DNA from: Novacetimonas cocois
GTDB lineage: Bacteria; Pseudomonadota; Alphaproteobacteria; Acetobacterales; Acetobacteraceae
Assembly: GCF_003311635.1 (NCBI RefSeq)
Contig: NZ_QEXL01000001.1
Span: forward strand, 92,844 to 156,843
Reading direction: 5' to 3'
Length of the DNA stretch: 64,000 nt
Positions within the stretch are counted from its first letter, which is position 1. The number at the start of each line of letters is the position of its first letter. Position numbers and translations under genes: made by a program. Positions 1 through 64,000 of this stretch are shown piece after piece. The notes beneath the pieces were generated by a model. That model did not search any database and was not told the origin of the DNA. It worked only from the letters and a program-made list of their open reading frames with translations.

Positions 1-2
1 AA

Positions 3-1931
3 AAGGATCTGGAAACCGCGATCATCGACGCGGCGAACCAGATCGTCATCCCGACCTTTGTCTCTACCCTGTGCATCTGTATCGTGTGGATGCCGCTGTT
101 CCAGCTGACGGGGGTTGCGGGCTGGCTGTTCATGCCGATGGCCGAAGCCATCATCTTCGCGATGATCGCCTCCTTCATCCTGTCGCGCACGCTGGTGCCG
201 ACGATGGCGAAATACATGCTCGCCGCGCAGGTCGCCGCCCATCAGGCATTGGCCAGTGGAAAGGCCCAGCCATCGCAGAGCATCTTTGCGCGGTTCCAGC
301 GCGGGTTCGAAGCCTATTTCGTGATTTTCCGCAACCGCTACCGCAACCTGCTGATGCACCTGCTGGCGACGCGCCGGCGTTTCGTGCCGCTGTTCTCGGT
401 GCTGGCGTTCTGCTCGCTGGGGCTGCTGTATTTCGCGGGGCAGGATTTCTTCCCCGAAATCAATTCCAACGCGCTTGCGATTCACATGCGCGCGCCGCTC
501 GGCACCAAGATCGCCGAGGCCGGCAAGATTTCCATGCTGGTGAATGACGAAATCGGACGCCTGCTGCCCGGCGAGGTGGAGGGCATCGTCAATAACTGCG
601 GCCTGCCGTTCAGTCCGCTGAACCAGGCATTCATTCCCACGCCCACCGTCGGCACGCAGGACTGCGACCTGACCGTGACGCTGAAGGACGAGGAGGCGCC
701 GGTCGCGCAGTACCGCGCCATCCTGCGCAAGGGACTGGCGGAGAAATTCCCCGGCACCGAAATCACCTTCATGCCCGCCGACCTGACGGCCAAGATCCTC
801 AATTTCGGGCTGCCCGCGCCGATCGACGTGCAGGTGTCGGGACGCAACCTGTATGGCAATTTCGATTTCGCGCAGCACCTTGCCAGCCGCCTGCGCAAGA
901 TTACCGGCGTGACCGATGTCACGGTGCAGGAACCGATGAATACCCCGACCCTGCGCGTGAATGCCCGCCGGACCTATGCGCTGGGCACCGGCCTTACGGA
1001 ATCGGACGTGGCGAACAACGCCCTTGCCGTCCTGTCGGGCAGCGGGCAGGTCTCGCCCACCTACTGGCTGGACCCCAAGACCGGGGTGTCGCATCTGGTG
1101 GACATCCAGACGCCGCTGCAGTTCCTGCAGACGATGAACGACCTGGAGACGATCCCCATCGACCGGGGCGACGGCAACCCGCAGAACCTGCCGCCGCAGA
1201 TCCTTGGCGGGCTGAGCCAGATCGTGCAGACGGGCACGCCGGGGGAGGTCGCGCATTACAACATCATGCCGGTCTTCAACATCTATGCCACGAACGAGGG
1301 GCTGGACCTTGGCACCGTCTCGCGCGAGGTGGAGCGCGTGGTGAACGAGGAACGCGCATCCCTGCCGCGTGGTTCAAGCCTGTATGTCCGTGGTCAGGCG
1401 ACGACCATGAACGGCGCCTATGTGCAGCTCATTTCCGGCCTGGCGATGTCGATCCTGCTGGTTTACCTGATCATCGTCGTCAATTTTCAGTCGTGGCTTG
1501 ATCCCTTCATCATCATTACCGCCCTGCCGGGCGCACTGGCCGGTATTTCGTGGAGCCTGTTCCTGACGCATACCGCCCTGTCGGTGCCCGCCCTGACGGG
1601 GGCGATCATGTGCATGGGCACGGCGACGGCGAACTCCATCCTTGTGGTCGCCTTCGCGCGGGAGCGGATGGACCTGCATGGCGATGCGATCAAGGCGGCG
1701 ATCGAGGCGGGATATGAACGTATCCGCCCCGTCCTGATGACCGCGTCGGCCATGATCATCGGCATGCTGCCCATGTCGCTGAGCAATTCGCAGAATGCGC
1801 CGCTGGGCCGCGCGGTGATGGGCGGGCTGATGGTGGCCACCTGCGCCACGCTGCTGTTCGTGCCGTGCGTGTTCGCGCTTATTCATTCAAGAAAATCCAA
1901 GACCACGACTGCCGAGGGAGAACGCGCATGA
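3..1931 (+). CDS. RND efflux permease, C-terminal part (5' end outside window)
   Basis: This is the last 642 residues of an inner-membrane RND proton antiporter; the reading frame is open from the window edge, so the start is missing. It begins after the TM4 region that carries the paired Asp of AcrB, so those residues cannot be checked. What is visible is the end of the first membrane half, the second periplasmic porter/docking half (G-Q-D-F-F-P-E-I-N) and the final membrane helices. In the TM10-like segment the motif reads T-A-N-S-I-L-V-V-A-F-A, so the AcrB K940 position is not lysine. This matches RND clades distinct from AcrB/MdtB. The adaptor and outer-membrane channel genes follow with ATGA overlaps, and the permease-adaptor-channel order is the reverse of the common adaptor-first order. 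The substrate cannot be read from the sequence. Confidence 0.9.
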   Translation, partial: KDLETAIIDAANQIVIPTFVSTLCICIVWMPLFQLTGVAGWLFMPMAEAIIFAMIASFILSRTLVPTMAKYMLAAQVAAHQALASGKAQPSQSIFARFQRGFEAYFVIFRNRYRNLLMHLLATRRRFVPLFSVLAFCSLGLLYFAGQDFFPEINSNALAIHMRAPLGTKIAEAGKISMLVNDEIGRLLPGEVEGIVNNCGLPFSPLNQAFIPTPTVGTQDCDLTVTLKDEEAPVAQYRAILRKGLAEKFPGTEITFMPADLTAKILNFGLPAPIDVQVSGRNLYGNFDFAQHLASRLRKITGVTDVTVQEPMNTPTLRVNARRTYALGTGLTESDVANNALAVLSGSGQVSPTYWLDPKTGVSHLVDIQTPLQFLQTMNDLETIPIDRGDGNPQNLPPQILGGLSQIVQTGTPGEVAHYNIMPVFNIYATNEGLDLGTVSREVERVVNEERASLPRGSSLYVRGQATTMNGAYVQLISGLAMSILLVYLIIVVNFQSWLDPFIIITALPGALAGISWSLFLTHTALSVPALTGAIMCMGTATANSILVVAFARERMDLHGDAIKAAIEAGYERIRPVLMTASAMIIGMLPMSLSNSQNAPLGRAVMGGLMVATCATLLFVPCVFALIHSRKSKTTTAEGERA

Positions 1932-3226
1932 CGGGCGCTGATGATAGCAAGGGCCAGCGCGGGCGCGGCAGCAGGATCTGGGTCGGACTGGGCGTGGTCG
2001 TGGTGGCCGTCGTCGTGGTGGGCGGGATCGTCGAACGGCGCATGCATGTCGAAAGCCTGAGCCGCCAGACCGCCGACGCATCCATCCCACGCGTGCAGGT
2101 CATTTCGCCCGAACATGGGCCAAAGACGCGCACGCTGGACCTGCCGGGCAATATTTCCGCGTGGTACCAGGCCCCGATCTATGCCCAGGTCTCGGGCTAT
2201 GTGCAGATGTGGTACAAGGATATCGGCGCGAAGGTGAAAGCGGGCGAAATCCTCGCCACCATCGACACGCCGGGCCTGGATGCCCAGTACGCCGCCTCCA
2301 AGGCGAATTTCGACGTGGCGATGGCGCGTTACAAGCTGGCGCAGATCACGGCGAAACGCTGGAAGGCGCTGCAGGGCACGCAGGCCGTCTCGCAGCAGGA
2401 AGTCGACGTGCAGGCCGCCAATGCGGAGGCGCAGGCCGCCGAGGTGGAGGCCGCCCGTCACGAGGTCTCGCGCTATGCCGCGCTGATCGGGTTCAAGCAG
2501 ATCGTCGCCCCGTTTGACGGCGTGGTGACGTCGCGCCTTGCCGATGTGGGCGATTACGTGAACGCGGGCGGTGGCGATGTGTCCTCCCGCGGGACGGCGA
2601 CCGAACTGTTCAGCGTGGCCGACGTGCACCGCATGCGCGTGTTCGTGTCCGTGCCGCAGGATTATGCCGACATCATCGGGCCGAAGCTGACGGGCGACAT
2701 CACCGTGCCGCAGTATCCGGGACGCGTGTTCAAGGCGAAGTTCCTTGCCACGGCCAAGGCGTTCAATGCCGCGACCCGCACCGTGACGACCGAACTGGTG
2801 GTCGATAATGACAAGCGTGAGCTGTGGCCCGATTCCTATGCCACGGTGCATTTCACCGCGCCGGGCGATCCCGATATCCTGATCCTGCCCGAAGGGGCGC
2901 TGCTATTCCGCGCGCAGGGGATGCAGGTGGCGGTGGTCGATGACCATAACCGCGTCAGGCTCAGGAATGTCACCGTGGGGACGAACCTTGGCACCAAGGT
3001 GCAGATCCTTGCGGGCGTGGGATTGCATGATCGGGTCGTCAACAATCCCTCCTCCGGCCTGCTGGAAGGGCAGGAGGTGTATCTGGTCGGTTCCACCCCC
3101 GGCTATAACGATGCCGGGGCCTCGGCCATGGCAAAGGCGCCGGTTACGGAAAATACGAAAGATGACGACGATGTCCGGGCCATGCCGGCCGATCAGGGGG
3201 CGGCGGATACCGGGGCGCGTCGATGA
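1928..3226 (+). CDS. RND periplasmic adaptor (membrane fusion protein, HlyD/AcrA-like)
   Basis: This 432-residue adaptor should link the upstream permease to the outer-membrane channel across the periplasm. An N-terminal hydrophobic anchor lies at about residues 17-36, with no lipobox, so it is probably a membrane-anchored rather than lipidated adaptor. It is followed by a lipoyl/barrel-sandwich half, an alpha-hairpin rich in Ala, Gln and Glu (about 120-185), the second lipoyl half (I-V-A-P-F-D-G-V-V) and beta-barrel and membrane-proximal domains. I chose the ATG at 1928 because it overlaps the permease stop as ATGA; an in-frame upstream start at 1865 would lie inside the permease gene. The C-terminal tail, from about residue 390, is rich in Asp and Ala and looks disordered. 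Confidence 0.92.
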   Translation: MTGADDSKGQRGRGSRIWVGLGVVVVAVVVVGGIVERRMHVESLSRQTADASIPRVQVISPEHGPKTRTLDLPGNISAWYQAPIYAQVSGYVQMWYKDIGAKVKAGEILATIDTPGLDAQYAASKANFDVAMARYKLAQITAKRWKALQGTQAVSQQEVDVQAANAEAQAAEVEAARHEVSRYAALIGFKQIVAPFDGVVTSRLADVGDYVNAGGGDVSSRGTATELFSVADVHRMRVFVSVPQDYADIIGPKLTGDITVPQYPGRVFKAKFLATAKAFNAATRTVTTELVVDNDKRELWPDSYATVHFTAPGDPDILILPEGALLFRAQGMQVAVVDDHNRVRLRNVTVGTNLGTKVQILAGVGLHDRVVNNPSSGLLEGQEVYLVGSTPGYNDAGASAMAKAPVTENTKDDDDVRAMPADQGAADTGARR

Positions 3227-4851
3227 AGGGCAGTTCCATATTGATGCGTAACCGCCACTGGCCGGCGCGGGCGGCCTGCCTTGCCGGATGCGCGATGATG
3301 GCTCTGGGCCTTGCGGGGTGTGTCGATCTGGCGCCGAAATACAAGCATGCGCATTACTTCTATCCCGACAACTGGAAGGGGGAGGGCTTCATGCATTATG
3401 GCGTGCCCGCCGATGACGCCCCCCGTGGGGACTGGTGGATGGTCTTCAACGATCCCCTTCTCAACGATCTGGAGGAACGGGCGGGACGCCTGAACCCCGA
3501 CCTGCAGTCCGCGGCCGAGACCTTTACCCAGGCGCGCGACCTGTCGGCCGAGGCGGCATCCGAACTCTATCCCCAGATCGGCGGCAATGCCGGGGCGTCC
3601 AACAACCAGGCATCGCAGCACCGGCTGTGGCGTGGCGCGGGGTCCCAGGGCCCGACCTACATGTCGTCGCAGCAATGGGGCGCGACCGTGCGGTGGGAGC
3701 CGGATTTCTGGTCCGCGATCCGCAACCGCAAGCGCATGCGCCAGCAGCAGGCACAGGCTTCCGCCGCCGATTTTGCCGTGGCGCGGCTGAGCATCCAGTC
3801 GGAACTGGCGAATGATTACATGCAGCTGCGCGGCATGGACGCGCAGCATGCGGTGTATCAGGATTCGATCCGCTATTACGAAAAGGCGGTGCAGATCACC
3901 AAGATGCGCCAGGCTGGCGCGATTGCCGCGGGGATTGACGTCTCCCGCGCGCAGACTCAGCTTTCGGCCACGCAGGCATCCGATACCGATCTGCTGGCGC
4001 GCCGCGCGGTGATGGAACACGCGATCGCGGTGCTGGTGAATGTCTCGCCCTCGGCGTTCCATATCACGCCAACGTCTGAAATCCGCTTCCCAAAGGTGAA
4101 GATCGCCACGGGGATTCCTTCCACCCTGCTGGAACGCCGCCCCGATATTGCCAGTGCGGAACGCGCGATGGCGCAGGCCAACCGCGCGATCGGCGTGTCG
4201 CGGGCCGCCTTCTATCCCCATGTGACCTTCAGCGCCATGGCGGGGTTCATGGATAATGGCTTCACCCTCGATAAGTTCGCCAACGGCATGTACAACTATG
4301 CCGCGCAGGCGGTGCTGCCGCTGTTCCAGGGGGGCATGCGGCGCGCGGAACTGCAGCGCAGCTGGTCGCAGTACCGCCAGGCCGAGGACCGTTACCGCGC
4401 CACCGTTCTCGCCGCCTTCAAGGATGTGGAGGATGGGCTGAGCCTGACCCGCGACCTTGACCGTGAGGCCGCGCAGGAAGGCGATGCGGTCAAGGCCTCG
4501 CTGCGCACGCAGAACATGACCATGCAGCTTTATACGGGCGGGCTGACCAATTACCTTGACGTGGTGGTGGCGCAGGTTGCTGCCCTGACCGCCCGCATCG
4601 CGGAGGTGCAGGTCGAAACCCGCTACATGCAGGCGCAGGTGGAACTGATCCGTGCCCTTGGCGGCGGATGGGACACCAGCCAGCTGCCCAACCACAAGCA
4701 GATCCGTCCCTTTGGTCCGCTGCAATATTCGCACCTGCGGATTCCCAAGAGCGCCGGGGGCGTAAACGTGGACAATGGGCCTGATTCGCAGAACCTCGAC
4801 ATGCCAGCATTTTCCTCGCAGGGCTTGACAGCTACCCCGAATCAACGGTAG
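3223..4851 (+). CDS. Outer-membrane efflux lipoprotein (NodT/OprM-type TolC family)
   Basis: This 542-residue outer-membrane channel protein is the exit duct of the tripartite pump encoded with the two preceding genes. The signal peptide ends in a lipobox (L-A-G-C, Cys33), so the mature protein should be lipid-anchored. The body has two repeated outer-membrane-efflux domains with long coiled-coil helices and the family motif L-L-E-R-R-P-D-I-A-S-A-E. The start at 3223 overlaps the adaptor stop (ATGA); an internal Met8 would also leave a usable signal. The last residues overlap a promoter-like sequence for rplK, so the 3' end of this gene probably carries regulatory information for the ribosomal operon. 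Confidence 0.92.
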   Translation: MKGSSILMRNRHWPARAACLAGCAMMALGLAGCVDLAPKYKHAHYFYPDNWKGEGFMHYGVPADDAPRGDWWMVFNDPLLNDLEERAGRLNPDLQSAAETFTQARDLSAEAASELYPQIGGNAGASNNQASQHRLWRGAGSQGPTYMSSQQWGATVRWEPDFWSAIRNRKRMRQQQAQASAADFAVARLSIQSELANDYMQLRGMDAQHAVYQDSIRYYEKAVQITKMRQAGAIAAGIDVSRAQTQLSATQASDTDLLARRAVMEHAIAVLVNVSPSAFHITPTSEIRFPKVKIATGIPSTLLERRPDIASAERAMAQANRAIGVSRAAFYPHVTFSAMAGFMDNGFTLDKFANGMYNYAAQAVLPLFQGGMRRAELQRSWSQYRQAEDRYRATVLAAFKDVEDGLSLTRDLDREAAQEGDAVKASLRTQNMTMQLYTGGLTNYLDVVVAQVAALTARIAEVQVETRYMQAQVELIRALGGGWDTSQLPNHKQIRPFGPLQYSHLRIPKSAGGVNVDNGPDSQNLDMPAFSSQGLTATPNQR

Positions 4852-4854
4852 GTG
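4825..4854 (+). promoter_or_regulatory. Predicted sigma-70 promoter for rplK-rplA
   Basis: A perfect -35 hexamer TTGACA (4825-4830) is followed after 18 bp by TAGGTG (4849-4854). The -35 and most of the spacer lie inside the last codons of the outer-membrane lipoprotein gene. The str promoter upstream of rpsL has the same style (TTGACT, then TAGGTT). Transcription should start near 4861, leaving about a 95-nt leader before rplK. Confidence 0.6.
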
Positions 4855-4900
4855 CGCGCCTCTTATCGGAACGCGGGAGGTCTCTTGCCCCTGTCTCATG

Positions 4901-4930
4901 CAGGCAAGGGTGACCGCCTGAACCGCGGTC
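4901..4930 (+). promoter_or_regulatory. rplK leader hairpins (possible L1 autoregulatory site)
   Basis: Two mutually exclusive stems can form: CAGGC (4901-4905) with GCCTG (4916-4920), and GACCGC (4912-4917) with GCGGTC (4925-4930). They lie 28-57 nt before the rplK start. In many bacteria L1 represses the L11-L1 mRNA by binding a leader structure that mimics its 23S rRNA site. The position fits, but I cannot confirm the L1 recognition motif. Confidence 0.35.
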
Positions 4931-4957
4931 CGGGTGAAACAGTCAGGAGCCCCGGAT

Positions 4958-5392
4958 ATGGCCAAAAAAATCGTTGGCTACATCAAGCTGCAGATCCCCG
5001 CCGGCAAGGCGAATCCCTCTCCGCCGGTTGGTCCGGCCCTTGGTCAGCGCGGCCTGAACATCATGCAGTTCTGCAAGGAGTTCAACGCCAAGACGCAGGG
5101 CATGGAACCGGGGATGCCGATTCCCGTGGTCATCACCGCCTATGCGGATCGTACCTTCAGCTTCATTACCAAGACGCCGCCGAACACCTACTTCCTGATG
5201 AAGGCTGCCAAGATCAACAAGGGCAGTTCCACCGTCGGAAAGGCCGCGAGCGTCGGCAAGGTGACCATCGCGCAGCTGCGCGAGATCGCCGAAGTGAAGA
5301 TGAAAGACATGAATGCCAATGACATCGATGGCGCCGTGCGCATGCTGACCGGTTCGGCACGCGCCATGGGCATTGATGTGGTGGAGGGCTGA
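4958..5392 (+). CDS. rplK: 50S ribosomal protein L11
   Basis: L11 (144 residues) forms the GTPase-associated centre with 23S rRNA and the L10-L12 stalk. The sequence shows the conserved N-terminal domain (K-L-Q-I-P-A-G-K-A, then P-P-V-G-P-A-L-G-Q) and the rRNA-binding C-terminal domain. I chose the ATG at 4958 because the protein then begins M-A-K-K-I-V-G-Y and an AGGAG lies 9 nt upstream; an upstream in-frame ATG at 4934 would add eight non-conserved residues. rplA follows after 4 nt. The gene pair secE-nusG, which usually precedes rplK, is not here: an efflux operon takes that place. Confidence 0.98.
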
Positions 5393-5396
5393 TCCC

Positions 5397-6092
5397 ATGG
5401 CGAAGAACAAGCGTCTGGCCGCAGCGCGCGCCAAAGTCGATGCATCCAAGCAGTATGGTCTGGACGAGGCCATCGCGCTGGTGAAGCAGGGTGCGACGGC
5501 GAAGTTCGACGAAACGGTCGAAATTTCCATGAACTTGGGCATTGACCCGCGTCATGCCGACCAGATGGTCCGCGGCCTGCTGTCGCTGCCCAACGGCACG
5601 GGCAAGACCCTGCGTGTTGGCGTGTTCGCCCGTGGCCCCAAGGCCGAGGAAGCGACGGCCGCCGGTGCGGACATCGTCGGTGCCGAGGACCTGGCTGCCA
5701 AGGTGCAGGCTGGCGAGATCGAGTTCGATCGCTGCATCGCCACGCCGGATATGATGGCGCTGGTCGGTCGTCTGGGCAAGATCCTTGGCCCGCGTGGCCT
5801 GATGCCCAACCCGAAGCTGGGCACCGTCACGATGGACGTGAAGGGCGCGGTCACCGCCGCCAAGTCCGGTCAGGTCGAATACCGCGCGGAAAAGGCCGGT
5901 ATCGTGCATGCCGGCATCGGCAAGGCTTCCTTCGAGGAAGGCAAGCTGGCCGAGAATATCCGCGCGTTCGTCGACGCGGTGCAGAAGGCCCGTCCCACGG
6001 GCGCGAAGGGCACCTACATCAAGAAGGTGTCCCTGTCGTCCACGATGGGACCGGGCGTGCATCTGGATGTGGCGGCACTCGCCGCATCCTGA
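5397..6092 (+). CDS. rplA: 50S ribosomal protein L1
   Basis: L1 (232 residues) binds the mobile L1 stalk of 23S rRNA and assists release of E-site tRNA; in many bacteria it also represses its own mRNA. The two-domain family pattern is complete, including [14 protein letters not shown] and the closing [12 protein letters not shown] segment. The start at 5397 is preceded by GGAGGG located inside the last rplK codons, which suggests translational coupling. An alternative upstream start at 5373 would overlap rplK and adds non-homologous residues. Confidence 0.98.
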
Positions 6093-6390
6093 ATGAAGGA
6101 TTGTCCCGCCCCCTGATGGGGGAGGGATGGAGGAGGCGGCCCGCGTTCGCGCGGGTCGTGTTCCGAACCTGTCCATGACCGGATGCGGCCTTGTGCCTTG
6201 ATTGTCCGGGGAACCTGTTCCCCGGGCTGCAGCCGGAAGACGGGGATGCCGGATCAGCAGGTGCATGTCGCCTGACACTGGTTGTTCCGTTTGCAAAGGA
6301 CAGGCGAACCGGGGCGTGCCCATGCCGGGTGCGCACCAAGGGTAAACCCAATCCGTCAGGTTTCCTGATGGATGACGATGGAGACGGGAT
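6093..6390 (+). promoter_or_regulatory. rplA-rplJ intergenic leader with three hairpins
   Basis: This 298-bp stretch holds no convincing gene. Three stems stand out: 6104-6127 (CCCCC-TGAT-GGGGG with flanking TCCC/GGGA), 6206-6225 (CCGGGGAA with TTCCCCGG) and 6351-6373 (ATCCGTCAGG with CCTGATGGAT, loop TTT), the last ending 17 nt before the rplJ start. None is followed by a T-run, so they are not classical terminators. In other bacteria this leader is the binding site for the L10-L12 complex, which represses rplJ-rplL translation; that role here is inference. I could not identify a clear -35/-10 pair. Confidence 0.55.
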
Positions 6391-6909
6391 TTGGACCGTA
6401 CGGAGAAGCGGGAGTTTGTTGCCTCCCTCGCGGCCGTGTTCGCTGAAACGTCCATGGTCGTTGTCACCCGTAATGACGGGCTGACGGTGGCTGATGTGAC
6501 GGATCTTCGGCGGCGTGTGCGCGCGGCCGGAGCGACTTACAAGGTCGCGAAGAACCGGCTGGCCCATCTCGCCCTGGCAGGGACCCAGTTCGAAGGCATC
6601 GCGCCGCTGCTGAAGGGGCCGACCGCGATTTCGTGGTCGGAAGAACCCGTGGCAGTTGCAAAGGTGCTGGTCGAGTTCGCCAAAACCAACGAAAAGCTTG
6701 TTCTGCTCGGCGGATCGCTTGGCTCCCAGACACTGAATGTCGAGGGTGTCAAGGCGCTGGCGGAACTGCCGTCCCTGGATACGCTCCGGGCGCAGCTGGT
6801 GGGGCTTATCTCCACGCCGGCAACGCGCGTCGCGGGTGTGCTCCAGGCGCCGGCCGGACAGCTTGCGCGGGTTTTCGGCGCCTATGCCAAGACGGGCGAG
6901 GCAGCCTAG
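6391..6909 (+). CDS. rplJ: 50S ribosomal protein L10
   Basis: L10 (172 residues) is the base of the ribosomal stalk: its N-terminal part binds 23S rRNA and its C-terminal helix carries L7/L12 dimers. The sequence has the conserved start M-D-R-T-E-K-R-E, the K-N-R-L-A motif near residue 53, and an Ala-rich C-terminal helix. The start codon is TTG at 6391, preceded by GGAGACGGGA; no ATG gives the conserved N-terminus. A rare start behind a structured leader fits a gene whose translation is held in check. Confidence 0.96.
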
Positions 6910-7011
6910 CCAATTATGTTCCGGTGCGCCGGAATATCAACAAAATGGCACATTTTCGAAATTTCGGGATTGTGTCGCGCCAACCAGTGTATAAATTAGG
7001 AAGACTGAATC

Positions 7012-7386
7012 ATGGCCGATCTGAACAAACTTGTTGACGAACTGTCCGCTCTGACCGTTCTGGAAGCAGCCGAGCTGTCGAAGCTGCTTGAAGAAAAGTG
7101 GGGTGTTTCCGCTGCTGCTCCGGTTGCTGTTGCTGCTGCTGCTCCTGGTGCTGCTGCTGCTCCGGCTGAAGAAAAGACCGAGTTCGACGTCGTTCTGACG
7201 AAGGCTGGCGACAAGAAGATCAACGTCATCAAGGAAATCCGTGGCATCACGGGTCTGGGCCTGAAAGAAGCCAAGGACCTGGTTGAGGGTGCGCCCAAGA
7301 CCGTCAAGGAAGGCGTCAGCAAGGATGAAGCCGAGAAGATCAAGAAGTCCCTTGAAGACAACGGTGCTTCTGTCGAAATCAAATAA
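7012..7386 (+). CDS. rplL: 50S ribosomal protein L7/L12
   Basis: L7/L12 (124 residues) forms the flexible multi-copy stalk that recruits EF-Tu, EF-G and other factors. An N-terminal dimerisation domain (about 1-32) is followed by an Ala/Pro/Val hinge (about 34-55) and the globular factor-binding domain with [12 protein letters not shown]. The hinge is encoded almost entirely by GCT and GTT codons, unlike the GC-ending codons of neighbouring genes, producing an imperfect GCT-repeat DNA tract at about 7110-7170. An AGGAAGA lies 8 nt before the ATG. The 102-bp spacer from rplJ is AT-rich near the start, favouring an open ribosome-binding site. Confidence 0.98.
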
Positions 7387-7674
7387 GATGTATCCTGTCA
7401 ACATTCCCGCTTGCGGATGTTGAGATGATATTCAGGTGAGGGTGGAGATCGCTGCGATCTCCGCCCCCTTGGGCGTTACAGGCACCCTGACCGCAAGGTC
7501 TCGGGTGCCTTTGGCGGTAGAAGGGGTCGTCCTCAAGTCATGTAAGGGACGGGTCTGGGGCTGGTCCGTGGTGATGGGCGGCCTGAAAGAATTTCTGGAT
7601 CTGTGCTTTTCCGTGGCGCAAGGCGCTGGCGACGGATGGGAAGCAGGTCTGTGTGGATGGGGGCTGGATAGGCG
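7387..7674 (+). promoter_or_regulatory. rplL-rpoB attenuator/processing region
   Basis: This 288-bp interval contains no supported gene. Two strong stems lie in the first 80 nt: 7398-7423 (TCAACAT paired with ATGTTGA, extended by CCGC/GCGG) and 7441-7465 (GGAGATC with GATCTCC). Neither has a following T-run. In Escherichia coli the same interval holds a partial terminator and an RNase III site that lower rpoBC expression relative to the ribosomal proteins. The position and structure agree, but the mechanism here is inferred. Confidence 0.5.
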
Positions 7675-10600
7675 ATGAACGCGATTACGAAATCGTTCAC
7701 GGGACGCAAACGCATCCGCAAGAGCTTCGGGCGTATACCCGAAATCGCTCCGATGCCCAATCTGATCGACGTGCAGCGTGCCAGTTACGAGGCATTCCTG
7801 CAGATGAACGTGGCACCCGACAGCCGGACGCCGACCGGGCTGCAGGAAGTGTTCCGTTCCGTCTTTCCGATCAATGATTTTGCCGGACGTGGGCGACTCG
7901 AATTCGTCAGCTATGAACTCGAAGAGCCGAAATACGATGTTGAGGAATGCATCCAGCGCGGGCTGACCTTTGCCGCGCCGCTGAAGGTGATCCTGCGCCT
8001 GATCGTGTGGGACGTGGATGAGGATACGGGATCGCGCTCGATCCGCGATATCAAGGAACAGCCCGTCTATATGGGCGATATGCCGCTTATGACCGACAAC
8101 GGCACGTTCATCATCAACGGGACCGAGCGTGTCATCGTCAGTCAGATGCACCGTAGCCCCGGCGTGTTCTTCGACCATGACAAGGGCAAGACCCATTCGT
8201 CGGGCAAGTTCCTGTTCGCCGCGCGCGTCATTCCCTATCGCGGCTCATGGCTCGACTTCGAATTCGACAGCAAGGACCTGATCTACGTCCGCATCGACCG
8301 CAAGCGCAAGCTGCCGGTGACGACGCTGCTGTACGCCCTGGAGGGCGAGGAATCCCGCGCCGCGCGCGACGCCAAGGCGGCGGAAGGCGGCGATGTCGAG
8401 TCCATGGAAATCCAGGGGATGACCCCTGATGAAATCCTTGGCTACTTCTATGGTCAGGTCGAGTTCATCAAGAGCGAAAAGGGGTGGGCCCGCCGCTTCG
8501 ACCCCGAGGCATTCCGTGGGCAGAAGCTGCTGGAGCCGCTGGTGGATGCCGATACGGGCGAAATCGTCGCCCAGGTCGACACCAAGCTGACGGCCCGCAT
8601 GGTCCGCAAGATCGCCGAGACGACGAAGGATGTCCTGGTGGGGCCGGCCGGCCTGATCGGCCGTTTCGTCGCCTTCGACATGGTCAATCCCGAAACCGGC
8701 GAAATCTTTGCCGAGGCCGGCGACGAACTGACCGAGACCCGTCTGGAGGAGCTCGAGGCCCAGGGCGTCACCAAGCTGGTCACGCTGGCGATCGACGCGA
8801 CCAACGGTCCGTGGATCCGCAACACGCTGGCCATCGACAAGAACACGTCGCGTGACGAGGCGCTGACCGACATCTATCGCGTCATGCGTCCGGGTGAGCC
8901 GCCGACGCCGGAAACGGCCGAAGCGATGTTCTCCGGCCTGTTCTTTGATCCGGACCGTTACGATCTGTCCGCCGTTGGCCGCGTGAAGATGAACATGCGC
9001 CTTGGCGTGGACGTGCCCGACACGGTGCGCGTCCTGCGCAAGGAAGACATCCTGCGCACGGTCAAGATCATGTGCGAGCTGAAGGACGGCCGCGGCGCGA
9101 TCGACGATATCGACAACCTTGGTAACCGTCGTGTCCGCTCCGTCGGCGAACTGATGGAAAACCAGTATCGCGTCGGCCTGCTGCGCATGGAGCGCGCCAT
9201 CCGCGAACGCATGGGCTCGGTCGATATCGATACGGTCATGCCGCATGACCTCATCAACGCGAAGCCCGCGGCTGCGGCCGTGCGGGAGTTCTTTGGCTCC
9301 TCGCAGCTCAGCCAGTTCATGGACCAGACCAACCCGCTGTCGGAAGTCACGCACAAGCGTCGTCTTTCGGCGCTTGGCCCGGGCGGGCTGACGCGTGAGC
9401 GCGCGGGCTTCGAGGTCCGTGACGTCCATCCGACCCATTATGGCCGGATCTGCCCGATCGAGACGCCGGAAGGCCCGAACATCGGCCTGATCAACTCGCT
9501 TGCGACCTATGCGAAGGTCAACAAGTACGGCTTCATCGAAACGCCGTATCGCATGGTGGAAAATGGCGTCCTGCAGAGCGGGTGGAAATACCTCTCCGCG
9601 ATGGAGGAGGATAAGCTTGTCGTGGCGCAGGCCGACGCGAAGCAGGACGCGCAGGGCAACCTGACCGGCGAACTGGTGTCCGTGCGTCGTGGCGGCGATT
9701 TCCGCCAGGTCCTGCCGGACGAGGTGACGGCCTGTGACGTTTCGCCCAAGCAGCTGGTGTCGGTCGCCGCGGCGCTGATCCCGTTCCTGGAAAACGATGA
9801 CGCGAACCGCGCCTTGATGGGCTCGAACATGCAGCGTCAGGCGGTGCCGCTGGTGCGTTCCGACGCGCCGCTGGTCGGCACGGGAATGGAGGCCGCCGTT
9901 GCCCATGACTCGGGCGCGACCATCGTGGCGCGGCGTCGTGGCATCGTGGACCAGATCGACGGCGCGCGTATCGTGGTGCGTGCCACCGACGATGCAGGCG
10001 CGACGCAGGGTGTCGATATCTACCGCCTGCGCAAATACATGCGTTCGAACCAGTCCACCTGCATCAACCAGCGTCCGCTGGTCCGCGTGGGCGATCAGGT
10101 TTCGGCGGGCGAGATCATCGCCGACGGTCCTTCCACCGAACTTGGCGAACTGGCGCTGGGCCGTAACGTGCTGGTCGCGTTCATGCCGTGGAACGGGTAC
10201 AACTTCGAAGATTCGATCCTGATTTCCGAGCGTATTGCGCGTGACGACGTCTTCACCTCGATCCATATCGAGGAATTCGAGGTCATGGCCCGCGATACCA
10301 AGCTGGGTCAGGAAGAAATCACCCGCGACATTCCCAATGTCGGCGAAGAGGCGCTGCGCAACCTTGACGAGGCCGGCATCGTCTATGTCGGGGCCGAGGT
10401 GAACCCGGGCGACATCCTGATCGGCAAGGTGACGCCGAAGGGCGAAAGCCCGATGACGCCGGAAGAGAAGCTGCTGCGCGCCATCTTCGGTGAAAAGGCG
10501 TCCGATGTCCGCGACACCTCGCTGAAGCTGCCGCCGGGCACCAGCGGCACGATCGTTGACGTGCGCGTCTTCTCCCGCCGTGGCGTGGACAAGGACGAAC

Positions 10601-11847
10601 GCGCGATGGCGATCGAGCGCGCGGAAATCGAGCGTCTGGCAAAGGACCGCGATGACGAACGCGCCATCCAGGAACGTTCCTTCTACAACCGCCTGCGCGA
10701 ACATCTGATCGGGCAGACGGCGGGCGCGGGATTCAAGGGCATCCGTTCGGGTACCCTGATCACTGACGAGGTCCTGTCGGAACATCCGCGTGGCGCGTGG
10801 CGCAACATCACGGTGGCATCCGACGCGGTGATGGCGGAACTCGAAGTCCTGCGTCGCGAGTTCGATACGGCCGTGTCGCGCATCCAGGCGCGTTTCGACA
10901 ACAAGGTCGAAAAGCTGCAGCGCGGTGACGAACTGCCGCCGGGCGTGATGAAGATGGTCAAGGTCTTCGTCGCGGTGAAGCGCAAGCTGCAGCCGGGTGA
11001 CAAGATGGCCGGCCGTCACGGCAACAAGGGTGTCGTCTCCCGCGTCGTGCCGGTGGAGGACATGCCGTTCCTTGAGGACGGAACCCCGGTTGACCTGCTG
11101 CTCAATCCGCTGGGCGTGCCGTCGCGCATGAACGTGGGGCAGATCCTTGAAACCCATCTGGGCTGGGCCTGCGCCAATATCGGTCGCCAGATCGGGCAGC
11201 TTGTCGATACCTACCAGAAGACGGGCGAGAAGCGTCAGGAACTGCTGGATGAACTCCGCTCGGTCTATGGGGAGGAAGCCTTTGCCTCCACCATCGCCGA
11301 CATGACGGATGGCCAGCTGCTGGAACTGTCGAACAACCTGCGCAAGGGCGTGCCCATTGCGACGCCGGTGTTCGATGGCGCCTCCATCCCCGATATCGAG
11401 GCCATGCTGGAAAAGGCCGGCCTGGACAAGTCGGGGCAGTCGCAGCTGATCGACGGACGCACGGGCGAGCCGTTCGAGCGCAAGACGACGGTCGGCTACA
11501 TCTACATGCTGAAGCTGCATCACCTGGTCGATGACAAGATCCATGCCCGTTCGATCGGTCCTTACTCGCTGGTTACGCAGCAGCCGCTGGGTGGTAAGGC
11601 GCAGTTCGGCGGACAGCGCTTCGGCGAGATGGAAGTCTGGGCGCTCGAGGCCTACGGCGCGGCCTACACCCTGCAGGAAATGCTGACGGTGAAGTCCGAT
11701 GACGTGTCCGGACGCACCAAGGTGTATGAAGCCATCGTGCGTGAGCAGGATGATTTCGAGGCAGGCATCCCGGAAAGCTTCAACGTCCTCATCAAGGAAC
11801 TGAAGTCACTGGGCCTGAACGTGGACCTGGAACAGAGCGGCACCTGA
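7675..11847 (+). CDS. rpoB: DNA-directed RNA polymerase subunit beta
   Basis: The beta subunit (1390 residues) forms half of the catalytic cleft of RNA polymerase. The full family length and order are present: protrusion and lobes, the rifampicin-binding region around residues 540-567 ([16 protein letters not shown]), the R-H-G-N-K-G-V-V-S motif, and the C-terminal clamp with [11 protein letters not shown]. In the rifampicin region the usual resistance positions (Gln, Asp, His, Ser of cluster I) have the wild-type residues. The ATG at 7675 follows a weak GGAT/AGGCG ribosome-binding site. rpoC follows after 105 bp. Confidence 0.98.
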
Positions 11848-11894
11848 TCGTTCCATGAGTCAGGTAACGACCCGTCCATACGTTTTATTTTCAG

Positions 11895-11927
11895 GGATGG
11901 GGGCAGATCGTCATTCTGCCCCCGTCC
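11895..11927 (+). promoter_or_regulatory. Strong hairpin between rpoB and rpoC
   Basis: A nine-base perfect stem, GGGGGCAGA (11899-11907) with TCTGCCCCC (11915-11923), extends outward by GGA/TCC around single mismatches. It lies about 25 nt before the rpoC start and has no U-run, so it is more likely an mRNA processing, stability or translation signal than a terminator. Confidence 0.5.
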
Positions 11928-11952
11928 TCTTCCCTCAGGGGGTTTGCGGCGC

Positions 11953-16146
<4,194 letters not shown>

Positions 16147-16152
16147 TACTGG

Positions 16153-16186
16153 CTGATGGATGGGGGCGAAGGTCTCCGTCCATCAG
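16153..16186 (+). terminator. Stem-loop after rpoC (possible terminator)
   Basis: CTGATGGA (16153-16160) pairs with TCCATCAG (16179-16186), starting 7 nt after the rpoC stop. The loop is 18 nt and there is no long T-run, so it may end transcription only partially or protect the 3' end of the rpoBC message. A fresh promoter for the next operon lies 160 bp downstream. Confidence 0.45.
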
Positions 16187-16343
16187 CTCTGTGCTGCACC
16201 GGGCGTCATCCATGAAGTGACTCCCGATTCGGGACTCGGCGCGTCAGGTGCCGAATCATCCCGTTTCACGATACTGACGGGGCATTTTCATGCCCCATGT
16301 GGAACGGTCATGTCATGCGCATGGCCGAATCCTCGGGGAAGGC
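16187..16343. promoter_or_regulatory. rpoC-rpsL spacer: GANTC cluster and hairpins
   Basis: No gene is supported here. Four GANTC methylation-type sites occur within 39 bp (16219, 16226, 16233, 16253), with a fifth at 16327 and a sixth further down at 16453. Some are arms of inverted repeats: GACTCGGC near 16233 can pair with GCCGAATC near 16250, and CCCGA with TCGGG. A second perfect stem is GGGGCAT (16279-16285) with ATGCCCC (16290-16296). The cluster sits upstream of the str promoter. Confidence 0.45.
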
Positions 16344-16372
16344 TTGACTTTGGGCCATTCTCTTCGTAGGTT
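16344..16372 (+). promoter_or_regulatory. Predicted sigma-70 promoter of the str operon (rpsL-rpsG-tuf)
   Basis: TTGACT (16344-16349) and TAGGTT (16367-16372) are separated by exactly 17 bp. The element lies 220 bp before rpsL, so the message would have a leader of roughly 210 nt (16380-16591) with no supported gene in it. This is the clearest promoter between rpoC and rpsL. Confidence 0.6.
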
Positions 16373-16591
16373 CCGCGCCCTCGGCTAGCCCTGTCTGAAT
16401 GACGTCGTTGGCCGTCGAATGCAGCATGCTCGCATGCGGTACCGCCTCCCGGGAATCGGGTGGCCCAGGCCGGATGCATATATGATGCCCGAACGAGTGA
16501 TCTTCATTCGTTGGGGTTTTGTTGTGAACGACAGTCGGCAACCAGACTTTGGGGTTGGCCGGCCGAAATTTGTAAGGATCGGGAAAGGCGT

Positions 16592-16963
16592 ATGCCGACC
16601 ATCAACCAGTTGATCGCGAAAGGCCGCGAGCCCGCAGCCAAACGCAACAAGGTACCTGCCCTGCAGGGATGTCCGCAGAAGCGTGGCGTTTGTACTCGTG
16701 TTTACACAACCACACCGAAGAAGCCGAACTCGGCTCTGCGTAAGGTTGCGAAGGTGCGCCTGACGAACGGTTATGAGGTTGTGAGCTATATTCCGGGTGA
16801 GGGCCACAACCTTCAGGAACATAGTGTCGTCCTGATCCGTGGCGGTCGCGTCAAGGATCTTCCTGGCGTGCGATATCACATTCTGCGCGGCGTGCTGGAT
16901 ACCCAGGGTATCGCCAAGCGTCGTCAGCGTCGCTCGCTCTATGGCGCGAAGCGTCCCAAGTAA
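16592..16963 (+). CDS. rpsL: 30S ribosomal protein S12
   Basis: S12 (123 residues) sits at the decoding centre and affects translational accuracy. The family core is complete: [12 protein letters not shown] places Lys at 43, the classical streptomycin-resistance position, and the second loop ([10 protein letters not shown]) also has the sensitive-type residues. I chose the ATG at 16592 (M-P-T-I-N-Q-L), which follows GGGAAAGG; in-frame upstream starts, back to 16460, would add 44 non-conserved residues. Confidence 0.98.
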
Positions 16964-16977
16964 AAGGAATACCAGGC

Positions 16978-17454
16978 ATGAGTCGCCGTCATCGCGCTGT
17001 TAAGCGCGAGATTCTTCCCGATCCGAAATTTGGTGATGTCGTCATCACGCGTTTCATGAACGCCCTGATGTACGACGGCAAGAAGTCCACCGCCGAAGGG
17101 ATCGTCTATGGCGCCCTCGAGGTGCTGCGTCGTCGCGGTGGGGCTGCTGCCGATCCGGTGGTGCTGTTCCACGGCGCGCTGGATAACGTAAAGCCCGCCG
17201 TCGAGGTGCGTTCGCGCCGCGTGGGTGGTGCAACATACCAGGTTCCGGTCGAGGTTCGGGCCGAGCGTCGTCAGGCGCTTGCGATCCGCTGGCTGATCGA
17301 CGCCTCGCGCAAGCGCGGTGAGAACACGATGCAGGAACGTCTGTCCAACGAGCTGCTGGACGCGGTCAATAACCGTGGCGCGGCCGTCAAGAAGCGCGAA
17401 GACACGCATCGGATGGCTGAAGCCAACAAGGCGTTCAGTCATTACCGCTGGTAA
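16978..17454 (+). CDS. rpsG: 30S ribosomal protein S7
   Basis: S7 (158 residues) is a primary binder of the 3' major domain of 16S rRNA and lines the E site. The sequence begins M-S-R-R-H-R-A-V and has the helical core with [14 protein letters not shown]. It starts 14 bp after rpsL with an AAAGGA ribosome-binding site. In most bacteria fusA follows; here the next gene is tuf. In Escherichia coli S7 is the repressor of this operon; that is not checked here. Confidence 0.98.
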
Positions 17455-17548
17455 AGGATTGCCGGTCGGTATATTCACCGGCTGGGCTTCCGACACGGAA
17501 CTTTACTAACCCGACTTTCGGCATGAGGCCGAAGTAACGGAGAAAACG
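17455..17548 (+). promoter_or_regulatory. rpsG-tuf spacer with two stem-loops
   Basis: This 94-bp spacer stands where fusA is normally found. It contains GCCGGT (17461-17466) with ACCGGC (17477-17482), and TTCGGC (17517-17522) with GCCGAA (17528-17533), the second ending 15 nt before the tuf start. I see no remnant of fusA coding sequence and no clear separate promoter. Confidence 0.4.
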
Positions 17549-18739
17549 ATGGCAAAGGCTAAATTTGAGCGGAATAAGCCGCACTGCAACATCGGCACGA
17601 TCGGTCACGTCGATCACGGCAAGACCTCGCTGACCGCTGCTATCACCAAGACGCTTGCCAAGGCTGGTGGTGCGGAGTTCAAGGCTTACGACATGATCGA
17701 CGCGGCGCCGGAAGAGCGCGCTCGTGGGATCACGATCTCCACCGCTCACGTTGAATACGAGACCGCGAAGCGTCACTACGCGCACGTTGACTGCCCCGGT
17801 CACGCCGACTACGTGAAGAACATGATCACGGGTGCGGCGCAGATGGACGGCGCGATCCTGGTCGTGTCGGCTGCCGATGGCCCGATGCCCCAGACGCGTG
17901 AGCACATCCTGCTTGCCCGTCAGGTTGGCGTTCCCGCGCTGGTCGTCTTCCTGAACAAGGTTGACCAGGTTGACGATCCGGAACTGCTGGAACTGGTGGA
18001 AATGGAAGTTCGCGAACTTCTGTCCGCTTACCAGTTCCCCGGCGACGATATCCCCATCATCAAGGGTTCGGCCCTGGTGACGCTGGAAGACGGTGATCCG
18101 GAACTCGGCGAAAAGCGCGTCCTGGACCTGATGAACGCTGTGGACGACTACATCCCGCAGCCGGAACGTCCGATCGACCGTCCGTTCCTGATGCCGATCG
18201 AAGACGTGTTCTCGATCTCCGGCCGCGGCACCGTCGTGACCGGCCGTGTCGAGCGTGGCGCGGTGAACGTGGGCGACGAAATCGAAATCGTTGGTCTGCG
18301 TCCGACGCAGAAGACCACGGTGACGGGCGTCGAAATGTTCCGCAAGCTGCTGGATCGCGGCGAAGCCGGCGACAACATCGGCGCGCTGCTGCGTGGCACG
18401 AAGCGTGAAGACGTCGAGCGTGGTCAGGTCCTGGCGAAGCCGGGTTCCATCACCCCGCACACGAAGTTCAAGGCGGAAGCCTACATCCTGACGAAGGAAG
18501 AGGGTGGCCGTCACACGCCGTTCTTCACCAACTATCGTCCGCAGTTCTATTTCCGCACGACCGACGTCACCGGCGTCGTTCACCTGCCGGAAGGCACGGA
18601 AATGGTCATGCCTGGCGATAACGTCGCCATGGATGTCGAACTGATTGCCCCGATCGCCATGGATGAAGGCCTGCGCTTCGCTATTCGCGAAGGTGGCCGC
18701 ACGGTCGGTGCTGGCGTGGTCGCTTCGATCACTGCGTGA
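17549..18739 (+). CDS. tuf: Elongation factor Tu
   Basis: EF-Tu (396 residues) delivers aminoacyl-tRNA to the ribosome in a GTP-dependent way. All GTPase motifs are present: the P-loop G-H-V-D-H-G-K-T at residues 19-26, the effector region R-G-I-T-I, D-C-P-G-H, and N-K-V-D; domains 2 and 3 follow at full length. The gene starts with ATG after a GGAGAAAACG ribosome-binding site. Codon use is strongly biased, as expected for one of the most abundant proteins. Whether this is the only tuf copy cannot be told from the window. Confidence 0.98.
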
Positions 18740-18763
18740 TTGTAAGTAACTGAAGTGATGATG

Positions 18764-18789
18764 CCCCGGTCGGAGCGATCTGGCCGGGG
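18764..18789 (+). promoter_or_regulatory. Hairpin between tuf and rpsJ
   Basis: CCCCGG (18764-18769) pairs with CCGGGG (18784-18789), extended by weaker flanking pairs. It lies in the 107-bp spacer before the S10 operon, which in gammaproteobacteria carries an L4-responsive leader. There is no T-run and no obvious promoter, so readthrough from tuf is likely. Confidence 0.35.
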
Positions 18790-18846
18790 ATATCATTGGC
18801 GGATCGGGTTCCCCCGAACCAGTTAAAGTTGGACTGAAACAGAAAG

Positions 18847-19155
18847 ATGGACAACCAGAACATCCGCATTCGCCTGAAGGCGTACGATCATCGGGTGCTC
18901 GATAACAGCACAAAAGAGATCGTCAATACGGCGAAGCGTACGGGTGCGCGGGTTCGGGGTCCTATCCCGCTGCCGACGCATATCGAACGGTTCACTGTCA
19001 ACCGTTCTCCCCATGTGGACAAGAAAAGCCGCGAGCAGTTCGAAATTCGGACCCATCGCCGGCTGCTCGACATTGTCGAGCCGACCCCGCAGACCGTGGA
19101 CGCTCTCATGAAACTCGACCTCGCCGCTGGCGTGGATGTCGAGATTAAACTCTAA
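18847..19155 (+). CDS. rpsJ: 30S ribosomal protein S10 (NusE)
   Basis: S10 (102 residues) is a small-subunit protein that also acts in transcription antitermination with NusB. The sequence is textbook: [12 protein letters not shown] at the start, then [12 protein letters not shown] in the middle. It opens the S10 operon. rplC follows 10 bp later. Confidence 0.97.
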
Positions 19156-19165
19156 GGTCCAGACG

Positions 19166-19849
19166 ATGCGCACCGGATTGATCGCAAAAAAGCTGGGAAT
19201 GACCCGGCTGTTCAAGGAAGACGGCACACATGTGCCGGTGACTGTCCTGCAGGTGGATGACCTGCAGGTGGTTGATGTCCGCACCAAGGAACGTGATGGC
19301 TATTCCGCCGTCCAGCTTGGATCGGGCAAGGCCAAGGTCAAGAATGTAACGAAGCCGTGCCGTGGCCATTTTGCCAAGGCGAAGGTGGAGCCGAAGAAGA
19401 AGCTGGCGGAATTCCGGGTGGCAGACGATGCCGTCCTGGAAGTTGGCGCCACGCTGTCTGCCGCCCACTTCGTCGTCGGGCAGAAAGTGGATGTGACCGG
19501 CACCAGCAAGGGTAAAGGTTTTGCCGGTGCGATGAAGCGCTGGAACTTTGCCGGTCTCGAAGCCTCGCATGGTGTCTCGATCAGTCACCGTTCGCACGGG
19601 TCGACGGGTAACCGTCAGGATCCGGGCAAGGTCTTCAAGAACAAGAAAATGGCCGGACATCTCGGTTCGGAACGCGTGACCACCCTGAATCTGGAAGTGG
19701 CCGCCGTGGACCCCGAGAAGAATCTGCTGATGATCTGCGGCTCGGTCCCGGGCGGCAAGAATGAGCTGATTCTGGTTCGTGATGCGATCAAGAAGCCCCG
19801 TCATGCCGAGGCGCCGTATCCGGCTGCCCTGACCCCGGTAGCGGGCTGA
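19166..19849 (+). CDS. rplC: 50S ribosomal protein L3
   Basis: L3 (227 residues) is an early assembly protein that reaches the peptidyl transferase centre. The characteristic [11 protein letters not shown] and S-H-R-S-H-G-S-T-G segments are present. The start at ATG 19166 gives [12 protein letters not shown]; an earlier in-frame start at 19136 would overlap rpsJ. Confidence 0.97.
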
Positions 19850-19861
19850 GGATAGAGGGCA

Positions 19862-20476
19862 ATGGATTACGAGATCAAAACCCTCGAGAATGGAAGCGCC
19901 GGTACGGCAACGCTTCCCGACGAGATTTTCAAGGTCGAGCCGCGCGCGGACATCATGGCGCGCGTCGTTCACTGGCAGCTGGCGAAGCGCCGCGCGGGCA
20001 CGCACAAGGTCAAGGGCATGGGGGAAATCTCCGGCACGACCAAGAAGCCCTACCGGCAGAAGGGCACCGGCAGTGCCCGTCAGGGTTCGCTGCGTTCGCC
20101 GCAGTACCGTACGGGTGGCGTGGTTCATGGTCCGGTCGTACGCGACCACGGATATGACCTGCCCAAGAAGGTGCGTCGCCTCGGTCTGATTTCCGCGCTG
20201 TCGCAAAAGGCGGCGGAAGGTAAGCTGGTGGTTCTCGATGCCGCCACGGCATCCGGCAAGTCGTCCGAGCTGGCGAAGAAGCTGAAGGTGCTTGGCTGGA
20301 AGTCGGCCCTGATCGTTGATGCGGCGGTTGAGGAAAACTTCGGTCGTGCGGCACGCAACCTGCCGAAGATCGACATCCTTCCGACGATCGGCGCGAATGT
20401 CTATGATATCCTCAATCACGAGGTGCTGGCCATCACGCGCGCCGGGCTTGAGGGTCTGAAGGAGCGTCTGGCATGA
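19862..20476 (+). CDS. rplD: 50S ribosomal protein L4
   Basis: L4 (204 residues) lines the exit tunnel and, in some bacteria, represses its own operon. The conserved tunnel loop [14 protein letters not shown] is seen around residues 60-75, followed by [12 protein letters not shown]. The macrolide-relevant loop has the wild-type pattern. The stop overlaps the rplW start by 4 bp. Confidence 0.97.
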
Positions 20477-20808
20477 CCAACATCCTCGCACTCCGCAAGA
20501 AGGCGGAACGTATGTCGCGTGAGGCGATGTACGATATCATTCGTGCGCCGCTGATCACGGAAAAGGCGACCGCCCTTTCCGAAAAGAATCAGGTGGCCTT
20601 CAAGGTCGCTTCGGGCGCGTCGAAGTTCGAGATCAAGGTCGCGGTGGAAACACTGTTTGGCGTCAAGGTTCTGGGTGTCAACACCCTGATCCAGAAGGGC
20701 AAGGCTAAGCGCTTCAAGGGACGTCCCGGCCAGCGGTCTGATGTGAAGAAGGCGTTTGTGCAGCTTGCCGATGGTCAGTCCATTGACCTGACCGCCAAGC
20801 TGTCCTGA
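20473..20808 (+). CDS. rplW: 50S ribosomal protein L23
   Basis: L23 (111 residues) is at the tunnel exit and docks trigger factor, SRP and the Sec machinery. The family core begins at [19 protein letters not shown] used the ATG at 20473 because it overlaps the rplD stop (ATGA) and has AAGGAG upstream; this adds 13 residues before the usual start. The ATG at 20512, also with a GGAA upstream, would give a 98-residue protein of more typical length. Both are possible. Confidence 0.93.
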
Positions 20809-20824
20809 CGCGGGGTGACAAGAA

Positions 20825-21655
20825 ATGGCATTGAAGCACTTTAACCCGGTTACCCCCAGCCTGCGCGGGACGGTTCTGATCGACCGCAAGGAGCTGTGGA
20901 AGGGCAAGCCCGTCAAGGGGCTGACCGAGGGCAAGAACAAGAGCGGCGGTCGTAACAACCACGGCCGCACCACCTCGCGTTTCATCGGTGGCGGTCACAA
21001 GCAGTCCTACCGTTATGTCGACTTCAAGCGTCGCAAGTTCGACGTCGTCGGCACGGTGGAGCGTCTGGAATATGACCCCAACCGCACGGCTTTCATCGCG
21101 CTGGTGAAGTATGCGGACGGCGAACTGGCCTACATCATCGCGCCGCAGCGTCTGCAGGCTGGCGATCAGGTGGTTTCCGGTCTCCGCGCCGACATCAAGC
21201 CGGGCAACGCGATGCCGCTGTCCGCGGTGCCGGTCGGCACGATCATCCACAACATCGAGCTCAAGGCCGGTGCAGGTGGCAAGATCGCGCGTTCCGCCGG
21301 AACCTATGCGCAGCTGGTGGGCAAGGACATGGGCTATGCCCAGATCAAGCTGCAGTCCGGTGAGCTGCGTGTCGTGCGCGCCGAGTGCATGGCGACGATC
21401 GGTGCGGTGTCCAACCCGGACAACATGAACCAGCACATGGGCAAGGCAGGCCGCGCCCGCTGGCTGGGACGTCGTCCGCACAACCGTGGCGTCGTGATGA
21501 ACCCGGTCGACCATCCGCATGGTGGTGGTGAAGGCCGGACTTCGGGTGGACGTCATCCGGTCACGCCGTGGGGCAAGCCGACAAAGGGTTACAAGACCAG
21601 GGTCAACAAGCGTACGGACAGTCTGATTATCCGTCGCCGGAAGACCGGCAAGTAA
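20825..21655 (+). CDS. rplB: 50S ribosomal protein L2
   Basis: L2 (276 residues) is a core large-subunit protein needed for subunit association and peptidyl transferase activity. The conserved motif [14 protein letters not shown], containing the important histidine, is near residue 220-235. Length and N-terminus ([11 protein letters not shown]) are normal for alphaproteobacteria. Confidence 0.98.
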
Positions 21656-21667
21656 GGGGCATACAAG

Positions 21668-21946
21668 ATGGCACGTTCCGTCTGGAAGGGCCCGTTCGTG
21701 GACGGGTATCTACTGAACAAAGCCGATGCGTCGCGCGCGTCGGGCCGTAACGAGGTGATCAAGATCTGGTCGCGTCGCTCAACCATTCTGCCGCAGTTCG
21801 TGGGACTGACATTCGGCGTCTATAACGGGCACAAGTTCCTGCCCGTGCAGGTGACCGAAAACATGGTGGGGCACAAGTTCGGTGAATTTTCGCCGACCCG
21901 CACCTTCACGGGTCACTCCTCGGACAAGAAAGCGAAGCGGGGCTGA
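21668..21946 (+). CDS. rpsS: 30S ribosomal protein S19
   Basis: S19 (92 residues) lies in the head of the small subunit near the A site. The sequence reads [12 protein letters not shown] and ends with the conserved [11 protein letters not shown] segment and a basic tail. It fits between rplB (12 bp upstream) and rplV (2 bp downstream). Confidence 0.97.
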
Positions 21947-21948
21947 TC

Positions 21949-22356
21949 ATGAGCAAGCCTAAGCATCCGCGTACGCTCGCGGAAACCGAAGCGCAGGCCA
22001 CCACGCGGAATATCCGCATCAGCCCGCGTAAACTGAACCTTGTTGCGGGTCTGATCCGCAACAAGCCTGCGGCACAGGCCATTGCGACGCTGACGTTCTC
22101 CAAGCGTCGCATTGCGCAGCAGGTCAAGAAGACGCTGGAAAGCGCCATTGCGAATGCCGAAAACAACCATCAGCTGGATGTCGACCAGCTGGTGGTGGCG
22201 CGCGCGGAAGTTGGCAAGTCGATCGTCATGCGTCGTTTCCATGCCCGCGGACGTGGTCGTTCGGCCCGTATCGAGAAGTTTTTCAGCCATCTGACGATCA
22301 TCGTTGCAGAGCGTCAGCCCGAGGCAGAAGCGGCAACCGGAAAGAAGGCGGCCTGA
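21949..22356 (+). CDS. rplV: 50S ribosomal protein L22
   Basis: L22 (135 residues) forms part of the exit tunnel wall. The family pattern is clear: [12 protein letters not shown] near the start and the tunnel hairpin [10 protein letters not shown] with its basic tip. A short Ala/Glu-rich C-terminal tail goes beyond the usual end. Confidence 0.97.
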
Positions 22357-22359
22357 TCC

Positions 22360-23037
22360 ATGGGACATAAAGTCAATCCTATCGGGCTGCGGCTCGGCAT
22401 CAACCGTACCTGGGACAGCCGCTGGTACGCCGACGCGGACTATGCGCGCCTGCTGCATGACGACCTGAAGCTGCGTTCCTACCTGCGTCGCAAGCTGTCG
22501 GGCGCCGGCGTGTCGCGTGTCGTGATCGAACGTCCGGCCAAGAAGCCGCGCGTGACGATCTATGCCGCGCGTCCGGGTGTCGTGATCGGCAAGAAGGGCC
22601 AGGACATCGATGCGCTGCGCAAGGATCTGACCCGTATGGCGAAGGCTGACGTTGCGCTGAACATCGTTGAAATCCGCAAGCCGGAAATCGACGCGACGCT
22701 GGTGGCCGACAACATCGCCCAGCAGCTGGAACGCCGCGTGGCCTTCCGTCGCGCCATGAAGCGCGCGGTGCAGTCCGCGATGCGTCTGGGCGCACAGGGG
22801 ATCCGGATCAACTGTTCCGGTCGTCTGGGCGGTGCTGAAATCGCGCGTGTCGAATGGTATCGCGAAGGCCGTGTGCCGCTGCACACGCTGCGTGCCGACA
22901 TTGATTACGGTGTGGCGACGGCAAAGACGACCTATGGCACCTGTGGTGTGAAGGTCTGGATCTTCAAGGGCGAGATTCTTGCCCATGATCCGTTGGCGCA
23001 GGATCGTCGCGCCGCCGAGCAGGCCCCGCAGCGCTGA
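22360..23037 (+). CDS. rpsC: 30S ribosomal protein S3
   Basis: S3 (225 residues) lies at the mRNA entry channel. It starts [13 protein letters not shown], contains the KH-domain G-x-x-G loop (I-G-K-K-G-Q-D-I), and the C-terminal domain with [15 protein letters not shown]. The gene begins 3 bp after rplV, consistent with translational coupling. Confidence 0.97.
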
Positions 23038-23090
23038 TCTGCGGGGAATAGGGAACAGAGTGCGCCAGGCGGCGCTGAGGATTTGAAAAA

Positions 23091-23507
23091 ATGCTTTCTC
23101 CCAAGCGGACAAAGTTCCGCAAGGCCCAGAAGGGCCGTATCCACGGACTGGCTAAGGGGGGGACCACCCTGAACTTTGGGGCTTTTGGCCTCAAGGCCCT
23201 GCAGCCGGAACGGATCACCGCCCGTCAGATCGAAGCGGCCCGTCGTGCCATCACCCGTGCCATGAAACGTGCGGGACGCGTATGGATTCGGATTTTTCCT
23301 GACCTTCCGGTCTCGACAAAACCCGCAGAAGTGCGTATGGGCTCCGGCAAGGGGTCGCCGGAATACTGGGTGGCCCGTGTGAAACCGGGTCGTATCCTGT
23401 TCGAGATCGAAGGCGTGTCGCCGGAAGTCGCGCGTGAAGCGCTGGCTCTTGGCGCGGCAAAGCTGCCGATCAAGACGAAGTTTGTGACCCGTATTGGAGA
23501 CGCGTGA
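23091..23507 (+). CDS. rplP: 50S ribosomal protein L16
   Basis: L16 (138 residues) contacts the A-site tRNA elbow region. The start [11 protein letters not shown] and the motif [18 protein letters not shown] are diagnostic. The 53-bp spacer from rpsC is larger than most in this operon but holds nothing recognisable. Confidence 0.97.
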
Positions 23508-23508
23508 G

Positions 23509-23745
23509 ATGGCAAAGGCAACCAAGCCGGCCGATCTGCGTGCCAAGACTGTTGAAGAACTGGATACGCTTCTCATCGATCTGAAGCGCGAGCAGTTCAA
23601 TCTTCGGTTCCAGCATGCAACCGGCCAGACCGAAGGGCAGTCGCGTATGCGTGCGGTGCGTCGCGAGATTGCCCGCGTCAAGACGATTGCGTCTGAGGCG
23701 TTGAAGAAGATCGCTGCCGGCAATGCGCCGGCAGTCAAGTCCTGA
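23509..23745 (+). CDS. rpmC: 50S ribosomal protein L29
   Basis: L29 (78 residues) sits next to L23 at the tunnel exit. It is a short helical protein with the family signature around L-R-F-Q-H-A-T-G-Q. The ATG at 23509, 1 nt after the rplP stop with GGAGA upstream, is preferred over an in-frame TTG at 23494 that would overlap rplP. The C-terminus is a little longer than the typical 65-70 residues. Confidence 0.95.
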
Positions 23746-23758
23746 AGGGAGACGGGCG

Positions 23759-24043
23759 ATGCCAAGGCGCGTCCTGACCGGACGGGTGACCAGCGACAAG
23801 ATGGACAAGACGGTTACCGTCCTTGTCGATCGTCGCGTCATCCATCCGCTGTACAAGAAGTTCATTCGCCGTTCGAAGAAGTACGCGGCGCATGATCAGC
23901 TGAACGAATGCAAGATCGGGGACACGGTGCGCATTGAAGAATGCCGCCCCATTTCCCGGCGCAAGACCTGGACCGTCGTGGTTCGCAATGGTGCCCCGCT
24001 GGCGGCCCCCGCGACCGATGCCAAGTCCGGCGCACAGGCGTAA
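23759..24043 (+). CDS. rpsQ: 30S ribosomal protein S17
   Basis: S17 (94 residues) is an early-binding OB-fold protein of the small subunit. It opens [18 protein letters not shown] and contains the characteristic [11 protein letters not shown] motif. The start at 23759 follows GGGAGACGGG; an upstream in-frame start at 23723 would overlap rpmC. An extra Ala-rich tail of about 15 residues is present. Confidence 0.96.
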
Positions 24044-24058
24044 AGAAGGGCATAGAGC

Positions 24059-24427
24059 ATGATCCATCCCGAGACCAACCTTGACGTCGCCGACAATTCC
24101 GGCGCGCGTCAGGTGCAGTGCATCAAGGTGCTGGGCGGTTCCAAGCGGAAGTCCGCCTCGGTCGGCGACGTGATTGTCGTGTCCGTAAAGGAAGCGATTC
24201 CCCGCGGCAAGGTGAAGAAGGGTGACGTGCACCAGGCGGTGATCGTCCGCACCTCCTATCCGGTGCGTCGTCCCGATGGCAGCGCCATCCGCTTCGACCG
24301 CAATGCCGCAGTCCTGATCAACAAGCAGCAGGAACCGATCGGAACCCGCATCTTTGGTCCGGTCGTGCGCGAACTGCGTGCGCGCAAGTTCATGAAGATC
24401 ATTTCGCTGGCGCCGGAGGTGCTGTAA
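24059..24427 (+). CDS. rplN: 50S ribosomal protein L14
   Basis: L14 (122 residues) lies at the subunit interface and binds ribosome silencing factors. It has the exact family length and the pattern [17 protein letters not shown], then [10 protein letters not shown]. It opens the spc gene group; its stop overlaps the rplX start by one base (TAATG). Confidence 0.98.
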
Positions 24428-24747
24428 TGGCCGCGCGTATCAAGAAGGGCGACCAGGTTCTGGTCATCACCGGCTCATCCCGCGGCAAGCGTGGTGAAGT
24501 CGTGACGGTGCTGCCTGCCGCGCAGAAGGCCATCGTGCGCGGTATCGCGATCGCGAAGCGCCATACGCGCCCCAGCCGCATGGGTGAGCAGGGAGGCATC
24601 ATCGAGAAGGAGATGCCGGTGCACCTGTCCAACCTGAAGCTGATCGATCCGAAGAGCGACGATCCCACCCGTGTCGGGTATCGCGTTCTGGAAAACGGTC
24701 GCAAGGTTCGTGTCGCCAAGGCGACCGGCGAAGTCATCGAAGGCTGA
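24427..24747 (+). CDS. rplX: 50S ribosomal protein L24
   Basis: L24 (106 residues) is an assembly initiator with a KOW-type beta-barrel. The KOW motif ([18 protein letters not shown]) spans residues about 5-22. It is coupled to rplN by a one-base overlap and is followed by rplE after 10 bp. Confidence 0.97.
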
Positions 24748-24757
24748 GGAGGCGGGT

Positions 24758-25327
24758 ATGTCAGAAGCTAACGTAACCCGCTCAGTGCCGCGTCTGCAGA
24801 AGCGTTACAATGACGAGCTGCGCGCGAAACTGCGCGAGGAGTTCGGTTACAAGAACGTGATGCAGGTTCCGACCCTGGAAAAGATCGTTCTCAACATGGG
24901 TGTCGGTGAAGCCGCAGGCGACCAGAAGAAGCTGGATGCCGCGGTTCAGGAAATGACCCTCATCGCAGGTCAGAAGCCGGTCAAGACGGTTGCCAAGAAG
25001 GCGATCGCGGGCTTCAAGATCCGTGAAGGTTTGCCGATCGGGTGCAAGGTGACGCTGCGTCGCGCGCAGATGTATGAATTCCTTGACCGTCTGGTGACGA
25101 TCGCCCTGCCGCGCGTCCGCGATTTCCGCGGCCTGCCGGCGAACAAGGGTTTCGACGGGCATGGCAACTTCGCCATGGGCCTGAAGGAACAGATCGTCTT
25201 CCCGGAAATTGAGTACGACAAGGTCGACGATATTCGCGGCATGGACATTATCTTCGTTACGAGCGCGAAGACAAATGCCGAAGCCAAGGCTCTTCTGAAG
25301 GCATTCGACCTGCCCTTCGCAGCATAA
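24758..25327 (+). CDS. rplE: 50S ribosomal protein L5
   Basis: L5 (189 residues) binds 5S rRNA and contacts the P-site tRNA. Diagnostic segments are [11 protein letters not shown] and the [11 protein letters not shown] region. The start at 24758 has a strong AGGAGG ribosome-binding site; an in-frame start at 24671 would overlap rplX. A 105-bp spacer to rpsN includes a GGGCTT/AAGCCC stem (25340-25358). Confidence 0.97.
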
Positions 25328-25432
25328 AAGTTGCGAGAGGGGCTTTCACTGGAAGCCCGGAAGACCTAAGACACACGTAGTTTGGAAAACCGTTGGGAAT
25401 GGCCCGACAGGTTCCGGAGGATAAAACAAGGC

Positions 25433-25738
25433 ATGGCCAAGATTTCCGCCGTAAACCGGAATGTCAAGCGTGAGCGCATGGCAGCACGGGACAAGGCAAA
25501 GCGGACTGCATTGAAAAACATCATCATGGATCGGTCTCTGCCGGTCGAGGATCGTTTTGATGCGTCGCTGAAGCTTGCTGAACTTCCAAGGAACGGATCG
25601 CGCGTGCGCGTTCGTCTGCGGTGCAAGTTGACGGGGCGTCCCCGCGCCAATTACAGAAAGTTCGAACTCTGCCGTATCGCCCTGCGCGACCTGGCCTCCA
25701 ATGGCCAGATCCCGGGTATGGTCAAATCGAGCTGGTAA
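25433..25738 (+). CDS. rpsN: 30S ribosomal protein S14 (zinc-free long form)
   Basis: S14 (101 residues) belongs to the small-subunit head. It is the long type without the C-x-x-C zinc pairs: only single cysteines are seen. The C-terminal core [18 protein letters not shown] is conserved. The ATG at 25433 lies 12 nt after GGAGG; an in-frame ATG at 25382 would add 17 unrelated residues. Confidence 0.96.
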
Positions 25739-25750
25739 GGGCAGGGAACG

Positions 25751-26149
25751 ATGTCACTTTCTGATCCTTTGGGTGATCTGCTCACCCGGATCCGCAATGC
25801 CCAGCGTGCGCGTCACGCGGCATGCGTCGCGCCAGCATCGAAGCTGCGTGCAAATGTACTCGAGGCGCTGCGCCGCGAGGGATATATCCGTGGTTTTTCC
25901 AAGGAAGAACTGCGCAAGGGTGTTTCCCAGCTGCGTATCGAGCTGAAATATCTTGATGGCGAGCCCGTGATCAAGGAAATCCACCGCGTTTCCAAGCCGG
26001 GACGTCGCGTGTATTCCAAGATCAAGGAACTGCCGCGCGTGTATGCCGGGCTGGGTGTGTCGATCCTGTCGACCCCGCGTGGCGTCCTGTCGGATGGGGA
26101 AGCCCGCGCTGCCAATGTTGGCGGCGAAGTTCTCTGCCGCGTATTCTAA
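25751..26149 (+). CDS. rpsH: 30S ribosomal protein S8
   Basis: S8 (132 residues) organises the central domain of 16S rRNA; in Escherichia coli it is also the spc operon repressor. The sequence has [17 protein letters not shown] at the start and S-T-P-R-G-V-L-S-D near the end, both highly conserved. It is followed after 10 bp by rplF. Confidence 0.97.
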
Positions 26150-26159
26150 GGAGGGATGA

Positions 26160-26693
26160 ATGTCGAGAGTTGGCAAATATCCCGTCGAGATTACGTCGGG
26201 AGTTCAGGTTTCCATCGCTGATGGTGTGCTGACGGCCAAGGGGAAGCTCGGCGAGCTGAAGCTGCCCCTGTCGCATCACATCGAAGCGGAAGTCGCTGAT
26301 GGCAAGGTTTCGGTCAAGCCGGTCGGAACGCAGGCCCAGGCACGGATGATGTGGGGCACGACGCGTTCCCTGATCGCCAGCATGGTCAAGGGCGTGTCCG
26401 AAGGGTTCTCCAAGACGCTGGAAATCAGCGGAACGGGTTATCGTGCGGCGGTTCAGGGCAAGAATCTTGTCATGAACCTCGGATATTCGCACGATATCGT
26501 GTATGAGATCCCTGCCGGTATCAAGATCACGACGCCCCGTCCGACCGCTGTGACCGTCGAGGGGATCGACAAGCAGCGCGTCGGTCAGGTTGCGCTTGAT
26601 ATCCGCAGCTTCCGCAAGCCCGAGCCTTATAAGGGCAAAGGTGTCCGTTATGAAACGGAGACCATCCGTCGCAAGGAAGGTAAGAAGAAATAA
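26160..26693 (+). CDS. rplF: 50S ribosomal protein L6
   Basis: L6 (177 residues) is located near the factor-binding site. The double L6 fold is seen, with the C-terminal [13 protein letters not shown] motif. A near-perfect AAGGAGGG ribosome-binding site lies 3-5 nt before the start. Its stop overlaps the rplR start by one base (TAATG). Confidence 0.97.
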
Positions 26694-27055
26694 TGAGCGC
26701 GCAGCAGGATCTGCGGGAGCGGCGCCGTCAGCGTCTTCGCTTCCAGCTTCGCCGCAAGAGTGGCGGACGGCCGCGCCTTTCGGTGTTCCGGTCGGGCAAG
26801 AATATCTATGCGCAGGTGATCGACGATGTCGCCGGGCGCACCCTGGCAGCAGCGTCTTCCATCGAGAAGGACCTGCGTTCCTCCCTCAAGGGCGGTGCGG
26901 ACGTGGCGGCGGCTGGCGCCGTCGGCAAGCTGCTTGCCCAACGTGCGGTTGCGGCGGGTGTGTCGAAGGTCGTGTTCGATCGCGGCGCGTATCTGTATCA
27001 TGGGCGCATCAAAGCCCTGGCGGAGGCTGCCCGTGAGGGCGGTCTCTCGTTCTGA
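26693..27055 (+). CDS. rplR: 50S ribosomal protein L18
   Basis: L18 (120 residues) binds 5S rRNA together with L5. The pattern [20 protein letters not shown] and the ending [16 protein letters not shown] are classical. The one-base overlap with rplF suggests coupled translation. Confidence 0.97.
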
Positions 27056-27072
27056 CGAAAGGGTCACGCACA

Positions 27073-27651
27073 ATGGCACGTGAACCGAGAGAAGGCGGCC
27101 GGGGCGGCCGCGATCGTGATCGCGAAGGCGATGATCTCGTTGACAAGCTGGTCACGATCAATCGTGTAGCGAAGGTCGTCAAGGGCGGTCGTCGTTTCGC
27201 TTTTGCCGCACTGGTTGTGGTCGGCGACCAGAAGGGACGTGTCGGGTTCGGCGCGGGCAAGGCCCGTGAAGTTCCCGAGGCGATCCGCAAGGCGACCGAT
27301 CGCGCCAAGCGCGCAATGATCCGCGTCCCCATGAAGGAGGGTCGTACCCTTCATCATGATGTGGCGGGACATTTCGGCGCCGGCAAGGTGGTGCTGCGTT
27401 CGGCTGATGCCGGCACGGGCATCATCGCAGGCGGCCCGATGCGCGCGGTGTTCGAGAGCCTGGGTATCAATGATGTCGTGGCGAAGTCGCTGGGCACCCG
27501 GAACCCGCACAACATGGTCAAGGCGACCTTTGCCGCCCTGGAACGCTGCGCAAGCCCGCGTTCGGTGGCGAACCGCCGTGGCAAGAAGGTTTCCGATATC
27601 CTTGGTCGCCGCGAGGTGACTGCATCGGCGGAGGCTGCTGCAGATGTCTGA
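27073..27651 (+). CDS. rpsE: 30S ribosomal protein S5
   Basis: S5 (192 residues) is involved in decoding accuracy and mRNA unwinding. An Arg/Gly/Asp-rich N-terminal extension (about 1-15) precedes the dsRBD-like domain ([16 protein letters not shown]) and the second domain with G-T-G-I-I-A-G-G. The spectinomycin loop is wild-type-like. The 3' end overlaps rpmD by 8 bp. Confidence 0.97.
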
Positions 27652-27832
27652 GACAAAGGGAACCATCAAGGTCACCCAGATCCAGTCTGGCAACGGGCGC
27701 AAGCCGGGTCAGCAGGCTACGCTGATCGGTCTGGGACTGAACAAGATCGGCCGTACCCGTGAACTGGAGGATACTCCTTCGGTGCGCGGTATGGTGCGCA
27801 AGGTCGCCCACCTTGTGAAGGTGGAGAATTGA
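27644..27832 (+). CDS. rpmD: 50S ribosomal protein L30
   Basis: L30 (62 residues) is a small large-subunit protein. The family pattern [22 protein letters not shown] and a final [10 protein letters not shown] is complete. It begins inside the end of rpsE (8-bp overlap), so translation is probably coupled. Confidence 0.96.
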
Positions 27833-27833
27833 G

Positions 27834-28328
27834 ATGAATCTCAACGAACTTCGCGATAACGAAGGTGCCCGTTACCAGAAGAAGCGTCTGGGACGTGGCA
27901 TCGGCTCTGGCAAGGGCAAGACCTCGGGTAAGGGCGTCAAGGGTCAGAAGGCCCGTTCCGGCGTGTCCCTGAATGGCTTTGAAGGTGGTCAGCTTCCGCT
28001 GTACCGCCGCCTGCCCAAGCGTGGATTCAAGAACATCTTCCGCAAGGAATTTGCCATCGTGAATCTTGACGTGCTGGACAAGGCGATCGAAGCGGGCAAG
28101 GTGGATGCCAAGGCTCCCGTGACCGAAGACGTCCTGCGCAAGGCGGGGCTGGTCACGGCGTCGAACGTGGCTGGCGTGCGTCTGCTGGGCAACGGCGAAC
28201 TCCATCACGGGGTGACGATCGAAGTCTCCGGCGCGTCCGCTGGTGCCATTGCCGCGGTCGAAAAGGCCGGCGGCAAGGTGCAGGTCAAGGAAAAGGCCGC
28301 CAAGGCGGTTGCCGCGCCTGCGGAATGA
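27834..28328 (+). CDS. rplO: 50S ribosomal protein L15
   Basis: L15 (164 residues) is a late-assembly protein that contacts many rRNA domains. The Gly/Lys-rich N-terminal extension ([15 protein letters not shown]) and the domain ending in K-V-E-V-type strands are typical. A C-terminal Ala/Lys tail is present. Unlike in Escherichia coli, it does not run straight into secY: two stem-loops, one a strong terminator, follow. Confidence 0.97.
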
Positions 28329-28333
28329 CTGGA

Positions 28334-28358
28334 TGGGGGATTTGTTCCATCTCCCCCA
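28334..28358 (+). promoter_or_regulatory. Stem-loop directly after rplO
   Basis: TGGGGGA (28334-28340) pairs with TCCCCCA (28352-28358), beginning 5 nt after the rplO stop. It lacks a T-run, so it may stabilise the 3' end of the spc message upstream of the true terminator at 28372. Confidence 0.5.
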
Positions 28359-28371
28359 GACCAGAATAATG

Positions 28372-28417
28372 AAAGCGATGCGTCTTGCACTGTGCAGGCG
28401 CATCGCTTTATTATTTT
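28372..28417 (+). terminator. Rho-independent terminator between rplO and secY
   Basis: AAAGCGATGCG (28372-28382) pairs perfectly with CGCATCGCTTT (28399-28409), with further pairing inside (GCAC/GTGC), followed by an A/T run ending in ATTTT. It should end or reduce transcription from the ribosomal operon. A weak promoter-like pair, TTGCAC (28385) and TATTAT (28409) 18 bp apart, overlaps it and could restart secY transcription. Confidence 0.75.
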
Positions 28418-28485
28418 AAACGGGTTTTTATCATGACAGCGTCCCGCTTTGTGTGGTGACGCTGTTCTTGTGAAAGGATGGGCGC

Positions 28486-29835
28486 ATGGCCTCCGCGGCC
28501 GAACAGCTGGCTGCCAATCTGAATTTCAATTCTTTTGCCAATGCAACGGAATTGAAAAAGCGTATCTGGTTCACACTGGGCGCGCTGATCGTTTATCGGA
28601 TTGGCACCTATATTCCGGTTCCTGGCGTCGATGCGACGGTTATGGGGCAACTTCTGGCCCGCCATCAGGGTGGTATTCTGGGTATGTTCGACATGTTCAC
28701 GGGTGGTGCGCTGGGCCGCATGACCGTGTTCGCGTTGAATATCATGCCCTACATCAGCGCATCCATCATCGTGCAGCTGATGTCGGCGGCAATTCCCTCG
28801 CTGGAGGCCCTCAAGAAAGAGGGTGAAGGCGGGCGTCGCAAGCTGAATGAATATACGCGCTATCTTACGGTCGCGATTGCACTGTTCCAGGCGTATGGCA
28901 TCGCCATTGGTCTGGAGAACATGCATACCGAGGCCGGATCGGCGGTCATCTCTCCCGGCATGTTCTTCATCGTGTCATGCGTGCTGACGCTGGTTGGCGG
29001 CACGATGTTCCTGATGTGGCTGGGTGAACAGATCACGTCGCGGGGGGTCGGGAACGGAATCTCGCTGATCATCTTTGCGGGTATCGTCGCCAACCTGCCC
29101 AATGCGTTGGCCAGCCTGTTCCAGCTTGGCTATACGGGGGCGCTGTCGCCGTTTTTCGTGCTGGTGTTCCTTGCACTTGCGGCGATTACCATCGCGTTCA
29201 TCGTCTTCATGGAACTGGCGCAGCGTCGTGTCGTCATCCAGTATCCGAAGCGTCAGGTCGGGCAGCGGATGTTTGGCGGGGATTCGACGCATATGCCGCT
29301 GAAGGTGAACACTGCGGGGTCCATCCCGCCGATTTTCGCCTCCTCGGTTCTGCTGATTCCCGTGACCATCGCCGGGTTCATGAACAACAGCTCCCTGCCG
29401 GGCTGGCTGTCGTTCCTGGGGCAGTCGCTGGGGCAGGGGCAGCCGCTCTACATGCTGTTCTATGCGGCAATGATCGTGTTCTTTTCCTATTTCTATGCGG
29501 CGGTGACGTTCAATCCGCAGGAAACGGCGGAGAACCTGCGCAAGCAGGGCGGTTTTGTTCCCGGCATCCGGCCGGGCGCGAATACGGCCACATTCTTTGA
29601 CCGGATTCTGACGCGCATCACGACGATCGGCGCGATGTATCTGGTGGCGGTGTGTCTGCTGCCGCAGATCCTGATCAGTCACTATAATGTGCCGTTCTAT
29701 TTCGGGGGCACCAGCCTCATCATCATCGTGACGGTGACGATCGATACGGTCACGCAGATCCAGTCTCATCTCGTCGCGCATCAGTATCAGGGCCTGATGC
29801 GCAAGGCGCGCGGCAGGAAGGGTAAATTCCGGTGA
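28486..29835 (+). CDS. secY: Preprotein translocase subunit SecY
   Basis: SecY (449 residues) is the channel of the Sec translocon in the inner membrane. Ten hydrophobic helices are apparent, with the plug-side motif (Y-I-P-V-P-G-V-D), the T-R-Y-like cytoplasmic stretch (K-L-N-E-Y-T-R-Y), and the cytosolic C-terminal R-K-A-R-G-R-K-G-K-F-R. The start at 28486 follows AGGATGGG. Because of the terminator upstream, it probably forms a unit with adk, whose GTG start overlaps its stop. Confidence 0.97.
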   Translation: MASAAEQLAANLNFNSFANATELKKRIWFTLGALIVYRIGTYIPVPGVDATVMGQLLARHQGGILGMFDMFTGGALGRMTVFALNIMPYISASIIVQLMSAAIPSLEALKKEGEGGRRKLNEYTRYLTVAIALFQAYGIAIGLENMHTEAGSAVISPGMFFIVSCVLTLVGGTMFLMWLGEQITSRGVGNGISLIIFAGIVANLPNALASLFQLGYTGALSPFFVLVFLALAAITIAFIVFMELAQRRVVIQYPKRQVGQRMFGGDSTHMPLKVNTAGSIPPIFASSVLLIPVTIAGFMNNSSLPGWLSFLGQSLGQGQPLYMLFYAAMIVFFSYFYAAVTFNPQETAENLRKQGGFVPGIRPGANTATFFDRILTRITTIGAMYLVAVCLLPQILISHYNVPFYFGGTSLIIIVTVTIDTVTQIQSHLVAHQYQGLMRKARGRKGKFR

Positions 29836-30491
29836 ACATAATTTTTCTTGGGCCGCCGGGCGCGGGAAAGGGAACCCAGTCCAAGCTGCTGGAAGCCCGT
29901 TATGGAATCGCCCAGATCTCAACGGGCGACATGTTGCGGGCCGAAGTCGCGGCGGGCAGCCCGCTGGGGCAGAAGGTCAAGAACATCATGGCCTCGGGGC
30001 AGCTTGTCCCCGATGACCTGATCATCGCGCTGATCGAGGCGCGCATAGATCGCCCGGATTGCGCGAAGGGCTTCATCCTTGATGGATTCCCCCGCACGCG
30101 GGCACAGGCCGAAGCACTCGATTCCATGCTGAAGAAGACCGGTCGTCATATCGATCTGGTGCTTCTGCTGGATGTGGATGAGGATGCGCTGGCGGACCGG
30201 ATCGCGGGCCGGTTTACCTGCGCCAAGTGTGGCGAAGGTTACAACGACCTGTACAAGCGGCCGAAGGTGGCCGGGACGTGTGACGTATGTGGCGGGCATG
30301 ATTTCATCCGCCGCGATGATGACCGCAGGGAAACCGTGGCCGCACGTCTCAAGGCCTATCGGGAACAGACGGCGCCCATCCTGCCTTATTATGAGGAACA
30401 GGGACGCCTGCGCCGGATCAACGGCATGGCGGATATCGATGACGTGACGAAGGAAGTCTTTGCCGTCGTCGATAGTATCACGAAAAAGTGA
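29832..30491 (+). CDS. adk: Adenylate kinase with zinc-type lid
   Basis: Adenylate kinase (219 residues) interconverts ATP, ADP and AMP in the cytosol. The P-loop G-P-P-G-A-G-K-G-T is at residues 7-15 and the D-G-F-P-R-T motif follows near residue 85. It is the long form whose lid has four cysteines, C130, C133, C150 and C153, in C-x-x-C pairs, which in other bacteria bind zinc. The start is GTG, sharing bases with the secY stop. Location between secY and rpsM is usual in alphaproteobacteria and Gram-positives. Confidence 0.97.
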   Translation: MNIIFLGPPGAGKGTQSKLLEARYGIAQISTGDMLRAEVAAGSPLGQKVKNIMASGQLVPDDLIIALIEARIDRPDCAKGFILDGFPRTRAQAEALDSMLKKTGRHIDLVLLLDVDEDALADRIAGRFTCAKCGEGYNDLYKRPKVAGTCDVCGGHDFIRRDDDRRETVAARLKAYREQTAPILPYYEEQGRLRRINGMADIDDVTKEVFAVVDSITKK

Positions 30492-30501
30492 TGCAGAATA
30501 A

Positions 30502-30529
30502 TTGACTTGGACGGGCGGGCGGGTATATT
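30502..30529 (+). promoter_or_regulatory. Predicted sigma-70 promoter for rpsM-rpsK-rpoA-rplQ
   Basis: TTGACT (30502-30507) and TATATT (30524-30529) are 16 bp apart, the best -10 match in the window. It begins 10 bp after the adk stop and gives a leader of about 190 nt before rpsM. One GANTC site lies just downstream at 30558. Confidence 0.7.
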
Positions 30530-30729
30530 CCGCGCCCTCAAGGTATGAGTGCCGCATGAGTCGTTGACCGACCGTGCGGCGCTGGTATGACCAACTGGAA
30601 TTGATGATGGGGTTGGCCGGGTAATGTCCGGTATGTTCACGACGCTCCGGGCCTGTGGTCCGGTGGCGTGAAGCAGCCCTGCCGAAATGTTAGTGCCCGT
30701 CACGGACGGGTGGACGAGGAGTAAGTGGC

Positions 30730-31107
30730 GTGGCGCGTATTGCCGGCGTGAACATCCCAACGAACAAGCGGGTAACGATTGCCCTGCGTTATATCTATGG
30801 TATCGGGGCGACGAAGGCCCAGACGATCTGCGACAAGCTTTCGATCCCCGACGAACGTCGCGTGAACGAACTGTCCGATGACGAGATCGTCAAGATCCGT
30901 GAACTGATCGACAATGATTATCGCGTCGAAGGCGACCTGCGTCGTGAAGTCGCGATGAACATCAAGCGTCTGATGGACCTGGGCTGCTATCGCGGCCTGC
31001 GCCATCGTCGTGGCCTGCCGGTTCATGGCCAGCGGACACATACCAACGCCCGTACCCGCAAGGGCAAGGCGGTTGCGATCGCAGGCAAGAAGAAGGCAAC
31101 CCGCTAA
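30730..31107 (+). CDS. rpsM: 30S ribosomal protein S13
   Basis: S13 (125 residues) forms inter-subunit bridges in the head and contacts the P-site tRNA. The start [10 protein letters not shown] uses GTG at 30730, after GAGGAGTAA. The helix-two-turn-helix domain and the basic tail [12 protein letters not shown] are typical. The 238-bp region upstream holds the promoter described at 30502 and no gene. Confidence 0.97.
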
Positions 31108-31126
31108 AACGGGCACCTTGACATGC

Positions 31127-31163
31127 GGGGATGGAAGCCGGCTGCCCGGCTGGTTCCAGCCCC
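31127..31163 (+). promoter_or_regulatory. Hairpin between rpsM and rpsK
   Basis: GGGG (31127-31130) through GGAA and GCCGG pairs with CCGGC, TTCC and CCCC (to 31163), with small bulges. It is within the 86-bp spacer and has no T-run. In bacteria with rpsD in this operon S4 binds such a leader; rpsD is not present here, so the role is open. Confidence 0.35.
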
Positions 31164-31193
31164 GTTCATTGAACTGACAGGATCAAGAAGATT

Positions 31194-31586
31194 ATGGCGA
31201 AAGCTGCGGCACCGCGTATTCGTAAGAAAGAGCGGAAGAATATCATTTCCGGGGTGGCGCACGTGCTGTCCACCTTCAACAATACGATGATCACGATTTC
31301 CGACGCGCAGGGTAATGCGATTGCATGGTCGTCTGCGGGTGCGCAGGGGTTCAAGGGGTCGCGCAAGTCGACGCCTTACGCCGCCCAGGTTGCCGCGGAA
31401 GACGCCGGTCGCAAGGCGCGTGAGCATGGCATGGAAACCCTTGAGATCGAGGTTTCGGGTCCGGGTTCGGGGCGTGAAAGCGCTCTGCGCGCCCTGCAGG
31501 CGGTCGGGTTCTCCATCACGGCGATCCGTGACATGACGCCGGTTCCCCACAACGGATGCCGTCCGCGCAAGCGTCGCCGCGTCTGA
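31194..31586 (+). CDS. rpsK: 30S ribosomal protein S11
   Basis: S11 (130 residues) lies in the platform near the E-site codon. Diagnostic segments include the N-terminal [20 protein letters not shown] and the ending [18 protein letters not shown]. No rpsD follows, in line with the alphaproteobacterial version of this operon. Confidence 0.98.
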
Positions 31587-31607
31587 TCCGGGGATTCGAT
31601 TTCGCTT

Positions 31608-31639
31608 CTCCCTGCCTTTCCTTCGGGCAAGGCAGGGGG
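31608..31639 (+). promoter_or_regulatory. Strong hairpin between rpsK and rpoA
   Basis: CCCTGCCTT (31610-31618) pairs perfectly with AAGGCAGGG (31629-31637) across a 10-nt loop. It is 22 nt after rpsK and about 80 nt before rpoA, and no U-run follows. It may tune rpoA level or direct processing; it resembles the stems before rpoB and rpoC in position. Confidence 0.5.
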
Positions 31640-31719
31640 ATCTGATTGTCATCAGGCATCCGGTATGGGTGCCATCTGTTGTCTTTGTGACGGCAGATCA
31701 GTCTTGAAAGGCCATTACC

Positions 31720-32739
31720 TTGGTCCTCCAGAAAAACTGGCAATCCCTGATCAAGCCGGAAAAACTGGAAGTCGAACCGGGGGCAGAACCGTCGCGCACG
31801 GCGACTGTCGTTGCGGAACCGCTGGAACGTGGTTTCGGCATGACGCTCGGCAACGCAATCCGTCGGGTTCTGCTGTCCTCCCTTCAGGGGGCGGCGGTTA
31901 CGGCGATCCAGATTGACGGCGTTCTGCACGAGTTCTCTTCTGTTGCGGGTGTGCGCGAGGATGTCACCGACATCGTCCTGAACATCAAGCAGCTTGCCCT
32001 GCGCATGCATGGCGAAGGCCCGAAGCGCATGGTCCTGACCGCGACGGGTCCGGGCGAAGTCCGCGCAGGCCAGATCCAGACCGGCCACGATATCGAGGTG
32101 ATGAACCCCGACCTCGTGATCTGCACGCTTGATGAAGGCGTGAAGTTCGGGATGGAATTCACGGTCAACATGGGCAAGGGCTATGTCCCTGCGGCGGCCA
32201 ACCGGCCGGAAGATGCGCCGATCGGGCTTATCCCCATCGATGCCATCTATTCTCCGGTGCGTCGCGTGTCCTACAAGGTCGAGCAGACCCGCGTGGGACA
32301 GGTGACGGATTATGACCGCCTGCTGCTGACGGTGGAAACCAACGGTGCGGTGACGCCCGAGGATGCGGTGGCCCTGGCCGCGCGTATTCTTCAGGATCAG
32401 CTGCAGCTGTTCATCAATTTTGACGAACCGCGCACCGTCCGCACCGAGGAGCCGCAGGACGACCTGCCGTTCAACCGCAACCTGCTTCGCAAGGTTGATG
32501 AGCTTGAACTGTCGGTCCGCAGTGCGAACTGCCTCAAGAACGACAACATCGTCTATATTGGCGATCTGGTTCAGAAGACCGAGCAGGAAATGCTCCGTAC
32601 CCCGAATTTCGGGCGGAAGTCTCTGAACGAAATCAAGGAAGTCCTGACCGCCATGGGGCTTTCGCTGGGTATGAACGTTCCGGCATGGCCGCCGGAGAAC
32701 ATTGAAGATCTGGCCAAGAGGCTCGACGAGCCGTTCTGA
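31720..32739 (+). CDS. rpoA: DNA-directed RNA polymerase subunit alpha
   Basis: The alpha subunit (339 residues) nucleates RNA polymerase assembly with its N-terminal domain and contacts DNA and activators with its C-terminal domain. The start [13 protein letters not shown] uses TTG at 31720. The N-terminal [14 protein letters not shown] motif and the C-terminal helix-hairpin-helix ([10 protein letters not shown]) are both present. As with rplJ, a rare start codon sits behind a hairpin leader. Confidence 0.97.
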
Positions 32740-32772
32740 TCCTCTGAACCGGAAAGACAGGAAGACTACATC

Positions 32773-33198
32773 ATGCGTCACGGTGTTGCTGGCCGGAAGC
32801 TCGGCGTTACCTCGTCCCATCGACAGGCCATGTTTCGGAACATGGCCGTCGCACTGATCAAGCACGAACAGATCACGACCACCCTGCCCAAGGCAAAGGA
32901 ACTGCGTCCGGTCGTCGAAAAGCTGATCACCCTTGGCAAGCGGGGCAACCTGCATGCCCGTCGGCAGGCCTTTGCGCAGCTTCGTGACGACACGATTGTG
33001 TCCAAGCTGTTCTCGGCCGTGGCTGAACGCTACAAGACCCGCGCTGGCGGTTACACCCGCGTCCTGCGCGCCGGTGTCCGTCATGGCGATGCGGCCGACA
33101 TGGCCGTGATCGAACTGGTCGATCGCGACGTGACGGCCAAGGGCAAGGACAGTGGTCCGCGCCCTACGGCTGAAGACAAGGAAGACCTGGCGGCCTGA
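32773..33198 (+). CDS. rplQ: 50S ribosomal protein L17
   Basis: L17 (141 residues) is a large-subunit protein at the tunnel exit side. The start [11 protein letters not shown] and the motif R-Q-A-M-F-R-N-M-A are typical; the C-terminal 20 residues are an acidic/Ala extension. It is the last gene of the ribosomal block and is followed by a strong terminator. Confidence 0.97.
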
Positions 33199-33215
33199 CC
33201 GTTACGGGAAACCTG

Positions 33216-33245
33216 AAAAAGCCCGGCTTCGGCCGGGCTTTTTTT
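33216..33245 (+). terminator. Rho-independent terminator after rplQ
   Basis: AGCCCGGC (33220-33227), tetraloop TTCG, and GCCGGGCT (33232-33239), preceded by A5 and followed by T8. This is a textbook terminator and closes the 28-kb ribosomal/transcription block. Confidence 0.95.
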
Positions 33246-33363
33246 ATGGCACGTGCCCATAACCATCCAAATCTGCGTTGTCTCTGGTTTATTTCCTGTT
33301 CCACATCGTCTAATGAATGACGCTATATCTTAATAACGATTATATTCCGGTAATTTCTCGGGA

Positions 33364-34413
33364 ATGCGGGCGATGGCAAGGTCTCTCTTTTCACGATTTG
33401 GAACGTATGTTTTTGCGGCGGTAGTGGCCTTCTGCACGCAGGCGCACGCGGCGTCGGTGGTGCGCGTGGGCTATATTCCGGTTTTGGGGTCGGCCCCGCT
33501 GTTTGTCATGGATGGCAGGCACTGGGCCGCGGATGCCGGGATCGACATGCAGCTTGTGCGGTTCCAGTCCGGTCCGCAGGCGATTCAGGCGCTGGCCGCG
33601 GGCAAGATCGATGCCTATGTGGCCGGGGTGCTGCCGCTGTTGCAGGCGCGCGCCCATGGCGTGAACGTGAAGGTGGTCGCCAGCGCGGCGATCGAGGAAC
33701 TGGAGGTGATGGCGCGCGGTCAGCTGGCGCAGGGCCTGCCGGAAACGCCGACCCAGCCGATCGAGGGCGCGGCCCTGAAGCAGCGGTTTGACGATTTCGC
33801 CCGCACCAGCAACCGCAAGGCAAAGATCGGCGCCCAGCCCCTGGGTTCGGTGCCGGATTCCATGCTGCGGTACTGGCTGAAGGCCCGCAACGACCTTGAT
33901 CCCGCCCAGACCGCCGATATCGTCGGCGTTGACCTCGACGCGGAACAGCAGGCGTTCCTTGCCGGGGCCGTGGATGCCGCCGTCCTGCGCGAACCGACCC
34001 TGACGCTTGTGCGCCATCGCCTGCCGCAGGCGCGTATCCTTGCCACAGGGCACGACATGATGCCGGGACAGCCGGGATCGGTGCTTGCGATCCTGAACGA
34101 GGATGCCCCGGATCGCGCACAATGGAAGGACAAATTCCTTGCGGCGTTTGTCCGCGCGACAGACCTGCTGGCCCATTCCCCGGACGAGGCGGTCCCTTAT
34201 GTAAGAAGCGCGCTGGCGGGCGGCATGCTGCCACAGGCAATCGTGCAGGAAGCCCTGCGTGCCTCGGCCTCCCATTACGTGTCAGATCCCTCCACCATTG
34301 TCGAATCCGTAACAAAGTTGCAGGATTTCGAGGTCCAGACCGGCCTTCTGCATAATGCGCAGCCGGTGGGCGACTTGTTCGATCTGGAAAGTTATCGGCA
34401 TCTGGGCAAATGA
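33364..34413 (+). CDS. ABC importer substrate-binding protein (NitT/TauT/SsuA-like)
   Basis: This 349-residue exported protein resembles periplasmic binding proteins of the nitrate/sulfonate/taurine class. The signal peptide ends near A-H-A (residue 29). The mature part starts V-V-R-V-G-Y-I-P-V-L-G-S-A-P-L-F-V and includes the G-K-I-D-A-Y-V-A-G segment of the family. The permease gene overlaps its end by 4 bp and the ATPase follows. An ATG at 33373 is an equally good start and makes the signal peptide three residues shorter. The 118-bp AT-rich region upstream should hold the promoter. The ligand is unknown: sulfonate, nitrate and pyrimidine-type ligands are all possible. Confidence 0.85.
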   Translation: MRAMARSLFSRFGTYVFAAVVAFCTQAHAASVVRVGYIPVLGSAPLFVMDGRHWAADAGIDMQLVRFQSGPQAIQALAAGKIDAYVAGVLPLLQARAHGVNVKVVASAAIEELEVMARGQLAQGLPETPTQPIEGAALKQRFDDFARTSNRKAKIGAQPLGSVPDSMLRYWLKARNDLDPAQTADIVGVDLDAEQQAFLAGAVDAAVLREPTLTLVRHRLPQARILATGHDMMPGQPGSVLAILNEDAPDRAQWKDKFLAAFVRATDLLAHSPDEAVPYVRSALAGGMLPQAIVQEALRASASHYVSDPSTIVESVTKLQDFEVQTGLLHNAQPVGDLFDLESYRHLGK

Positions 34414-35174
34414 GACCTGACAGGACATCACTGACGCGGCTGGGTCTGGGCGTACTGGGGCTGCTGGTCCTGTTCGGAAGCTGGGAGGCCATTGTCAGGC
34501 TGGGCTGGGTGCCTGCGGGGCTGCTGCCCGCCCCGTCCTCCCTGGGGCCGGCGTGGCTGGATGAAGTGCGCAACGGGGCGTGGCAGACGGCCATTCGCGA
34601 CAGCCTGACGCATTATGTGCTGGGGCTGGTGATCGGTTCGGTGCTGGGGGCGCTGGTCGGTCTGCTGTGCGGGGCGGTTCCGGTGCTGGATGCGCTGCTG
34701 GCGGGCGTGGTGCGGGTCCTGCGTCCCATTCCCGGTCTGGCATGGGTGCCCTTTGCGATCCTGTGGTTCGGGCTGAACACGGCGGGCGCGACCTTTGTCA
34801 TCGCGATTTCGGTTTTCTGGATCAATTTCTATGCCGCTTATGGCGCCGTGCAGTCGATTGATCCCGACCTGTACGAGGTCGCGGCCGCCTTTGGTCATGG
34901 CAGCTTTGTCGGCCGCCTGACAAAGGTGGTGCTGCCGGCGTCCGCGCCGGGGCTGCTGGCGGGGCTGCGGACCGGGCTGGGGCAGGCATGGATGTCGGTG
35001 GTCGCGGCCGAACTGTTTGGCGTGCCGGGAATCGGCGCGCGCATGATGCAGGCCTCCAGCCTGCTGGCGACCGATCTGGTCGTGGTCTATATGCTCACGA
35101 TGGCGCTTCTGTATGCATTGACGGACATGCTGTTCATGGTCGTGCGCAGGCGCCTGCTGGGATGGCAGGGATAG
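34410..35174 (+). CDS. ABC importer permease (SsuC/TauC-like)
   Basis: This 254-residue inner-membrane permease has about six hydrophobic helices and a BPD_transp_1-type EAA loop, here E-V-A-A-A-F-G-H-G-S-F, near residue 155. The start ATG overlaps the binding-protein stop (ATGA). The ATPase gene begins 1 nt after its stop. Together the three genes form a complete importer with one permease species, which would form a homodimer. Confidence 0.88.
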   Translation: MRPDRTSLTRLGLGVLGLLVLFGSWEAIVRLGWVPAGLLPAPSSLGPAWLDEVRNGAWQTAIRDSLTHYVLGLVIGSVLGALVGLLCGAVPVLDALLAGVVRVLRPIPGLAWVPFAILWFGLNTAGATFVIAISVFWINFYAAYGAVQSIDPDLYEVAAAFGHGSFVGRLTKVVLPASAPGLLAGLRTGLGQAWMSVVAAELFGVPGIGARMMQASSLLATDLVVVYMLTMALLYALTDMLFMVVRRRLLGWQG

Positions 35175-35175
35175 G

Positions 35176-35991
35176 ATGGACATGGCGATGCCCGATAGGG
35201 GGACAAAGGGCGATACGATGGTCCACCTGTCCGATATCGGCCTGTCCCATGACAGGGGAAAGAATTTCATCCTGCGTCATGTGGACCTGACGATCGACAA
35301 GGGCCAGTTCGTGGCCCTGCTAGGTCCGTCGGGGGTGGGCAAATCCACCTTGCTGCGGGTCATCATGGGACTGACCCCACCGACCGAGGGACAGGTCAGC
35401 CTGACGCCCCCGGCCTCGCCCATCGGGCGTTCGACCGCGCTGGTGTTTCAGGATGCCAAGCTGATGCCGTGGCGCACGGTGCGCCAGAATGTGGAACTGG
35501 GGCTTGAAGGGGTGGGCCTGTCGCGGGCGCACCGCCATGCGCGTGCGATGGCGTCGCTGGAACTGGTCGGGCTGGCGGACCGGGCGGATCGCTGGCCCCG
35601 GCAGCTGTCGGGTGGGCAGCGGCAGCGCGTCGGCGTGGCGCGGGCCCTGACGGTGGAACCTGACCTGCTGCTGATGGATGAACCCTTTGGCGCGCTGGAC
35701 GCCATCACCCGCAGCGCCCTTCAGGACGAGTTGCTGCGGATATGGGCACAGACGCACAAGACCGTGCTGTTCGTGACCCATGATATTGACGAGGCCCTGA
35801 TCCTTGCGGACAGGATCATCGTCCTGTCGGGCCATCCCGCGTCGGTGCGGGGCGATTTCATGGTGGGACTGCGCCCGCGCGACCGCTCCTCGCCCGCGAC
35901 GCAGGCGCTGGTCGAACGGCTGAAGGCGCTGATCGCCGGGGAGCCTGATCCCGGCGACCGGCCTGCCTACTGGCAGGCGTCGGAAATCTGA
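35176..35991 (+). CDS. ABC importer ATPase (SsuB/TauB-like)
   Basis: This 271-residue cytoplasmic ATPase should power the importer encoded with it. Walker A is G-P-S-G-V-G-K-S-T at residues 50-58, the signature is L-S-G-G-Q-R-Q-R, Walker B is L-L-L-M-D-E-P-F-G-A-L-D, and a switch histidine follows in F-V-T-H-D. I used ATG 35176, which has GGCAGGGATAGG upstream; ATG 35218 (M-V-H-L-S-D-I-G-L) is a reasonable alternative 14 codons later. No regulator gene is nearby. Confidence 0.9.
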   Translation: MDMAMPDRGTKGDTMVHLSDIGLSHDRGKNFILRHVDLTIDKGQFVALLGPSGVGKSTLLRVIMGLTPPTEGQVSLTPPASPIGRSTALVFQDAKLMPWRTVRQNVELGLEGVGLSRAHRHARAMASLELVGLADRADRWPRQLSGGQRQRVGVARALTVEPDLLLMDEPFGALDAITRSALQDELLRIWAQTHKTVLFVTHDIDEALILADRIIVLSGHPASVRGDFMVGLRPRDRSSPATQALVERLKALIAGEPDPGDRPAYWQASEI

Positions 35992-36115
35992 ATTCCATCC
36001 GTCATGATGGACACCGCGCCTTCTCCCCGACATGATGGCATGGTCGATCCGGGCATGGGACGGGATGCGTCACGCAGGTCCTGCCCCATGGACAACCGGC
36101 AGAGGAGTAACGGAT

Positions 36116-36334
36116 ATGAATGAATTCGAAGCACAGCTGGAAGAAGGCGTGGGCCGCCTGCAGGATGGCATGAGCGGTCTGGCCGGTGGAAATGGCCCGC
36201 GCGTGGGCGGCGTCAAGGGACTGGGCGGCGTATGCGATACGGTGCGTGACCTGACGGCGGATCGTCCGCTGTTTGCGCTGCTGGGTGCGACGGTTGGCGC
36301 ATTTGTCGCGACGATGCTGTGGCGGCGTCGCTAG
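36116..36334 (+). CDS. Small CsbD-like protein with C-terminal membrane anchor
   Basis: This 72-residue protein has an N-terminal helix (E-E-G-V-G-R-L-Q-D-G-M-S-G-L-A-G-G) like the CsbD/YjbJ family and ends with R-P-L-F-A-L-L-G-A-T-V-G-A-F-V-A-T-M-L-W-R-R-R, a glycine-containing membrane segment as in DUF883/YqjD ribosome-anchor proteins. It lacks most of the CsbD middle. The protein at 47818 shares both ends. ATG 36116 follows AGAGGAGTAA; an in-frame ATG at 36032 is not supported. A role in stress response is inferred from the families. Confidence 0.75.
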   Translation: MNEFEAQLEEGVGRLQDGMSGLAGGNGPRVGGVKGLGGVCDTVRDLTADRPLFALLGATVGAFVATMLWRRR

Positions 36335-36425
36335 GGCGCTGCTGTCTTTGCAGCCGTGACGCGCGGGCAACTTCGCCGGGACATGCCGCGTTCAGAAACG
36401 ATATGAGGGAGCAGAGCGTTATATC

Positions 36426-36602
36426 ATGCTGAAACTGGCATTGTTCTTTCTGGTGGTCTCGCTGATCGCTGGGATATTCGGATTTACCGGCATTTCCGCC
36501 GTGTCGGCGGGGATGGCCAAGATCCTGTTCTTCATCGCCATCCTGGCGTTCGTCATCGTCCTGCTGCTTGTGATTCTCTCAGCCAGGTCGCTGTTCAACT
36601 AG
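36426..36602 (+). CDS. DUF1328/YtjA-type small membrane protein
   Basis: This 58-residue protein starts [12 protein letters not shown] and consists of two hydrophobic segments separated by a short loop ([15 protein letters not shown]), matching the DUF1328 family in length and pattern. Its function is not known. A GAGGGAG lies about 12 nt upstream. It follows the CsbD-like gene in the same direction, so the two may be co-transcribed, and is followed by a terminator. Confidence 0.8.
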
Positions 36603-36663
36603 GCATGGCCGCCTGCGGTGGATGGTCCGCCCCGGCCATCCACGCCGCCCGCTGCGGCATAAT

Positions 36664-36694
36664 AAGGTCCCCGGTCACGCCGGGGGCCTTTTTT
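36664..36694. terminator. Bidirectional rho-independent terminator
   Basis: AAGG-T-CCCCGG (36664-36674) pairs with CCGGGG-G-CCTT (36680-36690), followed by T-run to 36694 on the plus strand and preceded by an AT stretch that reads T-rich on the minus strand. It lies between the convergent DUF1328 gene and the outer-membrane channel gene and may serve both. Confidence 0.85.
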
Positions 36695-38279
36695 ACTGGT
36701 TCTTGTCCTTCTGGATGAAGGACGGCAGGAAGGGATTGTCCTTCTGCAGGGATGCCTTTGTCGGCAGGCGCGACACATCCCATCCCCCGCCAAGGGCTTC
36801 CACCAGGTTCACGCTGTCCACCACGCGCTGCTGCTGGATCGACAGGACATTTTCCGCGTCACTCAGGGCCGACGTCTCGTTGGTGATGACGGTGGTATAG
36901 ATCTGGGTGCCGGCCTTGTACTGGTTCAGCGAGACCTCAACCGCGCGGTTGGCGAAATCCAGCGCCTTTTCCTGCTGATCCTGTTCCTGTGCAAGGATGC
37001 GCAGGTTCGACAGGTTGTCTTCCGTCGTCTGCAGTGCGGACAGGACCGTCTGCCGGTAGGTGGCGACGGCGTTGTCGTACTGGGCGTTCGCCTCATGCAC
37101 GGCGGCGGTGCGCGACCCGCCGGAGAACAGCGTTTCCGTGGCCGATGCCCCCAGCGACCAGATGCGGTTGGCCGCGCTCATCAGTGACGTCACCGGATCG
37201 CCGCCACTCTGTTCGTAACTGGCATTGATGGTGATGTCGGGGAAGAATGCGGCGATATCCGCCCCGATCTGCGCGTTGTACTGTTCCATCGTCCGTTCCG
37301 CCGCCGCGATGTCAGGTCGGCGCTGCAGCAGGTCGGCCGGTATGGTGACCGGAATGGGCGGGATGGTCCGCGTCAGTTCACCCGGGGTGATGGTCACGTC
37401 CGCCGGGGGCTTGCCGATCAGCACCGCGATGGCATGTTCATACTGTGCCCGGGCAACGCCGGTCTGCACCAGTGCGGCGCGGTTCTGTTCCAGCGTCGTG
37501 CGGGCCTGCAGGACGGAGGTCGGATCGGCGGTTCCGGCCTGGTACTGGTTTTCCGTGATCTGGAGCGCCTGTTCATTGAAATGGACATAACGGTCCAGAA
37601 GATCGTGCAGCGAGTCCTGGTAACGCAGGTTGAAATACGCCGTCGCCAGCTGCGCCTGATAGGACAGGGTGGCGTTGGCAAGGTCGGCGGCACTGGCCTG
37701 CGCCGCGGTGACCTGTTCCTGGATCTGGCGGCGGATCTTGCCCCAGACATCAAGGTCCCAGCTGGCGGACGGGCCGATGTCATAGGTGTTGTACTGGCTT
37801 TTCCCGTAAAGCGAGCTGCCTGACGAGGACAGCGACCCCGCGCCATGCGCATTGCGGTTGAAGCCGAGGCTGCCGCTGATGGTGGGGAAAAGCTGTGCCC
37901 GCACGCTGTCGATCAGGGCGCGCGCGTTGCGGTAGTTCGCCTCGTATTCCTTGACGTTCTGGTTCGATATCTCGACCTGCGATTCCAGGTTGTTGAGGAT
38001 GGGATCGTTATAGATCGTCCACCAGGCGTGCTTGGGCAGGGCGGCCATCTGCGGGTTGGCCCGTTCCCATCCCGGCGCAGGCTGCAGTTCCTTGAACCGC
38101 GCGGACACGATGGCGGCGGGACGGTGATAGTTCGGGCCGACCATGCATCCCGTCAGCAGGACAATCGGCAGGGCCAGCGGCGCGACCCGCCGCAGGGTCC
38201 GCCGCACGCGTGCCTGATGGCGGGAACGGGCGGCACGCGAAGACGGGCAGATGCCATGGGATGGCAGGGAGTGTGTCAT
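36693..38279 (-). CDS. Outer-membrane efflux lipoprotein (OprM/TolC-type) of the Mdt cluster
   Basis: This 528-residue channel protein probably completes the pump made by the adaptor and the two RND permeases upstream on the same strand. The lipobox L-L-T-G-C has Cys45; the stretch before it is long for a signal peptide, and a GTG at codon 25 (38207) would give a normal length. The family motif L-L-Q-R-R-P-D-I-A-A-A-E-R-T is present, as are two efflux-domain repeats. It begins 5 bp after the MdtC-like stop. In Escherichia coli MdtABC uses TolC encoded elsewhere; here the channel is built into the operon. Confidence 0.9.
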   Translation of the reverse strand: MTHSLPSHGICPSSRAARSRHQARVRRTLRRVAPLALPIVLLTGCMVGPNYHRPAAIVSARFKELQPAPGWERANPQMAALPKHAWWTIYNDPILNNLESQVEISNQNVKEYEANYRNARALIDSVRAQLFPTISGSLGFNRNAHGAGSLSSSGSSLYGKSQYNTYDIGPSASWDLDVWGKIRRQIQEQVTAAQASAADLANATLSYQAQLATAYFNLRYQDSLHDLLDRYVHFNEQALQITENQYQAGTADPTSVLQARTTLEQNRAALVQTGVARAQYEHAIAVLIGKPPADVTITPGELTRTIPPIPVTIPADLLQRRPDIAAAERTMEQYNAQIGADIAAFFPDITINASYEQSGGDPVTSLMSAANRIWSLGASATETLFSGGSRTAAVHEANAQYDNAVATYRQTVLSALQTTEDNLSNLRILAQEQDQQEKALDFANRAVEVSLNQYKAGTQIYTTVITNETSALSDAENVLSIQQQRVVDSVNLVEALGGGWDVSRLPTKASLQKDNPFLPSFIQKDKNQ

Positions 38280-38284
38280 CCGGG

Positions 38285-41200
38285 TCAGGAATCCTGTTTG
38301 GAAAGGTTTGTGCGGGAGGAGGAAAGGCCAGATGTCAGGCGACGATAACGTTGGCGGAACGATGCGCCAAGACGATCGAGGTAAAGATAGACGACGGGCG
38401 TCGTGTAAAGCGTTAGCGCCTGGCTGACGAGCAGGCCGCCCACGATGGCGATGCCCAGCGGGCGGCGCAGTTCCGATCCGTATCCATGGCCGAATATCAG
38501 CGGCAGCGCCCCCAGGGCGGCGGCGAAGGTGGTCATCATGATGGGGCGGAAACGCATCAGGCAGGCGGTGCGGATGGCCTCCAGCGGGGTATGGCCCTCG
38601 CGCTCAGCCGTGATGGCGAAATCCACCAGCATGATGGCATTTTTCTTCACGATGCCGATCAGCAGGATAACCCCGATCATCGCGATCAGGGAAAATTCCT
38701 CCCCAAAGACCTGCAGCGCCAGCAGCGCCCCGACCCCCGCGGAGGGCAGGGTGGACAGGATCGTGAAGGGATGGACATAGCTTTCATACAGGATGCCCAG
38801 CGTCATATAGACGGCAGCCAGCGCCGCAAGGATCAGCAGGGGTTCGTTGTTCACCGATTTCTGGAACTGCGCCGCGTTCCCCGCGAAACTGCCCTGGATG
38901 TTGGAGGGCATGTGCAGGCGGACCATTTCCTCATGCATGATCTGCACCGCCTGGCTTAACGACACGCCATTGGCGAGGTTGAACGAAACGGTGGTGGAGA
39001 CCGACTGCCCCTGATGGTTGACGCTGAGTGCCGTAAGGGTGGGCTTTGGCGTGGCGACAAGCGTGAGCGGCACCATGGTTTCCGAGTTGGTGGACACGGC
39101 GGACCCCGATGACGTGCTGTTGCCCCCCGCCAGCGTGTTGGCGATCTGGTTGCGAAAGGACTGTGTGCTCAGCTGCGATTCCGTGCTGCCGGTGTCGGTG
39201 CGCACCCGGACGGTGTTCGACTGCGTGCCGCCGCCCGCCGTGCCGCCTGCGACGCTGACCCATACCTGCTTGAGCGTCGTCGGGTCCTGCCAGAATCGGG
39301 GCTGGACCTCCATGACCACGCGATACTGGTTCAGCGGGTTATAGATGACCGAGGCCGCGCGCTGCCCGTACGCATCGTAAAGCGTGTTGGAAATCAGCTG
39401 TGGCGTGATGTTGACGCGGCTGGAGGTATCGCGGTCGATCGACACCTGCAGCGCGTCGCCCCCCTGCTGCACGTCGGACGAGATATCGGTCAGTTCCCGA
39501 TGCCGCTGCAGCGCCGTGACCAGTCGTGGCGTCCACTGATACAGGTCGGAGGAGGAATCCGACTGGAGCGAATACTGGTACGCCGCATTGCTCTGCCGTC
39601 CGCCCATGCGCAGCGCCCCGGGGGCCGAGGCATAGAAACGCGCCCCCACCATGTTGCGCAGGCGGCGGTTGATCCGCGCGATGGTGACGGCCGGGGTGTC
39701 ATTGCGTTCGGACTTGTCCTTGAGGATGACGAACAGGTTAGCCTGATTGGATGAGCCGCGTCCGCCCATGAACCCCATCACGCGCGAGACGTCGCGATCC
39801 GCCATGATGGCCTTCTGCACCGTGTCGATCTTGCCCTGCATCGCCTGGAAGGAGATGGATTCGTCGCCCATCAGGTGGCCCATCAGCATGCCGGTGTCGG
39901 AATCCGGAAACAGCCCCTTGGGCATCTTGATGAACAGGGCGGCCATCAGCACGATGGTCAGCGGCAGGGACATGACCGTCAGGCGGCGATGCGCCAGCGC
40001 GATTTCAAGCGTCCGGGCATAGGTCTGCTGCAGTCCCGTCAGCCCGCGTTCCAGCAGGGCCGCGATGCGGCCGGTCTTTCCCGTGGCGGAGGCATGCACC
40101 GTCTCACGCGACAGGAAACGCGACGTCAGCATCGGCGTCAGCGTCAGCGACAGGATCATGGAAATGACGATCGTCACCGACATCGTCATCGCGAATTCAT
40201 GGAACAGGCGCCCCGCCACGCCCGAAAGCAGCAGGATCGGCAGGAATACCGCAATCAGCGACACCGTGATCGACATGACCGTAAAGGCGACTTCCTGCGC
40301 GCCCAGCAGGGTCGCCTGCATCCGGTCCATCCCGGCCTCCAGGTGGCGGCTGATGTTTTCGACCACGACAATCGCGTCATCGACGACAAACCCGGTGGAG
40401 ACCGTCAGCGCCATGAGCGAAAGGTTGTCGAGCGAATAGCCAAGGAATTTCATCGCGGCGAAGGTCGCGATGATGGACGTCGGCACGACGATGGCCGGCA
40501 CGATGGTGATCCGCCATGAATGCAGGAACACCAGCACCACGACCACCACCAGCACGACGGACATCACCAGCGTGAACTGCGTGTCCTCCAGCGCTGCGCG
40601 GATGGTGGTGGACCGGTCCATCATGTTCGACAGGTTCACATCGGCCGGCAGCGCGCTGCGCAGGGCGGGGATTTCCGCGCGGATCTGGTCATTGGTGCTG
40701 ATGATGTTCGCGCCGGCCTGCGCAAAGATGATGGCAAGGACGGCGGGCTGCCGGTTCACGTAACCGGCGTTGCGCACGTCCTCCACCCCGTCCATGACAT
40801 AGGCGACATCGGCAAGGCGCACCGGGCGGCTGTCATGATAGGCGATGATGAGGTCACGGTACGCCTGCGCGTTATGCACCTGGTCATTGGTCGCAAGCGT
40901 ATATCGGTAATTGCCGTGGTCGATGAACCCTTTGGGCGTATGGGCATTGGCCGACGCCAGTGCCGCGCGCACGTCCTCGAACCCGATGCCGAATTTATAG
41001 AGTGCGAGCGGATTCATCTCCACCCGCACCGCAGGCAGCGAACTGCCGCCGACCTCCACCTCGCCCACGCCGGAAATCTGCGAAAGGTGCTGCTGCAGGA
41101 CGTTGGAGGCGAGGTCATACAGCTGTGCTGCCGTGCGGGTTTTCGACGTCAGCGCAAGGATCATGATCGGCGCGCCGTTGGGATTGGCCTTGAAATAGCT

Positions 41201-41581
41201 GGGATTCTGCCGCAGCGACGTTGGCAGGTCCGCATGGGCGGCCTGTAGTGCTGCCTCCACATCGCGGGCCGCGCCGTTGATGTCGCGCGACAGGGAAAAC
41301 TGTAACGTGATGCGCGCCTGGTTTGCCGATGACTGCGATGTCATCTCCGTCAGGTCCGCGATCTGGCCCAGATGGCGTTCCAGCGGGGCCGCCACGGAAC
41401 TGGCGATTTCATCGGGCGTGCCACCCGACTGTCGGGCCTGTACCTGGATGACGGGAAAATCGACGTTCGGCAGGTCCGCGACCGGAAGGGTCAGATAGCC
41501 GATGACCCCGCCAATCAGCAGGGCCACCGTCAGCAGGGTTGTTGCAACCGGACGCCGAACAAACAGGGCAACCGGATTCAC
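38285..41581 (-). CDS. mdtC: Multidrug efflux RND permease, MdtC-like
   Basis: This 1098-residue RND permease is the second of a tandem pair. The start [17 protein letters not shown] is typical of MdtB/MdtC. The proton-relay residues are present: paired Asp in [10 protein letters not shown] near residue 400 and Lys in G-I-V-K-K-N-A-I-M in TM10. Two large periplasmic loops flank the symmetric membrane halves. The periplasmic loop around 39010-39260 encodes a Ser/Thr/Gly-rich insertion. It overlaps the MdtB-like stop by 4 bp (ATGA). In Escherichia coli MdtB and MdtC form mixed trimers. Confidence 0.9.
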
Positions 41582-44500
41582 GAGGGTGCCTGTGTGGGGT
41601 CTGTGTTACGCGGCCCGGTTTCGCCCGCCAGCGCGAAACGCCGCCGCAGCCGCACGCTGATCCGGTCCATGAACAGATAGATGACCGGCGTTGTGAACAG
41701 CGTCAGCAGCTGGCTGACCAGCAGGCCGCCCACGATGGCGATGCCCAGCGGACGCCGCAGTTCCGATCCGGTGCCGGTGCCGATCACCATGGGGACCGCG
41801 CCCAGCATGGCCGCCAGCGTCGTCATCAGGATGGGCCGGAAACGCAGCAGGGCGGCATGGCGGATCGAATGCAGCGGCGACATGCCCTCTATCCGTTCGG
41901 CCTCAAGTGCAAAATCGATCATCATGATGGCGTTTTTCTTGACGATACCGATCAGCAGTACCAGCCCGATGATTCCCATGATGTCCAGTCCCGATCCCGT
42001 GACCAGCAGCGCCAGCAGCGCGCCGATCCCTGCGGATGGCAGGGTGGAGAGGATCGTGATCGGGTGAATGAAGCTTTCATACAGGATGCCCAGCACGATA
42101 TAGACCGCCGCCAGCGCGGCCAGCACCAGCCATGCCTCGTTCGAAAGGGAGCTGCGGAAGGCGGCGGCCGTTCCCTGGAACGAGGTCTGGAAGGTGGAGG
42201 GTAGGTGGATTTCATGTTCCACCCGCTCGATCGCGTCCGTTGCGCTGCCCAGCGAATAACCCGGCGTCACGTTGAAGGAGATCGTCGTCGCGGGGAACTG
42301 CCCCACATGCGTGATCAGCAGCGGCGCGGTATCCTGCGTCACGGACGTGACCGAGGCCAGGGGCACCAGCCCCGACGTGGGCGAGCGGGTGGGGCCAGAG
42401 GTGCTTTCCCCCGAATTGCCGCTGATCCCCGGCAGGTACATCTGGTTCAGGGAGGTCAGGCTCTTCTGGAATGCGGGATCGGCCTCCAGGATGACGCGAT
42501 ACTGGTTGGACTGCGTGAAGATGGTGGAGATCTGGCGCTGTCCAAAGGAATCATACAGCACGTTGTCGATCGTCTGCGGCGTGATGGAGTACCGCGCCCC
42601 CGTCGTGCGGTCCAGCGTCACGTGCGCCACCAGCCCCGCGGCTTGCAGGTCGGAGGTCACGTCCGATAGGGCCGGTTCCTTGCGCAGCCGGTCGATGAAT
42701 TTCGGGACCCAGCTGGTGAACTGGTTGTAATCGGGATTTTCCAGCAGGAACTGGTACTGCGTCGCCGCGACCGAGGTATCGAGCGACAGGTCCTGGATCG
42801 GCTGCAGATACAGGCTGGCCCCCGCGATATCCGCGGTTTCGCGCTGTATGCGGCTGGCGATCGTGCTGGCGTTGTCGCTGCGCTTGTCCTGCGGGCGCAG
42901 GTTGATGAGGAAGCGTCCCTGATTGAGGGTGACGTTCTGTCCGTCCACCCCGATGAAGGAGGACAGGCTGGTGACATCGGGATCCTTGAGGATGCGATCG
43001 GCCAGTTCCTGCTGATGACGCTTCATGGCGTCAAAGGAGGTCGACTGCGCCATGACCGAGATGCCCTGGATGACGCCGGTATCCTGCGTGGGGAAAAAAC
43101 CCTTGGGAATGATGACGGCCAGCACCCCGGTCAGGCCGAGCGTGATGACAAACAGCGCGAGCATCAGGCGCTGGTGACGCAGCACGACATCCAGCGCGCG
43201 GCCATAACCCGCGATGGTGGCGGTCATGGCGTGTTCGACATGCACGGCCCATGCCGCTTCCTTGCGGCCTTCGCGCTTTTCCGACAGCAGGCGCGCGCAC
43301 ATCATCGGCACCAGCGTCAGCGACACCACCGCCGACAGGATGATCGTCACCGCCAGCGTCACCGCGAATTCATGGAACAGGCGTCCCACCACGTCGCCCA
43401 TGAACAGCAGCGGGATCAGCACGGCGATCAGCGAGACCGTCAGCGATATGATGGTGAACCCGATTTCCCCCGCGCCCTTCAGCGCGGCGGTCATGCGGTC
43501 ATCGCCCATCTCGATGTAGCGGGCGATGTTTTCGATCATGACGATCGCATCGTCCACGACAAAGCCCGTGGCGATCGTCAGCGCCATCAGCGACAGGTTG
43601 TCCAGCGAAAAGCCCAGCAGGTACATCGCCGCCAGCGTGCCCACCAGTGACAGCGGCACCGACAGGCTGGGGATGATGGTGGCGGGCACGTTGCGCAGGA
43701 AGACGAAGATCACGCCCACGACAAGGAACAGCGCCAGTCCCAGCTCGAACTCCACATCCTCCACCGAGGCACGGATCGTCGTGGTGCGGTCCGTCAGCGG
43801 CGTGATGGTGATGCCGGGTGGCAGGGACTGCTGCAGGTGGGGAAGGGCGTACTTGATGTTGTCGACCACCGAAATGACGTTCGCGCCCGGCTGGCGTTGC
43901 ACGTTCAGCACAAGGGCGGGCGTCCTGTTGGCCCATGCCGCCAGTTCCGTGTTTTCCGGCCCGATCACCACCGTCGCGATATCGCGGATGCGCACCGGCC
44001 CGCTGTTCTGATAGGCCACGACCTGGTTGAGCAGCTGGTCCACGCCTGAAATCTGTCCATCGATCCGCAGGGTGGTCGCGCGCTGCGGGCCGTCGAACGT
44101 GCCGGTGGGCGAATTGACGTTCACGTTGCCGATGGTCGTGCGCAGGGTATCGAGGTCAATGCCGAACGAGGTCAGTTTCGGGATGTTGACCCGCACGCGG
44201 ATCGCCTTGCGGTTGCCGCCCGACAGGGTGACGAGGCCGACCCCCGAAATCTGGCTGATTTTCTGCGCAAGGCGGGTATCGATGTAATCCTCGACCTCCG
44301 TCAGGGGCATGGTCTTTGACGTGATGCCCAGCGTCAGGACCGGGGTGTCGGCCGGGTTGACCTTGGCATAGACCGGGGGCGCGGGAAGGTCGCTCGGCAG
44401 CAGGGAGTTGGCCTGGTTGATGGCGGCCTGCACTTCCTGCTCGGCAATGTCCATCGTCATCGTCAGGCCGAAGCGCAGCGTGATGACCGACGCCCCGCCG

Positions 44501-44754
44501 GACGACTGCGACGTCATCTGGTCCAGTCCCGACATCTCCCCGAACTGCGTCTCCAGCGGTGCCGTGACGGACGTGGCCATCACGTCCGGGCTGGCGCCGG
44601 GATAGAAGGTCTGCACCGTGATCGTCGGGTATTCGACCTCCGGCAGGGCGGAGACCGGCAGGAAGTGATAGCCCAGCAGCCCCGCGAGCATGATGGCGAG
44701 CATGAGCAGCGTGGTCGCGACCGGGCGCTGGATAAACAGGCGGGAGGGATTCAC
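41578..44754 (-). CDS. mdtB: Multidrug efflux RND permease, MdtB-like
   Basis: This 1058-residue permease pairs with the MdtC-like protein. I chose GTG at 44754 ([17 protein letters not shown]) because GGAG lies 8 nt upstream and homology begins there; an ATG at 44793 would add 13 unrelated residues. Paired Asp ([10 protein letters not shown]) near residue 400 and TM10 Lys ([10 protein letters not shown]) are present. The end overlaps the MdtC-like start. The adaptor gene ends 70 bp upstream on this strand. Confidence 0.9.
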
Positions 44755-44824
44755 GCGGTCATCTCCGTCGAAGGCAGGACGATGGGCGGGCACACGACGG
44801 TATCAGCCGTGATCGCGGGCGGGA

Positions 44825-46051
44825 TCATCCCTGCTTCGGCGCGGACGGGGCATCGGCGGCCGCTTCGGCCGGGATGCTGACCTTTATCCCGCTGCGCAGG
44901 TGATCGACGCCATCGGTCACGACGGTTTCGCCCTCCTTCAGGCCCGACGACACGACCGTCATGCTGTCATTGGCATGCCCGGTCTTCACGTCCCGGACAT
45001 CGACGGTCCTGTCCGCCTTGACGACATAGACGAACTGTCCGTTGGGGCCGGTCTGCAACGCGTTCGTCGGCACCAGCAGGACGCCATGTTCCGTCGTCAC
45101 CATCAGGTGCGCGTTGACGAACTGGTTGGGAAACAGCGTTTCCTCGTTATTGGGGAAAATGGCGCGCATGCGCACGGTGCCGGTCGAGGTGTCGATCTGG
45201 CTGTCCAGCACGCTGACCTGCCCGTCGGCGATCTTGTGCTCGTTACTGCTGTCCCATGCCTCCACCGGCAGGGAGGCCCCGGCATGCAGGCGGTCCGCCA
45301 CGGGCCCGATATCGTTTTCCGGCAGCGTGAAAATGACCGAAATCGGCTGCATCTGCGTCAGGATCACCAGACCGTTCGTCTGTCCCGCCGTGATGTAGTT
45401 GCCCGCATCCACCTGACGGATGCCGACGCGGCCATCAACGGGGGCGATGATGTGGCAGTACTGGATCTGGAGCTTTTCATTATCGACCAGCGCCTGGTCC
45501 GCCTTGACCGTGCCCTCGTACTGTTCGACCAGGAACTGCTGGTCGCGCGCCGTCATGGCCGACACGCTGTTCTGCCGGATCAGGGTCTGGTAGCGCACGT
45601 TGTCCACCCGCGCCTTTTCCAGCTGCGCCTTGTCCTGCGCCAGCTGCCCCTCGTACTGCGCCAGCAGCACGTCATAGGGCCGCGTGTCCACAAGGGCGAG
45701 CAGGTCGCCCTTGTGGACATGCTGCCCTTCGGTAAACAGGACCTTCATCAGATAGCCGTCGATGCGCGACTGTACCGTGACGTTTGTGATGGGCACGACG
45801 GTGCCCAGTTCCGTCAGCACGAACGGCATGTCGCCGGCATGCACGCTTGCAACGGCGACGGGCTGTGGCGCGTTGTTGGCGTCATGTTTCTTGCCGCTGC
45901 CGCCGCTGTGGGGACGCAGGAACGCAACCGCCAGCATGAGCGCGAACGCGCCAAGACCGCCCCATACAAGGAGGCGCTTGCGCCGGGGAGGAGGATTGGG
46001 GCTGCTGTTCGTGGGGGAAGGGGATGACGGGGACTGGGTTGGGGTATCCAT
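44825..46051 (-). CDS. mdtA: RND periplasmic adaptor, MdtA-like
   Basis: This 408-residue adaptor should connect the MdtBC permease pair to the channel. It has a cytoplasmic Ser/Pro-rich start, a membrane anchor at about residues 28-46, then the lipoyl half (T-V-Q-S-R-I-D-G-Y-L), an alpha-hairpin, and the I-I-A-P-V-D-G-R-V-G-I-R-Q-V-D-A-G motif typical of MdtA. ATG 46051 (M-D-T-P-T-Q-S-P) is preferred over ATG 46087, which would add an atypical segment. The promoter is expected in the 180-bp AT-rich spacer upstream. Confidence 0.9.
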   Translation of the reverse strand: MDTPTQSPSSPSPTNSSPNPPPRRKRLLVWGGLGAFALMLAVAFLRPHSGGSGKKHDANNAPQPVAVASVHAGDMPFVLTELGTVVPITNVTVQSRIDGYLMKVLFTEGQHVHKGDLLALVDTRPYDVLLAQYEGQLAQDKAQLEKARVDNVRYQTLIRQNSVSAMTARDQQFLVEQYEGTVKADQALVDNEKLQIQYCHIIAPVDGRVGIRQVDAGNYITAGQTNGLVILTQMQPISVIFTLPENDIGPVADRLHAGASLPVEAWDSSNEHKIADGQVSVLDSQIDTSTGTVRMRAIFPNNEETLFPNQFVNAHLMVTTEHGVLLVPTNALQTGPNGQFVYVVKADRTVDVRDVKTGHANDSMTVVSSGLKEGETVVTDGVDHLRSGIKVSIPAEAAADAPSAPKQG

Positions 46052-46231
46052 GTTCAGGTCAGTTTTCCACCACAGGTTGCATTGCATCGACCACCGGAAC
46101 AGGCCGTCTGCCGGGGGGCGATGGCGTGCGGCGGTCAGGGTAACTTGGAAACGGCACAGGCATAAAGTATTGGAATGTAACGTCCCAAAGAATATATTTT
46201 TTGTTATAGAGATGAATGTTTCAGTGTCGAT
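46052..46231 (-). promoter_or_regulatory. MFS-mdtA spacer
   Basis: This 180-bp spacer is AT-rich in its half next to the MFS gene (46160-46231) and GC-rich near mdtA. It is the likely promoter region of the mdtA-mdtB-mdtC-channel operon, but I could not fix a convincing -35/-10 pair. There is no hairpin that would clearly terminate the upstream MFS transcript, so co-transcription is also possible. Confidence 0.3.
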
Positions 46232-47713
46232 TTAAATTTTGGTATGGTTTGGAGCACTTTGCCCGACCGTGGGATCGTGGCCACTGATTTCCGCTCCGGC
46301 CCGGGGTGACAGGCGTGCCAGCAGTACTGATGCCGGCGCGCAGAGGACACCCATCGTGACGAACGCCGCGCTGAAGGCGCCGCCCGTGGCCGCGCCCGCA
46401 TCCCCTGTGGAAAACATCATCCGCGAAAGCGACAGCACGGCGGCGGCGACACAGATGCCCAGTGACAGCGTCATCTGCTGCGCGGTGGAATAGAAGCTGG
46501 TCGCGGCACTCATCCGTTCCGGCGGCATGTCGGCATAGGCGATGGTGTTGTATCCCGTGAACTGCAGCGCCTGCGACATGCCCAGCCCGAGCATCGCCAC
46601 CACCAGCACCCATAATGACCAGTTCGCGCCAAACGCCGCGAGGAAACAGCACCCCGCCGGCAGCACGATCGCGTTGAGGACGAGGATGCGCCGGAATCCC
46701 CACTGACGGTAAAGGCGCACGGCCAGCACCCGCATGGCAAGCGCGCCAAGCGGTGCGACAAAGGTGATGGTGCCGCTGCGCGCGGCGCTGAGGCCGAATT
46801 CCAGCTGCAGGAAGGAGGGGAGAAGGAAGGCGATCGCCCCCGTCGCCAGACGTGAAAACGCGCCGGCGCAGATCGACACGCGAAACGTGCTGACCCGCCA
46901 CAGCGACAGGTCCAGCACCGGGTGCGCGACATGGCGGGCATGGCGGGCATACGCCCAGAGGCAGAGCATCCCCACGCTGAGGAGGCCGAGCATCGCCCCC
47001 GCCGGCAACTGTCCGTGGCTGGACAGTTCCGCCCCCAGCATCAGGGCGGCAAGGCCCGTGCCGGACAGCACGATCCCGCGCACGTCGAATGGCGCGACAT
47101 GGGGCGCGCGCACCTGCGGGATGAACAGGCGCGTCATGACGATGGCAACCAGCCCGACCGGGATGTTGATGTAGAATATCCACCGCCATGACAGGTAGGT
47201 CGTCAGTGCCCCGCCGATCACGGGGCCGGTCATCGGCCCCAGGGTCGCGGGCAGCATCATCCAGAACATCGCCCCGATCAGCGCGGATTTCGGCACGTTC
47301 TGCAGGATGACCAGACGCCCGACCGGCACCATCATCGCCCCGCCGATCCCCTGCAGCGCCCGGGCCAGCGCAAGGGTCCACAGCCCGGGGGCCATGCTGC
47401 ACAGGATGGAGCCGGCCATGAACACGATGATGGCCCATTGCAGCACGCGCCGCCCGCCAAAGCGGTCCGCCATCGGGCCGGAGGCGGGAATGAAGATCGC
47501 AAGGCTGAGCATATATGACGTCAGCGCGACGGCCGTGCGCGCCACATCGACGCCAAAGGTGCGCGCCATGGTGGGCAGTGCGGTCGTCAGAACCGTGCCG
47601 TCCATCTGTTCCATGAACAGGGTGCTGGCGACGATCAGGGCGACAATGCGCCGTCGGCCGGGCGGAATCACATCGGGGGAGGGAGGCTGGGTCGTTGGCA
47701 TGGCGGTCGGCAA
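46232..47713 (-). CDS. MFS drug exporter, DHA2 (EmrB/QacA) family, MdtD-like position
   Basis: This 493-residue inner-membrane transporter has the DHA2 layout of about 14 hydrophobic helices. Family marks are T-L-F-M-E-Q-M-D-G-T-V-L-T-T-A-L-P in the first helix and W-R-W-I-F-Y-I-N-I-P-V-G. In Escherichia coli an MFS gene (mdtD) follows mdtABC; here a similar gene precedes it on the same strand. Whether it is orthologous is not certain. The first ATG (47713) or the fifth codon (47701) may be the start. It is divergent from the CsbD-like gene across a 104-bp gap with GANTC sites at 47758 and 47776. Confidence 0.88.
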   Translation of the reverse strand: MPTAMPTTQPPSPDVIPPGRRRIVALIVASTLFMEQMDGTVLTTALPTMARTFGVDVARTAVALTSYMLSLAIFIPASGPMADRFGGRRVLQWAIIVFMAGSILCSMAPGLWTLALARALQGIGGAMMVPVGRLVILQNVPKSALIGAMFWMMLPATLGPMTGPVIGGALTTYLSWRWIFYINIPVGLVAIVMTRLFIPQVRAPHVAPFDVRGIVLSGTGLAALMLGAELSSHGQLPAGAMLGLLSVGMLCLWAYARHARHVAHPVLDLSLWRVSTFRVSICAGAFSRLATGAIAFLLPSFLQLEFGLSAARSGTITFVAPLGALAMRVLAVRLYRQWGFRRILVLNAIVLPAGCCFLAAFGANWSLWVLVVAMLGLGMSQALQFTGYNTIAYADMPPERMSAATSFYSTAQQMTLSLGICVAAAVLSLSRMMFSTGDAGAATGGAFSAAFVTMGVLCAPASVLLARLSPRAGAEISGHDPTVGQSAPNHTKI

Positions 47714-47817
47714 TCAACGCATTATCATGCAAGATAGGCAACCGCCGAAGGGAACGCGATTCCCGACGACGCGTTGAATCGTGGACATATCGCACAACAG
47801 AGGCAGGAGCATCGAAT

Positions 47818-48120
47818 ATGGCTGACATCAAGAACGAAGCCCTTGAAAACAAGGCTGAAGGACTGGTGGAGCAGGGCGTGGGCCGCATCAAGGACGCGGC
47901 GGGCGGCCTGACGGGGAATGCCGGCATGCAGGCGGAAGGGAAGGTCGATCAACTGTCCGGCATGGCGCGGCAGGAATTCGCCGAACTCTATGAGGAAACC
48001 GAGGGCAAGCTGGAAAAGGCCGTCACCTTCGTGCGCGAACGTCCGCTGGCGTCGCTGGGCATTGCCGCGGCCATCGGAACCCTGCTGGCGCTGATGTTCG
48101 TGCCCCGTCGCAAAAGCTGA
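47818..48120 (+). CDS. CsbD/YjbJ-like stress protein with C-terminal membrane segment
   Basis: This 100-residue protein has the CsbD helix pattern in its first half (K-A-E-G-L-V-E-Q-G-V-G-R-I-K-D-A-A-G-G-L-T-G) and a DUF883/YqjD-like end (R-E-R-P-L-A-S-L-G-I-A-A-A-I-G-T-L-L-A) closing with basic residues. It resembles the smaller protein at 36116 at both ends. CsbD-type genes are often stress-induced; the molecular role is unknown. ATG 47818 follows GGCAGGAG; upstream in-frame starts, as far as 47695, would run into the divergent MFS gene. Confidence 0.85.
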   Translation: MADIKNEALENKAEGLVEQGVGRIKDAAGGLTGNAGMQAEGKVDQLSGMARQEFAELYEETEGKLEKAVTFVRERPLASLGIAAAIGTLLALMFVPRRKS

Positions 48121-48131
48121 GGGAAGCTGTC

Positions 48132-48268
48132 GAGTCGCTTTTTTTTCATTTTAAGGGACTCGTTGATTCCAGAGCATCTTGCGCAACAGTACTTAAAAAT
48201 GGTTTTCATCCCTTCAGAACGGAATTCGCAAACGAATCGGGCTGCGACAGCACGATCCATTGCGAGTC
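48132..48268. promoter_or_regulatory. GANTC-dense leader of rnhB-ccrM
   Basis: Five GANTC sites lie between the CsbD-like stop and the rnhB start: 48132 (GAGTC), 48157 (GACTC), 48165 (GATTC), 48234 (GAATC) and 48264 (GAGTC). GANTC is the target of CcrM, encoded two genes down. The first two are also arms of an inverted repeat (CGAGTC/GACTCG) around a T-run. The region is AT-rich for this genome and should contain the promoter; a TTAA at 48151 with a G-T-T-G seven bases later is only a partial CtrA-like site. Confidence 0.6.
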
Positions 48269-48280
48269 GGGAAGGGGTGA

Positions 48281-48931
48281 ATGCCAGATTACTCACGCGA
48301 GAAGGCACATGGCGGCAGGGTCGCGGGCGTGGACGAGGTCGGACGCGGCCCGCTTGCGGGACCGGTTGTCGCGGCGGCTGTCATGTTCCTGCGCGGCGTG
48401 CCCGACGATCTGGCCGGGCGGCTGGATGATTCCAAGAAGCTGCGTCCCGCCCTGCGGGAACGGGCCTTTGCCGACCTTCACGCGTCTCCCTCCATCCTGA
48501 TTGGCGTGGCCGCCGCTTCCGTTGCGGAAATCGAACGCCACAACATCCTGCGTGCCGCCCACCTGGCGATGCAGCGCGCGGTCGCGCGGCTGTCGCGCCG
48601 TCCCGAACTCGTGCTTGTCGATGGCAATGCCGCGCCGGATTTCGGCTGCCCCGCGCAGTGTGTGGTGGGCGGCGATTCCCGATGCCTGTCGATTGCCGCG
48701 GCCTCCATCGTCGCCAAGGTCATACGCGACCGCCTGATGACGCGCCTTTCCCTGCGCTGGCCCGGCTATGGCTGGGAACGCAACGCCGGATACGGCACCC
48801 CCGCCCATCGCGCCGCGCTGCGCGCGGGCGGCATCACGCCGCACCATCGCGCCGCCTTTGGCACCGTGCGTCAGCTTGTCCTGTCCACATCCCCCCTCAG
48901 CCCTGAAAATGCGGAGCAGCCATCATGCTGA
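48281..48931 (+). CDS. rnhB: Ribonuclease HII
   Basis: RNase HII (216 residues) cuts the RNA strand at ribonucleotides in RNA-DNA hybrids. The active-site motif G-V-D-E-V-G-R-G gives D18 and E19, and a third acidic residue is in L-V-D-G-N (D114); the C-terminal Y-G-T-P-A-H region is conserved. The start at 48281 follows GGGAAGGGG. ccrM begins 22 bp after the stop, so the two are probably one operon, as in several other alphaproteobacteria. Confidence 0.95.
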
Positions 48932-48953
48932 CACACTCATGAGCGGAGCCGTC

Positions 48954-50048
48954 ATGATGGAGCTGCCGCTGGACCAGATCCTGCGCGGCGACTGCGTGGA
49001 AATGATGCAGACCCTTCCCGCCGGGTCGATTGACTGCGTCTTTGCCGACCCTCCCTATAACCTGCAGCTGCGGGGGGAGTTGCGTCGCCCGGATGACAGC
49101 ATCGTCGATGGCGTCGATGACGACTGGGACAAATTCGCCGATCTTCAGGCCTATGACCGTTTTACCCGCGCATGGCTGAGCGAGGCGCGGCGCGTCCTGC
49201 GCAAGGACGGGACCATCTGGGTCATCGGGTCGTACCACAACATCTTCCGCATCGGGGCGATCCTGCAGGATCTGGGTTTCTGGATCCTCAATGACGTGAT
49301 CTGGCGTAAATCCAACCCCATGCCCAATTTCCGGGGACGGCGCTTTACCAACGCGCATGAAACCCTGATATGGGCGGCGCGGGGACCCGACAGCCGCTAT
49401 CGCTTCAACTACCAGGCGATGAAGGCGCTGAATGACGATGTGCAGATGCGCTCGGACTGGTACCTGCCCCTTTGCACCGGGGGGGAACGCCTGCGCAATG
49501 AACACGGGCTGAAGCTGCATCCGACGCAGAAACCCGAAAGCCTGCTGCATCGCGTGCTCATCGCCTCGACCAATGTCGATGACGTGGTGCTGGATCCCTT
49601 TACCGGAACGGGGACCACCCCGGCGATGGCGCGCCGGCTGCGGCGTCGCTTCATCGGGATCGAGCGCCACCCCGATTATGCGGAGGCCGCGATCGGGCGG
49701 GCGCGGCGTGAAAAGCCCGTGCCGCTGGACAGTGTGCTGACCACCCCGGCGCGGCGGGAATCACCGCGTATTCCGTTCGGTACACTGGTGGAACGCGGCA
49801 TCCTGCCTGCCGGCACCATCCTGATGGACCGGCAGAAGCGCGTGTTCGCCACCGTCGCCCCCGATGGCACGCTGATCAGCGGCGGGCATCGCGGATCGAT
49901 TCACAAGCTGGGGGCCACCCTGACGAACGCGCCGTCATGCAATGGCTGGACCTTCTGGTATTTCGAACGCGCGGGCGAACTGCAGCAGCTCGATATCCTG
50001 CGCAATGAACTGCGTGCTGAACAGGGCGGTGAGCAGGTTCGGGCGTAA
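48954..50048 (+). CDS. ccrM: Cell-cycle DNA adenine methyltransferase CcrM (GANTC)
   Basis: This 364-residue enzyme should methylate N6 of adenine in GANTC, a solitary methylation used for cell-cycle control in alphaproteobacteria. The beta-class motif order is clear: catalytic D-P-P-Y (residues 32-35, followed by N-L-Q-L) comes before the SAM-binding D-P-F-T-G-T-G-T-T from residue 214. The CcrM-specific C-terminal domain (L-I-S-G-G-H-R-G-S-I-H-K-L-G-A) follows. I chose ATG 48954 because GCGGAG lies 6 nt upstream; ATG 48957 and 48939 are close alternatives. There is no restriction gene nearby. Specificity is inferred from the family. Confidence 0.93.
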   Translation: MMELPLDQILRGDCVEMMQTLPAGSIDCVFADPPYNLQLRGELRRPDDSIVDGVDDDWDKFADLQAYDRFTRAWLSEARRVLRKDGTIWVIGSYHNIFRIGAILQDLGFWILNDVIWRKSNPMPNFRGRRFTNAHETLIWAARGPDSRYRFNYQAMKALNDDVQMRSDWYLPLCTGGERLRNEHGLKLHPTQKPESLLHRVLIASTNVDDVVLDPFTGTGTTPAMARRLRRRFIGIERHPDYAEAAIGRARREKPVPLDSVLTTPARRESPRIPFGTLVERGILPAGTILMDRQKRVFATVAPDGTLISGGHRGSIHKLGATLTNAPSCNGWTFWYFERAGELQQLDILRNELRAEQGGEQVRA

Positions 50049-50071
50049 CCGCCCGGGGCCGGTGGCAGGCG

Positions 50072-51325
50072 ATGGAATGGAACCGTACCGCGCATTCCGC
50101 GAACAGCACCGATAACTACCTGTTCAGCCAGCTGATCCCCTATATCGGCAACAAGCGTAAGCTGCTGCCCCTGATCGCCCGCGCCATTGCCGCGACGGGC
50201 GAAAACCCGCGTGAGACGGACTTTGTCGACCTGTTTTCCGGGACCGGGGTTGTCGGCCGCATGGCCAAGAAGATGGGGTTCAGGGTTATCGCCAATGACT
50301 GGGAACCCTATGGCGAAATCCTCAACCTCTGCTACCTCGCGACGCAGGGGCCACCAGTCTATTTTGACGGCGTGGCGTATGCGGATGTCATCGCGCGGCT
50401 CAATGCCCTGCCGCCGGTGGACGGATGGGTAACACGCCATCTGTGTCCTGATGATGACGTGGCCTATGACGTGGCGCGCGACCGCATGTTCTACATGCGC
50501 AAGAACGGGCGGCGGATCGACGCCATGCGCGAACAGATCGCACGGTGGGAGGATGCGGGGATGCTGTCACCCACGCAGCGGGCCTGCCTGCTGGCGCCAC
50601 TGCTGTTCAGCGCCTGCTACAACAGCAATACCAGTGGCCTGTTCAAGGGATTCCACAATGGCTGGGGCGGGCAGACCGGCACCGCCCTTTATCGTATCGC
50701 GGGGGATCTGTGCCTGCGGCCCGCGATGTTCGTGGATAATGGCCGTGACAACGTGGTGTTGCGGGCCGATGCGCAGGAGGTTGCGCAGGATTTGGGCCGT
50801 TATCTGTCGCGACCGGCCATCGCGTATATCGACCCGCCCTATAACCAGCATCCCTATGGCGCGAATTACCATGTCCTCAACAGTATCGCGTTATGGGACC
50901 GGCCATCCCTTTCCCCCAAGATCAGCGGCAGGGACAAGGCCGCGATCCGGACCGACTGGCGCACCGTGCGGCGCAGCGCCTATAATTATCGCGACCGGGC
51001 GACGCGGGCCTATGCCCGCCTGCTCAATACCCTGCCGGTGCGCTGGATCGCCACCAGCTACAGCACGGACGGCATGATCCCGCTGCGCGATATGGTCGCG
51101 GCGAACCATGCGCTGGGGAAGGTCCGCGTTTTCAGCCGGGGCTACAAGCGCTACCGCGTCAGCAGCCAGCGCTTTTCACGCAAGCCGATGAATGTGGAAT
51201 TCATCCTGCTGACCCGCGTCGGGCAGGCATGCGCCCAGTCCATCGACATGATTGTCGAGGAAATCAGATCGGCAGAAGCGCGGATACTCGCATCACACCC
51301 CGAAACCGCGACAGGTGCCGTATAA
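50072..51325 (+). CDS. D12-class (Dam/MboIIA-type) adenine-N6 DNA methyltransferase, solitary
   Basis: This 417-residue protein has the alpha-class order of motifs: motif X-like P-Y-I-G-N-K-R-K-L-L at residues 23-32, SAM-binding D-L-F-S-G-T-G from residue 53, and catalytic D-P-P-Y-N from residue 254. A roughly 195-residue stretch lies between motifs I and IV and should hold the target-recognition domain. It starts 23 bp after ccrM in the same direction, so it may be co-transcribed. No restriction endonuclease gene is adjacent, so it looks like an orphan methyltransferase. The recognition site is unknown. Confidence 0.85.
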   Translation: MEWNRTAHSANSTDNYLFSQLIPYIGNKRKLLPLIARAIAATGENPRETDFVDLFSGTGVVGRMAKKMGFRVIANDWEPYGEILNLCYLATQGPPVYFDGVAYADVIARLNALPPVDGWVTRHLCPDDDVAYDVARDRMFYMRKNGRRIDAMREQIARWEDAGMLSPTQRACLLAPLLFSACYNSNTSGLFKGFHNGWGGQTGTALYRIAGDLCLRPAMFVDNGRDNVVLRADAQEVAQDLGRYLSRPAIAYIDPPYNQHPYGANYHVLNSIALWDRPSLSPKISGRDKAAIRTDWRTVRRSAYNYRDRATRAYARLLNTLPVRWIATSYSTDGMIPLRDMVAANHALGKVRVFSRGYKRYRVSSQRFSRKPMNVEFILLTRVGQACAQSIDMIVEEIRSAEARILASHPETATGAV

Positions 51326-51374
51326 CGGGGGATAACAGCCTGTTTTCAGACAGTTTCCGGAAGGGAAGGCGGCC

Positions 51375-51977
51375 TCAGCTTCCCCCGAAGCCCAGGAAGC
51401 CCGCGGTCGGTTTCGCGTGGCCGCCCGTCACGTCGTAACGCGAGGAGACGCTTTTGACCCGTCCCGCCAGCGGCGGCGTGCGGACGCTATCCTCCGCCTC
51501 GTCCATATCCCCATCCGCCGCGGAGCCGGAGGCGAAGTGCGGGTCTGAATCAGAGAATGTGCGCATCGACAGCAGCAGGAAGGTAATGTCGTTGCGGTTC
51601 AGGTCGATGGACATGTCCAGCGGGCTCTGACCCAGCACGTTATGCGCCGTCATGTCGGCGCCACGGTTCAGGGCCTCTTTCGCCGCGCCCAGACTGCCGC
51701 GATTGATCGCGTCAAACAGGGCGTCTGTCGGGTTCATGTCGCTGTTGGCGTGACCGCGCTCTTCTTCGCTCGATTCCGCGCCCGGCAGTGCGGAGGGCGG
51801 GGCTGCGGCCTTTGCCGCGCGCCGGGCCTCCGCCTTCTTGGCGGATTCCATGGCTTCGGCCTCTGCTTCCGCGTCCTCGGCGTCCTGGGCGTGGGCTGCG
51901 TGCCATGGCACGATGGCAAGCGGGACGGCCGACAGGATGAACACCGCAAGAAGCCGGATACCAAGTCTGGAAATCAT
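51375..51977 (-). CDS. Exported ankyrin-repeat-like protein
   Basis: This 200-residue protein has a signal peptide ending near A-H-A (residue 30), then an Ala/Glu-rich charged helix (about 31-75), a short ankyrin-type unit (about 85-137: D-A-L-F-D-A-I-N-R-G-S-L-G-A-A-K-E-A-L-N and the following repeat), and an unstructured Gly-rich tail. Two repeats or fewer are visible, far less than a usual ankyrin stack. It should be periplasmic. It is convergent with the methyltransferase gene and lies downstream of the VWA operon with a 113-bp gap. The function is not known. Confidence 0.7.
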   Translation of the reverse strand: MISRLGIRLLAVFILSAVPLAIVPWHAAHAQDAEDAEAEAEAMESAKKAEARRAAKAAAPPSALPGAESSEEERGHANSDMNPTDALFDAINRGSLGAAKEALNRGADMTAHNVLGQSPLDMSIDLNRNDITFLLLSMRTFSDSDPHFASGSAADGDMDEAEDSVRTPPLAGRVKSVSSRYDVTGGHAKPTAGFLGFGGS

Positions 51978-52090
51978 GTCGTGTCCCGTGAATGATGCTG
52001 CGCTTCATGCATGACGCAGGTTTGCATAACAATCCCTGGATGGCACCAATATCGCACGGGGACGGGGGAACGCAAACCTTACTATCGCGT

Positions 52091-54229
52091 TTACCCGCGC
52101 CCTTCGCGCCACCAGCCGATCATCAGCATCGACATGACGAAAAGTAGCACGCCCCATGCAGGCAGCAGCGCGTTTGCCTGCTGTCCGGTGACGACATGGG
52201 CATGGCGGGCGGGAAAATCAAACCGCGCGGGCGTCGAATGTGGCGCGCCATCAACCATGCGCATCGCCGGAAGCGACGGCGCGTCCGTCCTGTCGCCCAG
52301 CCAGTGCACGCCCCCGCCCGTCAGCGTCGCCAGCGGCTGAAGGCGGGTGGCGGTGGCGCGCAGGTCGGCGAATTCCTCCGGATCCTCGGCGCGGGGGGCG
52401 GCAAATGCCTCATGCCCGTCGCTGTCGCGCACGCTCCAGATCCCGCTTTCATGGGCGGGGATATGGGCGGTGGTCATGCCCTTGGCGCCGGTGGGTGCAA
52501 GCGCGACCTGCCGGGTCGTGCCATCGGGGGCGGTGACGCGCACCTCGCCCGGCGGGGCGGGGACAAGGGTGCGGCGCGTGATGTTGAGCTGCCCGCCTGA
52601 AATATCGGCCTCAAGCTGGTTTTCCTCCAGCTCCGGCTCCTTCATCAGCCAGTGCGAAATGCGGCGCAGCAGTTCGGATTGCGGACCGCCGCCGCCTTCG
52701 CCATGTGACCACAGCCATGCCTGATCCGACATCAGGAAGGCCACGCGTCCCTTGTCCGCGTGATCCAACACCAGCAGCGGCTGATGGTCCGGCCCGGTCA
52801 TCAGGACCTCGCCATTGACGGAATCCGATTTCAGGCTGCGATACCACGGCCCCCAGCCCGCGCCATCAGCCGACGCCGGCGCGCCCGGCAGTTCGGCCGT
52901 CACGGGATGGCGCTGTCCCGTTTCCGTCAGCATGGGGCGGAAACGCTGTTCCATCACGCCATCGGTCGCGACATGGGCGGGCAGGATTTCGGACAGCGGC
53001 GTATCCTGCAGCGATCCGGGGCCGATGAACTCCGGCCCGCCGATCAGCAGCAGGCCGCCGCCCTCGCGCACATGGTTCGCGATATTGCGCAGGTAGGCCT
53101 GCGGCAGGATGCCGTGATTTTCGAACCCGTCGAGGATGATCAGGTCGAACTGCCCGATTTTCTGCTGGAACAGCTCGTTGACGGGAAAGGCGATCAGCGC
53201 GAGGTCCGACAGGGGGGTGCCATCATCCTTGTCGGGCGGACGCAGGATGGTGAAGTGGACCAGATCGACCGAAGGATCGGCCTTCAGCAGCCGCCGCCAC
53301 ACCCGTTCCCCCTGGTTCGGCGTGCCGGACACCAGCAGCACCCGCAGGCGGTCGCGCACGCCGTTGATGCGCACGATGTCCTCGTTATTGAGGGTGGAGG
53401 CCTCCCCCGGCAGTTCCGGCACCGACAGGCCCACCAGCATCGGCCCCGGATGGGTGACCGGCAGTGTGATGTCCTCGGGCTGTCCGATGCGCACGGTATG
53501 GCTGACGGGCTGCGCGCCGCCCTGCGTCAGGGTCAGTTCCGCCGTCGCCCCCCGCGCGTCGGCCCGCCCGAGGTCGTCCACCTCCACCCGGATCGTCACG
53601 TCCTGCCCCACGATGCCATAGGGCGGGGCCTGCAGGATGCGCAGGCGGCGGTCGGTTTCCTCGCCCCGTCCCGTCAGCAGCACATGAAGCGGCAGGGTGA
53701 TGCGACGGCCATCGGCGTCGGCCGGCGTCAGGATTTCTGGGGGCTGGGGCGGAATGTCATGCACCTGCCCGTCGGTAATCATCACCGCCCCGGCAAGGCG
53801 GGATGGCGGAATGTCCGACGCCGCCTGCGACAGGGCGGAAAACAGCCGCGTGCCGTCATGGTGGGCATCGCGCACGGTGATGGTGCGCGTGCGCAGTCCC
53901 TCGATATGGCCGATTTCCTCCTGCACGCGCTCGGCGGCGCGATGGGCCATGACCGCGCGGTCGCGAATGGACATCGAAGCCGACTGGTCCACCACCACCA
54001 GCGCGGTCTGGGGCAGGGGACGCCAGCTTTCACTCAGCCGCTGCGGGCCGCACAGCCACGCCAGCACCCCCGCGCCCGCCAGCACGCGCCAGACGGTCGC
54101 GCGCGTGCGGCGCACGATTCCCACGATCCCCATCGCCATAAGGGCCGCCCCGAGCGCATAGAGCACCCATACCGGCACCAGCGGCTGAAAGCCGGTTATG
54201 TGATGCAGGCGGTCAAGTGATGGCATCAT
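52091..54229 (-). CDS. Membrane-anchored VWA-type protein (last gene of MoxR operon)
   Basis: This 712-residue protein has two N-terminal hydrophobic helices (about 18-38 and 46-61), a VWA-like domain with the metal-site motif D-x-S-x-S (D81, S83, S85 in V-V-D-Q-S-A-S-M-S), Ig-like middle regions, a class I glutamine-amidotransferase-like segment (G-G-G-L-L-L-I-G-G-P-E-F), and a final membrane helix (about 687-706). Its start overlaps the stop of the preceding 931-residue gene (ATGA). The likely place is the periplasmic face. No specific substrate is known for this kind of protein. Confidence 0.75.
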   Translation of the reverse strand: MMPSLDRLHHITGFQPLVPVWVLYALGAALMAMGIVGIVRRTRATVWRVLAGAGVLAWLCGPQRLSESWRPLPQTALVVVDQSASMSIRDRAVMAHRAAERVQEEIGHIEGLRTRTITVRDAHHDGTRLFSALSQAASDIPPSRLAGAVMITDGQVHDIPPQPPEILTPADADGRRITLPLHVLLTGRGEETDRRLRILQAPPYGIVGQDVTIRVEVDDLGRADARGATAELTLTQGGAQPVSHTVRIGQPEDITLPVTHPGPMLVGLSVPELPGEASTLNNEDIVRINGVRDRLRVLLVSGTPNQGERVWRRLLKADPSVDLVHFTILRPPDKDDGTPLSDLALIAFPVNELFQQKIGQFDLIILDGFENHGILPQAYLRNIANHVREGGGLLLIGGPEFIGPGSLQDTPLSEILPAHVATDGVMEQRFRPMLTETGQRHPVTAELPGAPASADGAGWGPWYRSLKSDSVNGEVLMTGPDHQPLLVLDHADKGRVAFLMSDQAWLWSHGEGGGGPQSELLRRISHWLMKEPELEENQLEADISGGQLNITRRTLVPAPPGEVRVTAPDGTTRQVALAPTGAKGMTTAHIPAHESGIWSVRDSDGHEAFAAPRAEDPEEFADLRATATRLQPLATLTGGGVHWLGDRTDAPSLPAMRMVDGAPHSTPARFDFPARHAHVVTGQQANALLPAWGVLLFVMSMLMIGWWREGRG

Positions 54230-57021
54230 TCCCCCAGGCGTTTCAGCAGGGCCGGGACATGGACCTGGTCGGCCTTGTAATTCCCGGTCAAGGCATACAG
54301 CACGGCATTGACGCCAAAGCGATAGGCCAGCGTACGCTGTTCGGCGCCATCGGGCATGGTGGCATAAGGGGTGTTGCCACTGTCATCCACCGCCCATGCG
54401 TGGGCCCAGTCATTGCTGCCGATGATGACGGGGCTGACGCCGTCATTGGTACTGTCGCCTTCCTGCGCGATCCACACGGGCATGCCGTCATACCGCCCCG
54501 GAAAGTCATGCAGCAGGTAGAATGTATGCGTCAGGACGTGATGATCGTCCAGCTTCGTCAGCGGGGGAATATCCAGCCCCGCCGTCATGCGCCGCAGCGC
54601 CGCCGCCGTGCCGGGGGCGGAGCCGGTAAAGGCGTCGTCCTTTTCATCGCGCGGCGCGGTGGCCGGGTCCTGTCCCTGCGTGTCGATCATCAGGATGCCG
54701 CCGTGGCGCATATAGGCGTTCAGCGCCGCCGTGCGCGCGGGCGTCGTGGTGGCGTCCGCCGTCACCGGCCAGTAGATCATGGGGTAATAGGACAGGTCGT
54801 CGCGTTCGGGCACCAGCGCGTCGGGATGGCCCAGCACGGCGGAGGTCCGGGCGTTGACGTAATCCGACAGGCCCTGCAGCCCCTCGCGTGAGACGGTGTC
54901 GATATCGTCATGACCGGTGACGATATAACCCAGCCGCGTCTCCAGCGCCGCGCCGGGAACATGTGCGTTCCTTTGCGTTGCGGCATCCGTGGCAGGCATG
55001 TCGGCGGCCCGCCCCTGCATGGGCAGCACGAGGGAGGATGCGGCGCCCAGCACCAGCGCCAGCGCCGGACCCGACACGCGCACCCGCCGCGAACGCAGCA
55101 TGATCGCGATGATGCCGTCCGCCAGGATCAGCACGAGCGCCAGCACCGCGAGGATCGGGCCGAGTGCGATATCGGGCATCTGCCCACGCAGGTCCATCGC
55201 CGTGCCGATGGGGGACTGCGGGGCCATCGGGCCAGCCTCGTCCCCCACGTTGAGCGCCCGGCGGGAGGCGCGAGGCCCGTACAGGCCGGGCGGATGGATG
55301 GCGGAAACCGCGACGTGCCCGAACGCATCCGCGCGGAGTGCCTGCGCCCCGGCCGGCGGCGGCCCTTCCACCCCCGCGCCGTCAAGCGTCAGGTAAGGCG
55401 ACAGCAGGCTCTGGTCCGCGGGGGTTTCGATCCCGACCGCCCGTTCGCCCAGCCGTTGCAGCATGCTGACGAACAGGCCCGACAGCGGCAGGTTGGACCA
55501 GTCCGCCGTGCTGGTGACATGGAACAGCACGACCTGTCCCGCCCCCAGCGCCGCATGCGTGACAAGCGGCGTCCCGTCCGTCAGGCGCGCCCATGTATGG
55601 GTGTCGAGGTCCGTGGCGGGACGCGCCAGCACCTGCCGCGATACGGTCACGTCGGAGGGAACCGGCAGGTCGTGGAAAGGCGACTGCGCGCCAAAGGGGG
55701 CAAGATGTTCCGGCTTGCTCCATGACATCGCGCCGCCCAGCACGCGTTCGGCATCCATCAGCCGCACCGGCAGCAGCGCATCGGCCTGCGCCCCCTGCGG
55801 GCCGGGCGAGGCGTCGATCCCCCCGCCCGAGGCGGACTGCACCAGCAGCGGACCGGCAAAGCGGATCAGCATCCCGCCGCCACGCACCCAGTTTTCCACC
55901 TTGCGCCGCGCGTCGGGACTGCCCAGCGTCCCGTCCGGGGCGATCAGGATGGACAGGGGACGCGACAGCAGGCTGTCGAGCGATCCCTCACGCAGTTCGG
56001 CGGTCGGGGCCAGCGCGCGGCGCAGGTAAAACAGGTTGCCCATCAGCGGCGTATCCGACGAACTGCCCGCGATCAGGCCGACCGGCCGCCTGCGGTCATT
56101 TTCATCAAGCAGCCTGATGCTGGCGGGGCCGGTGATCGCGTCGATGTCGACATGGTCCAGCTGGTTGCGCAGCTCGGCTGGCAGGTCCATGCGGATGCTG
56201 GCCTGCGCCGCGCCGGATGGCACCGTGACATGCAGCAGCTGCAGGGTGCTGTTGTCGATGGTCTGGGCCCGCACGTTCATTTCACGCACGTGTGGCCGGG
56301 GCACCGTGCGGATCCGCAGGCCCAGCACGGTGCCATCGCCCCGGTCCGGCGCCAGCGTCACGATATCCGAATCCGGCAGTCGCAGGTCGCGCACCGTGCC
56401 GACGTCGCGCAATGCGGTGGCAAAGGCGTCATCGTCGCGCGTCGCCATGCCGTCCGCCAGATACAGCACGGGACCGTGCCATCCCTGTCGCGTCATGTCG
56501 CGCAGCGCCTGCGCCGCCGCCGCCCGATCCACCCCCCAAGGCTGTGGTTCGGAGGGGTCGAGCATGGTGCGCAGCACGGCGGGGCTCTGCACGGGGCCGA
56601 CGCGCACCGGTTCGTCCCCCGTCGGCGGGGCGGTCAGCAGCAGGCGCACCGAATGGCCGTTGCGTTCAAGGCGTTCGAGGATGCTGTCCACCGCCCGCAG
56701 GCGCTGCGTCCATCCGGGGGCCGCGGCCCAGCCATTGTCGATCACCAGCAGCGGGTCGGCGGAGGTCGCGATCCCCCCGCGATCGCGGGTGATGAATGGC
56801 TGCGCGCAGGCCCCGATAAGCAGCGCCACAGCAAGGCAGCGCAGCAGCAGCAGCCACAGCGGCGCGCGCGCGACATCGTCGTTGCGCGCCCCAAGGCCCA
56901 GCAGCAGGGTGACGGGGGGAAAGGACTGTTCGCGCGGGCGGGGCGGCAGCGCGCGCAGCAGCAGCCATACCACCGGCAGCGCAAGAAGCGCCCACAGCAC
57001 CCATGGTGTGGTCAGGATCAT
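54226..57021 (-). CDS. BatA-like N-terminal plus DUF4159 membrane protein
   Basis: This 931-residue protein starts with a BatA-type region: two hydrophobic helices (about 4-24 and 56-75) and then a VWA-like fold whose metal motif is degenerate (I-D-N-G-W-A in place of D-x-S-x-S). A central membrane helix lies near 630-655, and a DUF4159 domain (about 700-925) with G-G-I-L-M-I-D-T-Q-G ends the protein. It overlaps the DUF58 gene before it and the VWA gene after it by 4 bp each, so the four genes form a tight operon. The function is unknown. Confidence 0.8.
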   Translation of the reverse strand: MILTTPWVLWALLALPVVWLLLRALPPRPREQSFPPVTLLLGLGARNDDVARAPLWLLLLRCLAVALLIGACAQPFITRDRGGIATSADPLLVIDNGWAAAPGWTQRLRAVDSILERLERNGHSVRLLLTAPPTGDEPVRVGPVQSPAVLRTMLDPSEPQPWGVDRAAAAQALRDMTRQGWHGPVLYLADGMATRDDDAFATALRDVGTVRDLRLPDSDIVTLAPDRGDGTVLGLRIRTVPRPHVREMNVRAQTIDNSTLQLLHVTVPSGAAQASIRMDLPAELRNQLDHVDIDAITGPASIRLLDENDRRRPVGLIAGSSSDTPLMGNLFYLRRALAPTAELREGSLDSLLSRPLSILIAPDGTLGSPDARRKVENWVRGGGMLIRFAGPLLVQSASGGGIDASPGPQGAQADALLPVRLMDAERVLGGAMSWSKPEHLAPFGAQSPFHDLPVPSDVTVSRQVLARPATDLDTHTWARLTDGTPLVTHAALGAGQVVLFHVTSTADWSNLPLSGLFVSMLQRLGERAVGIETPADQSLLSPYLTLDGAGVEGPPPAGAQALRADAFGHVAVSAIHPPGLYGPRASRRALNVGDEAGPMAPQSPIGTAMDLRGQMPDIALGPILAVLALVLILADGIIAIMLRSRRVRVSGPALALVLGAASSLVLPMQGRAADMPATDAATQRNAHVPGAALETRLGYIVTGHDDIDTVSREGLQGLSDYVNARTSAVLGHPDALVPERDDLSYYPMIYWPVTADATTTPARTAALNAYMRHGGILMIDTQGQDPATAPRDEKDDAFTGSAPGTAAALRRMTAGLDIPPLTKLDDHHVLTHTFYLLHDFPGRYDGMPVWIAQEGDSTNDGVSPVIIGSNDWAHAWAVDDSGNTPYATMPDGAEQRTLAYRFGVNAVLYALTGNYKADQVHVPALLKRLGE

Positions 57022-58046
57022 GGCTGCGTGCCTCCGCCCGCCGGGTGCGCGCCCGCCGCCAACTGGTCATGCAGCGCCAGCAGGGCGCGTTCGGGTGGCA
57101 GGTCGGTAGTATGGGCGATCATGTCGTTGCCACCGGCGCGGCACAGGTCGGACAGCTGCTGCTGGTGCCGCGCGAAGGCCGCGCGATAGGCCGCCCGCAG
57201 GTCCGCCCCCGCCGACAGGGTGATGGACTCTTCGTGTTCCAGCCCGCTGAAGCGCGTGCGCCCGGCATAGGGCAGGTCGCGTTCCGCCGGGTCCATGACC
57301 TCGATCAGGCTGGTGCGGACCTGTCGGGCGAGTGCCGCGCGCAGCAGGGCGGAAAATGCGTCCGGCGCGTACAGCCCGTCCCCCAGCAGGACAAGGCGCG
57401 CGTTACGGACAAGATGGGCGGTCGTCGGCAGGGTGGAAGGGGGGGAGGGATGGCGCATGGCATCAATCAGGATCGTGGCCATGCGTTCCAGCGCCCCCTG
57501 GCCCGAAATGCCGGTGGCCGTCATGCCGTCCGCGCCCAGCACCCGTACGCGTTCGCCCTGCCGCAGCACGATCGCCGCCGTCGCGAGCGCAAGCAGCAGC
57601 GCGCGTTCCGCCTTGGTCGGCAGCGCCTCTGACGATCGCCAGAGCATCGAGGGGCTGTTATCGCACCATATGAAGATTGTCTGGGATGACTGCGCCTCGT
57701 TCTCGCGGACATAGGGACGGTCGCTGCGTGCGGACTGCCGCCAGTCGATGCGTGTCGCGGCCTCGCCCGGCTGGGCGGGACGGTACTGCCAGAAATTTTC
57801 CCCCGTCCCGGCGCGGCGGCGGGCATGGCCGCCCTGCTGGACCGTCAGCGCGATCCTTTGCGCCGCGATGATCAGGGCGGGTATCCGCGCCGCCAGCGCA
57901 CGGGCCAGCGCGGGGCCTTCGTGCGGGCGCATCGCGCCGGACATCGCGCCAGACATGGCGGCGACCGGCCGTTTCGCGCCCGCGGAAACATCCGCGCGGG
58001 AAAACAGGCGCCTGACAAAGGTGGGCACGGACATGCGATCGGCCAC
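57018..58046 (-). CDS. DUF58 (VWA-like) protein
   Basis: This 342-residue cytoplasmic protein has the DUF58 signature R-I-D-W-R-Q-S-A-R-S-D around residues 99-109 and a VWA metal-site-like motif D-N-S-P-S (D129, S131, S133). DUF58 proteins are nearly always encoded beside MoxR ATPases and are thought to bring clients to them. It starts 8 bp after the MoxR stop. The N-terminal 45 residues, rich in Met, Ala and Gly, are poorly conserved and an internal start is possible. Confidence 0.85.
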   Translation of the reverse strand: MADRMSVPTFVRRLFSRADVSAGAKRPVAAMSGAMSGAMRPHEGPALARALAARIPALIIAAQRIALTVQQGGHARRRAGTGENFWQYRPAQPGEAATRIDWRQSARSDRPYVRENEAQSSQTIFIWCDNSPSMLWRSSEALPTKAERALLLALATAAIVLRQGERVRVLGADGMTATGISGQGALERMATILIDAMRHPSPPSTLPTTAHLVRNARLVLLGDGLYAPDAFSALLRAALARQVRTSLIEVMDPAERDLPYAGRTRFSGLEHEESITLSAGADLRAAYRAAFARHQQQLSDLCRAGGNDMIAHTTDLPPERALLALHDQLAAGAHPAGGGTQP

Positions 58047-58053
58047 GCCGGCG

Positions 58054-59094
58054 TCAGCCCAGATGGCCCAGCAGCCCGTCGATCAACTGCTCCAGCTTCT
58101 GGTTTTCCGCCCGCGCGGTAAAGGTCAGGGCCATGCGATGCGCCAGCACCGGCTGCGCCAGCGCCGCGACATCATCCAGCGTGGGCGACAGACGTCCGTC
58201 GAGCAGCGCGCGCGCGCGCGTCGCCAGCATCAGCGCCTGCGCCGCGCGCGGGCCGGGACCCCATGCCACGGACTGCCGGATCGCATCGCTGCTGGTGGTC
58301 TCTGGCCGTGCCTCGCGCACAAGGTGGACAATGGCGTCCAGCACCTTTTCGCCTGTCGGCAGCGCGCGCACCAGATGCTGGGCCGCGATGACGTCATCGG
58401 CGCTCATGACGGGCTGCGTCGTCGCCTGCGTGGTGCCGGTCGTCGCCAGCAGCATCGCGCGTTCGGCCTGAAGGTCCGGGAAATCCAGCAGGATCTGCAT
58501 CATGAAACGGTCAAGCTGCGCCTCCGGCAGGGGGTAGGTGCCTTCCTGTTCGATGGGGTTCTGCGTCGCCAGCACGTGAAAGGGGCGCGGCAGGGCGTGA
58601 TCGGTGCCCGCGATGGCGACATGGCGTTCCTGCATCGCCTGCAGCAGCGCGGACTGCGTGCGCGGGCTGGCGCGGTTGATTTCATCGGCCATCAGCAGCT
58701 GGCAGAACACCGGCCCCGCGACAAAGCGGAAGCTGCGCCGTCCCTGCGCGTCCTCATCCAGGATTTCGCTGCCTAGGATGTCCGATGGCATCAGGTCGGG
58801 CGTGAACTGCACCCGTCGCGCATCGAGTCCCATGACACGGCCGATGGTCGTGACCAGCAGCGTCTTGCCAAGGCCGGGCGCGCCCACCAGCAGGGCGTGC
58901 CCCCCGGCGAGGATGGAGGTCAGCGCAAGGTCGATCACGCGATTCTGTCCCAGTATGACCTTGCCGATTTCGGCGCGGACTGCGTGCAGCCGCGCACTGG
59001 TGGCATCGGCGGCCTGCGCGGCATCGGGGGGGGAGGAAATCGTCATGCTCGCAGGCTCCGCGCGGGAAGGGGAAAAGGCATCGGAGGTCATCAT
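58054..59094 (-). CDS. MoxR-family AAA+ ATPase
   Basis: This 346-residue AAA+ ATPase carries Walker A G-A-P-G-L-G-K-T at residues 71-78, Walker B L-L-M-A-D-E-I-N-R-A-S-P with the MoxR-type extension, and a C-terminal lid domain. MoxR proteins work as chaperones in metal-cofactor or envelope assembly together with VWA/DUF58 partners. It is the first gene of the operon. Several Met codons near the start (59094, 59091, Met17) are possible; the first 30 residues are low in conservation. Confidence 0.9.
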   Translation of the reverse strand: MMTSDAFSPSRAEPASMTISSPPDAAQAADATSARLHAVRAEIGKVILGQNRVIDLALTSILAGGHALLVGAPGLGKTLLVTTIGRVMGLDARRVQFTPDLMPSDILGSEILDEDAQGRRSFRFVAGPVFCQLLMADEINRASPRTQSALLQAMQERHVAIAGTDHALPRPFHVLATQNPIEQEGTYPLPEAQLDRFMMQILLDFPDLQAERAMLLATTGTTQATTQPVMSADDVIAAQHLVRALPTGEKVLDAIVHLVREARPETTSSDAIRQSVAWGPGPRAAQALMLATRARALLDGRLSPTLDDVAALAQPVLAHRMALTFTARAENQKLEQLIDGLLGHLG

Positions 59095-59168
59095 TCCTTC
59101 AGTCTGACACGTCCGGGGGTTTCATCAAGCCGGGGTAGCTCCCTATATCAGGTGGAGCAGGTTTCATA
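59095..59168. promoter_or_regulatory. Divergent promoter region of moxR and DUF1285 operons
   Basis: This 74-bp gap separates the divergent MoxR (minus) and DUF1285 (plus) genes, so both promoters must overlap here or lie inside the genes. A TATATC at about 59142 could be a plus-strand -10, but I see no matching -35 at the right distance. Confidence 0.3.
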
Positions 59169-59891
59169 ATGTTCGGGTTAACGCACTTGACGGACGATTT
59201 CGAGACGAGAGTCACATTCGGTAGCATGCGCCCCGCGTCCGGGCGGCTGGGGCACGATGCCGCCGCGCTGTCGCCTTCGCAAGGGCGGCCGGGCGATGAC
59301 GCGGCGGGATGTGGCGCATTGCCGTTCCTGATCCGGCGGGACGGGACGTGGCTGTATCGCGGTTCACCCATCACGCGCAAACCCATGGTCTGCCTGTTCG
59401 CCTCCACGCTGCGGCGTGATGCAACAGGCGTGTTCCGCCTTCAGACGCCGGTGGAATCCGGAACGATCGAGGTGGAGGACGCGCCCTTCGTTGCCGTGGG
59501 GCTGCAATGGTGCGGGTGTGGCCGCGATCAGGTGCTGTCCTTTCGCACCAACGTGGACCAGATGATCTGCGCCGGACCGGACCACCCGATTCGCACCGAC
59601 TGGAACCGTCCCTGTGACGAGGGCGGGTCGGGCGCCGTGCCGTATTTGCAGGTAAGGCCCGGCGATGGCGACCTGCCGATCGAGGCCAGGCTGTCGCGGC
59701 CTGTCTATTATGAACTTGCGGCGCTAGCGGTGCCGGGGCACTGCGGTGGTGTGCCGTGCCTGGGGGTCTGGAGCCGGCACGTCTTCTTCCCGCTTGGCCG
59801 CCTGTCCTCATGCGCGGATGCCCCCTGCGCGGATGGGCAGGGCGGGGACTGCGGGGACGGGGATTGCGCGGGGGACGACGCGCCGGCATGA
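59169..59891 (+). CDS. DUF1285 family protein with Cys-rich tail
   Basis: This 240-residue protein has the DUF1285 pattern: I-R-R-D-G-T-W-L-Y-R-G-S-P-I, K-P-M-V-C-L-F-A-S-T-L-R-R, and I-E-V-E-D-A-P-F-V-A. DUF1285 is a small fold of unknown function common in proteobacteria. Unusual here are an N-terminal extension of about 50 residues and a C-terminal tail of about 27 residues that is rich in Cys, Asp and Gly (four Cys). The tail partly reflects overlapping GC-rich DNA. cca overlaps the stop by 4 bp, and a GGAGCAGG lies upstream of the ATG. Confidence 0.8.
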   Translation: MFGLTHLTDDFETRVTFGSMRPASGRLGHDAAALSPSQGRPGDDAAGCGALPFLIRRDGTWLYRGSPITRKPMVCLFASTLRRDATGVFRLQTPVESGTIEVEDAPFVAVGLQWCGCGRDQVLSFRTNVDQMICAGPDHPIRTDWNRPCDEGGSGAVPYLQVRPGDGDLPIEARLSRPVYYELAALAVPGHCGGVPCLGVWSRHVFFPLGRLSSCADAPCADGQGGDCGDGDCAGDDAPA

Positions 59892-61132
59892 CGCGCGCCG
59901 CATCACCGCCGCCATCCGCCGCCATGCCCGTCGCGGATCCGCTGGGGCGCCTGTTCCGCGCGCAGCCCGATACGGCGGTGACGCTGGCGCGGATATGGGA
60001 CGTGCTGCCTGACGCGCGCCTTGTCGGGGGGGCGGTGCGTGACCTTCTGTGCGGGCGGGCGGTGGCCGACATGGACCTTGCCACCGCTGTCGCCCCCGAA
60101 GATGTCATGGCGCGCCTGCGGGCGGCGGGGATCAAGGTGGTGCCGACCGGCCTTTCGCACGGCACGGTGACGGCGGTGATCGACGGGCGTCCGCATGAAA
60201 TCACCACCCTGCGCCGGGACGAACGCACCGACGGCCGCCATGCCGAGGTCGCATGGACCAGCGACTGGCGCGAGGACGCGGCCCGGCGCGATTTCACGAT
60301 CAACGCCATGTCGTGCGATCGCGCGGGGCATGTGCATGACCCGTTTGGTGGCCGCGCGGACCTTGCCGCCCATCGCGTGCGCTTCGTGGGGGACGCGCGC
60401 GCGCGCATTGCCGAGGACGCGCTGCGCATCCTGCGCTTTTTCCGTTTTGACGCCCGTTACGGGGGCGAGGCCCCGGATGCGGAGGCCATGCAGGCGGCGA
60501 CAGCACTGGCGCCGATGGTCGAACGCCTGTCGGTGGAGCGGATATGGTCGGAACTGCGCCGCATCCTGACCGGCCCGCGCGTGGAAAGGGCGCTGGCGCT
60601 GATGGAGGCAGCCGACGTGCTGACGCGCATCCTGCCCGAAGGGTACGACCTGTCGCGGCTGTCCGCGCTGCTGGCGTGCGGCGCGCCGGCGCAGGCGCTG
60701 CTGCGGTGTGCGGCCCTAGTGCGATGCGATGCGCGGGTGGTGGCCGATCGCCTGCGCCTGTCGCGTGCGGATGCGCGTTTCCTGTGTGCGGCGCGTGAGG
60801 GGGATGCCCCCCATCCGGGCATGCCATCGGCGGAAATCGCGCGCCTGCTGGCCATCGACCCTGCCGATATCCTGATCGCGCGCAGTTGGCTCCGCCAGGC
60901 GGCGGAGGCGGGACGGCCCGATGCCCGGTGGGATTCGCTGCGGCACGAGATTGCGCGGCGCCCGCGTCCTGTTTTCCCGCTTGCGGGGCGCGACGTGGTG
61001 GCGGCGGGCTGTCCGGCGGGGCCGCGCGTGGGGGAAATGCTCGGCCGCGTGCGGGCGTGGTGGATGGCGGGGGGCTGTGTTGCCGATCATGCCGCATGCC
61101 TTGCGTATCTGCGCGGCGTGCTGAAGGATTGA
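59888..61132 (+). CDS. cca: CCA-adding enzyme / tRNA nucleotidyltransferase
   Basis: This 414-residue nucleotidyltransferase should add or repair the 3' CCA end of tRNAs. The N-terminal motif L-V-G-G-A-V-R-D (45-52) and catalytic D-M-D at 61-63 are seen, followed by R-R-D-F-T-I-N-A-M and the flexible-loop region E-D-A-L-R-I-L-R-F-F-R-F. The ATG at 59888 overlaps the DUF1285 stop (ATGA); in-frame starts further upstream, to 59756, lie inside DUF1285. The last third is a variable helical domain. It could be a poly(A)-polymerase-type relative, but the length fits the CCA enzyme. Confidence 0.92.
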   Translation: MTRAASPPPSAAMPVADPLGRLFRAQPDTAVTLARIWDVLPDARLVGGAVRDLLCGRAVADMDLATAVAPEDVMARLRAAGIKVVPTGLSHGTVTAVIDGRPHEITTLRRDERTDGRHAEVAWTSDWREDAARRDFTINAMSCDRAGHVHDPFGGRADLAAHRVRFVGDARARIAEDALRILRFFRFDARYGGEAPDAEAMQAATALAPMVERLSVERIWSELRRILTGPRVERALALMEAADVLTRILPEGYDLSRLSALLACGAPAQALLRCAALVRCDARVVADRLRLSRADARFLCAAREGDAPHPGMPSAEIARLLAIDPADILIARSWLRQAAEAGRPDARWDSLRHEIARRPRPVFPLAGRDVVAAGCPAGPRVGEMLGRVRAWWMAGGCVADHAACLAYLRGVLKD

Positions 61133-61210
61133 GGCGCGGGCGGTTTCGCCTGTCGCATGGATCATGGGCCGGGTTTTGCATTTTGACCGGGCGGGAGTTT
61201 ATAGGGCCGT

Positions 61211-63007
61211 ATGAACGTTGTTCCAGCGACGCGGCCCGATGCCGCCGGAAAAGTGCAGCCCGATCCGCATGACCCGGCATCGACGGGGCTGCTGGCGCGT
61301 CGCCTGTGGCGCGAGGAGCTGAGCCACCACCGCCTGCGCATCGTGGGCGTCGTGGTCCTGACGGCGCTGATGGCGGTCTTCAGCGCGCTGTATCCGCTGG
61401 TGATCCAGCGCGCGCTGGACATGTTCGCCGCCCAGGACCCGCGCATCCTGTACCAGGTTCCCGTCCTGGTGGTTGTCATCACCACCGCCAAGGCCGTGTC
61501 GCAATACTGGCAGAGCGTCGCGGTGCAGGGGCTGGTCCTGTCGGTCATCCGCGACCTGCAGGGACGGATGTTTTCCCATCTGGTCAATGCCGACGTCTCC
61601 CGCATCGAGGAGGAGGCGCCGGCCCAGCTTGCCGCGCGTTTCACCACCGATGCCGTTTCCATCCGCGAGGCACTGATCCGCGCCACCAACGCGCTGGGCG
61701 ACGCGGTGACGGTCATCGGGCTGATCGTGTCCATGTTCTACATGGACTGGGAACTCAGCCTGATTGCCGCCGTGCTGTATCCCGTCGCGGCGATGCCGGT
61801 GCGGCGTCTGGGCAAGCGTCTGCGCAGGGAATCGGGCGGCATGCATGAACAGGTCGGCGCCACCGCCGCCCTGCTGACCGAAAGCTTTGCCCAGTCGCGG
61901 ACGATCCGCGTCTATGGGCTGGAACAGGTGGAGGAACAGCGCGCCAATCATGTTCTCGACCTGCTGCATGCCGGCCTGCTGCGCATCGCGCGGGGACGGG
62001 CGCGCGTTGACCCGATGCTGGAGGTTCTGGGTGGAATCGCGGTCGCGGCGGTGCTGGGTTTCGCCGGGTGGCGGGCCACGCAGGGGGGGGCGACGCTGGG
62101 CGATTTTTCGGGGTTTGTCGCGGCCCTCCTGCTGGCGGCGCGGCCCCTGCGGGCGCTCGGGACGCTCAATGTCGCGCTGCAGGAAGGCATGGGCGGCCTG
62201 CAGCGGGTCTTTCAGATCATCGACGAACCCGCCGCCGTGCGACAGTCGCCGCAGGCGCGGCCTTTGCCCGCCGGGCGTGGCGACCTGCGGTTCAATGACG
62301 TGTCGTTCATTTATCCCGACGGGCGCATGGGGCTGTCGGGGCTGGATTTCATCGCGCGCCCCGGCACGACCGTGGCGCTGGTCGGGGCGTCGGGAGCGGG
62401 CAAATCCACCGCCCTGTCGCTGGTGCCCCGGCTGCATGACGTCTCGGGCGGCAGCATCGTGCTGGATGGGGAGGACCTGCGGAACCTGATCCTTGCCGAC
62501 CTGCGCGACGCCATCGCCTATGTCAGCCAGGATTCGCTGCTGTTTGACCTGTCGGTGGGGGAAAACATCCGCATGGGCAACCGCAACGCCAGCCTGTCGG
62601 ATGTCCGCGCGGCGGCGCGCGCGGCGGCGGCGGACGATTTCATCATGGCCCTGCCCGAAGGGTACGACACCGTGGTGGGACCGGGGGGGCAGAGGCTGTC
62701 CGGCGGGCAGCGCCAGCGTGTCGCCCTTGCGCGCGCGCTGCTGCGCAACCCGCGGATCCTTCTGCTGGACGAGGCGACAAGTGCCCTCGACAGCGACAGC
62801 GAGGCCACGGTCCAGCAGGCGCTGACCCATCTGCGACAGGGGCGGACGACCATCATCGTGGCCCATCGCCTGTCCACCATCCGTTCGGCCGACCTGGTGG
62901 TTGTCATGGCCGAAGGGCGGGCGGTGGAGCATGGAACCCATGATGCCCTGATGCAGCAGGATGGCGTTTATGCCCGCATGGTCCGCACCCAGGCATTCGG
63001 GCTTTAG
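61211..63007 (+). CDS. ABC exporter half-transporter (MsbA-like), TM plus ATPase
   Basis: This 598-residue protein joins a six-helix type-1 exporter domain (about 40-335) and an ATPase domain. Walker A is G-A-S-G-A-G-K-S-T (392-400), signature L-S-G-G-Q-R-Q-R near 496, Walker B I-L-L-L-D-E-A-T-S-A-L-D, and a switch His in I-V-A-H-R-L-S-T. It should work as a homodimer, possibly on lipids or drugs. It starts 78 bp after cca; it may belong to the same transcript. Substrate unknown. Confidence 0.9.
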   Translation: MNVVPATRPDAAGKVQPDPHDPASTGLLARRLWREELSHHRLRIVGVVVLTALMAVFSALYPLVIQRALDMFAAQDPRILYQVPVLVVVITTAKAVSQYWQSVAVQGLVLSVIRDLQGRMFSHLVNADVSRIEEEAPAQLAARFTTDAVSIREALIRATNALGDAVTVIGLIVSMFYMDWELSLIAAVLYPVAAMPVRRLGKRLRRESGGMHEQVGATAALLTESFAQSRTIRVYGLEQVEEQRANHVLDLLHAGLLRIARGRARVDPMLEVLGGIAVAAVLGFAGWRATQGGATLGDFSGFVAALLLAARPLRALGTLNVALQEGMGGLQRVFQIIDEPAAVRQSPQARPLPAGRGDLRFNDVSFIYPDGRMGLSGLDFIARPGTTVALVGASGAGKSTALSLVPRLHDVSGGSIVLDGEDLRNLILADLRDAIAYVSQDSLLFDLSVGENIRMGNRNASLSDVRAAARAAAADDFIMALPEGYDTVVGPGGQRLSGGQRQRVALARALLRNPRILLLDEATSALDSDSEATVQQALTHLRQGRTTIIVAHRLSTIRSADLVVVMAEGRAVEHGTHDALMQQDGVYARMVRTQAFGL

Positions 63008-63075
63008 TGCGTTGGTTTTCATTACGGTCGAATAAGGTGCGTGCGATGGTTGAAGTCGCATCGCGTTCGTGTCAT

Positions 63076-63102
63076 GCATTGACCGACCCGTTCGGTCAAT
63101 GC
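63076..63102. promoter_or_regulatory. Perfect inverted-repeat operator, TetR-type
   Basis: GCATTGACCGA (63076-63086) and its exact reverse complement TCGGTCAATGC (63092-63102) are separated by five bases. Palindromes with TTGACC/GGTCAA arms are typical of TetR-family repressor sites before efflux genes, and this one lies 52 bp before an EmrA-like start. A -35-like TTGACC is inside the left arm. No TetR gene is visible in the window; it may be to the right. Confidence 0.6.
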
Positions 63103-63154
63103 GGGCGCGTGGCGCGTCTCCGGGATACGAATCGTACGATAATGAGGGAACCAC

Positions 63155-64000
63155 ATGGCCGGTGATGAAGCCCACACGCCAGATAACGGACAGGCGGACG
63201 AGCAGAAAAAGCCCACCGAAAACAGGGAAAAGCCGTCGCGAAAGATCATCATGATCGGCATGCTGGTGGTACTGGTCGTCGCGGCGGCGGTGTACTGGCT
63301 GCTGCATCGGGGCGAGGTGGAAACCGATGACGCCTTTACCGCCGGTCGCGCCGTGGCGATCGCGCCGCATGTGCGGGGATACGTGACCGAGCTTCTGGTC
63401 AACGACAACCAGTTCGTCCACGAAGGGCAGATACTGGCGAAGATCGATGACCGTGACTGGCGCGCCGCGCGGGACCAGGCGGCGGCCAGCGTGGAACTGG
63501 CGCAGGCGCAGGCGGATAACGCGGAACTGATGCTTGCGGTGGCGCAGAAGAACTTCCCCGGTCGCCTGCTGGCGGCGCAGGGCGCGTTGCAGGGCGCGCA
63601 GGCGCAGCAGTTCCGGGCCCAGACCGATTTCAACCGCCAGCATTCCGTCGCGCGCGCCGCAACCTCGCAGCAGGATATCGATTACGCGACTGCGGCGCTG
63701 GACGTGGCCAAGGCGCGGGTGCTGCAGGCGCAGGGCGAACTGCAGCAGGCCATGCCGGTCATCCCCAATATCTCCAGCAGCCAGAACAGGGTTACCCAGG
63801 CGCAGGCCCAGATGCACGAGGCGCAGGCACAGCTGCGGCAGGCGGAACTGAACCTGGAATGGACGGTCATCCGCGCGCCGCATGATGGCTGGATATCGCA
63901 GCGTAACATCGAACGCGGCACGCTGGTCAGCGTCGGGCAGACGGTCTTTTCCATCGTGGAGCCGGAAGTCTGGGTTGTCGCCAATTACAAGGAGACGCAG
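63155..64000 (+). CDS. EmrA-like membrane fusion protein (3' end outside window)
   Basis: This is the first 282 codons of a HlyD-family adaptor that runs off the right edge. It has a charged, Lys/Glu-rich cytoplasmic start, a membrane anchor near residues 31-49, the lipoyl motif (E-T-D-D-A-F-T-A-G and I-A-P-H-V-R-G-Y-V), a Gln/Ala-rich coiled coil and the second lipoyl motif I-R-A-P-H-D-G-W-I-S. It resembles EmrA, which works with an EmrB MFS pump; such a gene may follow. ATG 63155 follows GAGGGAA. The gene is most likely controlled by the operator at 63076. Confidence 0.85.
   Translation, partial: MAGDEAHTPDNGQADEQKKPTENREKPSRKIIMIGMLVVLVVAAAVYWLLHRGEVETDDAFTAGRAVAIAPHVRGYVTELLVNDNQFVHEGQILAKIDDRDWRAARDQAAASVELAQAQADNAELMLAVAQKNFPGRLLAAQGALQGAQAQQFRAQTDFNRQHSVARAATSQQDIDYATAALDVAKARVLQAQGELQQAMPVIPNISSSQNRVTQAQAQMHEAQAQLRQAELNLEWTVIRAPHDGWISQRNIERGTLVSVGQTVFSIVEPEVWVVANYKETQ

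Follow-up and report, generated by a model that had tools for sequence, protein, structure and literature searches.

Five GANTC sites, the target of CcrM, were found by direct count within 137 bp (48132-48268) in the control region of the rnhB-ccrM operon of Novacetimonas cocois. This array probably serves as a methylation-responsive control region of the operon, in a replication-timed, self-limiting loop whose reader would most likely be GcrA. All positions are those of the window, the whole 64-kb stretch of N. cocois DNA that was analysed. An initial annotation had placed the sites at 48132, 48157, 48165, 48234 and 48264, with ccrM in the downstream operon. The positions proved exact on recount, and profile searches confirmed the gene order CsbD/DUF883 - rnhB - ccrM - D12 methylase, the first three genes being as follows.

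47818-48120, + strand: CsbD/DUF883-type small protein gene (PF05532, E = 1e-12), upstream of the array
48281-48931, + strand: rnhB, ribonuclease HII (PF01351, E = 6e-39; NF000595 above cut-off)
48954-50048, + strand: ccrM, predicted GANTC adenine methyltransferase with a RAMA domain (PF01555, PF18755), 22 bp after rnhB

The best NCBIfam match of the ccrM product was NF050803 (CcrM; E = 9e-187, 620 bits), below the model cut-off of 830, which was likewise missed in all 142 class genomes searched. A methylase domain, a RAMA domain and CcrM as the best family match together identify the predicted product as a member of the CcrM family. Its nearest relatives outside the genus were those of Komagataeibacter (91-93% identity) and Gluconacetobacter (87-88%). 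GcrA is also encoded in the genome (PF07750, matched in two parts of the same reading frame with 65.6 and 49.7 bits; cut-off 26.9). Starting 23 bp after ccrM is a D12-class adenine methylase gene (PF02086, window 50072-51325). Genes for this methylase follow ccrM at 24 loci in Novacetimonas and Komagataeibacter (65-100% identity) and were absent from all other loci compared, Gluconacetobacter and Acetobacter included; in Novacetimonas and Komagataeibacter the ccrM operon apparently contains a second methylase.

The elements of the array are listed below, with distances given from the predicted transcription start.

48132-48136, unstranded: GANTC site 1 (GAGTC), fits YGAKTCK; about -52
48157-48161, unstranded: GANTC site 2 (GACTC), inside the predicted -35/-10 spacer
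48165-48169, unstranded: GANTC site 3 (GATTC), inside the predicted -35/-10 spacer
48234-48238, unstranded: GANTC site 4 (GAATC), fits YGAKTCK; predicted 5' UTR
48264-48268, unstranded: GANTC site 5 (GAGTC), fits YGAKTCK; the fifth site of Komagataeibacter lies 10 bp upstream
48131-48162, unstranded: inverted repeat round a T-run, cGAGTCgCTT...AAGgGACTCg, comprising sites 1 and 2 (fold z = -2.35)

The inverted repeat, which had also been pointed out in the initial annotation, is real, but its arms consist mostly of the GANTC sites themselves and the repeat is not needed to explain the array. No T-run terminator was found on the + strand of the leader.

The motif is avoided in this genome: the 64-kb window contains 101 GANTC, compared with 276 in dinucleotide shuffles. 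In stretches of the same genome totalling 854 kb, which served as background, GANTC occurred once per 777 bp, giving an expectation of about 0.18 per 137 bp and a Poisson probability of about 1e-6 for at least five. The earlier estimate of 0.6 by chance was too high because of this avoidance. Chance, or a general enrichment of GANTC between genes, could be proposed as the origin of the array, since GANTC is more frequent in intergenic (1 per 593 bp) than in coding DNA (1 per 906 bp) and another cluster precedes rpsL. Even the crude intergenic rate predicts only 0.23 sites in 137 bp, far below the density of the array, and clusters of five GANTC within 142 bp occurred only twice in the 854 kb, in the ccrM leader and in the stretch upstream of rpsL. 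This explanation is contradicted by all counts and by the conservation controls described below, and is highly implausible.

Conservation was assessed in a comparison set of about 150 related genomes, in which the labels Komagataeibacter and Acetobacter were assigned by similarity to named records. Related genomes do carry the sites: all five are kept in 4/4 Novacetimonas species, and sites 1-4 in 19/19 Komagataeibacter leaders, 18 of which have their fifth site displaced by 10 bp relative to that of N. cocois. Leaders of Gluconacetobacter, Acetobacter, Gluconobacter, Asaia, Brytella-like and Bombella-like genomes contain a mean of 3-6 GANTC, and the rnhB leaders of 78 acetic acid bacterial genomes a mean of 4.76 per 160 bp. 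As a control, all 16 palindromic patterns of the form XYNY'X' were counted in the same alignments of nine leader groups. GANTC formed 35 conserved blocks, the next palindrome 7 and the remaining fourteen 0-2. Parsimony on ccrM trees gave 0.23 changes per column for G/A/T/C (0.05 without AcetoB, a poorly aligning group), 0.47 for N, 0.83 for the flanks and 0.79 elsewhere; the columns had been preselected for a GANTC in half of the rows or more, a choice that depresses the first figure, and the 16-pattern count is the control for this. These comparisons show that selection preserves GANTC as such, that is, the CcrM target itself.

The same data bear on a possible repressor or activator that would act independently of methylation and bind a specific motif in which GANTC merely happens to occur. 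Some flanking bases are conserved as such a protein would require, for example in TGATTCA and CGANTCG. However, N and the flanks change more than G/A/T/C, and the sites move by 3-10 bp between genera and remain GANTC, so that the constant element is the CcrM target. We consider a regulator of this kind unlikely.

The array has been lost in some relatives. Two relatives with small genomes (1.5-1.7 Mb), which group with Acetobacter, lack GANTC in their rnhB leaders, and only 0-1 sites stand near the rnhB start in genomes of the Commensalibacter type; ccrM is retained in both (loci L217, L218, L026, L053 and L059). The small-genome relatives and Commensalibacter therefore appear to be natural array losses in which ccrM was kept.

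The place of the array differs between lineages. In 26 alphaproteobacteria outside the family in which rnhB adjoins ccrM, the median gap between the genes is 130 bp, and 4.0 GANTC occur in the 160 bp before ccrM compared with only 0.46 in the rnhB leader. In the 78 acetic acid bacterial genomes the median gap is 20 bp, and 0.06 GANTC occur in the 160 bp before ccrM. The remaining Acetobacteraceae fall in between, with a gap of 74 bp, 1.0 GANTC before ccrM and 0.8 before rnhB. As the array tracks the gap and the promoter between lineages, it belongs to ccrM transcription and not to rnhB. Taken together, the gaps and site counts show an array located wherever the promoter predicted to serve ccrM is located, as would be expected if CcrM marks control the amount of CcrM. 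By sequence comparison, GANTC is present at the promoter serving ccrM and is conserved in relatives, as in the Caulobacter type.

To describe the promoter itself, the 160 bp before ccrM were collected from 70 genomes, nearly all from different families of the class. These regions contain a mean of 3.1 GANTC, with a maximum of 8, compared with means of 0.2-1.5 for other palindromes; in the first 30 genomes the enrichment over the locus background was 16.6-fold. A denser array than usual, as supposed in the initial annotation, is not supported by these counts. The commonest spacing between sites was 9-11 bp, and offsets from TTGAC to GANTC had two maxima, one at 8-10 (38 cases), the other precisely at 19 (33 cases). 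The resulting signature is TTGACG-N17-CAnnAT with two GANTC in the spacer (type sequence TTGACGGCGAGTCCGGCTTGACTCAGGATG), in which the C of the second site doubles as the first base of the -10 element CAnnAT. The second GANTC was in place in 37/70 promoters, 32 of which also had the first. A strict 29-bp pattern gave 10 matches in 15 genomes, and 7 of these fell on the ccrM promoter. A literature search found no description of a class-wide GANTC promoter signature; Brilli et al. counted GANTC before cell-cycle genes in 500-bp windows and concluded that control could not be derived from them (PMC2877005). Two further elements were observed in this sample, in L131, L140 and other class ccrM promoters: GATTCAAAA, about 5-15 bp before the -35 and recurrent in many of them, and CtrA-like boxes directly upstream of the GANTC pair in a few families (5/70).

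In N. cocois, the stretch 48147-48190 aligns gap-free across Novacetimonas, Komagataeibacter and Gluconacetobacter. At the aligned columns Gluconacetobacter has TTTGAA-N17-CAGCAT, ending GAATCAGCAT, on which the class matrix scored 10.6; shuffled sequences averaged between -1 and -4, with maxima from 3 to 12. The corresponding elements are predicted at the following positions.

48149-48154, + strand: predicted -35, TTTTAA, from the ungapped alignment and class signature (TTTGAA in Gluconacetobacter, TTGACG in the class)
48172-48177, + strand: predicted -10, GAGCAT, from the alignment and class signature (CAGCAT in relatives, CAGGAT in the class)

The predicted -35, TTTTAA, is weak, a sigma-70 consensus scan of the leader found no promoter, and the N. 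cocois elements are not picked out by the class position matrix; the assignment rests on the alignment through Gluconacetobacter. Transcription would start near 48184, placing sites 1-5 at about -52, -27, -19, +51 and +81. Site 1 would then lie upstream of the promoter, sites 2 and 3 in the predicted 17-bp spacer and sites 4 and 5 in the predicted 5' UTR. The term leader used in the initial annotation does not suit the two predicted-spacer sites, which would fall outside the transcribed leader. The second spacer site is 3 bp further upstream in Komagataeibacter and Novacetimonas than in Gluconacetobacter; the equivalent of site 3 is GAGTC in Komagataeibacter and a shifted GAATC in Gluconacetobacter. 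The number of spacer sites thus seems to be preserved while their position turns over.

Of the methylation-feedback array suggested in the initial annotation, a conserved, promoter-following array bound to the ccrM operon stands, with a site number that is ordinary for the class and as a feature that belongs partly to the core promoter. Its conservation and promoter-following fit methylation-sensitive control of ccrM. In the loop that we propose, passage of the replication fork would leave all five sites hemimethylated and CcrM would later re-methylate them. Hemimethylated and fully methylated sites would be bound differently by a protein that reads GANTC methylation, most likely GcrA acting with sigma-70, and ccrM transcription would for this reason depend on whether the locus had just been replicated and on the amount of CcrM. 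The methylation state and the reader at the array are both presumed here, and the direction, on when hemimethylated and off when fully methylated, is taken from Caulobacter.

Besides the presence of a GcrA gene in the genome, this model draws on Caulobacter, where the binding of GcrA differs between un-, hemi- and fully methylated GANTC (PMC3667746) and ccrM is most probably under the control of its own GANTC sites (PMC3973325; PMC2217572; PMC10073500). The GcrA-type motif YGAKTCK is matched by 54% of leader sites compared with 17% genome-wide; sites 1, 4 and 5 fit it and the predicted-spacer sites 2 and 3 do not. Class promoters showed no enrichment (28% vs 25%), and the motif was rejected as a class-wide feature for want of enrichment outside the Acetobacteraceae. 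Brevundimonas shows no YGAKTCK-type preference (PMC7987155). The CtrA box TTAA-N7-TTAA was not found in the N. cocois leader even with one mismatch, nor in any acetic acid group, and was present in 5/70 class genomes. Control by CtrA through a full box was rejected, as the box is absent from the leader.

Downstream of the predicted start, a fold of -33.3 kcal/mol (z = -5.3) was computed for 48206-48282. In this predicted structure the pyrimidine tract that follows ATGGTTTTC pairs with the rnhB Shine-Dalgarno sequence and start codon (helix P1), enclosing an inner hairpin (P2).

48201-48215, + strand: P1 left arm, predicted to pair with the rnhB Shine-Dalgarno sequence and start codon
48270-48285, + strand: P1 right arm, Shine-Dalgarno GGAAGGGG and rnhB AUG (fold prediction)
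48230-48241, + strand: P2 left arm, containing site 4 (fold prediction)
48251-48262, + strand: P2 right arm, GANTC in Komagataeibacter, GGTTC or GATCC in Novacetimonas

The 5' UTR may thus cover the rnhB ribosome-binding site and damp translation, a model that is separate from and independent of the methylation loop. TTGCGC at 48179 was retained as an alternative -35 and is disfavoured; the aligned class-type -35/-10 lies upstream, and the co-adapted P1 left arm would otherwise stay largely untranscribed.

A structured 5' UTR could in principle account for the sites as by-products, since GANTC is self-complementary and recurs in the opposite hairpin arm. The N. cocois leader has z = -5.9, whereas 247 other genes of the same genome average -0.4 and go no lower than -4.8, and the mean z over 25 divergent leaders is -3.1. 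Among these 25, cognate arms, with the Shine-Dalgarno sequence on one side, pair better than arms swapped between species (-20.3 vs -17.5 kcal/mol, 0/20000 permutations). A covariance model built from Novacetimonas and Komagataeibacter leaders recovered those of Gluconacetobacter with E about 5e-14 and many from Acetobacter with E between 2e-6 and 0.1, with no matches in four 20-kb control stretches. In a model-guided alignment of 32 leaders, which leans toward structure, P1 and P2 were paired at 93% and 92%, compared with 84% and 75% with rows shuffled. In the same alignment the two hairpin GANTC vary together at their N (A-U in 17, C-G in 12), a change that may be a single event. A search for known RNA families in the leader gave no match at E up to 1.

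Several observations speak against structure as the origin of the array. The part that folds does not include sites 1-3, which are equally conserved, G, A, T and C are fixed while other stem positions vary, and the array is still linked to ccrM in class promoters of different sequence. Asaia leaders carry the sites but do not fold in this way (z = +0.5 to +0.7), and the fold is also missing from two Bombella-like leaders; the UTR fold is therefore not general. We regard an origin of the sites in RNA structure as improbable and retain methylation-responsive control. Two Acetobacter leaders (L193, L035) contain a perfect 15-bp hairpin, TTGGTGCGACTCGGT-n7-ACCGAGTCGCACCAA, with one GANTC in each arm.

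The closest known system is the ccrM promoter of Caulobacter crescentus, which likewise has GANTC and whose expression is reportedly hemimethylation-dependent (PMC2217572, PMC3973325, PMC10073500). It reportedly has two GANTC (Stephens et al. 1995, as cited in later papers), compared with five in N. cocois. The N. cocois array differs further in its place, upstream of rnhB instead of immediately before ccrM, in having no CtrA box in its leader and in a 5' UTR predicted to cover the ribosome-binding site. GcrA/CcrM-dependent promoters (ctrA P1, mipZ, ftsZ) likewise have GANTC near or between the -35 and -10, and GcrA is present in the N. cocois genome, but these promoters serve other genes and usually have one or few sites. 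In Gammaproteobacteria, clustered GATC sites are read by SeqA. Like the GANTC arrays they are groups of methylation targets, many of them spaced by roughly one helical turn, as in the 9-11 bp peak of the class, but they differ in methylase and motif. In Novacetimonas the spacings are 25, 8, 69 and 30 bp, and strict helical phasing of all sites was rejected for Novacetimonas on these values.

What appears to be new is the signature of ccrM promoters across the class, the distinct location of the array in acetic acid bacteria and a UTR predicted to cover the ribosome-binding site. Knowledge of how CcrM is coupled to replication comes mostly from Caulobacter. With a GANTC pair locked in position in the ccrM promoters of about half of the 70 sampled genomes, and with the array placed differently in acetic acid bacteria, self-control by methylation becomes directly testable across the class by means of simple reporters. 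The moved sites and the losses in Commensalibacter and the small-genome relatives amount to a natural mutant series. As a tentative and rather doubtful extension, there may have been an ancestral, nearly ccrM-specific alphaproteobacterial promoter in which two GANTC one helical turn apart filled the spacer, the second sharing its C with the -10, so that transcription read its own methylation. Acetic acid bacteria would then have moved this switch before rnhB and joined it to a 5' UTR with GANTC in its hairpin arms, which would mask the ribosome-binding site and make a two-layer brake on CcrM.

The second cluster in the background stretches comprises 5 GANTC in 113 bp (window 16219-16331), about 260-375 bp before rpsL, and includes GACTCCCGATTCGGGACTC. 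In Komagataeibacter, 3-5 GANTC occur within 137 bp upstream of rpsL in 19/19 genomes, because of which the upstream region of the ribosomal operon may also bear a conserved CcrM array. With a conserved GANTC cluster before rpsL, arrays are therefore not exclusive to ccrM.
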